Made by a program: the position numbers and the translations under genes. A stretch of DNA of 64,000 nt from Nostoc carneum NIES-2107. Its GTDB lineage: Bacteria > Cyanobacteriota > Cyanobacteriia > Cyanobacteriales > Nostocaceae. The notes beneath the pieces are model-generated. The model saw only the letters and a program-made list of their open reading frames with translations, searched no databases and was not told the origin of the DNA. Shown here one piece after another: positions 1 through 64,000 of this stretch (the first letter of the stretch is position 1; each line of letters starts with the position of its first letter). The DNA lies in assembly GCA_002368155.1 (NCBI GenBank), contig AP018180.1, positions 3,226,719-3,290,718 of the forward strand, given 5' to 3'.

Positions 1-399
1 GGTTCTGGCATTCTTTCCATTGGCGCAGTCCTACTAGGGGCAGAAAAAGTCTATGCAGTGGATAACGACCCGTTAGCAGTCCAATCCACCTTCAGTAATC
101 GCGCCCTCAACGACATCAGCCCAAAACGCTTGATCCCAGCAGAAGGCAGCGTAGACATCCTCAAAAAACTGATTGAAGCACCAGTAGATGGCATCGTCTG
201 CAACATTTTAGCTGATGTAATTATCGAATTAGTTCCAGAAATCACCGCGATTACCAAACCTACCACTTGGGCAATCTTCAGCGGCATTTTACTTGAGCAA
301 TCCAAAGCCGTAGCTGATGCATTAGAACAACACGGCTGGGTGATTGCTACTTTGTGGAAGAAGAAAGAATGGTGTTGCTTGAATGTGAGACGGTCTTAG
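1..399 (+). CDS. prmA: Ribosomal protein L11 methyltransferase, C-terminal part (5' end outside window)
   Basis: The frame is open from the first base and ends at a TAG at 397-399, so this is the last 132 residues of a longer gene. It starts inside the SAM-binding motif (GSGILSIGA), followed by the acidic end of strand 2 ([10 protein letters not shown]) and a CNILADVI segment that corresponds to the NxLA motif of PrmA-type methyltransferases. The C-terminus ([12 protein letters not shown]) is typical of cyanobacterial PrmA. The enzyme would trimethylate ribosomal protein L11 in the cytoplasm. There is no sign of damage in the visible part. The reading rests on family motifs; another class I methyltransferase is possible but less likely. 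Confidence 0.85.
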
Positions 400-489
400 G
401 GATTGGGGACTGGGGACTGGGTACTGGGGATGAGGAAGATGAGGGGGATAACAGGGACAAGAAGAAATTACCAATTACCCATTACCTAT

Positions 490-537
490 TACCAATGCCC
501 AATGCCCAATGCCCAATGCCCAATGCCCAATGCCCCA
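490..537. repeat. Short tandem heptamer repeat (CAATGCC type)
   Basis: Consecutive copies of the heptamer CCAATGC/CAATGCC lie between prmA and the thioredoxin gene. Such short tandem repeats are common between genes in filamentous cyanobacteria. Related runs occur near 30788, 32008 and 63240. Confidence 0.85.
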
Positions 538-539
538 TA

Positions 540-857
540 CTAAAGCTTAGTTTGCAGATGTTGCACTAACTGCGGTGCTTGCATTACACCCTCAATCTTG
601 TCTACTGGTTGACCTTGCTTAAACAACATTAGGGTGGGTAGGGCGTAAATTTGATACTTGGTTGCTAACTCTGCATATTTTTCTGTGTCTATCTTCACAA
701 TCCGTAGACGGTCTTTTAATTGGGCATTCACCTGTTCCAAAATGGGTACCATCATCTGACAAGGGCCACACCAATCCGCATAAAAATCTACCAAAACAGG
801 TACATCAGAATCGCTCAGCATTTCTTCAAAGCTGTTGAATTGTTTTTTAGTAGCCAT
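540..857 (-). CDS. trxA: Thioredoxin
   Basis: A 105-residue single-domain thioredoxin with the redox motif WCGPC after a VLVDFYADWCGPC stretch, and the cis-proline loop as ALPTLMLF. Length and motifs match m-type bacterial thioredoxins. It would reduce target disulfides using electrons from thioredoxin reductase or ferredoxin:thioredoxin reductase. The frame runs upstream to 890, but the ATG at 855-857 gives the usual thioredoxin N-terminus (MATKKQF) and is preferred. It stands alone between repeat-rich spacers and converges on prmA. Confidence 0.93.
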   Translation of the reverse strand: MATKKQFNSFEEMLSDSDVPVLVDFYADWCGPCQMMVPILEQVNAQLKDRLRIVKIDTEKYAELATKYQIYALPTLMLFKQGQPVDKIEGVMQAPQLVQHLQTKL

Positions 858-1190
858 GTGACACACCGATTTTCTCTTGTTTGATTTCAATAGTAATGCG
901 TACTTTCAAGAAAAGGTGCAACATCACTTTATTTTAAAGTAAGTCAACAGCCTAAAATATCAAACCTATGAAAGATGCTTAAACTCTACTTTTAATGCAG
1001 CAAATTTGTGAAAATGTTGCATTACGGTAAACGCCTCACCACAGAAAATTTAAGGTTTATTTAATAACTTAATATTCTTAATATTTAATAATTCATATTC
1101 ATAATTCATATTATTTTTGGCTGATTTAGTTATCAATTCCCCATCTGTACAACAACCCAAAAAATTTTTCCTCCCCCGTCCTCTTGTACA
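858..1190. other. AT-rich intergenic region upstream of trxA
   Basis: About 330 bases with no convincing gene. It should contain the trxA promoter (minus strand). It is AT-rich around 1060-1120 and ends at the dispersed palindrome at 1191. Confidence 0.5.
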
Positions 1191-1208
1191 GACGCGATTA
1201 ATCGCGTC
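1191..1208. repeat. Dispersed palindrome GACGCGATTAATCGCGTC, copy 1
   Basis: A perfect 18-bp palindrome with partly matching flanks. The same core recurs at 15895-15912 (one mismatch), 17838-17855 and 32559-32576. This copy overlaps the 3' end of the pseudouridine synthase gene and supplies its stop codon. Confidence 0.9.
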
Positions 1209-2151
1209 TCTGCAATTCAGCACTACTAAAAGAACGCCGTCTTAAAACTTCTATCAGAGTGAGAAAGGTTTGGGGTGGGGGGGCTGTCACCTCAATTAAA
1301 TCCCCAGATATAGGATGTTGTAACTTCAACCGCCAAGCGTGCAATGCTTGACCAGGCAAATTTACCCCAATGGAACGACCAGAACCATAAACTGGGTCAC
1401 CAACAATGGGATGCCCAATTTTGGCGCTGTGGACGCGAATTTGATGGGTGCGTCCAGTTTCGAGTTGAAAGTGAATTAATGTGTAATTACCAAGCCGTTC
1501 TCGGACTTGCCAATGGGTAATTGCATTGCGTCCGCCTTCTTCGATGGGAACCACTGCCATTTTTTTGCGGTCTTGACGGTGGCGACCAATCGGGAAATCT
1601 ATGACACCATTTTCGGCTTTTGGCGCACCGTAAACAACACCTAAATATTCACGTCTTGCAGTTTTAGCTTGGAGTTGTGCTTGTAGATGTTGATAGGCGA
1701 TATCTGTTTTAGCGATCGCGATCGCACCAGTTGTATCTTTATCTAGTCGGTGGACAATCCCCGGACGTTGCACACCCCCAATTCCTGGGAGGTTAGGACA
1801 ATGTCCTAATAAAGCATTAACGAGAGTTCCATCGGGATGACCGGGTGCCGGATGGACAACTAAACCTGCGGGTTTATTGAGAATGAGTAGCTGGTCATCT
1901 TCATAAAGGATATCTAAAGCAATATCTTCTGCTTGCAGTTGTAGGGGTTGCGCTTCTGGTATTTCTAGAGAAATGCGATCGCCTGTTTTTACATTGATTT
2001 TTTTCGATGTGCAAACTTTACCATTCAGCTGCACATTACCCTGTTCGATTAACTGTTGAATGCGCGAACGGGATAAATCTGGTAACTCTTGGCTAAGGTA
2101 GCGATCAAGACGTTCGCTGTTTTCTTCAACTTGGAAATTAAATTCTGGCAT
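1198..2151 (-). CDS. rluD: RluD-type 23S rRNA pseudouridine synthase
   Basis: A 317-residue protein with an N-terminal S4 RNA-binding domain (about residues 1-75, RLDRYLSQELPDLSRSRIQQLI) and an RluA/RluD catalytic domain. The catalytic motif is GIVHRLDKDTTGAI, with the essential Asp in HRLDKDT, and the later ETGRTHQIRVH motif is present. It isomerises uridines in 23S rRNA. The ATG at 2149-2151 gives the standard start MPEFNF; an upstream extension to 2202 is less likely. The last residues (Gln-Arg-Arg-Asp) and the TAA come from the dispersed palindrome at 1191-1208. This suggests the original C-terminus was replaced or shortly extended by insertion. The exact target uridine cannot be told from sequence. 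Confidence 0.9.
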   Translation of the reverse strand: MPEFNFQVEENSERLDRYLSQELPDLSRSRIQQLIEQGNVQLNGKVCTSKKINVKTGDRISLEIPEAQPLQLQAEDIALDILYEDDQLLILNKPAGLVVHPAPGHPDGTLVNALLGHCPNLPGIGGVQRPGIVHRLDKDTTGAIAIAKTDIAYQHLQAQLQAKTARREYLGVVYGAPKAENGVIDFPIGRHRQDRKKMAVVPIEEGGRNAITHWQVRERLGNYTLIHFQLETGRTHQIRVHSAKIGHPIVGDPVYGSGRSIGVNLPGQALHAWRLKLQHPISGDLIEVTAPPPQTFLTLIEVLRRRSFSSAELQRRD

Positions 2152-2332
2152 TGTGTGTTTATGGCTTGTTCTACACCGATTGCTGATAAGCTGGAATATC
2201 AAAATATTTTTTAAATAAATCGTTTGTGAATCATCTTAAATTATTTTAAAATCAATTTATCTGACTCACTTTAATATGAGTCACATTTACAAAATTTGAG
2301 TTTAAATGCTTCCCGCGATCGCAGGCATTATT

Positions 2333-3178
2333 TTAGTTTAAATAGTTTCCTTCATGGAGAAAGTCGAGAATTTGCTCTGCACAGCGTTCATAATCTCGTT
2401 TGCGGTTCAAGAACAAAGATGGAGGGCGCAATAGTAGCACTGGGCCTACCATACCTTGAAAGACAATAGAACACAGGATCTCCCATAGATTTGTCTTCTG
2501 CAACGCTGTGCCTACTTTCAGCACAATCATCGCCACGTGATATTCTGTAAGGCGAAATTTACTGCTAGTCACTATAACATTGTGAATTTGATTCAGGTGA
2601 CACTCGAAGGTTTTAGTTCCCAAGACACCTTGTTTTTTCATTGTTAATTTTCCAGTTATCTTATTGAGACGAAGCGTGACTATCCCACCTAATAAGATAT
2701 TCATTCCTACACCTAATACCACCATTGTCATGCCCATAAAATAAAAAAGGAATCGATCATCCTCCTGAAATGTTAGGCGAGTTTGCATAGTGTTTTTTAG
2801 AAAATCCTGAATTTGCTTAACCTCAGACTGCAATTCGTCTTCATAGATTGAGCTAAGAAACGGCACTTCTTCCTGTGTGGTAATTAAGTAAATCTGATAG
2901 ACGTTGCGGTTCTTATTAGTACCTACAAAATTGATATTCGCCCCTGTAATCTGTTTAAGCTGCCAAGTGCGTTGAGTTTGACTCAGCCAATTGGATTTGG
3001 TTAACGTGCATTGTCCTTGAGTGGGTTGCTGCAAGTTACGAGTACAGTATAAAGTTATCAATTCTGCCTTTGTTGGAATCACAATCCCCATCAAGACAAT
3101 TAAGCTACTACACAGCCACACTCCCCAAGGAACATACCGCATCACCAAAACGTTTGCTGTTCTTTGAATTAATTTCAT
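2333..3178 (-). CDS. Unknown membrane protein, 281 residues
   Basis: I do not recognise this family. The N-terminus has a hydrophobic segment at about residues 15-37 ending in a possible signal-peptidase region (TKA-ELI). A predicted periplasmic part of about 110 residues with two cysteines follows, then a second hydrophobic stretch at about 145-170 (LFYFMGMTMVVLGVGMNILLGGIV). The cytoplasmic part begins LRLNKITGKLTMKKQG, a pattern seen in membrane proteins that carry a small PH-like beta domain. It stands alone, transcribed towards the pseudouridine synthase. A signalling or envelope role would be a guess. Confidence 0.6.
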   Translation of the reverse strand: MKLIQRTANVLVMRYVPWGVWLCSSLIVLMGIVIPTKAELITLYCTRNLQQPTQGQCTLTKSNWLSQTQRTWQLKQITGANINFVGTNKNRNVYQIYLITTQEEVPFLSSIYEDELQSEVKQIQDFLKNTMQTRLTFQEDDRFLFYFMGMTMVVLGVGMNILLGGIVTLRLNKITGKLTMKKQGVLGTKTFECHLNQIHNVIVTSSKFRLTEYHVAMIVLKVGTALQKTNLWEILCSIVFQGMVGPVLLLRPPSLFLNRKRDYERCAEQILDFLHEGNYLN

Positions 3179-3895
3179 TAACGGTGATCACAAATCATCA
3201 ATTTCTAGGATTCCCTATCCCTGATCAGAAATATTACTGCTCTTTGTAAGATACAAACTTGGCTATAACGAACGCCATCGCGTCCCGTGGGGAAGTGAAA
3301 CTCAACTTACTCCTAATGCATCATTTTAGGCGTGTCAGTCCACTAGGCATATTTTAGAAATCAAATATGACCCTATAGAATCCCTGTGTGATTTTTAAAA
3401 TCTACGTAGGTAAGCTAGCGCCATGTGCGGGGTTAAACTCGCTCTAAGGGGTGAAATTGCCCTTGACTGCCTCAATTATTTCTCAATATATGATGCCTGT
3501 ACAGGTATTAAAAATCAACTAAAAAATGATATCTTCTGTACATTTTTTATTTAACCGGATAAACCAAATAAATATTTATTTTTGAATAACATTTTTAATG
3601 TAGATAGCTCTATTTCATAATTCCTTCATTTACTTTTCACAAAATTCACATATTTCTTTTCCCTTTTTATGAATTTTGCAGTAACCTAAGTTTTAGTAGG
3701 GAAGTTACTGAATATTTACTATTGATCTGAAAAATTGCGAAGCGTTGCGATCGCAGGCTAATCCTTCGCCGAACCCACAACATAGCAATTTCAAATCTAG
3801 TTGAGTAAATGTTCTTGCAGCGGGATTTTTGACCCTTCAAATTGTGCAGATTGGCTATTTTTCCCTTATAAAAGCAAAATACGTTGCTATTGCTG
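3179..3895. other. Long AT-rich intergenic region
   Basis: About 700 bases without a gene I can support. It contains an IS630-end-like fragment near 3353-3385 (aatcaaatatgaccctatag) and a HIP1 site near 3748. Nothing else was recognised. Confidence 0.4.
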
Positions 3896-4078
3896 ATGAA
3901 AAGCTTGCCTGCTGCTAAATCGGTTGCCGTTGCATCTTACCATACACAATCTGCGTATCCAATCCAAACTGATTATTCCTCGGTGCTAAGTTACCATAGT
4001 TGTGAAACAAGTGATAATTTTATCCAAGTTTCTAGAGAGAACCACTACGATCTCCAATTTGGTAAAATATTAGGGTAA
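3896..4078 (+). CDS. Small hypothetical protein, 60 residues (doubtful)
   Basis: An open frame from the ATG at 3896 in an otherwise gene-poor stretch. The product is hydrophilic, rich in Ser and Tyr, with a single Cys and no membrane segment. It has no clear Shine-Dalgarno sequence and no recognised family. It does not contain the RGSGR pentapeptide of PatS/HetN-type peptides. It may be a chance frame. Confidence 0.25.
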   Translation: MKSLPAAKSVAVASYHTQSAYPIQTDYSSVLSYHSCETSDNFIQVSRENHYDLQFGKILG

Positions 4079-4185
4079 ATATTTACTTAGTTACAATAAA
4101 TACAGTTTCACAAATTGGAGACATCCTCAAGGTTAACTAGTTACGTAATGTCAAATGTCGCTAAAAAAGCTCATTAGCAATGATT

Positions 4186-4444
4186 TCATGCAATTAATGC
4201 ATGAGCACTGCTCTCCTGGTAACCCTGGCGTTACTGTGAGATGAGCTAGATTAGCGAAAGATACAGAAAGTAAAGCTGATTTTTGGAATACTGTTTCCTG
4301 GCAGTAAGTATAGCCATTTTGCTATTTGGCAAAAAATAGTATGGCTGTTCTACTAAGCAATAGTGCAGTTCAATGCACTATCGCCTAACAGGGAGTGGGG
4401 AGTTGGGAGTTAGCAAGATTTACATCTACTCGCTTAGATGTAAA
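4186..4444 (+). promoter_or_regulatory. Cluster of four perfect or near-perfect inverted repeats upstream of the PatA-like gene
   Basis: Four inverted repeats lie within 260 bases: 4186-4204 (7-bp arms TCATGCA), 4312-4346 (AGCCAT plus CTATTT arms, imperfect), 4360-4381 (8-bp arms ATAGTGCA) and 4419-4444 (9-bp arms TTTACATCT). They precede the gene that starts at 4551. They could be leader RNA hairpins or protein-binding sites; the sequence does not say which. Confidence 0.5.
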
Positions 4445-4550
4445 GTGCTATGTCTATCTAAAAGCACTTCTAACTTGATCCCTGTAATGCTCAGAAAGGG
4501 TTTCCAAAAATTTCGATTAAAAATATTGCTTTTATCTTAGAGCCGTCCCA

Positions 4551-5678
4551 ATGAAGACACTTCCTATTAGTAGATACAGGTTTTTTCAAAAGCTACAGCC
4601 ATTATCTCTCTTAAAAAAAATCACAAATAAATCTGTAACTGGGTGTTTGCAAGTATTCAGCTCATCAGGGTCTTGGTCAATATATATAGAAGAAGGTAAA
4701 CTGATTTACGCTTGCTACTCAGAAAAAATGTTTGAGTCGCTTTACAGAAACTTGCAGCGTTTAAGTCAGCAAATTTCCACTCTTCCCAAAGGAATCGATC
4801 AGCAGTTGCGGGCCATATTTGAAACTGGGATTGAAAATCAGGCAATACCAAATCCAGATTATCTAGCTATTTGTTGGTTAGTTAATCAGAAATATATTAG
4901 TTCTTCCCAAGCAGGGATTATTATTGAACAACTAGCCTTAGAAGTGCTCGACTCATTTTTGAAGCTGGAAGAAGGTAGTTACGAATTTATTCCCGAAAGC
5001 TTTTTAGATGATTTGCCAAAGTTTTGTTATCTCAATTTACGCTTACTAGTTGAACAGTGCCAAAAATATAGAGGTTCAGCTCCTTTTGGGGATAAATCAT
5101 CACTATCTAGAGGTCATCTTAAGCCGCAATTTTCCCAAAAGCCAGGTTCACAATTTGCACGTCAAACACCATCGCCATCTTTAGGTACAACTCCACCAGT
5201 TTTCCCAAAACAAGGTAGTCATCAAGTTGCAGAAACCTCTGATAATTTAACTGCAAACCTGCAACAGACAGATCATCAATTTCATCAACTTGAGCCTGGG
5301 ACTACAGACCAAAAACTATACACTATCTTCTGCATAGATGATAGCCCCAGCGTATTAAATGCGATTAAAAGTTTTCTAGATGAGCAGATGTTTTCTGTGA
5401 TTGGAGTCACAGATTCATTAAAAGCCTTAATGGAAATTCTTCGCACCAAACCTGACTTAATTTTATTAGACATTAATATGCCACATCTTGATGGGTATGA
5501 ATTATGTTCTTTATTGCGTAAACATTCCCAATTTAAAAATACTCCTGTAATTATGGTTACAGCTAAAACAGGGTTGATTGATAGAGCTAAAGCCAAGATA
5601 GTCAAGGCTTCTGGCTATTTGACTAAACCTTTTACGCAAGGAGACTTGTTGAAAATTATCTTTCAACACATGGTGTAA
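4551..5678 (+). CDS. PatA-like response regulator (DUF4388/PATAN domain plus receiver)
   Basis: A 375-residue protein. The N-terminal half (about 1-170) begins FFQKLQPLSLLKKITNKSVTGCLQVFSSSG, the pattern of the DUF4388/PATAN domain of cyanobacterial PatA, PixG and TaxP1-type regulators. A low-complexity linker rich in Ser, Gln and Pro (about 175-255) follows, then a C-terminal receiver domain (about 258-375). The receiver is intact: acidic pair in CIDDSP, phospho-acceptor in LILLDINMPHLDG, Thr in MVTAKT and Lys in YLTKPF. Family members act in phototaxis/motility or heterocyst patterning. The next gene, 58 bases downstream, is a CheY-like protein, the usual PilG-PilH order, but no CheW, MCP or CheA follows here. 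Confidence 0.85.
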   Translation: MKTLPISRYRFFQKLQPLSLLKKITNKSVTGCLQVFSSSGSWSIYIEEGKLIYACYSEKMFESLYRNLQRLSQQISTLPKGIDQQLRAIFETGIENQAIPNPDYLAICWLVNQKYISSSQAGIIIEQLALEVLDSFLKLEEGSYEFIPESFLDDLPKFCYLNLRLLVEQCQKYRGSAPFGDKSSLSRGHLKPQFSQKPGSQFARQTPSPSLGTTPPVFPKQGSHQVAETSDNLTANLQQTDHQFHQLEPGTTDQKLYTIFCIDDSPSVLNAIKSFLDEQMFSVIGVTDSLKALMEILRTKPDLILLDINMPHLDGYELCSLLRKHSQFKNTPVIMVTAKTGLIDRAKAKIVKASGYLTKPFTQGDLLKIIFQHMV

Positions 5679-5736
5679 TTTCGCAATCAGAAGTATAACA
5701 ATACCAAACCTACTTATTTTTTTTGGGGGTTGAGGG

Positions 5737-6132
5737 TTGGGTATTACTTGGGCTGGCAAAATTCTCATTGTCAAAGACTCTCTGCGAGAATGGGAACTGA
5801 TGAGTTATTATCTCGGAGATTGGGGTTACAAAATAGTTAAAGCTTCTGGTGCTAAAGAGGCTTTGGAAATAGCATTAGAGGAAAGACCAGATGCAATTGT
5901 TACTAATGTGGTAATGCCAGGAATGAGTGGATTTGAATTGTGCCGCTTCCTGAAAATAAATTTAAGTAGTCAAAAAATGCCAATTGTGATCTGTAGTAAT
6001 AAAAATCAGGCAGTTCATCATGCATGGGCTAGAAAACAAGGTGCTGATGTTTATTTAACTATGCCTTATACTCCCGAAGATCTACTAAGTGCAATTAAGG
6101 TCGTGACTGGTTGGAACTATATTATATCATGA
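5737..6132 (+). CDS. CheY/PilH-like pseudo-receiver lacking phosphorylation residues
   Basis: A 131-residue single receiver domain, 58 bases after the PatA-like gene. The start is a TTG at 5737: an in-frame stop lies directly upstream and the first strand (KILIVKDS) needs this start. The fold pattern is normal, but the signature sites are not. The usual acidic pair is Lys13-Asp14, the phospho-acceptor Asp is Asn57 (IVTNVVMPGMSG), and the conserved Lys is Met109 (YLTMPY). The remaining sequence (VMPGMSGFELC) matches PilH-type partners of PatA-like proteins. It probably cannot be phosphorylated and may act as a docking or decoy partner, or be decaying. The gene is otherwise intact. Confidence 0.8.
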   Translation: MGITWAGKILIVKDSLREWELMSYYLGDWGYKIVKASGAKEALEIALEERPDAIVTNVVMPGMSGFELCRFLKINLSSQKMPIVICSNKNQAVHHAWARKQGADVYLTMPYTPEDLLSAIKVVTGWNYIIS

Positions 6133-6262
6133 ATCGTAAAAAAATAACAAGCGCTGCAAATTTATAGTAAAAGGAATAACAGTAAATAAAGAATAAAAAT
6201 ATACCTGAGGTTGCAACAATTAAAGATAATTTCTATCTTGTTCCAGTAAATTAAGTACATAG

Positions 6263-6290
6263 GTAAGGACGCACAACTATGCGTCCTTAC
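6263..6290. repeat. Perfect inverted repeat between convergent genes
   Basis: Arms GTAAGGACGCA and TGCGTCCTTAC with a 6-base loop lie between the pseudo-receiver (plus strand) and the next receiver gene (minus strand). There is no strong T-run on either side, so a terminator role is possible but not shown. Confidence 0.5.
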
Positions 6291-6303
6291 AATAATCTGT
6301 AAC

Positions 6304-6747
6304 TCATCGAACTATAGATGTTAAATTATTATGGGAATTCACTAGTAAATTAGAATCCCAATTCAACAGTTTAGCGATTTCTACAGGTAGTGTCACTGGA
6401 TTGAATGGCTTAAGTATAATACCTGAAATTTTATACTGTTGCAGAAATTTTGGATCTAGCCATTTCGCATTTGCACTCAGCAGCACAACAGGAATTGCTT
6501 GAGTTTTGCGATTGCTTCTAAGCTGTTGCAGAAACATAAAGCTACCACGCATTCCGATATCCAAGACAATTGCATCAGGCCGTTCTGTTTCTGCTTGTTC
6601 CAATCCTGAGAATGGAGAATCAGCTGTGAGTACATCCCAACTCGCCAAATCTTGGAAGCACAGTTCCAAAACTTCTCTTACAATCAATTCATGATCGATG
6701 AGTAGAATTTTTCTGTTATTTACAGCGATTTTATCCGCAGTCTTCAT
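6304..6747 (-). CDS. Single-domain response regulator receiver
   Basis: A 147-residue receiver protein. First strand KILLIDHEL keeps the first acidic residue but has His where the second usually is. The phospho-acceptor is in IVLDIGMRGS, the Ser position in LLSANA and the Lys in LKPFNP. The frame is open to 6780, but the ATG at 6745-6747 has a GGAG nine bases upstream and is preferred. No output domain is present. Its partner kinase is not obvious; the kinase at 7919-11953 is on the same strand upstream, so it could feed this receiver as well. Confidence 0.8.
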   Translation of the reverse strand: MKTADKIAVNNRKILLIDHELIVREVLELCFQDLASWDVLTADSPFSGLEQAETERPDAIVLDIGMRGSFMFLQQLRSNRKTQAIPVVLLSANAKWLDPKFLQQYKISGIILKPFNPVTLPVEIAKLLNWDSNLLVNSHNNLTSIVR

Positions 6748-6780
6748 TGAATTAAGCTCCAAAAAGGTAAAATTCATCAT

Positions 6781-7397
6781 CTAAAAGAGATTTAGTGATG
6801 CAAGATAATATTTGGTTACAAATGTGCTAAATTTTACAGATTTTCTTTAATAAATCGGTACTAAAAATGCTGGTGCTGGCATTTCGCTAGTAGTGCGACT
6901 TGAAAGAGAAACAAATTCATACCAATTCAAAATCAAGCCAGAAATAACAATAGTTACGGAATGTATCTCTTTCACATTTTTCTTTCAAATCGGTATAACG
7001 CTGAAATATTTTTTACAAGTTTCTGACCAACACTCATAGCTTTATCCTGCAAGTTGAGAAACTTTGATGCACCCACAAGAAAGATACAGGATAAAAATAA
7101 AGAACTAATAAAGAAATCAATATTCTGTGAAATAAAACCAATTAAAATAATGTTTGCGACACATCAATATATTCTAGAGGACACGGCAATGCCGTGCCCC
7201 TACAATCTGTCGCATTCTTTTTTCAAATTGGTATAAGTAGCCGTTATTTGTCCTGAAGCATTTGTCATTAGTAAGGCTTCAGAGACTAGACAAAAATCAT
7301 TGCTGTTTCACCAGAACAGGCAGTTTTGAGGAAACAATTTTTACAAGTGTTATATGAAAGTTCGCCTGGGGTTTACTCAGCACCCAGCACTTTCAAG
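6781..7397. other. Intergenic region with small inverted-repeat elements
   Basis: About 600 bases without a supported gene. It holds two elements bounded by TACCAATT/AATTGGTA-type ends: 6919-6997 and 7137-7235. Upstream promoter elements of the 6304-6747 receiver gene should lie at the left edge. Confidence 0.5.
7137..7235. mobile_element. MITE family A, copy 1
   Basis: About 99 bp with ACCAATTAAAATAATG at the left and TTTTTTCAAATTGGTAT at the right. It holds the central hairpin CACGGCAATGCCGTG and the phrase ACATCAATATATTCTAG. Related copies lie at 14062-14160, 17871-18102, 26401-26537 and 48592-48985. No coding capacity. Confidence 0.7.
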
Positions 7398-7772
7398 TCA
7401 ATCCCAGCCGAGAATATCTGCAACTTGCTGGGAAATAGTAATGGGTTCAAAGGGTTTGGAAATGACTCCAGCAATTCCCATGCGCGCAAAGCGATCGCGA
7501 TCGCTGGGCAAAACTCTCGCTGTTAATAAAATCACTGGTATTGATTGGCTAACCGTATTTTCTTGCAGTTTCTCAAACACCACAAAACCATCCATATCAG
7601 GCATGGATACATCCAACAAAATCGCATCAATGGTTGCTGTCTGGACAATTTTTAATGCTTCCTTCCCGGATGGAGCTGTCAATGTTTTCCATCCCCCTAA
7701 GTCTTCTAAACAAGCCTGTACTAGTTCTCGGAGGTGATCGTCATCATCAACAATTAATACTTTTTTGGTCAT
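7398..7772 (-). CDS. Single-domain response regulator (RcaF-like position)
   Basis: A 124-residue receiver with all signature residues: VLIVDDDDH, phospho-acceptor in ILLDVSMPDMDG, Thr in LLTAR and Lys in SKPFEP. It has no output domain. It is the third gene of a minus-strand set after the RcaC-like regulator and the cyanobacteriochrome-type kinase, separated from the kinase by 146 bases of short tandem repeats. By position it could serve as the phosphate shuttle between kinase and HPt domain, as RcaF does between RcaE and RcaC; that role is inference. Confidence 0.88.
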   Translation of the reverse strand: MTKKVLIVDDDDHLRELVQACLEDLGGWKTLTAPSGKEALKIVQTATIDAILLDVSMPDMDGFVVFEKLQENTVSQSIPVILLTARVLPSDRDRFARMGIAGVISKPFEPITISQQVADILGWD

Positions 7773-7918
7773 TTGTCATTGGTCATTTGTCATTTGTCAT
7801 TTGTCATTTGTCATTTGTCATTGGTCATTTGGTGTTTTTCCCCATTACTCATTACTCATTACTCATTACTCATTCCCCAGTCCCCAGTCCCCAATCCCTA
7901 GTCCCCAGTCCCCAATCC
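7773..7918. repeat. Short tandem repeats (CATTTGT, CATTACT and CCCCAGT types)
   Basis: Three consecutive heptamer arrays fill the whole spacer between the kinase gene and the downstream receiver: CATTTGT/CATTGGT, then CATTACT, then CCCCAGT/CCCCAAT. They are of the kind common in filamentous cyanobacteria. Confidence 0.85.
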
Positions 7919-10900
7919 CTACTCCCTAGCCAATGGTAGAGTAAAGAAAAAAGTGCTGCCTATACCCAAAGTACTTTCAGCCCAGATGTTGCCACCGTGT
8001 TGATCAATGATACTACGGCAAATTGCTAGGCCTAAGCCTGTGCCGCCTTTATCGCGGGAGTCTGAGGCATCTACTTGCTGAAATCTGCCGAAGATGACTT
8101 CTAATTTGTCTTGGGGAATACCACGCCCGCGATCGCTAACTTTGAAGAGTACCCAATCTATTTGCTGTTCTACACTTAGGGTAATAGTAGAATCGGCAGG
8201 TGAAAATTTAATGGCATTACTTAACAAATTGATGAGGGTTTGAATAATTGCATCTGCGGCTGCCAAAACTTTAACGTTGCTGGGGTGTACTTCTAGGGTA
8301 ATATTTTGCTGTTTGGCGATCGCCTGCACTCCTTCTACTGCTTGTTGAATTAAATCAGCTGCATTGTAAGTTCTTTTATCTAAAACCGCACGACCTGATT
8401 CTAGGCGTTCTAAATCAAGAATATCGTTAACCAAGCGTACTAAGCGATCGCTATCGATGGCAGCAATCTCGATCATCCGTTTGAATTTTTCTGGTTTGTT
8501 GTCGTAGACACCACTATTTAACAAGCCTAAAGCAGCGCGAATTGCAGTTAAAGGGGTGCGGAGTTCGTGGCTGACAATACTTATAAATTCACTTTTGATC
8601 TGTTCAATTTTGTGCTGTTCGGTAATATCTTCCGCAATTCCCGTCATGCGAATTAGCTCCCCCTGTTCATTTCTGACAGGGAAAGCGCGATCGTGAATCC
8701 AGCGGATAGAACCATCAGGCCGAATAATCCGATATTCTATGTCGTATTTTCCTGAGATTCTTTGTTCCCCAAAGGCAATTTCTACAAGTGGGCGATCATC
8801 TGGGTGAATAGGATCTAACCAAGTTAAGGGATTGTCATATAAACTTTGGCAGTTTCTTTGCCAAATCCTTTCATAGCCTTTGCTCACATAGAGAACTTGC
8901 CCAACTTTCAGATCGGAGATCCAAAACACTGCTTGAATGTTGTCTGCAAGTTGGCGAAACTTTTCTTCGCTTTGGCGCAAAGCTTCTTCCATGCGCTTGC
9001 GATCAGTGATATCTTGATGAACCGCAACTAGAACATCGCCATATTGGGGATGAGTGAATACACAACAAGTAGCACTACACCAAAATGGAGTACCGTCTTT
9101 TTTCACATTATGGACTTCATAGGTGGCTTCACCCTTTGATAAGACAGCAGCACGAATGGCTTGATTGACATCTTCAGCAGTTACCGATGCGGTGGCATAG
9201 TTGAGAATGGAAACATGCTGACCGTTAAGTTCGCCAGAGTTATAGCCAAACATCTGCTCAAATTTAGGGTTAGCGTACACAATCATGCCATTAGTAGCGC
9301 GGATTAAGCATACTCCTTCGGCCATATTGCGGGTAATGACAGCCTGAAACTCCAGTAGTTGTGCCTGTTTTACAAGAGCGAGTTGGGTTTGTTGCTGCTG
9401 TATTACCGTCTCTAGCAGGCGCTCATTTGTTTGAGTAAGTTGCGCTGTTCGCTCTGCTACTCGTTGCTCAAGTTCAGCATTCAGTTGTTCCAAGGCAATT
9501 TGCGCCTGTTTGCGTCCTGTAATTTCCTCACTAAAAATGATAATGCCACCAATTTCACCAGTTGCATTATGCCAAGGGCGAATTTCCCAGCGTATCCACT
9601 GTTGGCTTCCATCTTGGCGCACAAACAATTCTTCATCACATCTTTCAATCGCCCCAGCCAAACACCGTTGATGAATTTCTCGCCAGTACTCTGGAATTTC
9701 AGGGAAAATTTCGTAGTGCGATCGCCCCATGAGCGATTCAATAGAATCAAAATGAAAGTCATCTACCCATCTTTGGCTGGCTATGATATATCGCATATCG
9801 CGATCAAACATGGCAATCCCAGCAGGTACATACTGAAAAAAGAAGCGTAAGGTTGCTTCCCTTTCTCGCAACGCTATTTCTGTTTGTTTGCGCTGGGTAA
9901 TTTCTTCGCACACGGTACTAATACCAATAATGCGATCGCCATCTTTTAATGGCCAAAAGCTTTCTAACCAAGTTCGCTGTACGCCTGGTTGCGCTGGGGT
10001 TGTGCCAGTTATTTCTACATTAAGAACAGGTGTGCCTGTTGCCAAAATGGGAAGTAACAGTTGTTCAGCTGTATCTGCCAATTCAGGTAGTAACTCTCGT
10101 ATGGTACGGCCAATATGCGCTTTTACAGAAAAGCCATTCATTTCTGCGAGTCGCTGATTAATCCGGACAAAGCGCAGATCAGTATCTAAGACGTTTAACC
10201 CAATTGGCGCTGACTGGTAGATGGTTTCGATTTCAGCCAATTGGCGCTGCAGCTGAATTTGATTTTCCCTTAAGGCTGCTTCTGCTTGTTTACGCTCTGT
10301 AATATCTGTACAAGTGCCTATCCACTCCCGCAGGTTGCCATGAGCATCGACAATTGGCACACCCCGAACAGCAAAATCGCGGTAGTCGCCATTTTTCATG
10401 CGGATGCGGTATTCATTTTCATATAAGCTGCGATTGATGGAAGATGCTTGCCAGATTTGAGGAATGCGATCGCGATCATCTGGATGAATCATCTCCAGCC
10501 AACCCCATCCCAAGTACTCGGCTGGAGATTGTCCGGTGAGTTCTTGCCAATTATCCGGGACTACTATTCTACTTCCCTCAGCATCAGTGCGCCAGACAAT
10601 CTGTGCCGAAGCATGAACTAATGCACGATATCGCTGTTCGCTTTGCTGCAATGCTTCTTGGGCTTGTTTGCGTTCTACCAATTCAGCTTGTACTTGTGCC
10701 CACAAATCAGCTTGCTGGATGGCGATGCTGACTTGTGCAGCTAACTGTCGCAGTAGTTCAATTTCTGAAGCTTGCCATTCGCGAGCATCTTCACAGTGAT
10801 GGGCAATCAGCAGCCCCCATAATTCTTCTCTATGCAAAATTGGCACGGCTAAATTAGCCCTGACTTGGAAATTTGCTAAGAGTTGGACATGGCAGGGATC

Positions 10901-11953
10901 TATCCCAGTAGCATAAATATCAGATTTAGCAGTCACTAAGCCTTGTTTAAAAGGTTCAATATATTCTTGGTTAAAGCAAGGATCGTAGATATTACTACCT
11001 AGGATAGCTGTCCAGTTTGCTGCTACAGATTCGACAACCACAGTTCCACTGCCATCAGGAGCAAATTGGAAAATGATGACGCGATCGCACTGCAAAAATT
11101 GCCGCACTTCATCAACGGTGGTTTGTAAAATATCTGGCAAATCTAGCGATTGGCGGATGCGCTGAGTCATTTCCATTACTAAGCGCTGTTGCTCAAATTG
11201 CTGTTGTAGGGAAATTTGGGCTTGTTTGCGCTCATTTATCGCCATCACAGTTCCCATAATCCGCACAGGTTGATTTGCTGCGTCATAAAATGCGTGTCCC
11301 CTGGACTCAACCCAGTGGATACTACCATCTGGCCAAATAATCCGATACTCATTCTGGTAGTTACTATGACTTTGTAGTGCCTGTTGTATTTTCTGGTCAA
11401 CTGTTGGACGATCTTCAGGATGCAAGCAAGCCTCAAAAGTTTCATATTTACCATCAAAAGCCCCAACAGCCAAGCCAAATAACTGTTCTTGTTCTGGCGA
11501 CCAAATAATTTCTCCTGTTACCAGATTCCAGTCCCACATCCCCATTTGTGCCGCAGATAGCGCCATCCGCAGTTGTTGGGCTTTTTCCTGCGCTAATTGC
11601 TGGCTCAGTTTTTGAATCTTCTGTTTACTTTTGAGAAAGTTGCTAGTCAGCAGGTGAATAATCAAGGCAACCAGTAGAAAAAGTATCACCCGCAATATAT
11701 CTGGCCATAATGAATTAATCCACAGCTGGTATCGAGGAGAAATAAAGAAATAATCAATTGCCAGTATGGAAAGGATAACTGTGACAATTCCTGGACGAGA
11801 GCCACCATACCAAGTACTAACAATGACAGCTATATAGAAAAACGCACTAATAGGCTGAGAAAACAGCGATTCTACCCAAAGCGATAGCAAAAGCGCGATC
11901 GCCGTTGAGCCAATCGCTACCCCATAAGATAATAATTTAGAATGAATTTTCAT
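7919..11953 (-). CDS. Multi-PAS sensor histidine kinase with a DXCF-type cyanobacteriochrome GAF domain
   Basis: A 1344-residue membrane sensor kinase. The order is: KdpD-like DUF4118 membrane region with about four hydrophobic segments (10-105), PAS (130-245), GAF (265-420), five further PAS domains (about 440-555, 570-690, 695-815, 875-990 and 995-1110), HisKA with His1129 in SHELRTPL, and a HATPase domain with N-box NLLSNAIKF, DRGRGIP and GGTGLGLA. There is no receiver domain. The GAF domain has DPCF at Cys326 and CH at Cys354-His355, 28 residues apart, plus VRANLAVPI and LWGLLIAHHC. These are hallmarks of bilin-binding cyanobacteriochromes of the DXCF class. The kinase follows an RcaC-like regulator (114 bases) and precedes a lone receiver. 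Bilin binding is inferred, not proven. Confidence 0.9.
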   Translation of the reverse strand: MKIHSKLLSYGVAIGSTAIALLLSLWVESLFSQPISAFFYIAVIVSTWYGGSRPGIVTVILSILAIDYFFISPRYQLWINSLWPDILRVILFLLVALIIHLLTSNFLKSKQKIQKLSQQLAQEKAQQLRMALSAAQMGMWDWNLVTGEIIWSPEQEQLFGLAVGAFDGKYETFEACLHPEDRPTVDQKIQQALQSHSNYQNEYRIIWPDGSIHWVESRGHAFYDAANQPVRIMGTVMAINERKQAQISLQQQFEQQRLVMEMTQRIRQSLDLPDILQTTVDEVRQFLQCDRVIIFQFAPDGSGTVVVESVAANWTAILGSNIYDPCFNQEYIEPFKQGLVTAKSDIYATGIDPCHVQLLANFQVRANLAVPILHREELWGLLIAHHCEDAREWQASEIELLRQLAAQVSIAIQQADLWAQVQAELVERKQAQEALQQSEQRYRALVHASAQIVWRTDAEGSRIVVPDNWQELTGQSPAEYLGWGWLEMIHPDDRDRIPQIWQASSINRSLYENEYRIRMKNGDYRDFAVRGVPIVDAHGNLREWIGTCTDITERKQAEAALRENQIQLQRQLAEIETIYQSAPIGLNVLDTDLRFVRINQRLAEMNGFSVKAHIGRTIRELLPELADTAEQLLLPILATGTPVLNVEITGTTPAQPGVQRTWLESFWPLKDGDRIIGISTVCEEITQRKQTEIALREREATLRFFFQYVPAGIAMFDRDMRYIIASQRWVDDFHFDSIESLMGRSHYEIFPEIPEYWREIHQRCLAGAIERCDEELFVRQDGSQQWIRWEIRPWHNATGEIGGIIIFSEEITGRKQAQIALEQLNAELEQRVAERTAQLTQTNERLLETVIQQQQTQLALVKQAQLLEFQAVITRNMAEGVCLIRATNGMIVYANPKFEQMFGYNSGELNGQHVSILNYATASVTAEDVNQAIRAAVLSKGEATYEVHNVKKDGTPFWCSATCCVFTHPQYGDVLVAVHQDITDRKRMEEALRQSEEKFRQLADNIQAVFWISDLKVGQVLYVSKGYERIWQRNCQSLYDNPLTWLDPIHPDDRPLVEIAFGEQRISGKYDIEYRIIRPDGSIRWIHDRAFPVRNEQGELIRMTGIAEDITEQHKIEQIKSEFISIVSHELRTPLTAIRAALGLLNSGVYDNKPEKFKRMIEIAAIDSDRLVRLVNDILDLERLESGRAVLDKRTYNAADLIQQAVEGVQAIAKQQNITLEVHPSNVKVLAAADAIIQTLINLLSNAIKFSPADSTITLSVEQQIDWVLFKVSDRGRGIPQDKLEVIFGRFQQVDASDSRDKGGTGLGLAICRSIIDQHGGNIWAESTLGIGSTFFFTLPLARE

Positions 11954-11983
11954 AATTTTTTCTTATAGCTTATAGGGTGTAGG

Positions 11984-12015
11984 GAATGGGTAATTGGTAA
12001 TTGGTAATTGGTAAT
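11984..12015. repeat. Short tandem repeat (GGTAATT type)
   Basis: Heptamer copies of GGTAATT lie between the RcaC-like gene and the kinase gene. The same heptamer recurs at 32033-32065. Confidence 0.75.
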
Positions 12016-12067
12016 GGCTAATATAAATTTCTCCTTGTCCCCCTTTCCCCTTGTCTCCTCAGCCCTT

Positions 12068-13906
12068 TCATCCCCTTAAAGAACGCACTCGTTCAATGCG
12101 ACTCAGTACCCTTGTTACCAATTCTGGCCCTAACACTGGCTTGGTAATAAAATCATCGGCTCCAGCAGCAAATGCTTGTTGAAGAAATTCTGCTTCGGTA
12201 TGGACTGTGACCACCAAAATTGGTAAATCGCCCCATTTAGCATCCTGCCGCACAATTTGACACAATTCTAAACCACTAATTTCAGGCATTTCTACATCTA
12301 GCACCACTATATCTGGTGATGTTGTAATTAAGACTTGCCAAAAATGCTGAGGTTCGTTCAATGTTGTTACCTCTAGCCCCCAAGGAGTCAGTAAGGCGGC
12401 TAATGTAGTTAGCATTATAGGGTCATCATCGACAATTAAGACCTTGGCTTCTGTGATTTTGGGCTGAGTTAAAACACGGGCGATCGCTTGAAAAATTTGC
12501 TCAGTAGTTGCAGGTTTGTGTAAAAATTGCCTTGCACCTAAGCGTGATACGGCTAATCGATCAGCAAGACTATCTCGCGCCGTAAAAACCACAATGGATA
12601 AATCTGGCGATTTTGCTGTCAGTTCCCGCAGTAGCGTTAAGCCGTCTTCTTCTGTATCTGGAAAAGATAAATCTAGTAAAACAGCGTCAGGAGTTTCAAA
12701 GGCTAGGAGGGAGCGAGCTGTAGTTAAATTCCCAGCGATTTTAATTTGCATTCCCCAAGCCTGTGCTTCTATCCATAAACGCTCAGTCAGCAGAGAATCA
12801 TCATCAATCACCAACACAAAATGAGTTTGACGCGGCGGAGTTGGTTGTGCGATCGCCGGCATTGGCGGCTTAGTTAACTCTTGTTGCAATGACTTTACTA
12901 ATTTACAAAATTGTGTTAATTCATCATCTGTAAGAGTGCGATCGCTACTGAGTAAATTTTCTAATGTTCGCGCCAGTTGAGAACCTTGGGAATAACCAAC
13001 AGACCCCATTGAGCCAGCTAGCTTATGAGCCTCATGCTTTGCTTGTTGCTGTAAATCTTGGTCTAAATTTCCCGTTAATAGTGCAGTTTTCGCTTCTTCC
13101 AGCACCACCATCCGTTGACTCAAGGAATTAATTAATCGTTCTAATACTCGATTAATAGCTGTTAAATCTTGAGTATGGGATTGTTTTTGACTATTTTTCT
13201 GTTCTGCAACAGAAGCAGGAGTGGGCGGAGATTGTAAGCGATAGCCAATACCATATACTGTTTCTAAAATATCCTCCGTCATCCCTGCGGCTTTGAGTTT
13301 TTTCCGCAAATCTTTAATATGCGTCGTCACCGCGTTCTCAATTGGTGCATCATCAAATCCCCAAAGCCTATCTAAAATTACCCTCCGGCTAAAAATGCGA
13401 TTTGGGTTTTGTAAAAACAATTCCAGCAGCTTGTGTTCTGTAACCGTCAGGGAAATTACCTGAGTATTGTAAGTAACTTTACCTGAGATTTGGTCTAAAC
13501 ACAGATGACCCCAAGTTAACTTGGAAGCTGAAAATGCCCCACTGCGCCGCAATAAAGACCGAATTCTTGCCAGTAATGCTTCTGGTTCACAAGGCTTGAT
13601 GACATAATCATCAGCCCCAGCATCGAAACCTGCCACAATATCTGCATTAGAATTATTCGCTGTGAGTAACAAAATTGGTTTACTATAGCCAAGCGATCGC
13701 AGCTGGCGACACAAACTAATGCCATCTACTTGGGGAATATGCCAGTCTAGTAAAATTAAGTCATATTCCCCCGATATGGCTAATTCTAGCCCAGTTTGCC
13801 CATTATTTACCAAGTCGATATTGTAATGATTTGCACTCAGAAACTCTGCCAATACCTGACTGAGTAACAAATCATCCTCTATCAGCAAAATTTTCATCCG
13901 ATGCAT
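12068..13906 (-). CDS. RcaC-like multidomain response regulator (REC-wHTH-HPt-REC-REC)
   Basis: A 612-residue protein with five parts. They are receiver 1 (about 4-120, phospho-acceptor Asp54 in LLDWHIPQVDG), an OmpR-type winged helix (about 128-226, ending TVYGIGYRL), an HPt domain (about 250-345, His294 in HEAHKLAGSMGSVGY), receiver 2 (about 362-480, Asp412) and receiver 3 (about 487-608, Asp537). RcaC of chromatic acclimation has REC-wHTH-HPt-REC; this protein carries one more receiver. It should be a DNA-binding output of a phosphorelay. It is the first gene of the minus-strand set with the kinase and the lone receiver. MHRMKIL at 13906 is used here; MKILLIEDD at 13897 is an equally good start. 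Its target promoters are unknown. Confidence 0.9.
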   Translation of the reverse strand: MHRMKILLIEDDLLLSQVLAEFLSANHYNIDLVNNGQTGLELAISGEYDLILLDWHIPQVDGISLCRQLRSLGYSKPILLLTANNSNADIVAGFDAGADDYVIKPCEPEALLARIRSLLRRSGAFSASKLTWGHLCLDQISGKVTYNTQVISLTVTEHKLLELFLQNPNRIFSRRVILDRLWGFDDAPIENAVTTHIKDLRKKLKAAGMTEDILETVYGIGYRLQSPPTPASVAEQKNSQKQSHTQDLTAINRVLERLINSLSQRMVVLEEAKTALLTGNLDQDLQQQAKHEAHKLAGSMGSVGYSQGSQLARTLENLLSSDRTLTDDELTQFCKLVKSLQQELTKPPMPAIAQPTPPRQTHFVLVIDDDSLLTERLWIEAQAWGMQIKIAGNLTTARSLLAFETPDAVLLDLSFPDTEEDGLTLLRELTAKSPDLSIVVFTARDSLADRLAVSRLGARQFLHKPATTEQIFQAIARVLTQPKITEAKVLIVDDDPIMLTTLAALLTPWGLEVTTLNEPQHFWQVLITTSPDIVVLDVEMPEISGLELCQIVRQDAKWGDLPILVVTVHTEAEFLQQAFAAGADDFITKPVLGPELVTRVLSRIERVRSLRG

Positions 13907-14061
13907 TCTTGGTTGGCTTTTTACAGCAATTATTTAGGTTGCTGAGTCCAGTTCAGCAAGATTTATCGCAGATTGCAAGTCCTAAAAAAATAAAAATTTA
14001 TCATATTAAAAGGGAACAGGGTGGTTTAGGGTGGAGATTGAGGGACTTCCAAACTATTAAT

Positions 14062-14160
14062 CCCAATTTGAAAAAAGAATGCGAAAGATTATAGGGGCAC
14101 GGCAATGCCGTACTTCCTAGAATATATTGATGTGTCTCAAAAATTATTTGAATTAGTATA
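14062..14160. mobile_element. MITE family A, copy 2 (inverted orientation)
   Basis: About 99 bp running from CCCAATTTGAAAAAAGAATG to TTATTTGAATTAGTATA, with the central hairpin GGCACGGCAATGCCGT. It is the reverse of the 7137-7235 copy and ends two bases before the stop codon of the WD40 gene. Confidence 0.7.
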
Positions 14161-14161
14161 A

Positions 14162-15244
14162 CTACTTACGCTTTGGTGCAGTTCCCCAAACCTTAATTTG
14201 TTTATCAAAACCACCACTGGCAAGCATTTGACCATTAGGGCTAAAAGCGATCGCACTTACCCAATCGGTATGGCTACTAAGTGTATTGATTAACTCACCT
14301 GTAGTTAAATCCCACAATTTAATACCATCTTTCCCAGCACTGGCGAGGGTTTTGCCATCGGGGTTCACAGCAATGGCGTTTACCCAGTTGTTATGTCCGG
14401 TTAAAGTTTGGATGAGTTTGCCAGTCTGAATATTCCAAATTTTAACTGTGCGATCGTGGCTAGCTGTAACTAGGGTTTCGCTATCGGGTGTAAAAGCTAC
14501 AGCACTAACTAAATCGTAATGTCCGACAAATGCACGAATTAATTTTCCTGTACTTAAGTTCCACAGCTTGACTACACCCTTATAGTCTCCACTAACTAAT
14601 GTTGTACCATCAGGGCTAATTGCTAAGGCGTAAATTAAGTTATCAAAGTTGACTAAAGTACCTAAAGGACGTTGTTGAGGCAAATCCCAGAGGCGAATTC
14701 CATCTATGCCACCACTGACAAGAACTTTACTATCAGGGGATACCGCTAAGGACAAGACATTTGTGCTGTGCCCGACAAAAGAGCGTTTAAATCGCTGATT
14801 TTTGAGATTCCAAAGATTAATAGTGTAGTCACTGCTACAACTGGCTAGGGTTTGTCCGTCGGGTGAAATCACCAAAGATTCGACGGCTGTTGTGTGTGCT
14901 TTGCGGATAGTCCCCACCCGTGCGCCTGTTGTCAGATTCCACAAGCGTATTACACCTTCATTTTCGGCACCGCCACTAGCAAGAGTTTTGCTATCTGGAC
15001 TGAAAGCTAAGGATTTAACAGTTCCCCCATGCCCTTGTAGGGTGTAAATTAACTGGGGATTGGCAAAGTTAGTTTTAGCTTGTGAGTTTGTTGCTGTTTC
15101 TGTAGCAGCATAAGCAGTATGAATGAAGACTTCTTTCCAGATTGCCACTGGAAGAATTATAGAAGCCATAAACGCCAGAACTATATACGGGCGCAGCACA
15201 AAATAGCCCCTAAATTTTCCCTCACTGCTCACAGTTTTTCTCAC
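14162..15244 (-). CDS. Membrane-anchored WD40 repeat protein
   Basis: A 360-residue protein with an N-terminal hydrophobic segment (about 19-46, YIVLAFMASIILPVAIW) acting as signal anchor or cleavable signal. Seven WD40 repeats fill residues 65-357, enough for one complete beta-propeller. The repeats show the usual FSPDSKTLASGG and IRLWNL patterns. The propeller is probably outside the cytoplasmic membrane. WD40 proteins are scaffolds, so no specific partner can be named. Its stop codon abuts a MITE. Confidence 0.88.
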   Translation of the reverse strand: MRKTVSSEGKFRGYFVLRPYIVLAFMASIILPVAIWKEVFIHTAYAATETATNSQAKTNFANPQLIYTLQGHGGTVKSLAFSPDSKTLASGGAENEGVIRLWNLTTGARVGTIRKAHTTAVESLVISPDGQTLASCSSDYTINLWNLKNQRFKRSFVGHSTNVLSLAVSPDSKVLVSGGIDGIRLWDLPQQRPLGTLVNFDNLIYALAISPDGTTLVSGDYKGVVKLWNLSTGKLIRAFVGHYDLVSAVAFTPDSETLVTASHDRTVKIWNIQTGKLIQTLTGHNNWVNAIAVNPDGKTLASAGKDGIKLWDLTTGELINTLSSHTDWVSAIAFSPNGQMLASGGFDKQIKVWGTAPKRK

Positions 15245-15399
15245 TTTCTAACGCCTGTTGCTACCCTACTCTACTCTTGAGCAAGGTGCCCTCCGCGGGT
15301 TTACTAGTTATTCTGTGAGAGTCGAGAAGTTATTCAGGAACATAAATATATTTACCCACCCCCAAAAATGTGAGGTAAGCACTCAGGACTCAGCACTGT

Positions 15400-15699
15400 T
15401 TATTGTGGCGGTTTTTTCTTCGTCACCGTCAACATAGGTAAAGTTGGGCTAGATGAGCGTGAAGGTAAGTAATGTTGTACTACAGGCTCTTCAGGTATAG
15501 GAGGGCGGCTTTGGTACATACGCCACAGTTTCCAGCCAATGCTAACTCCAGCTATCCCTAAGCCAAAAGTAAATAATGACCAGCTATCATCTAAGCCACC
15601 AATCAGGGCATCAACTACGCCCATCGTAATAAAAACACTTATTAGTGGTTCTTTACGGTAGGATGACTTCAAAAAACGAGGTAAGAGAACGTTCATCAC
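15400..15699 (-). CDS. Small conserved-looking membrane protein, 99 residues
   Basis: The N-terminus is basic, followed by two hydrophobic segments (about 19-37 and 41-60) around a GGLDDSW turn, then a proline- and serine-rich tail with KKKPPQ at the end. The function is unknown and I do not recognise the family. The start is MM at 15699/15696. It is read in the same direction as the WD40 gene, 155 bases upstream of it. Confidence 0.55.
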   Translation of the reverse strand: MMNVLLPRFLKSSYRKEPLISVFITMGVVDALIGGLDDSWSLFTFGLGIAGVSIGWKLWRMYQSRPPIPEEPVVQHYLPSRSSSPTLPMLTVTKKKPPQ

Positions 15700-16062
15700 A
15701 GCTTGGTTTAATCCAGTTTAGCTTTATATGTAAATATATCGAAAATCCCTAACTTGCTATCAGGCCTTGATTGGCCCTGCTGATGTCAAGGCGTTTAAAG
15801 TATTATAATTTTATTAACTAGGAGAGGAAGTGTAGTAATTTACCCTCTTGCATATAGTAATTGCCAGTCTAAGTTGAAAGTGCTGAGTTGGAGAGACACG
15901 ATTAATCGCGTCTGTACAAGAGTGCTGAGTTCTGAGTAAAAAGAATAATTCCCAATCCCTAGTCCCCAGTCTCCAGTCCCCAGTCCCTTTCATCGAATCT
16001 ACCTAATAACCATAGACGTTAAGTCTTCGGAGGTAGTTTCACTATTAATTACTTAAGTTAAA
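15700..16062. other. Intergenic region with palindrome copy 2 and short repeats
   Basis: It contains a slightly degenerate copy of the GATTAATCGCGTCTGTAC palindrome at about 15893-15918 and CCCAGTCC-type short repeats at 15955-15988. No gene was recognised. Confidence 0.6.
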
Positions 16063-16085
16063 ACCAGCTGGAACAACCAGCTGGT
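16063..16085 (-). terminator. Probable intrinsic terminator of the Hli gene
   Basis: A perfect 9-bp stem (ACCAGCTGG / CCAGCTGGT) with a 5-base loop, followed on the minus strand by TTTTAAC. It lies 56 bases downstream of the Hli stop codon. Confidence 0.6.
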
Positions 16086-16140
16086 CAAAACTCTCTAATT
16101 ACTAGCTTACAACTTAAAAATCTGGGCTTTTACAGCGGTA

Positions 16141-16314
16141 CTACTTCAGACCGAGCCATGATAACACGCCCTGATTGGTGATGTATTCAATTAATACCAT
16201 CAAAATAAAGCCAATCATGGCAGCTCGACCGTTCAAACGTTCAGCATATTCATTAAAGCCTAACTTTGGATCTTCGAGTTTGGGGGTAACGGTGGGCTTT
16301 GGTTGTGTCATCAT
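16141..16314 (-). CDS. High-light-inducible (Hli/Scp) chlorophyll-binding protein
   Basis: A 57-residue protein beginning MMTQPKP with one transmembrane helix. It carries the chlorophyll a/b-binding motif as YAERLNGRAAMIGFILMV, with the Glu and Arg of the ExxNxR pattern, and ends LIEYITNQGVLSWLGL. Length and motif match cyanobacterial single-helix Hlips, which bind chlorophyll and carotenoid and protect photosystem assembly in the thylakoid membrane. AGAGAGGAA lies just upstream as a ribosome-binding site. The second Met (16311) could also be the start. A terminator hairpin follows. Confidence 0.92.
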   Translation of the reverse strand: MMTQPKPTVTPKLEDPKLGFNEYAERLNGRAAMIGFILMVLIEYITNQGVLSWLGLK

Positions 16315-16690
16315 CAACAATTCCTCTCTTATTGGTCGGCAAACTAAATGTGATTGTTAGATGTCTATAGACACTGCGGCTTGAAACAGGGTATAGACAT
16401 CAGCACTTCTGTGGGTGTGGAACTGAGTTGCTATGCTTGAATCGCCAGCAAGACAGCTTCAGAAGTCCAACAGTAGCTGCTTGAATCGAACCTTTGTAAA
16501 CTGTTGTTTACAATTATTTATTATTCTTTATATATTTTAGGCAGACAAGGGTAATAGTCAAGGGTACAGTTTGGCAACATTCACACAGAAGGTAAGGAAC
16601 TCAGAGCAATTATTAGCTATCCCTAATACGGAAGTAGCCACTCTGAGACTGGCAGGCTAAAGTTAAACAAAAATTAATTAGAGGCTGTAA
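16315..16690. other. Divergent spacer between hli and ald
   Basis: About 375 bases that should hold the promoters of both divergent genes. No clear binding site for a known regulator was seen. Confidence 0.4.
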
Positions 16691-17782
16691 ATGGAAATCG
16701 GCGTTCCTAAAGAAACTAAGGATCAAGAGTTTCGTGTAGGGTTGAGTCCTTCGAGTGTGCGGGTGTTGCGCGAAAATGGTCATCAGATTTTCGTCCAAAC
16801 CCAAGCTGGTAATGGTGCTGGTTTTACCGATGAGGAGTACATTAGTGCTGGGGCGGAGATTGTGCCCACACCTGAAGCGGTTTGGAATCGGGAACTAGTT
16901 GTTAAAGTCAAAGAACCTCTAGAAGCTGAGTATAAATTTTTGCAGAAAGGGCAGATACTATTTACTTATCTACATCTCGCAGCCGATCGCAAATTAACTG
17001 AGAGTTTAATTGATTGTGGCACTTGTGCGATCGCTTATGAAACTGTAGAACAGCCTGGTGCAAATAAATTACCTTTGCTCTCTCCTATGAGCATTATTGC
17101 CGGTCGGCTATCAGTACAATTCGGCGCAAGGTATTTGGAACGTCAGCAAGGCGGACGAGGTGTGCTTTTGGGTGGTGTGCCGGGGGTAAAACCCGGCAAA
17201 GTCGTAATTTTAGGCGGCGGCGTAGTTGGGACAGAAGCAGCTAAAATTGCTGTAGGTATGGGCGCGATCGTGCAAATTTTGGATGTGAATGTCGAACGCT
17301 TATCCTACCTAGAAACTCTATTTGGCTCTAGAGTTGAATTGCTTTATAGCAGCTCTGCCCATATCGAAGCCGCCGTTAAAGAAGCTGACTTGTTAATCGG
17401 TGCGGTTTTGGTGCCTGGACGTAGAGCACCAATATTAGTATCTCGTGAATTGGTACAAAAAATGCATCCCGGTTCTGTAATTGTGGATGTGGCTGTTGAC
17501 CAAGGCGGTTGTGTGGAAACTTTACGCACTACTTCCCACACTAACCCCATTTACATTGAAGAGGGCGTGGTACATTATGGCGTTCCTAATATGCCTGGTG
17601 CAGTACCTTGGACAGCTACCCAAGCGCTGAATAACAGTACCTTACCTTACGTTGTGCAGTTAGCAAATCTTGGCATTAAGGCGCTGGATGTTAACCCTGC
17701 ATTAGCTAAAGGTGTGAATGTCCAGAATCATCGCTTAGTACATCCTGCTGTACAGGAAGTATTCCCCGATTTGGTAAGTTAA
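16691..17782 (+). CDS. ald: Alanine dehydrogenase
   Basis: A 363-residue protein, the normal length for the family. It begins MEIGVPKETKDQEFRVGLSP, the substrate-binding start of alanine dehydrogenases. It has LFTYLHLAADR with the catalytic His region, and an NAD-binding motif ILGGGVVGTEAA near residue 173. The end (LAKGVNVQNHRLVHPAV) is also typical. The enzyme interconverts L-alanine and pyruvate plus ammonia with NAD. AGAGG upstream is a plausible ribosome-binding site. It stands alone, followed by a palindrome and a MITE. Confidence 0.95.
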   Translation: MEIGVPKETKDQEFRVGLSPSSVRVLRENGHQIFVQTQAGNGAGFTDEEYISAGAEIVPTPEAVWNRELVVKVKEPLEAEYKFLQKGQILFTYLHLAADRKLTESLIDCGTCAIAYETVEQPGANKLPLLSPMSIIAGRLSVQFGARYLERQQGGRGVLLGGVPGVKPGKVVILGGGVVGTEAAKIAVGMGAIVQILDVNVERLSYLETLFGSRVELLYSSSAHIEAAVKEADLLIGAVLVPGRRAPILVSRELVQKMHPGSVIVDVAVDQGGCVETLRTTSHTNPIYIEEGVVHYGVPNMPGAVPWTATQALNNSTLPYVVQLANLGIKALDVNPALAKGVNVQNHRLVHPAVQEVFPDLVS

Positions 17783-17832
17783 GGGGCGACGCGTGGAAAT
17801 TGGCTATTAACTCGTTAGGGTAGTCAAGAGCC

Positions 17833-17860
17833 GTACAGACGCGATTAATCGCGTCTGTAC
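17833..17860. repeat. Dispersed palindrome GACGCGATTAATCGCGTC, copy 3 (28-bp perfect form)
   Basis: The 18-bp core at 17838-17855 is extended on both sides to a 28-bp perfect palindrome (GTACA...TGTAC). It lies 50 bases after ald and could also act as a hairpin in its 3' RNA. Confidence 0.9.
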
Positions 17861-17870
17861 TCAGAAGTCA

Positions 17871-18102
17871 TACCAATTTAAATAGTGTTTGCGGCACATC
17901 AATATATTCTAGAACACCGATTCACTAATAAAAGACGAGACTGAAAACCCCTGTTTTAACGTCTTTTACAACGAAACATTCCTTGTTACGACTCACGAAA
18001 CCTGGTTTTTTCGTCATGATTCCGAATACTGAATCGGTGTTCTAGAGGGCATGGCATTGCCATGCCCCTACCATCTGCCGCATTCTTTTTTTAAATTGGT
18101 AT
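17871..18102. mobile_element. MITE family A, copy 3, split by a nested element
   Basis: The ends TACCAATTTAAATAGTGTTT and TTTTTTTAAATTGGTA match the other copies, as do the inner phrase ACATCAATATATTCTAGA and the hairpin GGCATGGCATTGCCATGCC. The copy is interrupted at TCTAGA by a 127-bp insertion (17914-18040). Confidence 0.75.
17914..18040. mobile_element. Nested 127-bp inverted-repeat element inside the MITE
   Basis: The insertion begins ACACCGATTCA and ends TGAATCGGTGT, so it has 11-bp perfect terminal inverted repeats. It is flanked on both sides by TCTAGA (17908-17913 and 18041-18046), where the uninterrupted MITE copy at 7137 has a single TCTAGA. No coding capacity. Confidence 0.7.
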
Positions 18103-18104
18103 GA

Positions 18105-19004
18105 CTATAATCCTTTGGACTTCCGGAATTCGCGGACAACATCTTTAATATCCTGTAATTCACCTTCAACTAGGTAATTTAATTGCCGCATTTCGTCTGC
18201 GGAAATTTTACCAGCTAGTTGAGCGATCGCGTTTTTTAACTGCGGATATTTTTCGAGGATGGCTTTGCGGACAATTGGCGTAGCTTCATAAGGCGGAAAA
18301 TACTGCCGATCATCTTTTAGCACCACTAAACCCAAGCGGGCAATTTGCCCATCAGTGGAATTTCCCGCTACCATATCTACTTGTTTTTGAATTAATGCGC
18401 GATAAATTAAGCCTAAATCCATAATTTGGGGTGGTTTGGCAAAACGTAAATTATAGGTTTTCGCTAAACCCGCAAACCCATCTTCCCGTTCTAAAAATTC
18501 ATAGCCAAAACCGCCTCGCCATTGGGGAGTATATTTAGTAGCTTCCGAGAGAGTTTGTAAATTGTAGCGCCGCGCATCTTCCCCGCGAATAGTCATGGCG
18601 AAAGTGTTTTCAAAACCCAAACTGGGCATGACTTCTAAATTAAATTGTTGGGCGTAGGCTTGCTTGAGTTTTGCGTAAACTATTTTGGGGTCGTTTACTA
18701 CTTGTTGTTTTAAAATACCTGTAAAAGCTGTACCAGTATATTCAATATAAGCATCGATTTTCCCTGCTGTAATTGCACTATGGCAGACAAAAGAACCACC
18801 TAAGCGGGGGCGACGAGCTACTTTTAAATTAGTTGTGGCTTCGATTTGTTGGGCTAAAAGTTCACCTAAAATATCTTGTTCGGTAAAATCTTTAGAAGCG
18901 ACAATAATATCGCCACTGCTAGTTGTATTAGTATTAGGGCTACAACTAGCGATCGCAATTACTAAGGCGACTGTTAATAGGCATAAAGTTATAAATTTTT
19001 TCAT
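18105..19004 (-). CDS. Osmoprotectant-type ABC transporter substrate-binding lipoprotein
   Basis: A 299-residue lipoprotein: hydrophobic signal with lipobox IASC near residue 21, then IIVASKDFTEQDILGELLAQ, the start of the OpuBC/OsmF/ProX-type binding domain. Later DAYIEYTGTAFTG and GNSTDGQIARLGLVVLKDD are characteristic of the family. It would bind betaine, choline or a related quaternary amine outside the membrane; the ligand cannot be fixed from sequence. It is the last gene of an ATPase-permease-binding protein operon, 16 bases after the permease. Confidence 0.88.
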   Translation of the reverse strand: MKKFITLCLLTVALVIAIASCSPNTNTTSSGDIIVASKDFTEQDILGELLAQQIEATTNLKVARRPRLGGSFVCHSAITAGKIDAYIEYTGTAFTGILKQQVVNDPKIVYAKLKQAYAQQFNLEVMPSLGFENTFAMTIRGEDARRYNLQTLSEATKYTPQWRGGFGYEFLEREDGFAGLAKTYNLRFAKPPQIMDLGLIYRALIQKQVDMVAGNSTDGQIARLGLVVLKDDRQYFPPYEATPIVRKAILEKYPQLKNAIAQLAGKISADEMRQLNYLVEGELQDIKDVVREFRKSKGL

Positions 19005-19020
19005 CTTTAAAACATTGCCT

Positions 19021-19653
19021 TCAACCTTTAACCTTTAACTTTCCTTCAATCCAACCAATTGCTAAATCAGCAATTAATGCAATTAATGCTGCAGGAACTG
19101 CACCAGCTAAAATTAACTGATTATTCACCACTGCAATGCCGCGAAAAATAAATACACCTAAACCACCAGCACCAATTGCAGCAGCAATAGTTGCAATCCC
19201 AATGGAGATGACAGTGGCGACTCTGACCCCAGCTAAAATTACTCCCATTGCTAAAGGAATTTCCACCTGTAATAACAATTCTTTATCTGTCATACCCATA
19301 CCTTTTCCAGCTTCTCTAATTGCTGGATCTACACCAATAATGCCAGTGTAAGTATTGCGAATTATCGGTAATAAAGAATATAAAGTTAAAGCTACAATTG
19401 CAGGTACTACGCCAATACCGCCAATTACAGGCACAGGAATTAATAACCCAAATAAAGCCAAACTAGGAATAGTTTGTAAAATATTGGCAATCCCTAAAAT
19501 TGGTTGGCGGAGTTGAGTTTTGCGGGTAATTAAAATACCTAAAGGAATACCGATTAATATAGCAATTCCAATCGCAATGCCCACCATAAATAAATGTTCC
19601 AGCGTATGCTGCAAAATTTCGGGGGCGTACTTAAACAAAAAGAAATCTTTCAT
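19021..19653 (-). CDS. Osmoprotectant-type ABC transporter permease
   Basis: About 210 residues with five or six hydrophobic segments and the EAA-type loop REAGKGMGMTDKELLLQVEIPLA contacting the ATPase. This is the single-domain permease type of OpuBB/OpuCB/YehW systems. The ATG at 19651-19653 overlaps the ATPase stop in an ATGA arrangement, which indicates translational coupling. A longer frame to 19680 would overlap the ATPase by 31 bases and is less likely. Confidence 0.9.
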   Translation of the reverse strand: MKDFFLFKYAPEILQHTLEHLFMVGIAIGIAILIGIPLGILITRKTQLRQPILGIANILQTIPSLALFGLLIPVPVIGGIGVVPAIVALTLYSLLPIIRNTYTGIIGVDPAIREAGKGMGMTDKELLLQVEIPLAMGVILAGVRVATVISIGIATIAAAIGAGGLGVFIFRGIAVVNNQLILAGAVPAALIALIADLAIGWIEGKLKVKG

Positions 19654-20408
19654 AAATTGTCTTGCAGAGAATGCAGACATTGGCGAAAAGCTAGGCTTTC
19701 GGGATGTTGCGATCGCATAAATTCATCCTTTGTCCCTAATACTACCAATTCTCCCCCATACATTAAACCAATTCTCGATGCCAATACAAATGCTTCTTGA
19801 ATGTCGTGGGTGACAAACACAACGGTTTTGCCTAAGTCTTGTTGTAAGCGGCGAAACTCTTGCTGAATTTCCAGCCTGGTAATTGGATCGAGTGCGCCAA
19901 ATGGTTCATCCATTAATAATACAGGCGGATCGGCTGCTAGCGCTCTTGCTACACCCACCCTTTGCCTTTGTCCCCCCGAAAGTTCGTGGGGATAACGCCC
20001 AGCAAATTGTTCTGGTTCTAAACCTACCAAGTGCAACAACTCATAAACCCGCGTTTTAATTTGTTTTGGCTTCCAACCTTCCAAAGTCGGAACTAAACCT
20101 ACATTACGTTCTACTGTGAAATGGGGAAATAAACCAGTCTCTTGAATCACATAACCAATCCTGCGCCGCAGTTTAATTTCGTCCCATTGCGTTGTCGGAA
20201 CGCCATCAAATAACACCTCCCCGGTGGTAGGCGTAAACAGGTGATTAATTAATTTCATTGTTGTAGTTTTACCGCTACCACTGCGCCCCAGCAATACTAG
20301 TGCTTCTCCTTGGCGAATCGAGAAATTGAGATGGGATACTAAAGGGCGATGGTTACGGCTAAAGGTGACATCACGGAATTCAACAGCGATTTGGTGATTT
20401 TTTGGCAT
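19650..20408 (-). CDS. Osmoprotectant-type ABC transporter ATPase
   Basis: A 252-residue ABC ATPase with Walker A GRSGSGKTT, Q-loop in YVIQETGLFPH, signature LSGGQRQRVGVARAL, Walker B PPVLLMDEP and H-loop VTHD. The family is ProV/OpuBA-like, but without the C-terminal CBS domains found in some members. It is the first gene of the three-gene operon; the tandem small-RNA array lies directly upstream. Confidence 0.9.
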   Translation of the reverse strand: MPKNHQIAVEFRDVTFSRNHRPLVSHLNFSIRQGEALVLLGRSGSGKTTTMKLINHLFTPTTGEVLFDGVPTTQWDEIKLRRRIGYVIQETGLFPHFTVERNVGLVPTLEGWKPKQIKTRVYELLHLVGLEPEQFAGRYPHELSGGQRQRVGVARALAADPPVLLMDEPFGALDPITRLEIQQEFRRLQQDLGKTVVFVTHDIQEAFVLASRIGLMYGGELVVLGTKDEFMRSQHPESLAFRQCLHSLQDNL

Positions 20409-20534
20409 GATTTACCTGGTATTTTCTTGATCATCCTATGAGTGTCAAAAATTCTAGTAGTTTTCCGGAATCGTCAAAGCTACCGTTGTAATCATTATCA
20501 GACAAGCAACTATACTGAAGCCCTATACCGAAAA

Positions 20535-20588
20535 GTGCGGGGACATACCCCAACAAAAACCCAGTTGTCACAACTGGGTTTTTGTTTG
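20535..20588 (+). ncRNA. Candidate small RNA, unit 1
   Basis: A TATACC box at 20524-20529 is followed by hairpin 1 (GGGG-acata-CCCC, 20539-20551). Hairpin 2 (AACCCAGTT-gtcac-AACTGGGTT, 20558-20580) ends in TTTGTTT. Hairpin 2 has a T-A pair where the other units have G-C. The 5' end is an estimate; a longer RNA starting nearer TCCGGA is possible. Confidence 0.55.
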
Positions 20589-20753
20589 AGAGTAACTTAC
20601 TGCCAGGATTTCCCGCAATCATGGCAATTTATTCTCCGTAAATTTAAGCATACAAAATTGCTGGGGTGAGGAAGTTCAGTAGTTATCCGGAAGCGGATAG
20701 GGCATTGTTTAAATCATTATTAAACCAACATATAGAAAAGTCTTATACAGAAA

Positions 20754-20806
20754 GTGTGGGGATTAACCCCAACAAGAACCCAGTGAAAACCACTGGGTTT
20801 TTGTTT
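20754..20806 (+). ncRNA. Candidate small RNA, unit 2
   Basis: A TATACA box at 20744-20749 is followed by hairpin 1 (GGGG-attaa-CCCC, 20758-20770) and the terminator hairpin AACCCAGTG-aaaac-CACTGGGTT (20777-20799) with TTTTGTTTT. An upstream hairpin TATCCG-gaag-CGGATA surrounds the TCCGGA motif. Confidence 0.55.
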
Positions 20807-20976
20807 TAGAGTGAATTACTGCAAGGGTTTCCCGCAATCATGGCAATTGACTATCCGTGAATTTAAGCACAAAAAATTGAGGCTGTTAATAAGTTCAGTA
20901 GTTATGCGGAAGCGGATAGGGCGTTGTTTAAATCATTATTAAGCCAGCAACTAATAAAAAAGTTTTATACAGTAAA

Positions 20977-21030
20977 GTGCGGGGATTAACCCCAACAAGA
21001 ACCCAGTGAAAACCACTGGGTTTTTGTTTT
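20977..21030 (+). ncRNA. Candidate small RNA, unit 3
   Basis: A TATACA box at 20966-20971 is followed by GGGG-attaa-CCCC (20981-20993), then the terminator hairpin at 21000-21022 with a following T-run. The layout is the same as unit 2. Confidence 0.55.
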
Positions 21031-21182
21031 ATATGGCATTGCCTACATCGTCATTGATTATCAGTAGAATTAACCATTAAAAAGTGATGGTGTTAATAAG
21101 TTCAGTATTTCTGCGGAAGCGCTTAAAGCAGATTCTTGTAATTATTAGTCCAACAACTTATATATAAGCTTTATAGAGTAAA

Positions 21183-21236
21183 GTTTAGGGATTAACCCTA
21201 ACAAAAACCCAGTGAAAACCACTGGGTTTTTGTTTT
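21183..21236 (+). ncRNA. Candidate small RNA, unit 4
   Basis: A TATAGA box at 21172-21177 is followed by hairpin 1 with changed pairs (AGGG-attaa-CCCT, 21187-21199), so a G-C pair became A-U and the stem was kept. The terminator hairpin is at 21206-21228 with a T-run. Confidence 0.55.
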
Positions 21237-21382
21237 AGATATTTTTCCTCATCTGCTTATTAGACCACTTACAAAAGTGCCTTTTGTAAGAGATGGGTCA
21301 AGAGAAAATACAAAACCTTTTCCCCTTCCCCCTTTACCTTTTCCCAGACTTCTAAAAGAAGTCTATTTTACTTGGTAGTTAC

Positions 21383-23086
21383 TTAATTACTAGCCATTAA
21401 CGCCTTAGTAGCAGACTCTCCAGCTTTGACTAGCTTTCGCTTGAGTTGGAATATCAATAATCCCACAGCACTCCAATAACCCAGAATTGACAGCAATGCT
21501 GTGATGGGTGATATTGAGTTTGCGCCAGGTGCGATCGCAAAAATCGGCCCAATCACTGAAAGTAAGTAGAAATAATTGTTGTCTCTGACGTAAGGGGAGA
21601 ATATAGCTAAAACTATCACTGGTACTACAATGAGAGCAGCAACAGTAGCCGCAGCCCAAAAGATTCTATGCTGATTTTTGGTGAGTAAGAATAGTTGAGC
21701 TATTGATGCATAAAGCATAGCTAAACTACTAGATAACACTAGAGCGAAAATTGCTCTGATTTTTTCATCAAGTTGGACGTGGGAGAGGATAATTAACCCA
21801 CAGATAGCAATAATTGCAATCATGGCATTAATAGCGATCGCTAACAAGCCGGGGCTTTTTTCACCCCAGATCAAATCCTGTACTAGCTTTCTACCTACTA
21901 CTCCTTGAGAATTAGATGTACGACGATAACGCGCCCAATCTTGGAGTGGTTGACGATGAGGATTGAGTGCAGCAATTAAATAAAGAAATAGCCAAAAATC
22001 TAAGAACAATAAGCACATGAGATTTTCAGCTAAGAGATATTTGCTGGTACTTCCCTCCAAAACTAATTTTTGCCAATTTGCACATCCTAAAGTCAGCAAT
22101 GCAAAGCTAGCAGTTAATAAATAACTCTGACGCTTACTCAACATTGTGGTATTGGGGTCACGAAAACAACGTTGTAAGGAGTGCCAAATAAAGTAGGTTC
22201 CTAGACCGTAAATTAATAAAGTAAAGTCAAGTGTTACTACTCTGCTATTTCCCAAAGGTAAAGCAAACCAGTGAAAATTGGTAAGCCAGTAACCAGCATA
22301 ATTAAAAGTAGAATTGATTGCAGAAGACGGAATTAAGAAAGAAGGATTAATCAGTCTAGCAAAAACCAATGGATATTCATTTGATACTTCTTTGAAGGCT
22401 ATGGGCGAAGTAACTAAAAGAAAACCTAAAGCTACACCACTACCTAACCAAGCTTGAAACCCTCCCAACCAGGAACCAACTAAGGCAAATAGCAAGGCGC
22501 TGCTATAGTATAAAATCCCCGCAGCAACCACTACTGTATAAAAGCTGAAAATCTCAGGAAACGAAATTTGCCCAGCTAAACCTAAGCATATATGCAAAGG
22601 AAGCGCTAAGATTACTCCAAGATAAAGTAAAATCGGCACGCCTAACATTTTGCCCAATAAAATACTTCGAGGTGTTTGGGGACTCAGGCGAATAAAATTG
22701 AGAGTTTCACGCCGTTCTTCAGCAGCTAAATCATTAATAATTAGGTAAGTACCAGCAACTAAAAGTGAAATAGAGCCAATAATCCCTAGCCAGGTAAATA
22801 CATCTAAATACCACAATTGCCAGTTGATAATTACATTACCAAATCCATCTGCAAGGCATTGCCGCGAATTATATTCGAGTTTACCTGTACAATATCGGTC
22901 AAAGGAATTGTATACAAGTTCTAGTTTGGTAGGTAACTGGGTTTGAAAATACATAAATATGATAAATTGACCCAGCAATGAGATACCACCAGAAAGTATT
23001 AAGTTGCGCGGCTTTAGCCTTCCTTTAAGTTCGCGCAACAGTTGAGGATTCCAATCTCCTACTTGATTCATCCAATTTAGATTCAT
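21383..23086 (-). CDS. ABC-2 type transporter permease (second of two paralogues)
   Basis: A 567-residue polytopic membrane protein. Residues 10-30 (GDWNPQLLRELKGRLKPRN) are nearly the same as in the upstream gene. About twelve hydrophobic segments follow, with a conserved cytoplasmic AAEERRETLNFIRLSPQTPRS region and a GKMLGVPILLYL segment, as in ABC-2 exporter subunits. It is the last gene of the set with the ATPase at 25100-26050. Substrate unknown. Confidence 0.85.
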   Translation of the reverse strand: MNLNWMNQVGDWNPQLLRELKGRLKPRNLILSGGISLLGQFIIFMYFQTQLPTKLELVYNSFDRYCTGKLEYNSRQCLADGFGNVIINWQLWYLDVFTWLGIIGSISLLVAGTYLIINDLAAEERRETLNFIRLSPQTPRSILLGKMLGVPILLYLGVILALPLHICLGLAGQISFPEIFSFYTVVVAAGILYYSSALLFALVGSWLGGFQAWLGSGVALGFLLVTSPIAFKEVSNEYPLVFARLINPSFLIPSSAINSTFNYAGYWLTNFHWFALPLGNSRVVTLDFTLLIYGLGTYFIWHSLQRCFRDPNTTMLSKRQSYLLTASFALLTLGCANWQKLVLEGSTSKYLLAENLMCLLFLDFWLFLYLIAALNPHRQPLQDWARYRRTSNSQGVVGRKLVQDLIWGEKSPGLLAIAINAMIAIIAICGLIILSHVQLDEKIRAIFALVLSSSLAMLYASIAQLFLLTKNQHRIFWAAATVAALIVVPVIVLAIFSPYVRDNNYFYLLSVIGPIFAIAPGANSISPITALLSILGYWSAVGLLIFQLKRKLVKAGESATKALMASN

Positions 23087-23155
23087 ATTAAAAGCTCTCT
23101 TTTGGTGTTGGGTGTTGGGTGTTTGGCTTTTGTTATTCCTTGTCCCTCCTTCCTC

Positions 23156-25057
23156 TTAACGTTTTGCTAACAAGGCTTTTGTAGCAGATTCTCCTGCTAA
23201 TTTCATCTGCTTTGCTAATTTGATATTTAACAAAATTAGGACAGTTAATTCAGCTATAAATGCCTTAAAAACTGTGCTTGTGGCAGCATATTCTAAACCA
23301 GCCCAAGGAAAGGTAGAAAATAGCCATGCTACTGGATACGCTGCGGGTTTAATATTGAGGATTCCGAGAAACAATGGTGGTAGGAAGACAGCCGCAACTA
23401 TAGTCCCCACTGCCCACATTGAACGATTAGAAGTTTTCATCATTAGCATTAATTGGGCTAAGGTTGCATAAATCATCATTAAGCTAATGAAGAAAGCCAC
23501 AGCTAAAATTGCCTTCGATCTGCCAATCTCATTTACCCAGTTTATGGCATTGTTATGATGAGTATTCAACATCGGTGCAAGTACAATCCAAACTACTAGT
23601 GGAGTAGTTGCGATCGCTAAATTAATCAACATTGCCAATAGTGCTGGGCTTTTTTCATCTACTAGCCAATCTTGGAGCGCAAATTTCCGCAAAAATCCTT
23701 GAAAATTGGCAACTTTTTCATGTCGATATCTTGCCCAATCTTGGATAGTTTGTCTGTGAGGTGACAAAATTACCAGTAAGGAAAGTAATAGCATGATATT
23801 AAAAAATGCTATTAATCCCCAATTTTGACCTATTTGATAGTTCAAATCATAATAACAAGGAATAGATTGACTACCTCTGTAATCTGGGCAGTAATTGTCA
23901 GAGTATTGCAGCGTAAATCCCCAAAAAATCACTTGATAACTCGCCACTAACAAATAACTCTGAACTTTATTGAATATTGCACCATCAGGATTACGAAAGC
24001 GGCGTTTCATTCCTTCCCAAGCCCAGTAAATGCCTACACCATAATTAAATAAATGTAAGGCAAGTAGACCAATCAGATTTTTACCAAGTGGTAAGTAAAA
24101 AAACTGTATTTCTTGTATTGCTGGTTCCTGATATCGGGGTGTGAGATATCCCAGCATACTCGCAGGGTTTAATAAACTTAACCAAGCGAGTAGATTGCGA
24201 AAATCTGCACTATAAAATAAAGTCTGCAAAGTTACGCATACGAAGAGGAGAACTAAACCACTTCCTAACCAAGGTTGAAAACCACTAAACCAACGACTAA
24301 TTAAGCCAAATAGCAATGCATTACTGTAGAAGAAAACACAACTAGCAGCCAGCACTATATAGAAAGCTAGAATCGAAGTAAAGGGAATTTGCGCCGCCAT
24401 ACCTGACAATAAATGTAAAGGTATTGCCGCTAAAACTATGAGATAGACCAGAATAGGTACACCTAACATTTTGCCAGTTAAAATACTGGCTTCCGATTGT
24501 GGACTAAGACGTAAAAAATTCAATGTGCCGCGACGTTCTTCTTGCCCTAAATTATTGATCAGCAAATAAGTCCCAGCAACTAAAAGTGTGAATATAAACA
24601 TCACACTCAGCGTCATAAATATATATTTCCAGTGGTCTTGCCACCACATTTGCATATTTATTTGCTCGGCTGGGCAAGAACTTTGATATAAGATGTTATT
24701 AAGATTGTCGATTTGCTGTTTCAGGGATTTTTGTTCTAATTTTAAATCCGGGATTTTCGCTAATAAATCTGAGTTTAGACTCCCACTATAACTATTGATT
24801 TTGGAGTTAACCTGCTCAAGGCTTTGATTGAGAAAGGTAAGATTTTTTTGATAACCGTCAGCAAGATTGCAGTATATGCCTGACATAGCATATGTTTTGC
24901 CAGGCAAATCGCTGATTTGATATATATAAGTCCCTAGTTGAGTTACTAGGGATATTGCCAAGGCAATTAAAATATTGACAGGTTTCAGGCGGCCTTTGAG
25001 TTCGCGCAACAATTGCGGATTCCAATCACCGATTTTGTCTAACCACTTGAGCATCAT
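23156..25057 (-). CDS. ABC-2 type transporter permease (first of two paralogues)
   Basis: About 633 residues, a paralogue of the next gene with the same GDWNPQLLRELKGRLKP start and EERRGTLNFLRLSPQS region. An extra-membrane insert of about 80 residues (about 50-130) is predicted to form coiled coil (SLEQVNSKINSYSG and following) between the first two membrane segments. The ATG at 25055-25057 with GGAGC upstream is preferred over the TTG at 25072. It probably pairs with its paralogue as a heterodimer driven by the single upstream ATPase. Substrate unknown. Confidence 0.85.
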   Translation of the reverse strand: MMLKWLDKIGDWNPQLLRELKGRLKPVNILIALAISLVTQLGTYIYQISDLPGKTYAMSGIYCNLADGYQKNLTFLNQSLEQVNSKINSYSGSLNSDLLAKIPDLKLEQKSLKQQIDNLNNILYQSSCPAEQINMQMWWQDHWKYIFMTLSVMFIFTLLVAGTYLLINNLGQEERRGTLNFLRLSPQSEASILTGKMLGVPILVYLIVLAAIPLHLLSGMAAQIPFTSILAFYIVLAASCVFFYSNALLFGLISRWFSGFQPWLGSGLVLLFVCVTLQTLFYSADFRNLLAWLSLLNPASMLGYLTPRYQEPAIQEIQFFYLPLGKNLIGLLALHLFNYGVGIYWAWEGMKRRFRNPDGAIFNKVQSYLLVASYQVIFWGFTLQYSDNYCPDYRGSQSIPCYYDLNYQIGQNWGLIAFFNIMLLLSLLVILSPHRQTIQDWARYRHEKVANFQGFLRKFALQDWLVDEKSPALLAMLINLAIATTPLVVWIVLAPMLNTHHNNAINWVNEIGRSKAILAVAFFISLMMIYATLAQLMLMMKTSNRSMWAVGTIVAAVFLPPLFLGILNIKPAAYPVAWLFSTFPWAGLEYAATSTVFKAFIAELTVLILLNIKLAKQMKLAGESATKALLAKR

Positions 25058-25099
25058 AGATAAAAGCTCCAAACAGAGGAATTAAGAATTATTGCGGAA

Positions 25100-26050
25100 T
25101 TAAGATGCTTGCTTGTGCCCTAACTTTAAGAAAATGGTTTCTAAATCTTCTTGGGTGCAGTGAAAATCAGTAATCGGAATGCCAACATGAATTAGCGATC
25201 GCAATAACTCAGCGCTATCTTCCTGCTTACCTGAAAAGTTAATTTTGACGCTGTTTTTACCAGATATTACTTCCCATTCTTCCACCAAAGGATGATGTTT
25301 TACTTCCCGCAGCAATGTTTCTAAATCTCCCAATGTAGACAACACAATTTGTTGACGGGATAGTCGCTGGTAAAGTTGTTGCAGAGAAGCGCTTTCTACT
25401 AAAAAGCCCAGTTCCATAATCCCCACAGAAGTACAGAGTTCTGCTAAATCGCTGAGAACATGGGAGGAAATTAAAATTGTCATTCCCGCTTCTTGCAAAG
25501 CCTTAATAATTTCCCGGAATTGCATCCTGGCGATGGGGTCAAGACCAGAAACAGGCTCATCTAACAGCAGTAAGATGGGTTCATGAATAATTGTGCGCGC
25601 TAAACTTAAGCGCTGCTTCATCCCCCGCGATAGGGTAGAAATTAAGCTATTACGCTTATTACCGAGTTGTATCAGTTCTAATACTTCATGCAGACGTTGC
25701 GTGCGGCGTGGTTCCCGCAAGCGATATAACCGCGCAAAATAATCTAGGTAATCCCAAACTGTTAAATCCTCATACAGTGGGTAGTCATCAGGTAAATAGC
25801 CCAGACGACGCTTGAGAGTGGGATTACTTTTGTCACGCAACAAGCGATCGCCATTAATATAAATCTCACCCGTTGTTGGCTCCTCTGCGGCTGCTAACAT
25901 CCGGATGAGAGTTGTTTTACCTGCGCCATTTGGCCCAATCAGTCCGTATACTTCACCTGCTTGGATCTCTAAATCAACATCATTGACCGCAACATGGCGA
26001 TCAAATTGCTTCGTCAGTCCAGAGGTACGAATTGCTAATTCTTTTACCAT
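25100..26050 (-). CDS. ABC-2 type transporter ATPase
   Basis: A 316-residue ATPase with Walker A GPNGAGKTT, signature LSRGMKQRLSLARTI, Walker B ILLLLDEPVSGLDP and H-loop ISSHVLSD. It belongs to the CcmA/NatA-like class of exporter ATPases. The C-terminal ~90 residues are the usual extension of this class. It is first in the operon, 43 bases upstream of the first permease. Confidence 0.9.
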   Translation of the reverse strand: MVKELAIRTSGLTKQFDRHVAVNDVDLEIQAGEVYGLIGPNGAGKTTLIRMLAAAEEPTTGEIYINGDRLLRDKSNPTLKRRLGYLPDDYPLYEDLTVWDYLDYFARLYRLREPRRTQRLHEVLELIQLGNKRNSLISTLSRGMKQRLSLARTIIHEPILLLLDEPVSGLDPIARMQFREIIKALQEAGMTILISSHVLSDLAELCTSVGIMELGFLVESASLQQLYQRLSRQQIVLSTLGDLETLLREVKHHPLVEEWEVISGKNSVKINFSGKQEDSAELLRSLIHVGIPITDFHCTQEDLETIFLKLGHKQAS

Positions 26051-26624
26051 ACCTGCTTTGGTGCGGCTTGTGATTATAAGTTAACCTAACCTGTCTCTAC
26101 AGTATTTGCCAGGTTCGTTTCAGAAATGGAAACCAGGTTTACACAAACTTAATCTTATTAAGTATTAATACTTCGCTCAATCAATACTGTTTCTATTCAA
26201 TATTCAGTATATTTTCTACTGGAACCGGATGAATAATATTAGGAATCCGATTTTATTTCTGAAAAAATCTCAGTACCATGTAGTGGAGTCAGTGCCTTGC
26301 GTTAGGGGTTATGTGTAACACACCAAAAGAGTTGAAAGATAGGCATAAATATTTATGTCTCTACAGATAATTTATATGTCAAAAAATATTGAAATAAGTC
26401 TAATACCATTTTGAAAAAATAACGCGACAGATAGGTAGGGGCACGGTACCAATAAGATATTTGATATGCCAAAAAATTGCGGATGCCGTGCCCTTACAAA
26501 GGATTTATCTGTCGCAAACATTATTTTAATCAGTATAATTTTTGCGTACTTTGTTTGCATAAAACACAAAAAAGTTATATTCACAGATATTATCCACGAA
26601 TACAACTAATAATTAGTATTGTTA
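26051..26624. other. Repeat-rich spacer upstream of the IS630 element
   Basis: It holds a solo IS630-end-like sequence at 26239-26268 (TAGGAATCCGATTTTATTTC) and a MITE at 26401-26537. The promoter of the ABC exporter operon should be at its left side. Confidence 0.6.
26401..26537. mobile_element. MITE family A, copy 4
   Basis: The ends TACCATTTTGAAAAAATAAC and CATTATTTTAATCAGTATA match the family. GCGACAGATAGGTAGGGGCACGG and its partner at the right form a long stem. A 38-bp segment at about 26446-26483 interrupts the usual central hairpin. Confidence 0.6.
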
Positions 26625-26698
26625 TATAGGAATCCTATTTGATTTTTGAAAAAGATTACGAGAAAATACGGTTAAGTATACAAGTGTAAGAGTAGACA

Positions 26699-27238
26699 AT
26701 GAGAAATCAGCATCTACAAACTGCATCACTGCCACTGGGAGTGGCAACTGCGATCGCAGAACTACAAGACTTTATCGCAGTTTGTCGCGATGCCCGTGAG
26801 GCAAGAAAAGCCTTGGCAGTCAAGTTGGTTTACCAAGATTACTTATACGAAGAGATTCAAGCAATTTTAGATGTCTCTTTAGGGTCGATAACAGGTTGGA
26901 AGCAAGCTTACGAGCAGGAAGGAATCAATGGACTCAGGCTGAACTACAAAGGACGAAAAAGCCACCTGAGTCACGAACAGCGAGAAGAAGTGTTGAGTTG
27001 GTTACAAACGAAGGACTATTGGGAACTGGGCGAACTGGAGTATAAACTAGCCTTTGAGTACGACATCGTTTATGAGTCAAAACAAAGTTACTACGACTTA
27101 TTTGATGCAGCTGCCATCAGTTGGAAGAAAACCACAAAGCTAAACCCCAAAGCCAATCCAGATGCTGTTGCAGAAAAAAAAAAGAGATTGAAACATTGTT
27201 GGCAAGCAACCGCTCCGAAATCGAAGCCGGAAAATTGA
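26699..27238 (+). CDS. IS630-type transposase, first frame (DNA-binding part)
   Basis: A 179-residue frame with the N-terminal helix-turn-helix (about 40-75, LYEEIQAILDVSLGSITGWKQ) and the following winged-helix/linker (SHEQREEVLSWLQ) of IS630 transposases. It reaches a run of ten A at 27174-27183. After the run, the -1 frame continues the transposase in 27121-27780, while this frame ends at 27238. The natural product is probably the -1 frameshift fusion covering 26699-27780. Confidence 0.85.
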   Translation: MRNQHLQTASLPLGVATAIAELQDFIAVCRDAREARKALAVKLVYQDYLYEEIQAILDVSLGSITGWKQAYEQEGINGLRLNYKGRKSHLSHEQREEVLSWLQTKDYWELGELEYKLAFEYDIVYESKQSYYDLFDAAAISWKKTTKLNPKANPDAVAEKKKRLKHCWQATAPKSKPEN

Positions 27239-27780
27239 GAGTATTGTTAATTGATGAGTGTCATTTAATGTGGGGAGACTTAAGCGGTTATGTGTGGGGG
27301 AGAACTGACCAGGAAATCACGGTTCCAGTCGTAAATGAGCGAGAGAAGCAAACATATTACGGAGCAGTTGACTATCTTGAACGAAAATTACTGCTGAAAG
27401 CTTACGACAGGGGAAATTCAAAAAATACTATCGATTACCTGCAATATCTGCTAACTGAGTCAGGCGACCAGCGATTGCTGATTTTTTGGGATGGTGCTAC
27501 TTACCACCGTTCCAAAGAAATCCAAAGCTTTTTAGACGAACTTAACCAAGGTTTACCACCAGAAAAATGGAAAATTCACTGCGTTCGTTTTGCTCCTAAT
27601 TGTCCAGAGCAAAATCCTATTGAAGATATCTGGTTGCAGGCTAAAACATGGGTTCGACGTTTTTGTGCTTTGATTCCAACATTCTCTCATTTAAAGTGGA
27701 TGTTTGAGTGGTTTATTCGACACACTACCTTTGATTTCACAACTCTTCAGATGTACGGAGTTTTTTCAAAAATCAAATAG
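27121..27780 (+). CDS. IS630-type transposase, second frame (DDE catalytic part)
   Basis: A 219-residue frame carrying the catalytic DDE residues in LLIDECHLMWGD, LIFWDGATYHR and QNPIEDIWLQAK. It is in the -1 frame relative to the first part, entered at the A10 run (27174-27183). The stop codon (27778-27780) lies in the right terminal repeat. With frameshifting the element could still be active. Confidence 0.85.
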   Translation: MEENHKAKPQSQSRCCCRKKKEIETLLASNRSEIEAGKLRVLLIDECHLMWGDLSGYVWGRTDQEITVPVVNEREKQTYYGAVDYLERKLLLKAYDRGNSKNTIDYLQYLLTESGDQRLLIFWDGATYHRSKEIQSFLDELNQGLPPEKWKIHCVRFAPNCPEQNPIEDIWLQAKTWVRRFCALIPTFSHLKWMFEWFIRHTTFDFTTLQMYGVFSKIK

Positions 27781-27824
27781 GAGTCCTATATTTTTGGTAA
27801 ATATTAATGGAAATTGAGTAAATT

Positions 27825-28727
27825 TTACATATCTTTGTTGGGTTGATGGAATTTTGCCATTCTCACCAAGGGTTTTTGTGCTTGTATTGCTAACAATTCA
27901 GGTACGGTTACAAAACTATAGCCACGCTTTTTCAGACCATCAATAATGTCTGGTAAAGCTTTAACTGTATTAGAACGATTTCCACCACCATCGTGCATTA
28001 ATATCATGCCGCCTGGTTTTGCGCCTTTGATAACATTATTAACTAGCCTGGATACGGGAGGACGACGATAATCTTGAGAATCATCCGACCACATTAATAT
28101 GGCATAATTATTTTTTTTAGCATAGTCAGCTACGCCATTGTTCAGGATGCCAAAAGGCGGACGAAATAGAGATGTTTTAACTCCCGTAGTTTCGTATATC
28201 TGTGTAGCAGTAGATTCAATCTCACGCTGTGCAATAGTTGGGTTCATCTTGCGATACCAATGATGCCATGTGTGATTGCCAATTGCATTACCCGCCGCTA
28301 CTTCTTCCTTAGCAATTTGAGGAAAATAATGCACCATTTCTCCTACACAGAAGAAAGTCGCTTTAATATTTTCTTTCTTTATAATTGCTAAAATCTGTTC
28401 TGTATATTTAGGTGCAGGGCCATCATCAAAAGTTAGCGCAATAACTTTATTTTTATCGGTTACTGGTAGCTGCTCAACTACTTTTCCTTGAAATGCTTTT
28501 GGTACTTCAAATATGTGGCTGTCTGTGGAAGCAACAGCGTCTCTATTGAATGCCAAATCTTGCTGATTAATTAACGCTTTGGCTGTTAGTGACTTTGATT
28601 TGTGAATGTGCATTTGATAGTCTGTTCGACCCATCAGCCAATACAATCCCGCGCCAAAAGTACAAACTCCGGCAATTAATGGGATAAATATAATTCCTCG
28701 TCTAACCGAAGATTTCTGATCTGCCAC
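27825..28727 (-). CDS. Polysaccharide deacetylase (NodB domain)
   Basis: A 300-residue protein with one N-terminal membrane segment (about 10-31) and a NodB domain (about 90-275). The signature motifs are ALTFDDGPAP (catalytic Asp and metal Asp), GNHTWHH (metal His pair), RPPFG and ILMHDGG. It would remove acetyl groups from N-acetylglucosamine in peptidoglycan or an exopolysaccharide at the outer face of the membrane; the substrate is not known. It stands alone. Confidence 0.9.
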   Translation of the reverse strand: MADQKSSVRRGIIFIPLIAGVCTFGAGLYWLMGRTDYQMHIHKSKSLTAKALINQQDLAFNRDAVASTDSHIFEVPKAFQGKVVEQLPVTDKNKVIALTFDDGPAPKYTEQILAIIKKENIKATFFCVGEMVHYFPQIAKEEVAAGNAIGNHTWHHWYRKMNPTIAQREIESTATQIYETTGVKTSLFRPPFGILNNGVADYAKKNNYAILMWSDDSQDYRRPPVSRLVNNVIKGAKPGGMILMHDGGGNRSNTVKALPDIIDGLKKRGYSFVTVPELLAIQAQKPLVRMAKFHQPNKDM

Positions 28728-29100
28728 TTTAATTCTCCTTCAACCACTGTGGATGCCTAAGGAAAGATAGGCATACTTTTAAGAGGCAATGACGTACTAA
28801 GTAAGAGATTGTAAACAAAAATTGCTTTTATAGCTAATAACTTTGCTCACATCAGATAGCTGTTAATACATTTACCTTTCACAGAAAGTATAACTACATT
28901 ATTCTGATTTACTGATTTAGCACAGTTGTCTATATCTGTATACTTACAGGATTTTGCAATAAGTGAAGTATAAAATTTTCGTTGGTGGCAAATAAATCAT
29001 TCGGAAGTAATTTAGTGTAGGTCAGATGTAAGCCGTAACGCACGAAAAACATTGCTACAGGTGCGTTAGCGATAGCGTAACCCACCATACTGGACTGACA
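28728..29100. other. Spacer upstream of the deacetylase gene
   Basis: The region should hold the promoter of the deacetylase gene. It ends in GTGCGTTAGCGATAGCGTAA-type repeat sequence at about 29059-29080. Nothing else was recognised. Confidence 0.4.
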
Positions 29101-29204
29101 AGACTAAAATGTGGCAATATAATTTTCTTGTGGGGTGGACATCTTGTCCGCCCAGGGCAAGATGTCCACCCCACAAGAGTTTGAGCAATGCACTATTTTA
29201 GTCT
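29101..29204. mobile_element. Nested palindromic element (MITE-like)
   Basis: The outer inverted repeat AGACTAAAAT / ATTTTAGTCT is at 29101-29110 and 29195-29204. It encloses a perfect 20-bp stem (29127-29146 with 29158-29177) around an 11-base loop. The whole element could fold as one long hairpin. No coding capacity. Confidence 0.65.
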
Positions 29205-29343
29205 AGACACGCTAATACATGAATTTCAAAAATCAAATATGAATCAAATATGAGCCTGATATCACATTATTTATTTACATTATATATGACTTAAATACTG
29301 AGAAAATTTTTGTCTTTTATATAACATTACATAAAATAACAAA

Positions 29344-29364
29344 GTAGGCAGGACAGATGCCTAC
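29344..29364 (-). terminator. Probable intrinsic terminator of mscS
   Basis: The hairpin GTAGGCA-ggacaga-TGCCTAC is followed on the minus strand by TTTGTTATTTT, 39 bases downstream of the mscS stop codon. Confidence 0.5.
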
Positions 29365-29402
29365 CTACTGTTACATTGGTATTATTTAGGTTTGTGTCAG
29401 TA

Positions 29403-30254
29403 TCAGCTCATGATTGATGCAGGTACTACAGGATCAACTCCATTAGGTGATGAACCACTGATTGAGTAACGATGTTCGGGAACCGGATAACCAGCCTCGC
29501 CAAAGGTTTCACGTATAACTTTATTAGTGTCGAAGTAAACTTGCCAGTAATGGTCATTATTGCAATAAGGACGTACTGCTAGTACGGGGCCTGCCATATT
29601 GAAATCAATAATTTCTACATCAGGTGCAGGACTTTGCAGAACATTGGGGATTTGGCTAATTTTGGCTTTCAACCGTGCGATCGCATCGTGATGATCTACA
29701 GAATGATGCAGTTGGGCTAGTAGGTCAACCCGACGGTAGGGATTAGCAGAGTAATTCTGAATATTGTCAGAAAAGATTTTGTTATTGGCGACAATTGTCA
29801 TCACATTATCAGGCGTATTGATATTAGTTGTGAACAGTCCAATTTCTGTGACAGTTCCCGTAACACCTGCTGCAGTGATGAAATCACCAATTTTAAATGG
29901 GCGAAAAATTACTAAAAACGCACCAGCTGCAAAGTTCGCCAACAGTCCACCCCATGCTGCACCAATTGCAATACCAGCTGCTGCTAACAAAGCTGCAAAG
30001 GAGGTGGTTTCAATACCAAAGAATCCCAGAATTGCCACAACTAGAACAATTCTCAGGGTGACAGAAATGATATTGATAATGTAGGTAATCAGTGTCGGAT
30101 CGACATGTTGAACTTTGAAAGCACGACGTAATAGCTTCAATCCAAAGTCAATCAAGCGTTGAGCTACAACCCACAACAGGATAGCGCCTACAAGCTTTAA
30201 GCCGAACTGCGTTAGCAACGCCAAAGCAACCTGACCAATTTCCTTAAAATTCAT
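29403..30254 (-). CDS. mscS: Small-conductance mechanosensitive channel (MscS family)
   Basis: About 283 residues with three N-terminal membrane segments. The pore-lining third is Gly/Ala-rich (IAIGAAWGGLLANFAAGAF), and the beta domain begins RPFKIGDFI with the typical PFxxGD motif. A C-terminal alpha/beta domain follows. It should open on membrane tension and release solutes during hypo-osmotic shock. The ATG at 30252-30254 (MNFKEIG) is preferred to the longer frame starting at 30290. Confidence 0.92.
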   Translation of the reverse strand: MNFKEIGQVALALLTQFGLKLVGAILLWVVAQRLIDFGLKLLRRAFKVQHVDPTLITYIINIISVTLRIVLVVAILGFFGIETTSFAALLAAAGIAIGAAWGGLLANFAAGAFLVIFRPFKIGDFITAAGVTGTVTEIGLFTTNINTPDNVMTIVANNKIFSDNIQNYSANPYRRVDLLAQLHHSVDHHDAIARLKAKISQIPNVLQSPAPDVEIIDFNMAGPVLAVRPYCNNDHYWQVYFDTNKVIRETFGEAGYPVPEHRYSISGSSPNGVDPVVPASIMS

Positions 30255-30504
30255 AATTTCTTGTAGTTTGTGCCTTCTTAAACACAACAAACATACAGTT
30301 TTTTATCTCAAAAATGTCTATAAATACTTTTTTTTTAATTTTCTTGCGGGACTGTATACCAAAATAGAAAATCATTTTATAAAACTTGTGAGATTTACTG
30401 AATATAAAAGTGTTGTAAATGTAATCTTTAATCCCCAAATATTACTTGCAAATTCCAGATATTGAATAATTCAGATTCACAAATCCTGTTAACAGGATAT
30501 GAAT

Positions 30505-30629
30505 CAATACTTGTCGGTTAAGGGGAAAAGGGGAACGGGAAAAGGGGTAAGAAAAAACCTTTAACCCTTACCCTTTCACCTTTTCCCCAAACCAAATTCC
30601 GAGTTGAAAATCCTTAACCGAGCAGTATT
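30505..30629. mobile_element. 125-bp MITE with 11-bp target duplication, copy 1
   Basis: It begins CAATACTTGTCGGTTAAGG and ends with the near-inverse CTTAACCGAGCAGTATT. The direct repeat AGGATATGAAT flanks it at 30494-30504 and 30630-30640. A second copy of exactly the same length is at 48439-48563. It has no coding capacity, and its inner sequence is a long pyrimidine/purine hairpin. Confidence 0.85.
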
Positions 30630-30923
30630 AGGATATGAATACTCTTTTATAGGCTGCGGCTGAAGTATAAAGTATCAAATGATTCAGCCTCAAGTTCTGG
30701 TTATTGCTGCAAAACAAAGCCGTAACGCTCAACAAAGAGGATTAAGGGGCAAGGCGCAGAGAGTGGAGGAAGAACAATTATTACTCAATGCCCAATGCCC
30801 CATGCCCCATGCCCAATGCCCCTTGTAATAAATTGATAGCTCCATTGGTGCAGATTGCTCGGTATGATATTTAATCTGTGAGCATTTTTGCACAACTCAA
30901 CATCTACTTAGTAAACAGCAGCT
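30630..30923. other. Spacer upstream of leuB with short repeats
   Basis: It contains CAATGCC/CCCATGC heptamers at about 30788-30822 and should include the leuB promoter. No leader peptide or riboswitch was recognised. Confidence 0.5.
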
Positions 30924-32006
30924 ATGACCCAAAACTACCGCATTACCCTACTTCCCGGCGATGGCATCGGCCCCGAAATTATGGCCGTAGCGGTAGATGT
31001 GCTAAAAATTGTAGGGCAGAAATTCGATTTAAAGTTTGATTTCCAAGAAGCCCTCATTGGTGGTGCAGCAATTGACGCTACAGGGGAACCTTTACCAGCG
31101 GCTACTTTAGATACTTGCCGCAATAGCGATGCTGTGTTACTTGCGGCTATCGGTGGTTATAAGTGGGATACCTTACCATCCAATCTCCGTCCAGAAGCAG
31201 GTTTGTTAGGATTGCGCGCGGGTTTGGGATTATTTGCGAATTTACGCCCAGCGAAAATTTTGCCCCAATTAATAGATGCCTCAACTTTGAAAAAGGAAGT
31301 TGTAGAAGGCGTTGATATTATGGTGGTGCGCGAACTCACAGGGGGGATTTACTTCGGTAAACCCAAAGGAATTTTTGAAACTGAGACTGGAGAAAAGCGT
31401 GGTGTAAATACAATGGTTTACACCGAATCAGAAATCGATCGCATTGGCAAAGTCGCCTTTGAAGCCGCACGCAAACGTGGCAAGAAACTTTGCTCGGTGG
31501 ATAAAGCCAACGTTTTAGAAGTATCGCAACTATGGCGCGATCGCATTACCAAACTTTCCCAAGAATACCCCGATATCGAACTATCTCACCTCTATGTGGA
31601 TAATGCCGCCATGCAGCTAGTCCGCGCGCCTAAGCAGTTCGATACCATTGTTACAGGTAACTTATTTGGCGATATTCTCTCCGATGCCGCTGCCATGCTC
31701 ACAGGTAGTATTGGAATGTTACCTTCAGCGAGTTTAGGTGCTTCTGGCCCTGGTGTGTTTGAACCAGTTCACGGTTCGGCCCCGGATATTGCTGGACAAG
31801 ATAAAGCCAATCCCCTAGCCCAGGTATTGAGTGCCGCCATGATGTTGCGTTATGCTTTAGACCAACCAGCCGCAGCAGATGCCATTGAAAACGCCGTCTT
31901 CCAAGTATTAGAACAAGGCGATCGCACTGGTGATATTCTCTCACCCGGCACCAAGCTTTTAGGTTGTCGCGCAATGGGCGAATCATTAATTAAAGCAATT
32001 GGGTAG
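30924..32006 (+). CDS. leuB: 3-isopropylmalate dehydrogenase
   Basis: A 360-residue protein of normal family length. The start [20 protein letters not shown] and the substrate loop [16 protein letters not shown] are typical. [16 protein letters not shown], the catalytic Lys region [10 protein letters not shown] and [16 protein letters not shown] are also present. The C-terminal NAD-binding stretch [12 protein letters not shown] completes the pattern. It oxidises and decarboxylates 3-isopropylmalate in leucine synthesis. It stands alone, without leuC or leuD in this window. Confidence 0.97.
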
Positions 32007-32007
32007 G

Positions 32008-32162
32008 GCATTGGGCATTGGGCATTGGGCATTGGTAATTGGTAATTGGTAATTGGTAATTGGCATAATTATTTCCCCTTTCCCCCTTCTCCCAGTCCCC
32101 ATTACCCAGTCCCCTTTCCCCCTTCTCCCAGTCCCCATTACCCAGTCCCCAGTCCCCAGCCC
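32008..32162. repeat. Short tandem repeats after leuB
   Basis: Consecutive arrays of GGGCATT, GGTAATT and CCCAGTCCCC-type units fill almost the whole spacer after leuB. Confidence 0.8.
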
Positions 32163-32253
32163 CCAAACTGCAACAAAACTTGACCATTTTGGCAACCGTT
32201 ACGGAAACTTTCATATAAACTAGAGACAAATCTAGAAAGCAAATAACTTAATA

Positions 32254-32523
32254 GTGTACGCTTTACGTCAAGGATACGAAAACTATACTGCGCCTAAAAA
32301 CCAGCATTCCCAGCCTCCTTTGGTTGATCCGGCTGTCATCCGGGCTGCTGGTCAGATTTACTACACTCTCTGTGAAGCGCATCCTGAAGTAACAGGACAA
32401 GCCACAGGTGTAGCTATTAATCGCACTACCCATCGTGGCAAAGTGGTTTTTACTAACACTCCAGTGCTGTTACCGCAAGAATGTTTTGTACCACTAAATC
32501 AAATTGAATCTCATATGTATTAG
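32254..32523 (+). CDS. Small hypothetical protein, 89 residues
   Basis: It starts at a GTG (32254) and begins MYALRQGYENYT. The product is soluble and compact, with one region resembling a helix followed by strands (VIRAAGQIYYTLCEAHPEVTG, then RGKVVFTNTPVLLP). I think it is a cyanobacterial conserved protein, because codon use looks like real genes and it sits between leuB and pilD with clear boundaries. Function unknown. Confidence 0.6.
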   Translation: MYALRQGYENYTAPKNQHSQPPLVDPAVIRAAGQIYYTLCEAHPEVTGQATGVAINRTTHRGKVVFTNTPVLLPQECFVPLNQIESHMY

Positions 32524-32558
32524 TCAATAGTCAATAGTCAACAGTCAAAAGTTGCAGA

Positions 32559-32576
32559 GACGCGATTAATCGCGTC
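32559..32576. repeat. Dispersed palindrome GACGCGATTAATCGCGTC, copy 4
   Basis: A perfect 18-bp core in the spacer between the 89-residue gene and pilD. It is surrounded by GTCAATA and AATGACA short repeats (32523-32645). Confidence 0.9.
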
Positions 32577-32654
32577 TGTACTCAAAAGTCAACAGTCATG
32601 ACAAATGACCAATGACAAAGTACAAATGACACATGACTAATGACAAAGGACTAT

Positions 32655-33476
32655 ATGGACATTTTGATGATTGTCCCGGCGAGTTTACTCGTCTTCATTT
32701 TGGGTGCTTCTATTGGCAGCTTTATTAATGTTGTGGTTTATCGGCTGCCGGCGGGGTTGTCGGTTCTTTGGCCTCCCTCCCGTTGTCCCCATTGCCTCAA
32801 CCAGCTCAAAGCTTACGATAATGTGCCTGTTTTCGGGTGGCTGTGGCTCAGAGGTCGGTGTCGTTATTGTAAAAGTAAAATTGCTGCCCGTTATCCTGTG
32901 GTAGAAGCGATAACGGGCATAATTTTTGTACTAGTTTTTTTACTATTTAAAGTTTCTATTTTGACAATTGGCTATTGGGCTTTTTGTAGCTGGTTATTAG
33001 CCCTATCACTCATAGATTTAGATACGATGACTTTACCCAATCAACTGACTCAGTCGGGTTTGGTTTTGGGGCTGATATTTCAAATAGTGATTGGGTTTTT
33101 CCCAGAAGGTAGCTCTGTGGGCGCAATCAAACACCTGATGATGGGGATTGTGGGGGCTGTGCTGGGCTTATGGCTATTTGATGCGATCGCACTTTTGGGT
33201 TCAATCGCTCTGGGTAAAACTGCAATGGGGGCTGGAGATGCCAAATTAGCGGCGATGATGGGAGCCTGGCTTGGTTGGAAATATTTACTCTTAGCTGGTT
33301 TTATGGCTTGTGCTGTAGGAGCCTTAGTAGGTGGCGTGGCTATAGCCCTGTCACAGCGCCGCTTTGGACAGAAAATACCCTTTGGCCCGTTTCTCGCTTT
33401 AGGAGCTGCGATCGCTTTATTTGGCGGGGAAGCAATTTTATCTGTTTACCTGGGGTTATTTTTTCCAGTAACGTGA
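32655..33476 (+). CDS. pilD: Type IV prepilin peptidase / N-methyltransferase
   Basis: About 273 residues. The N-terminal GASIGSFINVVVYRLP motif is followed by a cytoplasmic zinc-type domain with two C-x2-C pairs (CPHCLNQ and CRYCKSK), then six further membrane segments. The catalytic aspartates are in SLIDLDTMTLP and MGAGDAKL. It cleaves and methylates type IV pilins and pseudopilins at the membrane. The ATG at 32655 has AAAGGA four bases upstream; the ATG at 32640 lies inside a repeat run and is less likely. Confidence 0.93.
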   Translation: MDILMIVPASLLVFILGASIGSFINVVVYRLPAGLSVLWPPSRCPHCLNQLKAYDNVPVFGWLWLRGRCRYCKSKIAARYPVVEAITGIIFVLVFLLFKVSILTIGYWAFCSWLLALSLIDLDTMTLPNQLTQSGLVLGLIFQIVIGFFPEGSSVGAIKHLMMGIVGAVLGLWLFDAIALLGSIALGKTAMGAGDAKLAAMMGAWLGWKYLLLAGFMACAVGALVGGVAIALSQRRFGQKIPFGPFLALGAAIALFGGEAILSVYLGLFFPVT

Positions 33477-34071
33477 ATAGAGGAGTCAAAAACCAATTTA
33501 GCATCCAAAATTATCAAATTTCATTTTCTCCAGCTTCCCTTAACAACCCATTAAACCATCATAAGAAATTTCTACCCCCTATGACTGTAACCGCAATTAC
33601 GCCACCGCCCCTTGAGATTTTGGTAATATCATCCTGTGACCTGTATTACCCTCTTAAAAAGCTGATTGCTCATCACCTTATAACACTAATTCTTGATTTG
33701 GGAGCAAGTATACCCTGGCGGGGTTGGGAAAGAGCATCCGGTTTAGGGGTAAATATGCAAACGCTTGTGCGGATACCTTCACAAGAACGAACCAACAACA
33801 CACTTGTGTTGGCATAAGCATTTTCGTTAAGCTGGCAACCAAAGATGCTAAATAAGGTCTGAATTGCTTACAAGCGTAATTTGACGATGTAGTCAATAGT
33901 CAAGAGCCAAAACGGGATGAACAAGTGTTTCTTTCCCCTAGCGGAGCCACCAAATCCTCCGCATCCCCTCTCTAGTCCCAAATCATAACTTTGAAATGAG
34001 GACTTTTACCCTGTAATCCCCATCGCTTCTTGGCCCGTTTTCGACCTCATTACCCACTTGATAAGATAAAA
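33477..34071. other. Spacer between pilD and accD
   Basis: About 600 bases. An open frame from 33581 to 33817 (78 residues) exists but has no recognised domain or clear ribosome-binding site, and I do not call it a gene. The accD promoter should lie near the right end. Confidence 0.45.
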
Positions 34072-35022
34072 ATGGCAAACAACGAAGAATCACGCGGTTT
34101 AAAGTCTCTATTGGATTGGTTTGCGAATCGACGGAAATCCGGAACCACCAGCATGGAACGTCAAGAACGCGAAATCGCTGATGGATTATGGCATAAATGC
34201 GCTAAGTGTGGTGTATTGGCATATACGAAAGACCTGAGAGCAAATCAAATGGTTTGTGCAGAGTGCGGTCATCATCATCGCGTGGATAGCGATGAACGCA
34301 TTCGCCAATTGATTGACCAAAATACTTGGAGACCGATGGACGAGCATTTGCGTCCTACCGATCCTCTGGGATTTCGCGATCGCAAACCCTATAGCGATCG
34401 CCTGCGGGAAATGCAGGACAAGATTGGTTTAATCGATGCAGTCAAAACAGGTTTAGGCGAAATCAACGGTTTACCTGTGGCTTTGGGAGTTATGGACTTC
34501 CGCTTCATGGGTGGTAGTATGGGTTCCGTTGTGGGCGAAAAACTCACCCGCTTAATTGAGCAAGCCACCCAACGCCGCTATCCTGTAGTGATTGTCTGCA
34601 CTTCTGGTGGTGCCAGAATGCAAGAAGGAATGCTCTCTTTGATGCAGATGGCGAAAATCTCCGCAGCGCTACAACGCCATCGCGATGCCAAACTTTTATA
34701 TATTCCCGTATTAACTCATCCCACCACTGGGGGTGTCACAGCTAGTTTCGCCATGTTGGGCGATATTATCCTCGCAGAACCAAAAGCCACCATTGGGTTT
34801 GCTGGTCGGCGAGTGATTGAGCAAACCATCCGGGAAAAACTCCCCGAAGATTTCCAAAGCGCTGAAGATTTGCTCAAGCATGGCTTTGTAGATGAAATCG
34901 TTCCCCGGACTCAGTTAAAGAATACTCTATCTCAGTTGATTGGCTTACATCAGCCCGTACCCACCACCCCGCACATGGTTTTGTGGGAAACCATGAGTTT
35001 GAGTTCTAGCGCGGCTGAATAG
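34072..35022 (+). CDS. accD: Acetyl-CoA carboxylase carboxyltransferase subunit beta
   Basis: A 316-residue protein with the N-terminal zinc finger of AccD ([12 protein letters not shown] and [11 protein letters not shown], four cysteines) and the carboxyltransferase/crotonase-type core. Typical motifs are [40 protein letters not shown] and GRRVIEQTI. It transfers the carboxyl group from biotin to acetyl-CoA in fatty-acid synthesis together with AccA. The ATG at 34072 (MANNEES) is preferred over the TTG at 34030. Confidence 0.96.
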
Positions 35023-35139
35023 GAGAAATGGGGAAAGGGGAAAGGGTACAAGGGGACAGAGGGATAAGGGGGAAAATGCACCGTTGCCATTCTTTTGCTT
35101 CCTCTGCCCCTCTGCTCCCTCTGCTCCTCCACCTCTTCA

Positions 35140-36549
35140 TCAATGGGGTTCTTTGACAAACATCAGGGGTAAAATCGCTAGGAGGCGACAGGCGCTAGAG
35201 AGAGCGAATAAGCCTAGTAAGCCTCCTTGTTCGGCAAATTGGGCGATGAAACCACCAATAGTTGTACCTAAAGCACCACTGACACCAGCAACAGCAGATG
35301 CGATCGCAAAATAGATAGACTGGTTTTTTACTGGTACTATCCCCAGTTGCATATTGTTATTGCACAGATCAATTGCTGCACATGTACCGCCTGTAAAAAT
35401 ATGTAATAGCGGTAACCATAGCCAAATATTCCAACTATTAGCACTCACACCCATCCACAATACAGGTGTAAGTGCGACCAAAATTCCAATTCCAATCAAA
35501 ATCCGGCGATTACCGATTTTATCTGCCAATTTACCCCACAGGATAATCAAAAGCATATTTGCTCCCGCTTGCAGGCTACCGTAGAGCGTCACGCAACTTA
35601 CACCTAAATGCAGCCGATCTAACATATAGAAGTTGAAAAAAGGTGCGCTGATATTCACAGCCAGCATCCAGAAGCCGAAATAAAGCAGAAACCTTAAAAA
35701 GTTAGTGTTACTCCAAATGCTAGCAACCTCGTTGTTTTGGGTTGCTAGCGCACAACTTACTTCCATCTCTGGGGTAGCAGATTCACTGATGTGCTGGTAC
35801 TTTACAAGACTAGTGTTTTGCACAGCAGGATTCATATCTATTTGAAAGTACTGACATCCCAAACTGATAATCCCGAACAAAATACCTACAAACAGAATTA
35901 CCCCGTAACCTTGTAAAGTTCCACCATACCAATGTGATACAGCCAACCCCGCCAAAGGGACGCAGAGCAAATTAGTCAAGCTAGCTGCACTATTGCGGAT
36001 ACCAAAATACCTACCGCGTAACCGCCGAGGAACGATCATCGCTAGCCAACTCAGCCAAGATGCGCTTCCTAGTCCGCCTAAAAGACTGCTGAACAAGACA
36101 ACTAACAGCGTTAATCCTACTAACTGGGAAGCAGTCAGACCTAACCAGCTGGAGCCAATAATACCAATGCCGAGAATTAGCCACAGTAACCGAGCAATTC
36201 CATGAGTTCTCAAAGAATAGTAGAAACGGCTGCTGCTGCGTTCTGACAAGTAAGCACCCAACGGCTGAACTAAGTTCACCAGCATGGGAATCGATGACAG
36301 CATTCCAAAAACTACTGGACTAGCACCCAACTCCAACAGAAAATTGCTAAGTAAAATACCACCTGTAGCCACACCAAAAACTGTGGCAAAAACAGCATCC
36401 AGCGTTGAAGCTTTCAAGCTGGTGCGAATCGCATCCTTATAAAGCTGCGAATTGCTTTTGGTGGTAGAAGTTAGTGTTAATTGCGGCGTAGTAATCTGGG
36501 TAATTTCCAGAGTTACAGGCGCAGCTGTCTCAATCGGAACAGAAGTCAT
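35140..36549 (-). CDS. Major facilitator superfamily transporter
   Basis: A 469-residue protein with about twelve hydrophobic segments. Loop 2-3 has GAYLSERSSSRFYY and the central loop is long. The second half contains GKLADKIGNRRILIGIG, a typical MFS loop motif. The N-terminal ~45 residues are hydrophilic and Thr-rich. The substrate is unknown. It is convergent with accD across a short spacer. Confidence 0.85.
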   Translation of the reverse strand: MTSVPIETAAPVTLEITQITTPQLTLTSTTKSNSQLYKDAIRTSLKASTLDAVFATVFGVATGGILLSNFLLELGASPVVFGMLSSIPMLVNLVQPLGAYLSERSSSRFYYSLRTHGIARLLWLILGIGIIGSSWLGLTASQLVGLTLLVVLFSSLLGGLGSASWLSWLAMIVPRRLRGRYFGIRNSAASLTNLLCVPLAGLAVSHWYGGTLQGYGVILFVGILFGIISLGCQYFQIDMNPAVQNTSLVKYQHISESATPEMEVSCALATQNNEVASIWSNTNFLRFLLYFGFWMLAVNISAPFFNFYMLDRLHLGVSCVTLYGSLQAGANMLLIILWGKLADKIGNRRILIGIGILVALTPVLWMGVSANSWNIWLWLPLLHIFTGGTCAAIDLCNNNMQLGIVPVKNQSIYFAIASAVAGVSGALGTTIGGFIAQFAEQGGLLGLFALSSACRLLAILPLMFVKEPH

Positions 36550-36851
36550 AACTTAAAGTTTTACGGAGAGATCCCCTAGATGAGTTTTGTTGCCGATAAT
36601 TTCTCGTCATTCTAGCTTGCATTTCTCAATAAAAATTCAGATTTAGAAATATTAGGCATCAATTAGAGACGATATAAGTAGAAATAGAGAGATGAGCAAC
36701 TCAAGGCTGAAATATGAAATAAGAAATCAACTTAAGCCATTCATAATAGGATACAGATTAAGCAATTTTTATCAACTGCTCAATCTGAGAGATAATCACC
36801 AATTTATTGTTTTTTTCATCCTTTATCCTTAATCATTCATCCTTTTTAGTG
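36550..36851. other. Divergent spacer upstream of the MFS and binding-protein genes
   Basis: About 300 AT-rich bases that should hold both promoters. No specific site was recognised. Confidence 0.4.
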
Positions 36852-38099
36852 ATGAGAAATAGTTGGTTCAAGTTTTTTGGATTGATAATTGCGATCGCGA
36901 TCGCAATTATTAGTTGCCACAGTCTAACACTACCGAGCGCATCCACAAGAGTTACGGTCAAACTTAGTGGTTGGGGAGGTAACCCTGTAGAACAAAAACT
37001 TCTACAACAGGTACTAAAAGACTTTGAAGCACAGCACCCCAAGATTAAAGTCAAATATGAGGTCATTTCAGACCAGTACATGGACGTTATCAAAACTCGC
37101 TTGGTGGGAGAAGCTGCACCCGATGTTTTCTATCTGGATGCGCTAGAGGCTCCTTTCTTTATGAGTCAAAATGTCCTCGAACCGTTAAATGCTTATATCA
37201 CTCCCGAATTTGATTTAGCAGACTTTGAACCTAACCTACTCAATAGCTTCAAGTACCAAAACCAAATTTACGGTTTTCCCAAAGATTATTCCACTTTATC
37301 GCTGTTTTACAACAAAAAAGCTTTTGCTGAGGCTGGTTTGAGTAATCCTCCCAGCACTTGGGAAGAATTACGCAGCTATTCTGAGAAATTAACAGGTAAA
37401 CTCAACAAATATGGCTTTGGGGAAATTCCGGAATTAGCGCGTCAAGCTTATAAAATCAAAGCCTTTGGTGGACAAATTATTAATCAAAATGATTATGCAA
37501 CCTTTGCTAGTGAACCAGGTTTACAAGGATTGCAGTTAGTTATAGATCAGTATCAAAAAGACCGTTCCTCTGCTCAAAAATCTGATGTGGGAACAAACTC
37601 AGGTAGTGAAATGTTTGGTCAGAGTAAGGTAGCAATGGTAATTGAAGGAAATTGGGCAATTCCTTATTTGCAAGAAACCTTTCCTCAACTAGAGTTTGCT
37701 ACCGCAGAGATACCTACAATTAATGGTAAAAATAACACTATGGTGTTTACAGTTGCCTATGTAATGAATAAACAAGCCAAACATAAAGCGGAAGCTTGGG
37801 AATTAATTTCTTATCTCACAGGTAAACAAGGGATGCAAAAGTGGACAGGAACAGGGTTTGCACTCCCCACGAGAAAATCTGTAGCTGAGAAATTAGGCTA
37901 TGACCAAGACCCCTTGCGATCGCCATTTGTTAGTGGTGTCTCCTATGCTACACCTTGGCAAGCTGGCAAATATCCAGCAGCAATTGTCAATAATTTTGAT
38001 AACCAATTTATTAGCGCTTTATTAGGTCAGCAACCATTAAAGCAAGCAATGGTAAGAGCGCAAACAGCAGCGAATAAGCAGATTCAGGCGATGGAGTAG
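36852..38099 (+). CDS. Extracellular solute-binding lipoprotein (family 1, sugar type)
   Basis: A 415-residue lipoprotein. The signal ends in the lipobox IISC (about residue 21). The body is a family 1 binding protein of the MalE/UgpB group: VTVKLSGWGGNPVEQKLLQQVLKDFEAQHPKIKV, then LSLFYNKKAFAEAGLSNPPSTWEEL and AMVIEGNWAIPYL. It would deliver a sugar or similar solute to an ABC importer, but no permease or ATPase gene is next to it. The signal peptide's repeated Ala-Ile is encoded by overlapping HIP1 sites. The ATG at 36852 is preferred over the frame start at 36807. Confidence 0.9.
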   Translation: MRNSWFKFFGLIIAIAIAIISCHSLTLPSASTRVTVKLSGWGGNPVEQKLLQQVLKDFEAQHPKIKVKYEVISDQYMDVIKTRLVGEAAPDVFYLDALEAPFFMSQNVLEPLNAYITPEFDLADFEPNLLNSFKYQNQIYGFPKDYSTLSLFYNKKAFAEAGLSNPPSTWEELRSYSEKLTGKLNKYGFGEIPELARQAYKIKAFGGQIINQNDYATFASEPGLQGLQLVIDQYQKDRSSAQKSDVGTNSGSEMFGQSKVAMVIEGNWAIPYLQETFPQLEFATAEIPTINGKNNTMVFTVAYVMNKQAKHKAEAWELISYLTGKQGMQKWTGTGFALPTRKSVAEKLGYDQDPLRSPFVSGVSYATPWQAGKYPAAIVNNFDNQFISALLGQQPLKQAMVRAQTAANKQIQAME

Positions 38100-38207
38100 G
38101 AAATTAATAAAGATTAAACGCAGAGGAACGCGGAGGTTGGCGCAAAGTATCGCAGAGTATTTTCCCAGCTAATTTAGCCTGCTTCAACCAAATCAGGAAG
38201 GCGAACC

Positions 38208-38780
38208 TTAACCTTTTTCAAATACTACATCTTCGTAAAGGTCAGCCATTGTACCTTCAAATTTAATACTCTGTAATTGAAATGATTTATCTGCGGCTGT
38301 GTAAGATTGTAAAACCCAGAACCTTTGCTCATTACGGCGGAAACACTCAACACGCTGACGTTTGGTGTTAATTAAAACGTACTCTTGCAGACTTTCTAAA
38401 GTTTGGTAATCAGCGAATTTATCTCCTCGGTCAAAGGCTTCGGTAGAGTTAGATAAAACCTCGACAATTAAACAGGGAAATTTTTTATAAGCAGGAGTTT
38501 CGCGATCGCGTTCGTCGCCAGTCACCATTACATCAGGATAGTAATATCGATTCAGAGATTCGATGCGTGCTTTCATATCAGCAATGTAAACACGACAGCC
38601 TGAACCGCGTACATGATTACGGACAAGGATAGCAAGGTTGAGAGCAATCGTAACATGGGAGTCGAGCGCTCCAGCCCTTGCGTAAATGTAGCCGTCGATG
38701 TATTCATGCTTGATGTCGCTGTTTTCCTCCATTTGCAGGTATTGTTCAGGGGTGAGGTAGATGTCAGGTGAAGCAACCAT
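38208..38780 (-). CDS. Uma2-family (DUF820) nuclease-like protein
   Basis: About 190 residues with the usual order: YLTPEQYLQMEENSDIKHEYIDGYIYARAG, then YYYPDVMVTGDE, then PCLIVEVLSNST and a LQEYVLINTKRQRVECFRR region. The Asp and Glu of the PD-(D/E)xK-like fold are present. Such proteins are numerous in cyanobacteria; their cellular role is not known. The ATG at 38778-38780 (MVASPDIY) is preferred. Confidence 0.9.
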   Translation of the reverse strand: MVASPDIYLTPEQYLQMEENSDIKHEYIDGYIYARAGALDSHVTIALNLAILVRNHVRGSGCRVYIADMKARIESLNRYYYPDVMVTGDERDRETPAYKKFPCLIVEVLSNSTEAFDRGDKFADYQTLESLQEYVLINTKRQRVECFRRNEQRFWVLQSYTAADKSFQLQSIKFEGTMADLYEDVVFEKG

Positions 38781-39244
38781 AGTGAAGACCTCAGAATTTA
38801 GCAATGGAATTTCTTGATTTTATTTCTATATAGAACTGATATTTGATTTTGGCAAAGCTTAGGTATACCTTTCCTCCTTCTTCCCTCTTAGGGAAGGGTG
38901 AATTGTTCCTAGGCTGATAGTACCTTGAGTGCAAATAGTAATTTACTCAATAATTTATACCAAAAAATCTCATTGTTATTACTTAGGGTATTTATCAACA
39001 TTATTAATCTGCTCAACCAGAGATATTCATCATAAAATCAACAAATTTTCATCAGAAATTCATAATTAAATCATCAAAAATTTATCTATTTTTAGATAAT
39101 CCTCATGAAGATATATTTTCGATGAAGTTAGCAATTATTATTTTTAAGATTTCAATAACGATCAACTAATCTTAACCTGATATATACGTATAAAGCTTAT
39201 ATTTTACGCAAAGCAATTTAGGAATTATTTGTAGATAAAAAATT
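38781..39244. other. AT-rich spacer upstream of the first malectin-propeller gene
   Basis: About 460 bases with many AT tracts. No gene was recognised. It should contain the promoters of the two divergent flanking genes. Confidence 0.4.
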
Positions 39245-42200
39245 ATGGCTGCCATCAGGATTAATGTAGGGGGACAAGCATATACAGATGGACAAGGTAA
39301 TCAGTGGCTTGCAGATCAATATTTTTCAGGCGGTAATACCTATGCGACAACAGCTGCGATCGCCAATACAGTTGAAGACCCTCTTTATCAAAACGAACGG
39401 TGGCTGAATGACTTTTCCTATGCAATTCCAGTAGCTAACGGAGACTATACAGTTAAGCTGAAGTTTGCAGAATTGTACTTTACATCTGCTGGTCAACGCG
39501 TCTTTGATGTGAAAGCAGAAAGTAATTCAGTAATTACTAACTTGGATATTTTCAAAGAAGCTGGTGCTAACACAGCTTTAGACAAGTCTTTCACAGTCAA
39601 AGTTGCTGATGGTACATTAAATTTAAATTTCCTCTCCAGTGTCAACAATGCCAAAGTTGATGCGATTGAAATAATTCCCGTTACGACAACTCCAACTGCA
39701 CAGGTAATTGTGCAACAAAGTGGCGGAAATACTGCGGTGACTGAAGGTGGTGCTACTGATAGTTACTCATTAGTTCTTAGCAGTCAACCCACCGCCAATG
39801 TCACTATTAACCTGGGGACAACTGGTAATCAAATCACTTTAGATAAAACTAGTCTGACTTTCACTCCTAGTAATTGGAATACAGCACAAACAGTTACTGT
39901 TAAAGCCGTTGATGATACTGCTGTGGAAGGAAATCACACAGCTAATATTACCCACACCGTCAGCAGCACAGATAGCAAATACAATAATTTTGCTGTGGGT
40001 AATGTTGTAGTTAATATTACTGATAACGATACTGCTCCCACGCCACAAGTAATTGTGCAACAAAGTGGCGGAAATACTGCGGTGACTGAAGGTGGTGCTA
40101 CTGATAGTTACTCATTAGTTCTTAGCAGTCAACCCACCGCCAATGTCACTATTAACCTGGGGACAACTGGTAATCAAATTACTCTCGATAAAACTAGTCT
40201 GACTTTCACTCCGAGTAATTGGAATACAGCACAAACAGTTACCGTTAAAGCTGTTGATGATACTGCTGTGGAAGGAAATCACACAGCTAATATTACCCAC
40301 ACCGTTAGCAGTACAGATAGCAAATATAATAATCTCGCTGTAGGTAATGTTGTAGTCAATATTACTGATAACGATACCGCTCCCACAGGTAAAGCCATAC
40401 GTATTAATGCAGGTGGCGCAGCTTTTACAGATGGACAAGGGAATCAGTGGCTTGCAGATCAATATTTTTCAGGCGGTAATACCTATGCGACAACAGCTGC
40501 GATCGCCAGTACAGTTGAAGACCCTCTTTATCAAAACGAACGGTGGCTGAATGACTTTTCTTATGCAATTCCAGTAGCTAACGGAGACTATACAGTTAAG
40601 CTGAAGTTTGCGGAACTGTTTTTTAATGCTGCTGGTCAACGCGTCTTTGATGTGAAAGCAGAAAATAATTCAGTAATTACTAACTTGGATATTTTTAAAG
40701 AAGCTGGTGCTAACACAGCTTTAGATAAGTCTTTCACAGTCAAAGTTGCTGATGGTACATTAAATTTAAATTTCCTCTCCAGTGTCAACAATGCCAAAGT
40801 TGATGCGATTGAAATCATTCCCGTTACGACAACTCCAACTGCACAGGTAATTGTGCAACAAAGTGACGGAAATACTGCGGTGACTGAAGGTGGTACTACT
40901 GATAGTTATTCATTAGTCCTCAGTAGCCAACCCACCGCCAATGTCACTATTAACCTGGGGACAACTGGTAATCAAATTACACTAGATAAAACTAGTCTGA
41001 CTTTCACTCCCAGTAACTGGAATACAGCACAAACAGTTACTGTTAAAGCCGTTGATGATACTGCTGTGGAAGGAACTCACACAGCTAATATTACCCACAC
41101 TGTTAGCAGCACAGATAGCAAATACAATAATTTTGCTGTGGGTAATGTTGCAGTTACTATTACCGATAATGATAGTAATCCCACTCCTACGCCTGGAGCG
41201 ATTCGGATTGATGTAGGTGCAACTCAAAGTTTCACTGATACTCAGGGTCAAGTATGGCAAGCCGACCAGTATTTTGTTGGAACTAGTAATATCTATACTG
41301 TCACTGCACCTATTGGCAAAACAGAAGATGACCTTTTATATCAAACAGACCGTTATGCCCAAAACTTGGCTTACGAAATTCCCGTAGCAAACGGTAACTA
41401 TAAAGTCAATCTTCACTTCGCAGAAAATTACTGGACTGACTTCGATCAACGGGTATTTGATATTTCTTTAGAAGGTCAGAAAGTTTTCTCCAATGTAGAC
41501 ATTTTTAAACAATCTAAAAATGCTTTCTTCCCAGGAAATAACTCTGCTTTAGTGTTATCTGTTCCTACCCAAAATGTTAGTGATGGCAAACTTAACCTCA
41601 ACTTAGATGCTAGCATTAACAACGCCACAATCTCGGCAATTGAAATCATTCCCTTAACAGGTTCCCAAGTTATTTTGCAACAAACGGGGGGTAGTACAGC
41701 AGTTGCAGAAGGTGGTGCTGGTGATAGTTACTCGTTAGTTTTAAATAGCAAACCCACCGCCAATGTCACAATTAACTTGGGAACAGACAAAGCTAACCAA
41801 ATCACCCTCAACAAGAGTAGTTTCACATTTACTCCTGATAACTGGAATATTGCACAAACTGTTACTGTCAATGCCGTTGACGATAAGTTAGTAGAAGGTA
41901 ATCACACAGTCAACATTAGTCATACCGTTACTAGTTCCGATAGCACATATAACAATCTCAGCATTCCCAAAGTTGCTGTTAGTATTGCAGATAACGAAAC
42001 AGTTGCCATCAGCTTTACGCAAAAAGTAGTAGCGACAATCAATGAGTCCACACCTGCTGGCCCTACTACAGGCGCTTGGGGCCCAGATGGCAGGCTTTAC
42101 GTAGGCGATTACGATGGCACTATCAGAGCATACACTTTCGATCAGAATTACAACGTTACCAATACCCAAGAGATTACTACTCTTAAGGGCTTATATAACA

Positions 42201-43540
42201 GTGACATTTTAGGTATCGCCTTTAACCCTTATGATACCTCTGATGCACCTAGTATCTACGTGGCTCATAGTAAGCTCTATGCCAATCGTGGCGGAGCTTT
42301 TCCTCAGACAGAACTTTCGCCTTACAGTGGTCAAGTCTCGATTCTGCAAGGAACTAATTTTTCTCAGTTGATACCTTTAGTAACAGGTCTACCAACTTCT
42401 AACCATGACCACGGCATTAATGGTTTAACTTTTGATAATAAAGGCGATTTATACATCAATGTTGGTGGTAACACTAATGCTGGGGTTACCAATGACAATA
42501 TAGGTGGTATTCCAGAATCTCCTTTCTCTGCTGCTATCCTCAAGGCAGAAATTTCCAAACCTACCTTTAATGGTAAGGTTCAGTATTCTTTACCATCGAA
42601 TTTCCAACCACCAGCCGGATTGACTTTTGACCCAGCCATTAGTCAGGTTTTTGGAGATAAAGCCACTGTGAAACCGGGTGTTGACGTGTCGGTTTACGCT
42701 AGTGGACTGCGGAATCCTTACGATGCAGTGTTTACCACCAAAGGATTACTTTATTCCACAGACAACGGTCATAATCCAGGCTTTGGAGATATTTCTACCT
42801 CAGCTACAACTCAGAAACCTGCAACTGGTGCTCCCGATGAGCTAAACCTGATTGAACAGGGTAATTATTATGGTAGCCCTAACCGCAATCGCGGCATTTC
42901 AGATCCTCGTCAGAATGTTTATTACGATCCATCGCAAGCGAGTATTCCAGGAGTATATACTGCTCCCATCGCTACCAATATGGCTTCAACTAATGGTATA
43001 GATGAATATCGAGCTACAGCATTCAATAATCAATTACGGGGGAATTTAATTACCCAGCGATGGAATTCGGAAGTTTCTACTTACCAACTATCCGCAGATG
43101 GTAAGACGGTACAAAAAATCGATACTATCAATAATGTTGGCGGTGGGTTAGATATCTTAACAGGCCCAGGTGGTGCGCTTGTAGGCATCAACTATAGTGA
43201 TAAAAAAATCACAGTTGCGACTCCTAATGATGCTGCAGCAATAGGTGTCACCGCTTACGATATCTTTCCTTGGCGTGCACCTGCTAATAATGATGCGGGT
43301 AAAAATACATTTGTTATTGGTGGTAAAAACTTTGGTAATTTGGCGAATACTCAAGTAATTATTGGTGGTAAGACGGCAACGCTTACAGAAGTGAGCAGCG
43401 AAAGAATTAAAGGTATATTGCCATCATTTACTAATACAAATCCCATTGATTTGTTAGATGTAACTGTTAGCAGTAATGGTCAATTTTCAACGATTGCAGA
43501 TGCATATTTACCACTATATGGATCTGCTACATTCGTGTAA
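39245..43540 (+). CDS. Giant malectin / Calx-beta-like / beta-propeller protein with IPT domain
   Basis: A 1431-residue protein. The order is: malectin-like carbohydrate-binding domain (2-150), two Calx-beta-like repeats (about 152-265 and 268-380), malectin 2 (385-525), Calx-beta (530-640), malectin 3 of a different subtype (650-805) and Calx-beta (810-915). A glucose/sorbosone-dehydrogenase-type beta-propeller (about 920-1335) and an IPT/TIG-like end domain (about 1345-1431, [12 protein letters not shown]) follow. Malectin 1 and 2, and three of the Calx repeats, are almost identical to each other in DNA. There is no N-terminal signal peptide, so secretion, if any, may be by a type I system. 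A role in binding cell-surface sugars is inferred. The gene at 44774 is a paralogue. Confidence 0.85.
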   Translation: MAAIRINVGGQAYTDGQGNQWLADQYFSGGNTYATTAAIANTVEDPLYQNERWLNDFSYAIPVANGDYTVKLKFAELYFTSAGQRVFDVKAESNSVITNLDIFKEAGANTALDKSFTVKVADGTLNLNFLSSVNNAKVDAIEIIPVTTTPTAQVIVQQSGGNTAVTEGGATDSYSLVLSSQPTANVTINLGTTGNQITLDKTSLTFTPSNWNTAQTVTVKAVDDTAVEGNHTANITHTVSSTDSKYNNFAVGNVVVNITDNDTAPTPQVIVQQSGGNTAVTEGGATDSYSLVLSSQPTANVTINLGTTGNQITLDKTSLTFTPSNWNTAQTVTVKAVDDTAVEGNHTANITHTVSSTDSKYNNLAVGNVVVNITDNDTAPTGKAIRINAGGAAFTDGQGNQWLADQYFSGGNTYATTAAIASTVEDPLYQNERWLNDFSYAIPVANGDYTVKLKFAELFFNAAGQRVFDVKAENNSVITNLDIFKEAGANTALDKSFTVKVADGTLNLNFLSSVNNAKVDAIEIIPVTTTPTAQVIVQQSDGNTAVTEGGTTDSYSLVLSSQPTANVTINLGTTGNQITLDKTSLTFTPSNWNTAQTVTVKAVDDTAVEGTHTANITHTVSSTDSKYNNFAVGNVAVTITDNDSNPTPTPGAIRIDVGATQSFTDTQGQVWQADQYFVGTSNIYTVTAPIGKTEDDLLYQTDRYAQNLAYEIPVANGNYKVNLHFAENYWTDFDQRVFDISLEGQKVFSNVDIFKQSKNAFFPGNNSALVLSVPTQNVSDGKLNLNLDASINNATISAIEIIPLTGSQVILQQTGGSTAVAEGGAGDSYSLVLNSKPTANVTINLGTDKANQITLNKSSFTFTPDNWNIAQTVTVNAVDDKLVEGNHTVNISHTVTSSDSTYNNLSIPKVAVSIADNETVAISFTQKVVATINESTPAGPTTGAWGPDGRLYVGDYDGTIRAYTFDQNYNVTNTQEITTLKGLYNSDILGIAFNPYDTSDAPSIYVAHSKLYANRGGAFPQTELSPYSGQVSILQGTNFSQLIPLVTGLPTSNHDHGINGLTFDNKGDLYINVGGNTNAGVTNDNIGGIPESPFSAAILKAEISKPTFNGKVQYSLPSNFQPPAGLTFDPAISQVFGDKATVKPGVDVSVYASGLRNPYDAVFTTKGLLYSTDNGHNPGFGDISTSATTQKPATGAPDELNLIEQGNYYGSPNRNRGISDPRQNVYYDPSQASIPGVYTAPIATNMASTNGIDEYRATAFNNQLRGNLITQRWNSEVSTYQLSADGKTVQKIDTINNVGGGLDILTGPGGALVGINYSDKKITVATPNDAAAIGVTAYDIFPWRAPANNDAGKNTFVIGGKNFGNLANTQVIIGGKTATLTEVSSERIKGILPSFTNTNPIDLLDVTVSSNGQFSTIADAYLPLYGSATFV
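39700..41185 (+). repeat. Near-identical internal repeats within the 1431-residue gene
   Basis: Segments starting near 39703, 40048 and 40846 repeat a block of about 340 bp with few differences. The malectin segments near 39245-39690 and 40395-40830 are also nearly identical. This points to recent duplication or gene conversion inside the gene. Confidence 0.85.
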
Positions 43541-43624
43541 TGAACCTAGAGATTGTTTGAAAAGCGATTGGTTGTTGTACACTTATTGATCCCCTGTAAT
43601 CCAATACAGTTCAGTTAAGCTCAT

Positions 43625-43896
43625 TAGCGATTGATTTGTCGCTTATTAAAGAAGCTAGCTCAATTGGGGGATTCTCCCCCAAACCCCCGATTGGGTGACG
43701 GTTGCGTCCCCCAAACCCCCTCCAAAATGATTGTTCTGTTTTGTGTTGAGTAACTAGTTTTAGCGATTGATTTTTCACTTATTAAAGAAGCCAGAAGAAT
43801 TGGGGGATTCTCCCCCAAACCCCCGATTGGGTGACGGTTGCGTCCCCCAAACCCCCTCCAAAATGATTGTTCTGTTTTGTGTTGAGTAACTAGTTT
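43625..43896. repeat. Tandem 136-bp repeat (two copies)
   Basis: Two adjacent 136-bp copies each begin TAGCGATTGATTT and end GAGTAACTAGTTTT. They contain GGGGGATTCTCCCCC and a G/C-rich stretch. A third copy lies at about 62772-62910, so the family is dispersed as well as tandem. Confidence 0.85.
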
Positions 43897-44024
43897 TTTG
43901 GTTTTGTGATCAATTAATTTTCTTAACTGAACTGTATTTCCCCCTGCTACTTGCGCTTGTCAGGTAAACAAGGGGATTTATCTTAGCACTTTAGTGAAAG
44001 GTTAGAAAACTGCAATAAAAATCA

Positions 44025-44220
44025 TATAGGACTCATATTTGATTTATGAAATACACGTAGGGGAGCCAGTCGCGTGGGCGGGTTTCCCGACTTGAGCGAA
44101 CTGGCGTTGTGTTGTCGCGCAGCGCAACGCACCAAAGCCCAGAATACGGTGCGTTACACTTCGTGATAACACACCCTACACATACTTAGATTTTTTCAAT
44201 AATCAAATCGGATTCCTATA
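44025..44220. mobile_element. 196-bp MITE with IS630-type ends
   Basis: The terminal inverted repeats at 44025-44054 and 44191-44220 match the IS630 element at 26625-27790; the right end differs from that repeat at only about four of 30 positions. The inside holds a palindrome-rich block (GTGGGCGGGTTTCCCGACTT) also found at about 52153. No transposase is encoded. Confidence 0.75.
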
Positions 44221-44773
44221 TCAATGCCGACTAATTACTTACGATATGGTTGGTCTTGTTGGTAATTGTTAAACTGTATTTTTATTTCCCATTACCCATT
44301 ACCTATGACCCATTAGCGACTTTCACAGATATGATAAGTTCTCAAACGGATATGATGTCACACATACTATATGGAAAATAGCAATTAAATTTATTTATGC
44401 AAACAGTCTTTTTATTTGTTTATACATATAGTGCAAGAAATGTGTGATTTTATATATTTTCTAAGAGAGTTTTGCCAGTTATCTGTTCCCTCTTGAGATT
44501 AATCATTGCTGTATTACGAGCTTTTACTTCATGGGAGAAATTAATAACTTACTCTATTAGGTAACAATTACACCTATGAGTAAATTATATATCTTTATGG
44601 AAAATTTATAAATTCTTACTCATGTATTTAGAGAAAATTTATAAATTTTGGAAAATTATGATCATTGAATCTATTACTTATTTTAATCTTTAAAAAAAAC
44701 TCACAAAAAGTTTACATATCACCTTGTTTTAGGTTTAGCTTTTCCGAGAGATTAAGTAAGAAATTGTTTGGAA
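44221..44773. other. AT-rich spacer upstream of the second malectin-propeller gene
   Basis: About 550 bases with short repeats (CATTACC, about 44289-44305) and many AT tracts. No gene was recognised; the promoter of the 44774 gene should be near the right end. Confidence 0.4.
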
Positions 44774-47700
44774 ATGACAACAATGGTTACCAAGATCCTC
44801 CGGATCAATACAGGTGGTGCAGCCTACACCGATACTCAGGGTAATCTCTGGGAAGCTGATAATTATTTTTCTGACGGTAACACCTATACTACAAAAACTG
44901 CGATCGCCAATACTGTTGAAGACCCTCTTTATCAAGACGAACGCTGGCTAGACAAATTCTCCTATGCCATTGCTGTTGATAACGGCGACTACACAGTTAA
45001 CCTCAAGTTTTCCGAACTCTTTTGGACTGAAGCTGGACAACGTGTCTTTGATGTAAATGCCGAAAATCAGTTAGTCTTTGATGACTTGGATATTTTTAAA
45101 GAAGCGGGTGGTAATAACATCGCTTTGGATAAGTCTTTTAAGGTTAAAGTCACTGATGGGATTTTAAATTTAGATTTCTTGGCGAGTGTTAACAATGCCA
45201 AAATCGACGCGATTGAAATCATTCCTGTAGATACAACACCAACGCCAACACCCACACCAACGCCAACACCCACGCCAACACCCACACCCACACCCACACC
45301 AACACCCACGCCAACGCCAACACCCACACCAACGCCAACACCAGCGCCAACGCCCACAGCCACAGGCAAAACAATTCGTATTAATGCAGGTGGTGCAGAT
45401 TACAAAGATAGCCTGGGTAATCTTTGGGAAGCAGATAATGATAAGTATTTTGATGGTGGTAACGTCTATAGTAAAACTGCTGCGATCGCCAATACTGTTG
45501 ATGACGGCCTTTATCAAGACGAACATTGGTCAGATAAATTCTCCTATGCCATTCCTGTTGATAACGGCAAATATACAGTTAAGCTCAAGTTTTCCGAACT
45601 CTTCTGGACTGAAGCCGGACAACGTGTCTTTGACGTAAGTGCTGAAGGTAATCCAGTAATTACTAACTTGGATATTTTCAAAGAGGCGGGTGGTAATAAC
45701 ATCGCTTTGGATAAGTCTTTTGATGTTACAGTTGCTGATGGCACACTGAATTTACAGTTCTTGGCGAGTGTCAACAACGCCAAAATTGATGCGATTGAAA
45801 TTACTCCTGTAGATGCAACGCCAACACCAACACCCACGCCCACACCAACCCCCACACCTACACCCACACCAACACCAACCCCCACACCAGGGGCCATTCG
45901 GATCAATGTAGGTGGTGCAGCTTACACTGATACCAAAGGTAATAAGTGGGATGCAGATCAACCGCAATATGTGGTTGGTGACAGCAACGTCTATACCACC
46001 ATTGCGGAAATTGGCAAGACAGAAGATGATCCTATATATCAAGACGATCGATATGCAGCAAAGCTAGCTTACGAGATTCCCGTAGCAGCTGGTAACTATA
46101 GAGTAAATCTGCACTTTGCTGAGAATTTCTTCACTGACTTTAATGACCGCATCTTTGATGTTTCTATAGAAGGTCAGAAGGTGTTCTCTGATGTAGACAT
46201 TTTCAAACAATCCAAAAATGCTTTCTTCACAGGTAATAACTCAGCGCTAGTACTATCTGTGCCTACTGTGAATGTTAGCGATGGCAAGCTGAATCTTAAT
46301 TTGGATGCCAGCGTTAACAATGCTCTCCTATCTGGGCTGGAAATCATACCACTAACTGGCCCTCAGGTGATTTTGCAACAAACACAAGGTAGAACTGAGG
46401 TTACAGAAGGAAGTGCTGGTGATAGTTACTCGTTAGTTCTGAATACACAACCGACAGCAGATGTCACAATTAATGTAGTTAAAGGCGATCGCTTAGTTAC
46501 AGACAAGACTAGCCTGACCTTTACTCCTACTAACTGGGATATTCCGCAAACGGTAACTGTCAATGTAGTTGATGACAAAATAGCCCAAGGTGCCGACAAT
46601 CTCACCATTTCTCATACTATCTCTACTACAGATAGCAACTATCAAAATCTCATCATTCCAGAACTTCCTGTCAGCGTCAACGATAATGATATCGTTGCTA
46701 TCAGCTTCACTAAGAAAACAGTAGCTTCAATAGCTGCTCCCTCATCCGCAGCTTGGGGGCCAGATGGTAGATTGTATGTAGGTACTTACAGTGGTGAAAT
46801 CAGAGCTTATACCTTTGATGAAAAGTACAATGTTATCGATACCCAAATCATCACCACAATTCAAGATAAAGCTGGCAACAAACCAAACATCTTGGGTATT
46901 GCTTTTAATCCCTATGATCAATCTGGTTCCCCCAGTATTTACGTTGCCCATACAAGGCTTTATGGCAACGGTGGTAGTGCATTCCCTAAAACAGAACAGT
47001 CATTTTATAGTGGTCAAGTTTCCATACTAGATGGGGCGAATTTCTCTAACTTGACAGCTTTAGTCACAGGACTACCAACTTCCAATCAAGACCACGGGAT
47101 CAATGCTTTAACATTCGATCAAAAAGGTGATTTATACATCAATGTTGGTAGTAATACTAACGCAGGTGTCATTAACAGCAACATTGGTGGTTTACCAGAA
47201 TCGCCTTTATCTGCAGCTATCTTGAAAGCGGAGATTTCCAAACCTGGCTTCAAAGGTGATATCAAATATGTTCTACAAAATCCACTACCACCTGGTTATG
47301 AAATTCCAGCAGGATTAACTTTTGATCCTGCAGATAGTCAAGCATTTGGTGATGTTGCCAATGTTGTACCGGGTACTGATGTTTCAGTATATGCAAGTGG
47401 GCTGCGAAATCCCTTTGGGGCAGTTTTTACCACCAAAGGATTGCTTTATGCTACTGATAATGGTCATAACCCAGACTTTGGAGAACTTTCTACCTCAGCT
47501 ACAACTTCTATCCCTGCACCTGGTGCGCCAGATGAACTGAACCTGATTAAACAAGGCGAATACTACGGTTCCGCCAACCGCAATCGTGGACGCACTGATG
47601 ATCGCCAAAATGTTTTTTATGGGCCAGATAAACCAAGCATTCCTGGTGTTTATACAGCGCCACTCACAACTTTTGCGTCTTCAACTAATGGAATTGATGA

Positions 47701-48250
47701 ATATCGTGCAACAACCTTCCAAAGCCAATTGCGCGGTAATTTAATTGCCCAGCAATGGAACCAAAAACTTTACAGCGTGGCTTTATCAGCAGATGGGACA
47801 CAAGTTATCAAAAATACAGTTCTCAATGCTGATTCTCCCGTCGCAGATGGTTTGAGTGTAGTAACTGGGCCTGGAGGTGCGATTCTGGGTATTGACTATG
47901 CTGATAATGTAATTACTGCTGCGATTCCGGATGATCTTTACATAGTAGATACTACTGTTTATGATATCTTCCCTTGGAGAGCACCAGCAGCAGGTGGTAA
48001 TACATTTGTGATTGGCGGTAAAAACTTTGGTAACTTAGGAGATACTGAAGTTTCAATTGGCGGACAAGTAGCAAAACTAACTTCAGTTTCATCCCAAAGA
48101 ATTTCCGGAATTCTCCCCAACTTTACCAACAACCAATTCATTGATCCCAATGGCGATGGACTGTTAGATGTACGTGTAAATAGTAATGGTAAATCCTCTG
48201 TAATTGCAGATGCATTCGCACCATTAAATGGCAGTGCAATCTTCGTTTAA
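44774..48250 (+). CDS. Giant malectin / Pro-Thr linker / Calx-beta / beta-propeller protein with IPT domain
   Basis: About 1158 residues, paralogous to the 39245 gene. The order is: malectin 1 (about 6-150), a Pro-Thr repeat linker (encoded at 45235-45360), malectin 2 (about 200-345), a second Pro-Thr linker (45816-45890), malectin 3 (about 375-530), one Calx-beta repeat (about 533-640), the glucose/sorbosone-dehydrogenase-like propeller (about 645-1060) and an IPT-like end domain. It has no signal peptide. The Pro-Thr linkers replace the Calx repeats of the paralogue as spacers between sugar-binding domains. The start is uncertain between TTG 44768, ATG 44774 and ATG 44783. A terminator hairpin follows at 48378. 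Confidence 0.85.
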
Positions 48251-48377
48251 GGAAACATAAAATGATACTGGTCGCTGATAGCAATCCTATCTGATTTATG
48301 AAATATAAGGTATGAACATTTCATCAATGATTTAGGAGTACTATTTAGTGGTTCTAAATCGGTTTTAAGATATCACG

Positions 48378-48408
48378 GGGACACAAATTATTTGTGTCCC
48401 TATTTTTA
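48378..48408 (+). terminator. Probable intrinsic terminator after the second malectin gene
   Basis: The stem GGGACACAAA / TTTGTGTCCC with a 3-base loop is followed by TATTTTTATG, about 130 bases after the stop codon. Confidence 0.6.
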
Positions 48409-48438
48409 TGAACAAACTGGAACGATTAGGTATTGTTA

Positions 48439-48563
48439 CAATACTTGTCGGTTAAGGGCAAAAGGGGAAGGGGAAAAGGGGCAAGAAAAAACCTTTAACC
48501 CTTACCCTTTCACCTTTTCCCCAAACCAAATTAAGAGTTTAAAATCTTTAACCGAGCAGTATT
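48439..48563. mobile_element. 125-bp MITE with 11-bp target duplication, copy 2
   Basis: The length and ends are the same as at 30505-30629 (CAATACTTGTCGGTTAAGG...CAGTATT). The direct repeat AGGTATTGTTA flanks it at 48428-48438 and 48564-48574. Confidence 0.85.
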
Positions 48564-48591
48564 AGGTATTGTTATCATGTCTGAACTCAAG

Positions 48592-48985
48592 AATACCATT
48601 TTGAACACATAACGTTGCAGATAGTTATAACAACAGAATCCACTATCGTTAAGTCAATAGCGGCTATTCTCAACTCAGTAGCGGCTATTCTCAACTCAGT
48701 AGCGGCTTTGCTCAACTCAGTAGTGGCTATTCTCAACTCAGTAGTGGCTATTCTCAACTCAGTAGTGGCTATTCTCAACTCAGTAGTGGCTATTCTCAAC
48801 TCAGTAGTGGCTATTCTCAACTCAGTAGTGGCTATTCTCAACTCAATAGTGGCTATTCTCAACTCAATAGTGGCTATTCTCAACTCAATAGCGGCTTTCC
48901 TAATATTTCCTACCTCTTGTTTTTGCCTCTTGCCGTGCCGCTACAAAGAATTTATCTGCTGCAAACATTATTTGAATTGGTATAA
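48592..48985. mobile_element. MITE family A, copy 5, carrying twelve 21-bp tandem repeats
   Basis: The ends AATACCATTTTGAACACATA and CATTATTTGAATTGGTATA match the family, and CTTGCCGTGCCGCTACAAAG is its central part. Between about 48650 and 48900 there are about twelve copies of a 21-bp unit containing GGCTATTCTCAACTCA. The period keeps open frames on both strands, but no start signal or family supports a gene. Confidence 0.7.
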
Positions 48986-49057
48986 ATTTTATATTTTAGT
49001 GAAACGTGGTATTACTCTAAGAAAAAAGAAAGCGCTCAGGAAGGAGCAAGACTAAAA

Positions 49058-49780
49058 TTGTCAAATCATGAAACTGTCTCTATAAACATTCCCAAGCTTT
49101 CGATTATTATTCCCGCGTTAAATGAGGCTGCAAATATTGCAGAGGCAATTATCACAACTCAGGGCAGTATAAATACTGAAGTAATTGTGGTTGATGGTGG
49201 CTCTCAGGATGACACTGTAGCTATAGCCCAGTCATTGGGTGTGAAAGTTATCTTCTCATCTCCTGGGAGGGGAGTGCAAATGAATGCGGGTGCTGTAGCT
49301 GCTAGTGGTGAAATTCTGCTGTTTCTCCACGCAGATACTCGCTTACCTGCTGGCTTTGATGGTATGGTTCGGACTGCACTCCAACAACCAAAAATCGTGG
49401 CGGGTGCGTTTAAGTTGCGGATTGATGCATCATCTTGGGGTATCAGGTTGGTAGAATGGGGAGTAAATTTGCGATCGCATTTTCTGCAAATGCCCTATGG
49501 CGATCAAGCTATTTTTATCACTAAATCGATGTTTCAGCAAATTGGCGGTTACCCTGAATTGCCGATTATGGAAGACTTTGAACTCATTCGCCGATTAAAA
49601 CGCATGGGTAAAATTATCATTATTCCCGTACCAGTTCTCACATCTGCGCGGCGATGGTTAAAAAAAGGAATCTTTCAAACTACCCTGATAAATCAAATAG
49701 TAATTATCGCTTATCTACTTGGCGTATCACCTGAGCAAATTCGTAGCTGGTATCGCCAGGGAAAATTTAGAAAGATTTAA
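49058..49780 (+). CDS. Family 2 glycosyltransferase (TIGR04283-like)
   Basis: A 240-residue GT-A type protein. It begins near KLSIIIPALNEAANIAEAI, has the nucleotide-sugar site VIVVDGGSQDDTVAIA, the metal-binding-type LLFLHADTRLP and a PIMEDFELIRRLKRMG motif. This length and these motifs match the small TIGR04283 glycosyltransferase group. The start is a TTG at 49058 with AAGGAG 11 bases upstream. It is the first gene of a five-gene plus-strand group (49058-54589). Sugar donor and acceptor are unknown. Confidence 0.85.
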   Translation: MSNHETVSINIPKLSIIIPALNEAANIAEAIITTQGSINTEVIVVDGGSQDDTVAIAQSLGVKVIFSSPGRGVQMNAGAVAASGEILLFLHADTRLPAGFDGMVRTALQQPKIVAGAFKLRIDASSWGIRLVEWGVNLRSHFLQMPYGDQAIFITKSMFQQIGGYPELPIMEDFELIRRLKRMGKIIIIPVPVLTSARRWLKKGIFQTTLINQIVIIAYLLGVSPEQIRSWYRQGKFRKI

Positions 49781-49863
49781 GCTGATTCTCAGGGAAGTAG
49801 AATATTTTGGTTGTAGATAGCAAGACGCTCAACAGTAAACAGGCTCATAACTGATAACTGAAA

Positions 49864-50610
49864 ATGCAAAAGCGCCAATTGTATCCTAAACTGAAATTTT
49901 TACTATTAGGTTGTCTAGTTGCCACAGTCATCATTGCTAGCCAACGTCTCAACATCCAAGAAATTTTACATACATTAATCACGTCAGTGAACAATCTAGG
50001 CTATTTTGGCCCAATTGCTTTTATCGCCATTTACAACTTAGCGACTTTATTATTTATACCAGGTTCTATTTTAACTTTAAAAGGTGGTTGTTTATTTGGT
50101 GTATTTTGGGGTTCTATTTATGTCATAATTGCTGCCACCATTGGAGCTACTTTAGCTTTCTTAATCGGTCGCTATATCTCACGCGATTGGGTCGCTCAAC
50201 AGCTAGAAAAACATCCTAAATTTAAAGCAATTGATTTAGCTGTAGCTCAAGCAGGATGGAAAATTGTGCTGCTAACTCGCCTCTCTCCTATCTTTCCTTT
50301 TAATTTATTAAATTATGCATTTGGAGTTACACAAGTTTCCCTCAAAGATTATATATTGGGTTCTCTTGGAATTATTCCGGGAACTGTGATGTATGTTTAC
50401 ATCGGCTCCTTAGCGACAAATTTGACGATGCTGAATACAAGCAATCATCCTAGTAATCCTCAAGCTCAAATTGGGGAATGGGTGATACAAATATTGGGAT
50501 TAATTGCTACGGTGGCTGTGACTATATATATAACCAAAGTTGCTCAAAAAGCTCTCAAACAAACTGTAGCGACAGTTGAAATTACTGATGAGAGAAGTAA
50601 CGAAAATTAA
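49864..50610 (+). CDS. TVP38/TMEM64 family membrane protein, paralogue 1
   Basis: A 248-residue protein with about six hydrophobic segments and the VTT/SNARE-associated domain: FIPGSILTLKGGCLFGVFWG, then GATLAFLIGRYI and LTRLSPIFPFNLLNYAFG. The same pattern is found in the gene at 52289. The family belongs to the DedA superfamily, for which lipid scrambling or ion-linked transport has been proposed. It is the second gene of the putative operon. Confidence 0.88.
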   Translation: MQKRQLYPKLKFLLLGCLVATVIIASQRLNIQEILHTLITSVNNLGYFGPIAFIAIYNLATLLFIPGSILTLKGGCLFGVFWGSIYVIIAATIGATLAFLIGRYISRDWVAQQLEKHPKFKAIDLAVAQAGWKIVLLTRLSPIFPFNLLNYAFGVTQVSLKDYILGSLGIIPGTVMYVYIGSLATNLTMLNTSNHPSNPQAQIGEWVIQILGLIATVAVTIYITKVAQKALKQTVATVEITDERSNEN

Positions 50611-50672
50611 CAAATATTTCGACTTTTTTTACGCTATTAAATTTCTTTAAATTATTATAATTATACACCACG

Positions 50673-51899
50673 ATGAAAAATGCGATCGCACGTCAAACTG
50701 TCTTATTATTTACCTGCTCTGTGTTGTTGATAGCCTGTAGTCAAAGTAGTAAAAATACAACAGCCGCAACTAATAGTACATCGATATTAGAAACTACTAA
50801 TGGCATTCCTATTGGTATTGCATTTGCTCAAACAAGTAATGTAGCATTACTCGGTCAAGAAGGCACTGATGGCGTAAAAATTGCTGAAAAATATTTTAAT
50901 GCTAAAGGCGGTATCAATGGCAAACCAATTAAATTAATCTTTCAAGATACTGGTGGCGATGAAGTTGGGACTGTTAATGCTTTTCAAACTTTAATTAATC
51001 AAAATAAAGTTGTGGGAATTATTGGCCCTACTTTATCACAGCAAGCTTTTAGTGCTAATCCCATTGCCGAACGCAATCAAGTTCCAGTTATCGGCGCATC
51101 AAATACAGCTAAAGGTATTCCCGAAATTGGTGATTATGTGGCTCGCGTTTCTTCCTCAGTTGCTGTTGTTGCTCCTTATGCGGTGAAAGCAGCAATCAAA
51201 CAAAATCCTAATATTAAAAGAGTAGCTGTATTCTATGCCCAAAATGATGCTTTTAATAAATCAGAAACAGAAATATTTCAGAAAACAGTTAAAGATTTAG
51301 GATTAGATTTAGTCACAGTTCAAAAATTTCAAACTACAGATACCGACTTTCAAACGCAAGCCAGTAGTGCAATTAATTTAAAACCAGATTTAGCAATTAT
51401 CTCTGGTTTAGCTGTTGATGGCGGTAATTTAGTTAAACAATTACGAGAACTTGGATATAAAGGAATTATTATTGGTGGTAATGGATTTAATACATCTCAT
51501 ATATTTTCAGTATGCAAAGCTCTTTGTGATGGCGTGATTATTGCCCAAGCTTATAGTCCAGAATATCAGAGTGAAATTAACACCGCTTTTCGCAAAGCTT
51601 ATTTTGACCAATATCGTAGAGAACCACCCCAAGTCAGCGCGCAAGCTTTTACGGCTTTACAGGTATATGTAGAAGCGCTGCAATCTTTAGATAAAAAAGG
51701 TAACATTACTCAACTTTCATTACCACAACTGCGTAAAGCATTAAATCAAGAATTACTCAAAGGAACTTATCAAACTCCTTTGGGTGAAATTGCTTTTACG
51801 CCAGTCGGTGATGTCATTCAAAAAGACTTTTACGTTGCTCAACTTAAGATGGAACAAAACAGGGTGAAAGGCAAATTTGCGTTTTTAACCGTTAAATAA
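50673..51899 (+). CDS. Branched-chain amino-acid-type ABC binding lipoprotein (Leu/Ile/Val-binding family)
   Basis: A 408-residue lipoprotein with a lipobox LIAC at about residue 22. The type I periplasmic binding fold follows: IPIGIAFAQTSNVALLGQEGTDGVKIAEKYFNAKGGINGKPIKL, then VVGIIGPTLSQQAFSANPIAERNQVPVIGASNT. There is no adjacent permease or ATPase. The ligand is unknown; amino acids, amides or urea are all possible for this family. It lies between the two TVP38 genes. Confidence 0.88.
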   Translation: MKNAIARQTVLLFTCSVLLIACSQSSKNTTAATNSTSILETTNGIPIGIAFAQTSNVALLGQEGTDGVKIAEKYFNAKGGINGKPIKLIFQDTGGDEVGTVNAFQTLINQNKVVGIIGPTLSQQAFSANPIAERNQVPVIGASNTAKGIPEIGDYVARVSSSVAVVAPYAVKAAIKQNPNIKRVAVFYAQNDAFNKSETEIFQKTVKDLGLDLVTVQKFQTTDTDFQTQASSAINLKPDLAIISGLAVDGGNLVKQLRELGYKGIIIGGNGFNTSHIFSVCKALCDGVIIAQAYSPEYQSEINTAFRKAYFDQYRREPPQVSAQAFTALQVYVEALQSLDKKGNITQLSLPQLRKALNQELLKGTYQTPLGEIAFTPVGDVIQKDFYVAQLKMEQNRVKGKFAFLTVK

Positions 51900-51988
51900 A
51901 ATCAAGTATTTAACTCAAATGAAATACACTGTTTGATAAATTTATTTGCTAAGAGGTTATTTATAAAGTAAAAATAAAATTATCGTAG

Positions 51989-52054
51989 GATGCGTTAGGC
52001 GCTGGTTTCCAATATAATTTGTCACGAAAGAACTATCCTAGCGCCTAACGCATC
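51989..52054. repeat. Inverted repeat pair with 15-bp arms
   Basis: The perfect arms GATGCGTTAGGCGCT and AGCGCCTAACGCATC (51989-52003 and 52040-52054) are separated by 36 bases. It is a potential long hairpin in the spacer between the binding protein and the second TVP38 gene. Confidence 0.7.
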
Positions 52055-52059
52055 ATCCA

Positions 52060-52225
52060 CGCGGTGGTGCGTTACGGCTAAATTCCATTGTCTCTGTGTC
52101 CCAAATCCTTTCATAGCCGTAACACAACGCCACTTGCTATAACACGGAGGCAGCCGCGTGGGCGGGTTTCCCGACTTGAGCGGACTGCCGTGGAAACCCG
52201 CGCAACGCAGTGGCTCCCCTACTTA
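52060..52225. repeat. Palindrome-rich block shared with the 44025 MITE
   Basis: It includes GTGGGCGGGTTTCCCGACTT and TAACACAACGCCACTTGCT. Very similar sequence lies at 44070-44140. TGGCTCCCCTA and the matching GGCAGCC region give it rough inverted ends. Confidence 0.6.
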
Positions 52226-52288
52226 AGATTTACTGTTTGACAAATTTATTTGCTAAGGCATCTACCTATACAATCAGGTTATTTAAAA

Positions 52289-53020
52289 ATGATATATTCT
52301 CATTATTTCAAAAAAGTAATTTTATTCGCATTCCTAGCAATCAATATTGCCTTAATTTTCAACAATGATACAGCCTTAGCACAAGCATCCACTACCTTTA
52401 ATCCCCAAGCAATTTTACGAGATGCTTTGCAATGGATTGATAGCCTGGGTTCTGTAGGAGCGATCGCTTTTATTGGACTATATATTATTGCTACCGTGGC
52501 TTTCTTACCAGGTTCTATTCTGACCTTGGGTGCTGGTGTTGTCTTTGGGGTAGTTTGGGGTTCACTTTACGTCTTTATTGGCGCAACATTAGGAGCAACT
52601 GCAGCTTTTATTGTAGGACGTTATTTAGCGAGAGGGTGGGTTGCCAATAAAATTGCAGGTAATCAAAAGTTTGTCGCTATCGATAACGCTGTTGGGAAAG
52701 CTGGATTAAAAATTGTTCTGTTAACGCGACTGTCTCCAATATTTCCGTTTAATTTATTAAACTATGCCTTTGGGATTACAGGAGTTTCTCTTCAGGATTA
52801 CTTTATTGGTTCTGTAGGGATGATTCCTGGAACGATTATGTACGTTTATATTGGTTCTTTAGCTGGTAATTTGGCGAGAATTGGCAGTGAAACTCAACCT
52901 ACCAACCCAACAATACAATGGGCAATTCGCATAATTGGTTTTATTGCTACAGTTGCAGTCACAATTTATGTAACGAGGATAGCAAGGAAAGCTTTAGAAG
53001 AAGAAGTCAACAATAAATAA
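52289..53020 (+). CDS. TVP38/TMEM64 family membrane protein, paralogue 2
   Basis: About 243 residues with an N-terminal signal-like segment ending near DTALAQA, then the VTT domain. The motifs are the same as in the gene at 49864: FLPGSILTLGAGVVFGVVWG, GATAAFIVGRYLARGW and LTRLSPIFPFNLLNYAFG. The ATG at 52289 is preferred over the TTG at 52250. It is followed 21 bases later by the MerA-like gene and is probably co-transcribed with it. Confidence 0.88.
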   Translation: MIYSHYFKKVILFAFLAINIALIFNNDTALAQASTTFNPQAILRDALQWIDSLGSVGAIAFIGLYIIATVAFLPGSILTLGAGVVFGVVWGSLYVFIGATLGATAAFIVGRYLARGWVANKIAGNQKFVAIDNAVGKAGLKIVLLTRLSPIFPFNLLNYAFGITGVSLQDYFIGSVGMIPGTIMYVYIGSLAGNLARIGSETQPTNPTIQWAIRIIGFIATVAVTIYVTRIARKALEEEVNNK

Positions 53021-53041
53021 AAACTTAGCAACAATCAACAA

Positions 53042-54589
53042 ATGTCTAATTTAGAATTTGAAACAGTGACAGTTCGCCCAATGGATGAATATAACCAAAC
53101 TTTGGTATCCCACGTTCATCCACCAGATTGGGTAAATCCCAAACCTGCTGATATTTACGACTTAGTAGTAATTGGTGCGGGAACAGCGGGTTTAGTTGTG
53201 GCGGCGGGTGCGGCGGGTTTAGATTTGGGTTTAAAAGTAGCGTTGATTGAAAAGCATCTCATGGGTGGAGATTGCTTAAATGTGGGTTGCGTTCCTTCAA
53301 AAACTATTATTCGCTCGGCTCGTGTGGTGGGTGAATTGTGGGATGGTAAAGAATTAGGAATTAATATTCCTCAAAATATTGATATTGATTTTCCCGCAGT
53401 CATGGAGAGAATGCGCCGCATTCGCGCTGGTATTAGTCCCCATGATTCTGCTGCACGCTTTCAAAAGTTAGGCGTTGATGTATTTTTAGGTAGCGGTCGA
53501 TTTGCTAGTAAAAATACTGTAGAAGTTGGCGATAAAACTCTGCGGTTTAAAAAAGCAGTAATCGCTACGGGAGCAAGAGCTGCACAACCAGGAATTACAG
53601 GAATTGAAAAAGCTGGTTATTTAACTAATGAATCGGTTTTTTCCTTAATTCAAAGGCCGGAACGGTTAGCAGTGATTGGGGGTGGCCCAATTGGTTGCGA
53701 ATTAGCGCAAGCTTTCCGACGCTTGGGTTCTGAGGTAGTGCTTTTCCATCGCAGTTCTCATGTTCTTAATAAAGAAGATGCGGAAGCTGCGGAAATTCTG
53801 CAAAAGGTTTTAATTAAAGAAGGAATTCGCCTAGTACTGAATTGCAAATTAGAAGAAGTCGTCACTGTTACCGAAGGTAAGCGGCTGTACTTTTCTACCA
53901 ACGGTCATCGCGATTCTGTAACTGTAGATGAAATTTTAGTGGGTGCGGGACGCGCTCCGAATGTCGAAGGTTTGAATTTAGAAGCAGTTGGGGTAGAGTA
54001 CGACAAGCAGCGTGGTGTAAAAGTCAATGATTACCTGCAAACGACTAATCCCAAAATTTATGCAGCCGGGGATATCTGCATGAATTGGAAATTTACCCAT
54101 GCAGCCGATGCAGCTGCGCGTATTGTCATTAAAAATACCTTATTTTCGCCCTTTGGGTTAAGTCGTAGCAAACTCAGCAGTTTAGTTATGCCTTGGGTAA
54201 CCTATACTGACCCAGAAATTGCCCATGTAGGATTATCAGAACAAGAAGCCAAAGAAAAAGGCTGGAATGTCGAGACAATCAAAATTCCTTTTAGTAGTGT
54301 AGACCGTGCGATCGCAGATGGTGAAGAGTCAGGATTTCTGAAAATTCTCCACAAACAAGGCTCCGATGAAATTCTCGGTGCAACTATTGTCGCTCGTCAT
54401 GCAGGGGAAATGATTTCGGAAGTGACTACAGCAATTGTCGGTAAGTTAGGTTTGAACAAGTTAAGCGGTGTCATTCATCCCTATCCCACCCAAGCAGAAG
54501 CGATTAAAAAAGCTGCTGATGCTTATCGGCGCACATTGTTAACAGAAAATACCAAACGCCTCTTAGGTTTTCTCACCAAATTGTCTTAA
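53042..54589 (+). CDS. MerA-like flavin-dependent disulfide oxidoreductase
   Basis: A 515-residue class I pyridine nucleotide-disulfide reductase. FAD-binding LVVIGAGTAGLVVAAGAAG is followed by the redox pair Cys78/Cys83 in GGDCLNVGCVPSK, the NAD(P) site LAVIGGGPIGCELAQAF and the dimerisation-domain His-Glu in HPYPTQAE. It is similar to mercuric reductase and dihydrolipoamide dehydrogenase. It lacks the C-terminal Cys pair and the HMA domain needed for Hg(II) binding, so mercuric reduction is unlikely. The N-terminal ~35 residues are an extra extension. The substrate is unknown. It is the last gene of the group with the TVP38 proteins. Confidence 0.88.
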   Translation: MSNLEFETVTVRPMDEYNQTLVSHVHPPDWVNPKPADIYDLVVIGAGTAGLVVAAGAAGLDLGLKVALIEKHLMGGDCLNVGCVPSKTIIRSARVVGELWDGKELGINIPQNIDIDFPAVMERMRRIRAGISPHDSAARFQKLGVDVFLGSGRFASKNTVEVGDKTLRFKKAVIATGARAAQPGITGIEKAGYLTNESVFSLIQRPERLAVIGGGPIGCELAQAFRRLGSEVVLFHRSSHVLNKEDAEAAEILQKVLIKEGIRLVLNCKLEEVVTVTEGKRLYFSTNGHRDSVTVDEILVGAGRAPNVEGLNLEAVGVEYDKQRGVKVNDYLQTTNPKIYAAGDICMNWKFTHAADAAARIVIKNTLFSPFGLSRSKLSSLVMPWVTYTDPEIAHVGLSEQEAKEKGWNVETIKIPFSSVDRAIADGEESGFLKILHKQGSDEILGATIVARHAGEMISEVTTAIVGKLGLNKLSGVIHPYPTQAEAIKKAADAYRRTLLTENTKRLLGFLTKLS

Positions 54590-54727
54590 TCTGCGTACTC
54601 TTTTTTCTCTGCGTACCCTGTGTCTCTGTGGTTCGTTTAATATCAACCGCAGAGCATTAAATAATAATTGCCATATTTGTGAATATCTTAATCTCTGCAA
54701 CAATTAACATTGATAAAAACCAGAGAT

Positions 54728-54925
54728 TTAAGCCAATAAACCTAATTTTTTACCGTTGTCTTTAGCTAACCGAATGAGGTTTTGTCTTTGCTTCGATTCA
54801 ATTCCGACGCGATTACAAAAATTAGTGATTGTTTGGGCGTGTAAACCAATAGCTTTACCACGTAACTGATTAAATTTAGCTTTGCCCATCCATTCACGGA
54901 ACAATATTACTAGTGGTGCAAACAT
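54728..54925 (-). CDS. Small basic protein, 65 residues
   Basis: A compact product rich in basic residues: it begins MFAPLVILFREWMGKAKFNQ and continues with TITNFCNRVGIESKQRQNLIRLAKDN. The pattern looks like a conserved cyanobacterial small protein, but I cannot name its function. It is read in the same direction as the Psb34-like gene, 69 bases downstream of it, so the two may be co-transcribed. An AGGAGAG ribosome-binding site lies upstream. Confidence 0.7.
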   Translation of the reverse strand: MFAPLVILFREWMGKAKFNQLRGKAIGLHAQTITNFCNRVGIESKQRQNLIRLAKDNGKKLGLLA

Positions 54926-54994
54926 TTTTTATCTCTCCTGGTTGTCAAAGTATTTGTAAATAGCTGGTGAATATATAGATATCTGCAGTGGCGA

Positions 54995-55165
54995 TTAGCT
55001 AACGCCGCAAGCAACCAAAACTAATGCAGTGACTAATAAAGTAGCGACTCCAGCCTGGAAACCATAACGACGTTGTTCCTCATTTGAGGGATAGTCTGCG
55101 TAGTAGATTTGGGGTTCGTTTGCATAGTTGTTGAGAATGCCGTCTTCGTTAATGGTGGTGTACAT
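54995..55165 (-). CDS. Psb34/Ssl1498-like photosystem II assembly protein
   Basis: A 56-residue protein beginning MYTTINEDGILNNYANEP, with NEEQRRYGFQAGV before one C-terminal membrane helix (about 38-54). This is the arrangement of the Ssl1498 family light-harvesting-like proteins; Psb34 of this family binds photosystem II assembly intermediates. It is clearly shorter than and different from Hli proteins: it has no ExxNxR motif. Upstream at about 55290-55312 there is a short imperfect hairpin in the presumed 5' leader. Confidence 0.8.
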   Translation of the reverse strand: MYTTINEDGILNNYANEPQIYYADYPSNEEQRRYGFQAGVATLLVTALVLVACGVS

Positions 55166-55421
55166 AGTTTTTTGCTCTCGTTAACTTATGTAAATTAATG
55201 TAACGGAATTGTTACGAATTGACAAGAAGGCTTGACACAGAAAAACTAATACCTCTGATAAAAGGTATTTATAAAAGTGAACAAGAAAAATCCCTAGCTG
55301 AAAGCTAAGGATTGACAAGCAACTATGTCCAATGTGCGTTGGTAGCAGCGAAGGTTAGGACAGGGGTTAAAAACTGTTTTCCTTTCCCCTTTTCCCCCTT
55401 ACCCTTTCCCCCACATTCCTG

Positions 55422-58400
55422 TTAAGCAAAGCGCCAGCGACCAACTGTACCATTATCTAAATCAACAAAGTATAAGTTACCGTCTGGGCCTGTGTTAATT
55501 TGCACCACAATTTGAGCATTCATAGCAAAGGTTTCCACTGATGTGACATTGCCAAGGGAATCGAAGCTGATATTGCGGACAATACCTTGACCCAAATCAT
55601 TGAAGAACAAGTCTCCCCAATATTGTTCGGGAAATGCAGTGCCACTGTAAACATCACCCATGACGATCGCATTAATGCCAGCAGTGCCATGATTAAGGGC
55701 ATAAATGGATGGTGTTGTAGTTTGTCCACTCGCATAAAAGGCTTGGGATTGGGGTAAATCTTTGTAGCCACTAGTCTGGAGGTTAATACCACTACCACCT
55801 TCATAGTAGGGCCAACCATAGTTTGCTCCCGGGCCACCTGCATTGATTTCTTCCCACTGCGTCCAACCTACGTCACCGATATAAATCTGTCCAGATTCCG
55901 GAGAGATGGTAAACCGGAAGGCGTTCCGCAATCCATATTGGTAAACCTTAGAACGGTTACTGTTAGGATCTCCGTTGTAGAAGGGATTGTCTGCTAAACC
56001 CTCACCAGTAATCGGGTCAATCCGCAGAATTTTACCAGATAAGTTATCAATATCTTGGACACGATATGTCCGCCAGTCAACTTGGTTGTAGGAAGTAGCA
56101 TCACCATTGCTGATATAGAGTGCGCCGTCTGGGCCAAATCTCACTGTCCCAACGGAGTGGGTTGTGCTGTCACCAGCTAGGAAATCTTGGATATTTTCAC
56201 CATTCGGCAAAATACCAGCTGGGGCTTCATTAAAGTCTACGGTGCTGTTAACAAATGCATTAAAATTGTTCCAAGTACTATTTTTACCCAACAAGACAAC
56301 TTCACTACCAGGAATAGCGGTGGTGTAGTTGGTACTGGGATCAGCCGTGACTCGAATTAGGCGACCGGCTCGATTACCTTCTTGGTCTGGCCCAGCTAAA
56401 CCACTATTTTGGTAAACTTCTGGAGGATCGTAGGTAAAGGCCAAGTAAACATAAGGATTGTGAATAAAATCGGGATGAACAGCAATATCTAATAAGCCGC
56501 GATCGCTGACATTATTAACTTGGCGAGATATATCGATAAAGGGAGTTGCTAGTAAAGCACCATTTTTGAAGACTTTGACAACTCCACTCTTTTCCGCCAC
56601 AAACATGAGTTGTCCGTCAGGCAATTGTCCAGCAGGTGTCCAGTCTATTGCTGTTGGTTGTGCTAAACCAGCGATTACTGTGTCTGTATATAGTTGACGG
56701 GAATCTGGTAGCGGTTGTACTTGGTATAGTTGCTGGATTTCTGCTGCCCCTAACGCCGTATTATAAATTCGGACATCATCAATTTGCCCTTGGAAGTAGT
56801 TGTCAACTCTGCCTATATTGAGTTGTTGGGTTGTGGTTGGTTTACGTCCAGCAAAGTCATTTGTAGAGTACACTTCCTGGCCATTCACATAAGCCTTGTA
56901 TGTGGTACCGTCAAATGTAGTTACCACATGGTTCCAGGCATTGAGTCTCAACACATTTCCTGTGGTAAAGGAGTTCCAGTTATTACCATCTCCAAACCCA
57001 GCATGAATTTGTGTTTGGTTATAAACCCAAATCCCTGGATAACGCTGGTTGTTGCCAGTACCTGGTGCTTGATATCCTAGAACGCCATAATAGCCATTAT
57101 TTGTAATGTTGGAATAAATCCATACTGATTCTGTAAATGTGCCATTACTTAAATTCAGGGTGGGCTTGCTTGGTATATCTACGTAGTCATTAATGCCGTC
57201 AAAGTTTAAACTGTTGGGATCGTTAAAGTTCAACAGTGGTACTTTTGTAGTTGGGCCAGTGGGTGGGGCAATATTGACGTGGCTACCGTTGTTATTAAAA
57301 CCGGACGAATCTACGACAGTAGCACCAATAGTACTTTCATCCAATTTCCAATAGCCTACTAATCCCGAGATATTCTCGTTGTCTACTATCGTAATTTGAG
57401 CAGTACGAGGTGCTAATAAACTTGCGCCACCAGTGATGTTATCAATTGCCAAACCAAAAGTTTCATTTGGTTCTGTCAAATTATCATCCAAGATAGGAAT
57501 GACAATAGATTTGCGGGTTTCACCAGGAGCAAATACTAGTGTCCCTGTTTGTCTGATATAGTCTGCACCAGGAGTAGCGGAACCATCAACGGTTTGATAG
57601 TCAACTGTGACAGTACCTTCACTTCCTTGTTGTCTTAATACTGTGACAGTAGCAGTGCCATTACCTTCATTGACGGTGATCGTACTACTTTCCAATCCAA
57701 TGACACCAGGGCCGGGGGTAGGAGTCGGAGGGGGAGGTGTGGGTGTAGTTTGCTGTGCGAGGGTGCTAATCTCTGCCGCACTCAGGGCACGATTATAAAT
57801 TCGCACATCGTCAATTTGCCCTTGGAAATAATTATCAATGCGCCCAATATTTAGTTGCTGAGTTGCGGCTGGTTTGCGCCCAGCAAACTGACTAGTACTG
57901 TAAACTTCCTGCCCATTGACATAGGCTTTATAGGTAGTGCCGTCAAAGGATGTGACTATATGATTCCAAGCATTGGGTTTAAGTACATTGTCCGTACTAA
58001 AAGAATTCCAGTTACTACCATCGCCAAAACCAGCATGAATTTTGGTTTGCTCAAACACCCAAATACCAGGATAACGCTCAGAAGTCGATCCACCTGGTTG
58101 ATAACCGAGAATGCCATGATAGCCATTATCTGTAATTTGCGAATAGATCCATACAGATTGGGTGAATTTCCCAGCACTTAAATTTAGGCTAGGATTGCTC
58201 GCTATATTTACATAGTCATTTACGCCATCAAAGCTTAAACTGCTGGGGTCTGTAAAGCTGAGGCTAGGAACATTTGTTGATGGGCCGCTAGGTGAGGCGA
58301 TATTGACATGGTTACCGTTATTGTTAAAACCAGAGGAATCAATGACGCTGGCACCAATAGTAGTTTCATCTAACTTCCAATAGCCCACCAAACCGGGATT

Positions 58401-59978
58401 ATTCTCGTTATCTATAATTGTGATTTCCGTGGTTTGGGCTGCTGATAACGTTGCACCACCAGTAATATTGTCAATGACAAAGTTAAAAGTTTCATTTGCT
58501 TCTGGCAGAGTGTCATCCAGAATTTGAATTGTGACAGACTTGCTAGTTTCACCAGCAGCAAAGGTCAGTGTGCCTGATTTACTGGTATAGTCTGTACCAG
58601 CGATTGCAGTGCCATCAACTGTATGGTAGTTAACGGTGACAGTGCCATCACTTCCCTGTTGCCTCAGTACAGTGAGAGTAGCAGTTCCATCAACTTCATT
58701 GACTGCGATCGCATTATTCTGCAGAGTAATTACACCAGGGCTAGGAGTTGGGGGTGTAGATGTTCCCATCTGTGCGAGGGTGCTAACCTCTGCAGAACTC
58801 AGGGCGCGATTATAAATTCGCACATCGTCAATCTGCCCTTGGAAGTAATTATCAACGCGCCCAATATTTAGTTGTTGAGTCGTTGCAGGTTTGCGTCCAG
58901 CAAACTGAGTAGTAGTATAAACCTCTTGCCCATTGACATAGGCTTTATAGGTGGTGCCATCAAAGGATGTGACTACATTATTCCAAGCATTGAGCTTGAG
59001 TACATCCTCTGTGGTAAAAGAGTTCCAATTACTACCATCGCCAAAACCAGCATGAATTTTTGTTTGGTCGTAAACCCAAATACCAGGATAGCGTTGACTA
59101 TTTCCGGTTGTTGGTTGATAACCAATTACGCCATGATAGCCATTGTCTGTAATTTGCGAATATATCCATACAGATTGGGTGAATGTCCCACCGTTGAGAT
59201 TGAGGCTAGGGCTACTTGGTACACTGACGTAGTCATCCACACCATCAAATCGTAAAGCACCATTAACCTGGCCAGTAGACCACTGGGGATTAGGATTATT
59301 TACCAGAGTGCCATTGTTATTTTGAATAGTATCAGTTGCAGTTAAACCGCTACTTTCATCAAATTGCCAACGTGCAACTAAACCATCATCAATAGCGAGG
59401 TTAGCACCATCATAATTAGCAATTGCAGCTTGGTTTAATACATCAAGACTTTCAAGGCTACCAGTTGCTACTTCTAAATTCCAATCTCCTCCGAGTTTAG
59501 AATTACCTGTGAGGTTATTGGAAGCAGCAATATCGGCACCAGTTAATTGACTCAACTGTTGGATAAAAGTCTCTCCTTCTGCACCTGCGCCTACATTACA
59601 GCCGTAGAATAATACATCAGTATCGGCAGTAAAAGCATTACTCCAACTTTTGAGCGCATCGCTGTATAAGCTGAGGTTTTGGGAATTCAAATTTGTATTG
59701 CCAATTAATACATCTCCTACATTTCCGTGGGAGACAATATGTACACTGGCAACGTTTTGATAATGCGCGAGTACATCTGCAATTTGTGCTACACCATCTC
59801 GGTTAGGGTCGAGTGTAAACAACTGTGCATTACCAAAGCTTTGAGTCAGGCTGGAATTGTTAGCCAGCGCAGCATCAATAAAAACTAAATTTTGGCTAGT
59901 AGATAACCCAGCATTATTTAAAGAATTGTATGTTCCATGAACCAAAGAATTTGGCTCTATATTTGGAGAATTTAACAT
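55422..59978 (-). CDS. Giant DUF4347 / LamG / Calx-beta / beta-propeller protein
   Basis: A 1518-residue protein. The order is: DUF4347 domain (about 30-190), LamG-like domain 1 (about 198-405), Calx-beta 1 (410-530), LamG 2 (535-750), Calx-beta 2 (765-880), LamG 3 (885-1100) and a glucose/sorbosone-dehydrogenase-type propeller (1105-1518). DUF4347 has HIVSHGNVG with His84 and DVLFYGCNVG with Cys127, 43 residues apart. No signal peptide or RTX repeats were seen. The three LamG domains are very similar to each other. It is probably a cell-surface or secreted protein, by analogy with other DUF4347 proteins. Confidence 0.85.
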   Translation of the reverse strand: MLNSPNIEPNSLVHGTYNSLNNAGLSTSQNLVFIDAALANNSSLTQSFGNAQLFTLDPNRDGVAQIADVLAHYQNVASVHIVSHGNVGDVLIGNTNLNSQNLSLYSDALKSWSNAFTADTDVLFYGCNVGAGAEGETFIQQLSQLTGADIAASNNLTGNSKLGGDWNLEVATGSLESLDVLNQAAIANYDGANLAIDDGLVARWQFDESSGLTATDTIQNNNGTLVNNPNPQWSTGQVNGALRFDGVDDYVSVPSSPSLNLNGGTFTQSVWIYSQITDNGYHGVIGYQPTTGNSQRYPGIWVYDQTKIHAGFGDGSNWNSFTTEDVLKLNAWNNVVTSFDGTTYKAYVNGQEVYTTTQFAGRKPATTQQLNIGRVDNYFQGQIDDVRIYNRALSSAEVSTLAQMGTSTPPTPSPGVITLQNNAIAVNEVDGTATLTVLRQQGSDGTVTVNYHTVDGTAIAGTDYTSKSGTLTFAAGETSKSVTIQILDDTLPEANETFNFVIDNITGGATLSAAQTTEITIIDNENNPGLVGYWKLDETTIGASVIDSSGFNNNGNHVNIASPSGPSTNVPSLSFTDPSSLSFDGVNDYVNIASNPSLNLSAGKFTQSVWIYSQITDNGYHGILGYQPGGSTSERYPGIWVFEQTKIHAGFGDGSNWNSFSTDNVLKPNAWNHIVTSFDGTTYKAYVNGQEVYSTSQFAGRKPAATQQLNIGRIDNYFQGQIDDVRIYNRALSAAEISTLAQQTTPTPPPPTPTPGPGVIGLESSTITVNEGNGTATVTVLRQQGSEGTVTVDYQTVDGSATPGADYIRQTGTLVFAPGETRKSIVIPILDDNLTEPNETFGLAIDNITGGASLLAPRTAQITIVDNENISGLVGYWKLDESTIGATVVDSSGFNNNGSHVNIAPPTGPTTKVPLLNFNDPNSLNFDGINDYVDIPSKPTLNLSNGTFTESVWIYSNITNNGYYGVLGYQAPGTGNNQRYPGIWVYNQTQIHAGFGDGNNWNSFTTGNVLRLNAWNHVVTTFDGTTYKAYVNGQEVYSTNDFAGRKPTTTQQLNIGRVDNYFQGQIDDVRIYNTALGAAEIQQLYQVQPLPDSRQLYTDTVIAGLAQPTAIDWTPAGQLPDGQLMFVAEKSGVVKVFKNGALLATPFIDISRQVNNVSDRGLLDIAVHPDFIHNPYVYLAFTYDPPEVYQNSGLAGPDQEGNRAGRLIRVTADPSTNYTTAIPGSEVVLLGKNSTWNNFNAFVNSTVDFNEAPAGILPNGENIQDFLAGDSTTHSVGTVRFGPDGALYISNGDATSYNQVDWRTYRVQDIDNLSGKILRIDPITGEGLADNPFYNGDPNSNRSKVYQYGLRNAFRFTISPESGQIYIGDVGWTQWEEINAGGPGANYGWPYYEGGSGINLQTSGYKDLPQSQAFYASGQTTTPSIYALNHGTAGINAIVMGDVYSGTAFPEQYWGDLFFNDLGQGIVRNISFDSLGNVTSVETFAMNAQIVVQINTGPDGNLYFVDLDNGTVGRWRFA

Positions 59979-60953
59979 TTTATTTTTAGTAGATCTAACC
60001 TCAATAAGTCCAAAAAATAATTATGTTTTTGGACTCATTGCTGTTGGGGAAGGGGACATGGGGAATGGGGAAGTTTTTGATTTATTGCTGTGTTTAAAAA
60101 ATACAAAAGGCGAACGAATAATGCATTCATGAAAGTTGTTCATGGTGCAATAGTATTTGAAATAAAGCTTTTTAAGGCATCAGAGCATTGCTAAAGGATA
60201 AAAATTTGTTGGTTGCTCATGTGCAATGCAATATCGCAGAACATGAATATATTTCATGGCTGTACAAACGATAATGATTTGTTAATTTGGCAAAAATAGT
60301 TTTCGTAGATATACGCAGCAACAACGATATTTAACTTATAAATTAGAGAATTTTGACTTCAGTCCTTCTACTAATTAAGTAATTATCATTGGAACCTATA
60401 TTTATCTTTGATGTCAATTTCTGTGATAGCTTTTCTTGAAACATTCACATTTATCCTGCTTTTTCACTATAAAAATTAAATTCTCTTGAAGACAAGCTCC
60501 AATTAACTAGAAAAAATACATATTTATGTTCAGCTTATCTGAGTAATATTTAGGAAAATACAAAGATTATTGGAGTATTTTTAAAGTTTATAAATCGATG
60601 GTTACAAGATTATTTATGTGCTAAATAAAGCTTTTATAAACATAAATTTCTTTGAAAGAAAGATATCAAGATAAACTTTATATTTGTGAGGCTATTTATA
60701 CTTTTTGTAAATGATGCTTGATATAAGGTAAGTAAGAGCAAAATTATTAGCGATCGCTTTCTGATTGCTGGGTAGCTAATTGGTATTGAAGTTAAATGAG
60801 ACAGGTAGGTAGGATACCCAACGATCGCAAAATTTAAGATACAGAATCTCAAGGTAACAAGAAGAAAAATCCTAAGTTGGATGTGGAATATCGCACTATC
60901 TTTTAGACTAATGGCAGCAAACTTGTTCAAACTGCCTTAGGAAGGTGGACTTT
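59979..60953. other. Long spacer between the DUF4347 gene and mgtE
   Basis: About 970 mostly AT-rich bases. It should contain both divergent promoters. HIP1 or HIP1-like sites lie at about 60750 and 60822. A 98-residue minus frame at 60634-60930 has no family or start signal and is not called. No magnesium riboswitch pattern was recognised. Confidence 0.45.
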
Positions 60954-62354
60954 GTGACAGAAAATTATCATTTAACCTCTAACCTTCAGGATATGTCGCG
61001 TCGAGAATTGCGAGATTTAGTACGAACTCAGTTACAAATGCTGTTGGAAGAGGGAGATTTACGAGGCGCTAAAGCAATTTTGGTACCTGTACAGCCAGCG
61101 GATATTGCTGAGGCTATAGAAGGTTTACCAGAAGCTATGCACGCTTTAGCGTTTCGGTTGCTTTCTAAGGATGAGGCGATCGCAGTTTATGAATATCTCG
61201 ATTACAGTATTCAAGAACAGCTACTTGAGGAATTAAAAAGTCAGGATGTGCGGGACATTGTCGATAAAATGTCACCAGACGATCGCGCTAGGTTATTTGA
61301 TGAACTCCCTGCAAAAGTTGTCAATCGTTTGCTAGAACAACTAAGTCCGGCGGAACGTACAGCCACAGCGCAACTCTTGGGTTATGAAGCTGATACCGCT
61401 GGGCGCATCATGACTCCAGAATTAATCTCTCTGAAAGAGAATTTTACGGTATCTCAAGCTATAGAACGAATTCGCCGCCTCGCTAAAGCTAGCGAGATGA
61501 TTTATTATCTTTACGTCACCGATGCTGCTAGACATTTAACGGGGATTGTTTCACTGCGGGAATTGGTAACATCCCAACCAGATCAAGCAATTGGCGAAAT
61601 CATGACTCGTGATGTGGTGTTTGTCCACACTGATACAGATCAAGAAGAAGTCGCAAAATTGATTCAACGATATGACTTTTTGGCTGTACCTGTGGTTGAT
61701 CGCGAACAGCGCCTGGTGGGGATTATCACCGTTGATGATGTGATTGATATTCTGCAACAAGAAACCACTGAAGATATTTACGCTTTGGGTGGTGGTGTGC
61801 AGTCAGGGGGTGATAATTACTTCCAGATGAATTTAATGGAAGTGGCACGCAAACGAGTTGTCTGGTTATTTGTCTTATTAATCACCAATACTGTGACGGG
61901 GACAATTATTAAATCCCAAGAAGATATTTTGGCTAAAGTCGTTACCCTGACAGCGTTTATACCCTTATTGACTGGTACTGGCGGGAATGTAGGGGCGCAA
62001 TCTTCTACGGTAGTTATTCGAGGGATGAACACCGAAGAAATCCGGATGTTAGGGCCATTGCAGGTAATTGCACGAGAAGCGATCGCGGGTGCATTATTAG
62101 GTGCCATGTTAGGTACAGTCGCCACCGTCTGGGCTTACTTCCTCCAAGGAAAATTAGAAGTTGCGATCGCAGTAGGAACTAGTTTGGTCGCTATTTCTGT
62201 TTTAGCTTCAATTTCTGGTTCCGCACTACCATTTTTATTTCGCTTACTCCGCCTCGATCCCGCTTTAATGTCTGCACCATTTATCACCACAGCAGTTGAT
62301 GTTTTAGGTGTTTTAATCTATTTCAACTTAGCGCGGGTAATTTTAAATTTATAA
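60954..62354 (+). CDS. mgtE: Magnesium transporter MgtE
   Basis: About 466 residues. The N-terminal superhelical domain (about 15-130, with PVQPADIAEAIEGLP and MSPDDRARLFDELP) is followed by two CBS domains (about 140-265, GRIMTPELISLKENF and IGEIMTRDVVFVHTD). The C-terminal five-helix pore (from about 285) contains TGTGGNVGAQSSTVVIRGM, the magnesium-channel signature. The GTG at 60954 has AGGAAGG upstream and is preferred over GTG 60945. Confidence 0.95.
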   Translation: MTENYHLTSNLQDMSRRELRDLVRTQLQMLLEEGDLRGAKAILVPVQPADIAEAIEGLPEAMHALAFRLLSKDEAIAVYEYLDYSIQEQLLEELKSQDVRDIVDKMSPDDRARLFDELPAKVVNRLLEQLSPAERTATAQLLGYEADTAGRIMTPELISLKENFTVSQAIERIRRLAKASEMIYYLYVTDAARHLTGIVSLRELVTSQPDQAIGEIMTRDVVFVHTDTDQEEVAKLIQRYDFLAVPVVDREQRLVGIITVDDVIDILQQETTEDIYALGGGVQSGGDNYFQMNLMEVARKRVVWLFVLLITNTVTGTIIKSQEDILAKVVTLTAFIPLLTGTGGNVGAQSSTVVIRGMNTEEIRMLGPLQVIAREAIAGALLGAMLGTVATVWAYFLQGKLEVAIAVGTSLVAISVLASISGSALPFLFRLLRLDPALMSAPFITTAVDVLGVLIYFNLARVILNL

Positions 62355-62488
62355 AATTTGAGTAATTATAGTAAATTAATTTTCGCCGCACTGTACTAAA
62401 GAAATATACCTGATTTCCTCTATTAGATATATGTATTGTGGAAGTTAGTAAGTTAGCTTGAAATCAGTAGCTCTCAAAGGTGACAAAA

Positions 62489-62656
62489 ATGTTGAGAATA
62501 TTAATATCAATTCTGATGTTTGTATTCTTATTCTTGTTTGTAACTTCTCCCTTTGCTGCCCTTGCTGGTTTAATGCTTATCTTGTTCATCGCAGGTGCTA
62601 TCGTGCTATTAGGGAATATTTTCCAAGCGCTTCTGGGTACTGATGGGAATAGTTAG
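62489..62656 (+). CDS. Small hydrophobic membrane protein, 55 residues
   Basis: An ATG at 62489 opens a 55-codon frame ending TAG at 62654-62656. It begins MLRILISILMFVFLF and contains two hydrophobic segments (about 3-19 and 22-48), with a short polar tail (GTDGNS). A possible ribosome-binding site (AAAGGTG) lies upstream. The function is unknown. It follows mgtE by 134 bases and may be a separate transcript. Confidence 0.6.
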   Translation: MLRILISILMFVFLFLFVTSPFAALAGLMLILFIAGAIVLLGNIFQALLGTDGNS

Positions 62657-63297
62657 TAGAGAATTATTTCTTTTTGAGGCAGAAGACAGGATAGAAAATA
62701 AGATTTTTTATTTTTACAGCATATTTCAGGTAAATAAGGTATATGGGTCAATACGCTTGGCTTAAGCTCATTAGCAATTGATTTTTCAGTTATTCAAGAA
62801 GCCAGATCAATTGGGGGATTCTCCCCCAAACCCCCGATTGGGTGACGGTTGCGTCCCCCAAACCCCCTCCAAAATTATTGTTCTGTTTTTTTGTTGAGTA
62901 ACTAGTTTTTTGGTTTTGTTAGCAATTAATTTTCTATGGGTAGGGGCAAAGCAGTGCTTTGTCCTGACAATTATCTGTACTGTAATTCTCTAGTTGTGTA
63001 TCTTATTGAGTTGTAAAATGCTGTATATAAAAATCAGAAATTTGAGTGGATAAAGAACAGAGAAATAAAAATTTGGATAAAAAACGCAAATTTTAACAAA
63101 GATTGCAAAAAATAGGTAGGCGCACAACAATTTTGTGCTTTCACGAATTATTTAATGTCTCGCGAACATAATTTAAATTGGCAAAAAATCCAAATCTAAC
63201 GGAAAGGCTGATAAAAATTTCTAAGCTTTCAATTATGATGATTACCCATTACCCATTACCTATTACCCAATCCCCAATCCCCAATCCCCAATCCCTT
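62657..63297. other. Repeat-rich spacer between the small membrane gene and tetR
   Basis: It holds the third copy of the 136-bp repeat (about 62772-62910) and CATTACC/CCCCAAT short repeats at 63240-63296. No gene was recognised. Confidence 0.6.
62772..62910. repeat. 136-bp repeat, dispersed third copy
   Basis: The sequence matches the tandem pair at 43625-43896 almost throughout, including GGGGGATTCTCCCCC and GAGTAACTAGTTTTTT. Confidence 0.8.
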
Positions 63298-63906
63298 TTA
63301 ATCTCTCATTAATCCATCTAACAAAACAGAAATCATTTCATTAACAATAAATTCCTTTGGTGCAGCATTAGCAAATGTAGTGGCAAAAGGCAGACTTTCG
63401 ATTACAGACAGAAAGAATCCTGCTAGTAATTGGGGACGTACATTGCGAATTTCACCACGTTGTTGTGCTTGAGCAAATATTTGACAAATAGGGTCAAAAA
63501 TGCATTCAGATGAGCAAGCAGATAACCTGGCAGTATTTTCTGCATCTAACAAAGGCATATCTGTATGTACCATGCTCAAAAAATGGATGGGAGGCTGAGA
63601 GATAAACCACGCACCAACTGCAGATAATTGCGATCGCAAATTATCCTCATTTTCACTAATGGCTTGCTGTAAACCCAAGCGATGGCGTTCAAACATTCGC
63701 TCGGTGACGGCTACAAAAAGTTGCTCTTTGCTGGAAAAATGATAGTACAAAGAAGCTTGACGGATACCAACTGCCTGAGCAATATCCCTCATTGTGACTG
63801 GATTGTAGCCTCGGGTGTGAAATAGGTGTTCTGCTTCATCAAGAATGCGTTCTCTTCCACTGGATGAGACTTGTTTTGGAGAGTTGCGATCGTCTGGCAC
63901 TCCCAA
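63298..63906 (-). CDS. TetR/AcrR family transcriptional regulator
   Basis: A 202-residue protein with the N-terminal helix-turn-helix (about 18-65, RERILDEAEHLFHTRGYNPVTMRDIAQAVGIRQASLYYHF) followed by an all-helical ligand-binding domain. It probably acts as a repressor. No obvious partner gene (efflux pump or enzyme) is adjacent in the window; the neighbour upstream is outside it. Confidence 0.9.
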   Translation of the reverse strand: MGVPDDRNSPKQVSSSGRERILDEAEHLFHTRGYNPVTMRDIAQAVGIRQASLYYHFSSKEQLFVAVTERMFERHRLGLQQAISENEDNLRSQLSAVGAWFISQPPIHFLSMVHTDMPLLDAENTARLSACSSECIFDPICQIFAQAQQRGEIRNVRPQLLAGFFLSVIESLPFATTFANAAPKEFIVNEMISVLLDGLMRD

Positions 63907-63912
63907 ACCTAC

Positions 63913-63923
63913 CTAACGTTTAG
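63913..63923. promoter_or_regulatory. Possible TetR operator
   Basis: The short palindrome CTAACGTTTAG lies six bases upstream of the tetR start codon. Autoregulation is common in this family, but the palindrome is short and the call is weak. Confidence 0.25.
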
Positions 63924-64000
63924 TAGTCAACTTTTAAATATTATATTACACTGTCATCTAAAGGATGAAGTGTGAAGTATGAAAGCTGAAGTCAAGAGTT

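Follow-up and report, generated by a model that had tools for sequence, protein, structure and literature searches.

A candidate family of small RNA genes with DIF-like upstream boxes forms tandem arrays in Nostoc carneum NIES-2107 and recurs among its relatives

A tandem array of candidate small RNA genes

The stretch of DNA analyzed here (the window, 64,000 nucleotides of Nostoc carneum NIES-2107, to whose numbering unprefixed coordinates refer) contains a tandem array of four units that we regard as small RNA (sRNA) genes. Judged by sequence comparison, they belong to a gene family with a conserved upstream pattern, paired stems, a spread over many genomes, and repeated arrays. The best reading of the units, which we consider reasonably probable, is a tandemly arranged family of trans-acting sRNAs under DIF control. 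Two models served to follow the family, R1, made from the ten units of the N. carneum genome, and R2, made from 36 sequences and 95 positions long.

The whole array, as delimited by repeat copies and R2 matches, occupies 20464..21241 on the plus strand, and in a profile search R2 matches its four units at 20499-20593, 20718-20812, 20940-21035, and 21146-21241 (+). The unit starts are spaced by 219, 223, and 206 bp, and Tandem Repeats Finder calls a repeat of period 219 at 20524-21031. In accordance with the preliminary description of this DNA, the units are direct plus-strand copies that each have a DIF-like hexamer, a hairpin of the G4-N5-C4 type, and a strong terminator with a T-run, and the hexamer, at 20464, 20686, 20905, and 21112, is TCCGGA in units 1 and 2 and TGCGGA in units 3 and 4. 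Specifically, in unit 1 the DIF box TCCGGA (20464..20469, +) lies at -35 of the R2 start and is followed by a predicted RNA of about 87 nt (20500..20586, +), both ends of which are placed by the promoter profile, the R2 match, and the fold, with a start that may instead be 20499. This RNA would contain hairpin 1, GGGGACATACCCC (20539..20551, +; from fold and sequence), and a terminator hairpin plus T-run (20552..20586, +; from repeat copies and fold) with arms of 17 nt that are fully complementary. The DIF box TCCGGA of unit 2 (20686..20691, +) lies at -32 of the R2 start, and the predicted RNA (20719..20805, +) has a 5' arm unlike that of unit 1. Units 3 and 4 have the DIF-like TGCGGA, with one mismatch, at 20905..20910 (+; -35 of the R2 start) and 21112..21117 (+; -34), and their predicted RNAs are at 20941..21028 (+) and 21147..21234 (+), that of unit 4 having A-U as the outer pair of hairpin 1; the ends of the RNAs of units 2 to 4 are likewise inferred, from fold and R2 match. 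Taken by itself, TCCGGA shows a mild excess in the window (12 occurrences against 6.7 expected, with 3 of 100 shuffles reaching 12); its value as evidence comes from its position within each unit and not from its number.

The window also holds tandem repeats of 345 bp x 2.0 (95%) at 39699-40386, of 136 bp x 2.0 (95%) at 43624-43897, and of 21 bp x 11.6 (96%) at 48654-48896, as well as many 7-bp repeat arrays. Two overlapping ORFs of 179 and 219 aa at 26699-27780 (+) are presumably a frameshifted IS630-type transposase.

On one side the array is flanked by an OpuC-type operon (18105-20408, minus strand) and on the other by three minus-strand genes (21383-26050). The operon has the domains PF00005, PF00528, and PF04069, which bears out its earlier naming as an osmoprotectant ABC operon, and is made up of the ABC ATPase (19650..20408, -), which is its first gene and the divergent neighbor of the array, a permease (19021-19680, -), and an OpuAC-domain gene (18105-19004, -). 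A special tie of the array to osmoprotection does not hold up, as copies in other genera adjoin many other genes and the pairing of unit 1 with the start of the opuC ATPase gene is weak (-6.3 kcal/mol). The units could nevertheless exert cis-antisense control over the opuC operon, perhaps as an added local role. They stand in the same place, divergent to the same ATPase gene, in all eight same-genus genomes examined, the window's included, and this is the geometry reported for NsiR1.1 and hetF (PMC9045159, PMC8406250). However, a promoter-like match for opuC at 20448-20421 lies between the array and the gene, so that overlap is not required, and the copies elsewhere have other neighbors. We hold such cis-antisense control to be very unlikely as the explanation of the units.

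Folding and covariation of the predicted RNAs

When a stretch of 69-70 nt from each of the four window units was folded, z-scores of -5.1 to -6.3 were obtained and none of 200 shuffles was as good. That the stems are kept by paired changes, as had been pointed out from the letters of the window, was confirmed for both hairpins: hairpin 1 is GGGG/CCCC in units 1 to 3 and AGGG/CCCT in unit 4, and the loop-adjacent pair of the terminator is U-A in unit 1 and G-C in units 2 to 4. Across 107 R2 matches (103 distinct), in an alignment that was fitted to R2 and so leans towards the model, standard pairs make up 96.3% of cells, double changes occur at 8 of the 13 pairs, and the covariation score is 0.239 compared with 0.172 after shuffling, a value reached by none of 500 shuffles. 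Sliding the partners by one column lowers pairing to 59.5% and 70.9%. Double changes were also found at 5 of the 13 pairs in a MAFFT alignment of the 36 sequences. The stems of the family covary.

In the family consensus the unpaired 5' arm consists of AGACAAGCAAC and then a doubled UAUAAnUAA motif, and the small G-C hairpin has a conserved AnnUA loop. Within the window AGACAAGCAAC is kept by unit 1 only and units 2 to 4 have drifted; outside the genus the near-invariant columns of the arm are those of the doubled TATAAnTAA. It should be noted that hairpin 1 has a second possible meaning, as PMC4192349 gives GGGnnnnnCCC as the sequence that HetR needs for binding. The units could be DNA elements without RNA function, in which hairpin 1 would be a HetR operator and the palindromic terminator would insulate the flanking genes. 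GGGn5CCC is present in 29 of 36 copies, including all four window units, and the terminator, which is located between two minus-strand operons, is nearly symmetric, so that both strands score with the model. In the other 7 of 36 copies, however, a changed loop length or a substitution removes GGGn5CCC, yet four or more stem pairs can still be drawn (a permissive count in which G-U is allowed), and the loop columns A, T, and A of hairpin 1, invariant in 59/59 copies outside the window's genus, are asymmetric, unlike a dimer site. As the promoter-like pattern and the unpaired arm are conserved as well, we judge a purely DNA-borne function to be quite unlikely, and we return to the units as sRNA genes.

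The upstream pattern and the start of the RNA

None of the copies was found by means of the 90 nt that precede the R2 start. Under the DIF+ criterion, which allows one mismatch to TCCGGA near -35 and by which a set of 58 promoters was collected (PMC6133370), 79 of the 107 copies carry a DIF-like hexamer exactly at -35, either TCCGGA itself (16) or one of five variants with a single mismatch (TCCGAA 26, TCTGGA 24, TGCGGA 8, TCAGGA 3, TCGGGA 2). These hexamers are not independent events, since the 107 copies include many close relatives, 48 of them from the window's genus. Like DIF+ (DIF1) promoters, then, the sRNA copies have at -35 a hexamer with at most one mismatch to TCCGGA, but the exact sequence is a minority form there (16/107), most copies having TCCGAA or TCTGGA. 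DIF1 promoters are described as driving heterocyst-specific, HetZ-dependent expression (PMC6133370, PMC7377430), and the -10 region of DIF+ promoters is reported to be unlike TATAAT (PMC6133370); the sRNA family, whose -10 block is TGTAGTnATTAT, was compared with them by its -35 hexamer.

Outside the genus (59 copies), upstream conservation is highest in two blocks, TTTTCC..AAT at -38 to -28, mostly with 0.9-1.5 bits, and GTAGT at -11 to -7, with 0.9-1.2 bits, after which comes a weaker nATTAT. Column -22 also stands out (A, 0.85 bits), and between -90 and -39 the maximum for any column is 0.46 bits. In the pattern of all 107 copies the TGTAGTnATTAT block precedes the predicted RNA start, and it is from this upstream pattern that an RNA of about 87 nt is predicted. 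Of the two starts that the preliminary description had offered, the pattern favors that which follows TCCGGA by about 35 bases and not the one near the hairpin. The TATAC/TATAG taken there for a -10 box is probably not one, as it lies inside the predicted RNA and the hexamer ends in T in just 15 of 107 copies.

The same sRNA gene might instead be transcribed from this inner TATA box, which lies just before hairpin 1; the RNA would then be about 50 nt long and the upstream blocks would act as activator sites. The inner TATAAnTAA stretch is nearly invariant and a CAGACA/TAGACA hexamer is found some 19-20 nt before it, but the spacing to this presumed -35 hexamer is long, the inner hexamer is so seldom T-ended, and the conserved blocks at -38 to -28 and -11 to -1 would need another role. 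At the inner hexamer position 5 of the 107 copies have no TATA. We regard the inner start as unlikely and retain the predicted transcript of about 87 nt.

Distribution, array history, and genomic context

The new RNA is common yet not universal in the taxonomic family surveyed, where R2 finds it in 135 of 192 genomes (E 0.001) and R1 in 118 of 192 (E 0.01), whereas NsiR1 is present in 192/192, from which the whole group looks heterocystous. R2 also matches all 13 genomes of one other genus (E 0.01). Across the phylum it matches 13 of 292 genomes, all 13 in the same taxonomic family, and in that sample at least 19 other members of the family have none. Within the order, R1 matches 5 of 243 genomes at E 1e-4, one of the five (G227, E 6.4e-5) belonging to another family. 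Searches of plasmid records gave fifteen matching records for a copy from another genus and two weak partial matches for a window unit, and the phage records are without a match.

BLAST of one unit against its own genome matched the four window units and, at C1:1847904-1848675, five further places, nine in all. This second array, between a cytochrome-c-type gene and a 125-aa gene, has six units of about 168 bp each, all of which are found by R2, giving 10 copies in two arrays. The ten units align over 130 columns, from the DIF box to the terminator, with a mean column identity of 84%. At the opuC site the seven same-genus relatives have 5, 4, 5, and 5 copies in four genomes and one each in three, and the second array in those four has 3, 5, 3, and 4 copies. 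In one same-genus genome (G108) the opuC unit is the sole R2 match, and in another genus a five-copy array (L069) stands beside an EVE-domain gene. On this comparison arrays seem to arise repeatedly from single units.

The second array (L009:7916-8849, -) also lies tail to tail with a match to PsrR1 (RF02701; 7818-7896, +), with a gap of 19 nt, and the same arrangement is seen in L055, L057, and L061. PsrR1 is found near copies in L068, L191, L200, L226, and the plasmid locus L232 as well, and occurs in 8 of 12 loci chosen for ssl1498 or the second array and in 0 of 14 others.

No neighbor dominates the 48 loci outside the genus. Within 5.2 kb of them we found a tyrosine recombinase at 11, an HNH-type protein at 10, an ssl1498-type protein at 8, ArfB at 7, and EVE at 5, as opposed to 0/96 control loci for each, a contrast that is suggestive because the choice of query families followed inspection of the loci, some of the recombinases were matched weakly, at about 25% identity, and hetF or CHAT loci made up all 96 controls. 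In each of the four plasmid records examined a recombinase lies 2-3 kb away. Runs of 4 to 25 tRNA genes are present in seven loci (L201, L202, L211, L217, L218, L224, and L227) of the 14 sources scanned, 12 of which were R2 loci selected largely because a recombinase or HNH-type protein lies nearby, and six of these seven also have a tyrosine recombinase. Among other observations at single loci, one sRNA copy (L235:5018-5108, +) is about 160 nt upstream of a gene on the same strand that we take to be psbA (D1), and a CyVA-1 RNA match (L200:5809-5886, -) and a single CRISPR-DR5 match (L221:6487-6523, +) lie near sRNA copies.

The recombinases, on chromosomes and plasmids alike, and the tRNA arrays at several loci would fit a repeat that is itself a mobile or recombination element, either a site or a passenger of tyrosine recombinases. 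However, 37 of the 48 loci have no recombinase with the queries used, the window and its array sites have none among their listed genes, and the neighbor families were, as stated, chosen with the loci in view. A recombination site would also leave the conservation of promoter, arm, and terminator unexplained, and we give this reading a very low probability.

Proposed mechanism and its meaning

We propose that each unit is a complete sRNA gene, in which a DIF-like box at -35 and a TGTAGTnATTAT-type block would direct a transcript of about 87 nt that consists of an unpaired 5' arm, a small G-C hairpin, and an intrinsic terminator. If NsiR1 is taken as the guide, DIF control would switch the sRNA on in cells differentiating into heterocysts, so that the family is probably expressed in differentiating cells, and the unpaired arm would act in trans by base-pairing to the start-codon regions of mRNAs. 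The tandem copies would raise the dose. As the arms of units 2 to 4 have drifted, they could spread the targets, in the manner of NsiR1.1 and NsiR1.4, the variants for which different targets are on record (PMC9045159). Transcription, cell type, dependence on HetR or HetZ, and targets are the parts of this scheme that we infer. In a target search over 54 local ORF starts per unit, the best predicted target of unit 1 was an ORF antisense to the second array itself, followed by a 199-codon gene (38208-38804; -25.6 kcal/mol, interrupted duplex), and none of these starts gave a convincing target. Elsewhere in the window no site is exactly complementary to all 11 nt of AGACAAGCAAC, and a 10-nt complement is found at 55314 (-).

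No entry of Rfam 15 matched the sRNA family in the window search, and no such family is named in the titles or abstract openings of the listed papers on NsiR1, NsiR2, NsiR9, and DIF1 or sRNAs. An orthologue could be among the 327 sRNAs predicted for PCC 7120 in PMC4734099. We tentatively put forward a wider view, to which we give somewhat less than even weight, that this is a second DIF-driven sRNA family, independent of NsiR1, that rides on plasmids and on islands with recombinases and tRNA arrays, expands time and again into tandem arrays at new locations, and thereby connects mobile regulatory RNAs to the cell-differentiation program of the host. A non-exhaustive search of titles and abstract openings brought up no tandem DIF-driven sRNA array other than NsiR1. 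If a second, unrelated family has the same build, sRNA gene multiplication under DIF control would be a general device in these bacteria and not one odd locus. The plasmid copies prompt the question of whether a bacterial pathway of cell differentiation receives regulatory RNAs from mobile elements. With R1, R2, and the promoter pattern, existing RNA-seq data can readily be searched for the family.

Comparison with NsiR1 and other heterocyst-related RNAs

The preliminary description left it between a relative of NsiR1 and a new family, and the evidence favors a new one; by sequence the array is not NsiR1, and the Rfam covariance search is without an RF02399 match. In the window there are no Rfam matches at gathering score, and RF02399 is absent from the 27 rows returned for 20400-21300 at E up to 5. 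Those 27 rows, with a best E of 0.028, are weak matches to other families below their gathering scores and were taken as chance. As had been claimed, the array is not beside hetF: a hetF-like gene elsewhere in the same genome has its own NsiR1 array, of 13 repeat units with RF02399 matches above gathering score, which lie upstream of and divergent to it. The product of this gene, 828 aa with one predicted TM segment at 571, was taken as HetF and fits the CHAT-TM order described in PMC8406250. Two other CHAT proteins were set aside as hetF candidates; the 828-aa protein fits that order and adjoins the RF02399 array. At 36 hetF loci (the N. carneum locus and 35 of 80 listed, 8 of the 35 with less than 3 kb upstream of hetF), R1 gave three weak matches, with a best E of 0.18. 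A relocated NsiR1 would account for the tandem array, DIF boxes, terminators, and divergent neighbor gene, but the Rfam result, the 13 matches at the genome's own hetF-like gene, and the R1 search of hetF loci together refute it at the level of sequence, and we assign it practically no probability. In one further genome (G033) two separate RF02399 groups were seen, at C1:2559275-2559584 and 5512574-5513543, so arrays of NsiR1, too, may leave the hetF site.

The two families differ in several respects. The window units are unlike NsiR1 in sequence and structure, NsiR1 is about 60 nt long compared with the roughly 87 nt predicted here, and the new RNA is not beside hetF and also occurs as single scattered copies on chromosomes and plasmids. 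The -10 block of the NsiR1 units of N. carneum is AACAATTAAAT-like, unlike that of the new family, so the two need not be controlled alike. NsiR8 and NsiR9 of PCC 7120 are a further point of comparison, by description: both are reported as HetR-dependent sRNAs found only in heterocystous genomes (PMC4734099), a habit that the new RNA may share, and their reported lengths are 171 and 122 nt.

With NsiR1, the likeness is one of build. Both are short RNA genes in tandem direct arrays, here of four units and of six in the second array, with intrinsic terminators, a divergent neighbor gene, and copies that differ in sequence. The DIF feature of NsiR1 at -35 has its counterpart in TCCGGA in two of the four window units and TGCGGA in the other two, at -35, -32, -35, and -34 of the predicted start, and in the NsiR1 units of the same genome the distance from the first T of TCCGGA to where the Rfam match begins is likewise 35 nt. 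Judged from its sequence, the window array is built like NsiR1, yet it is no member of NsiR1.
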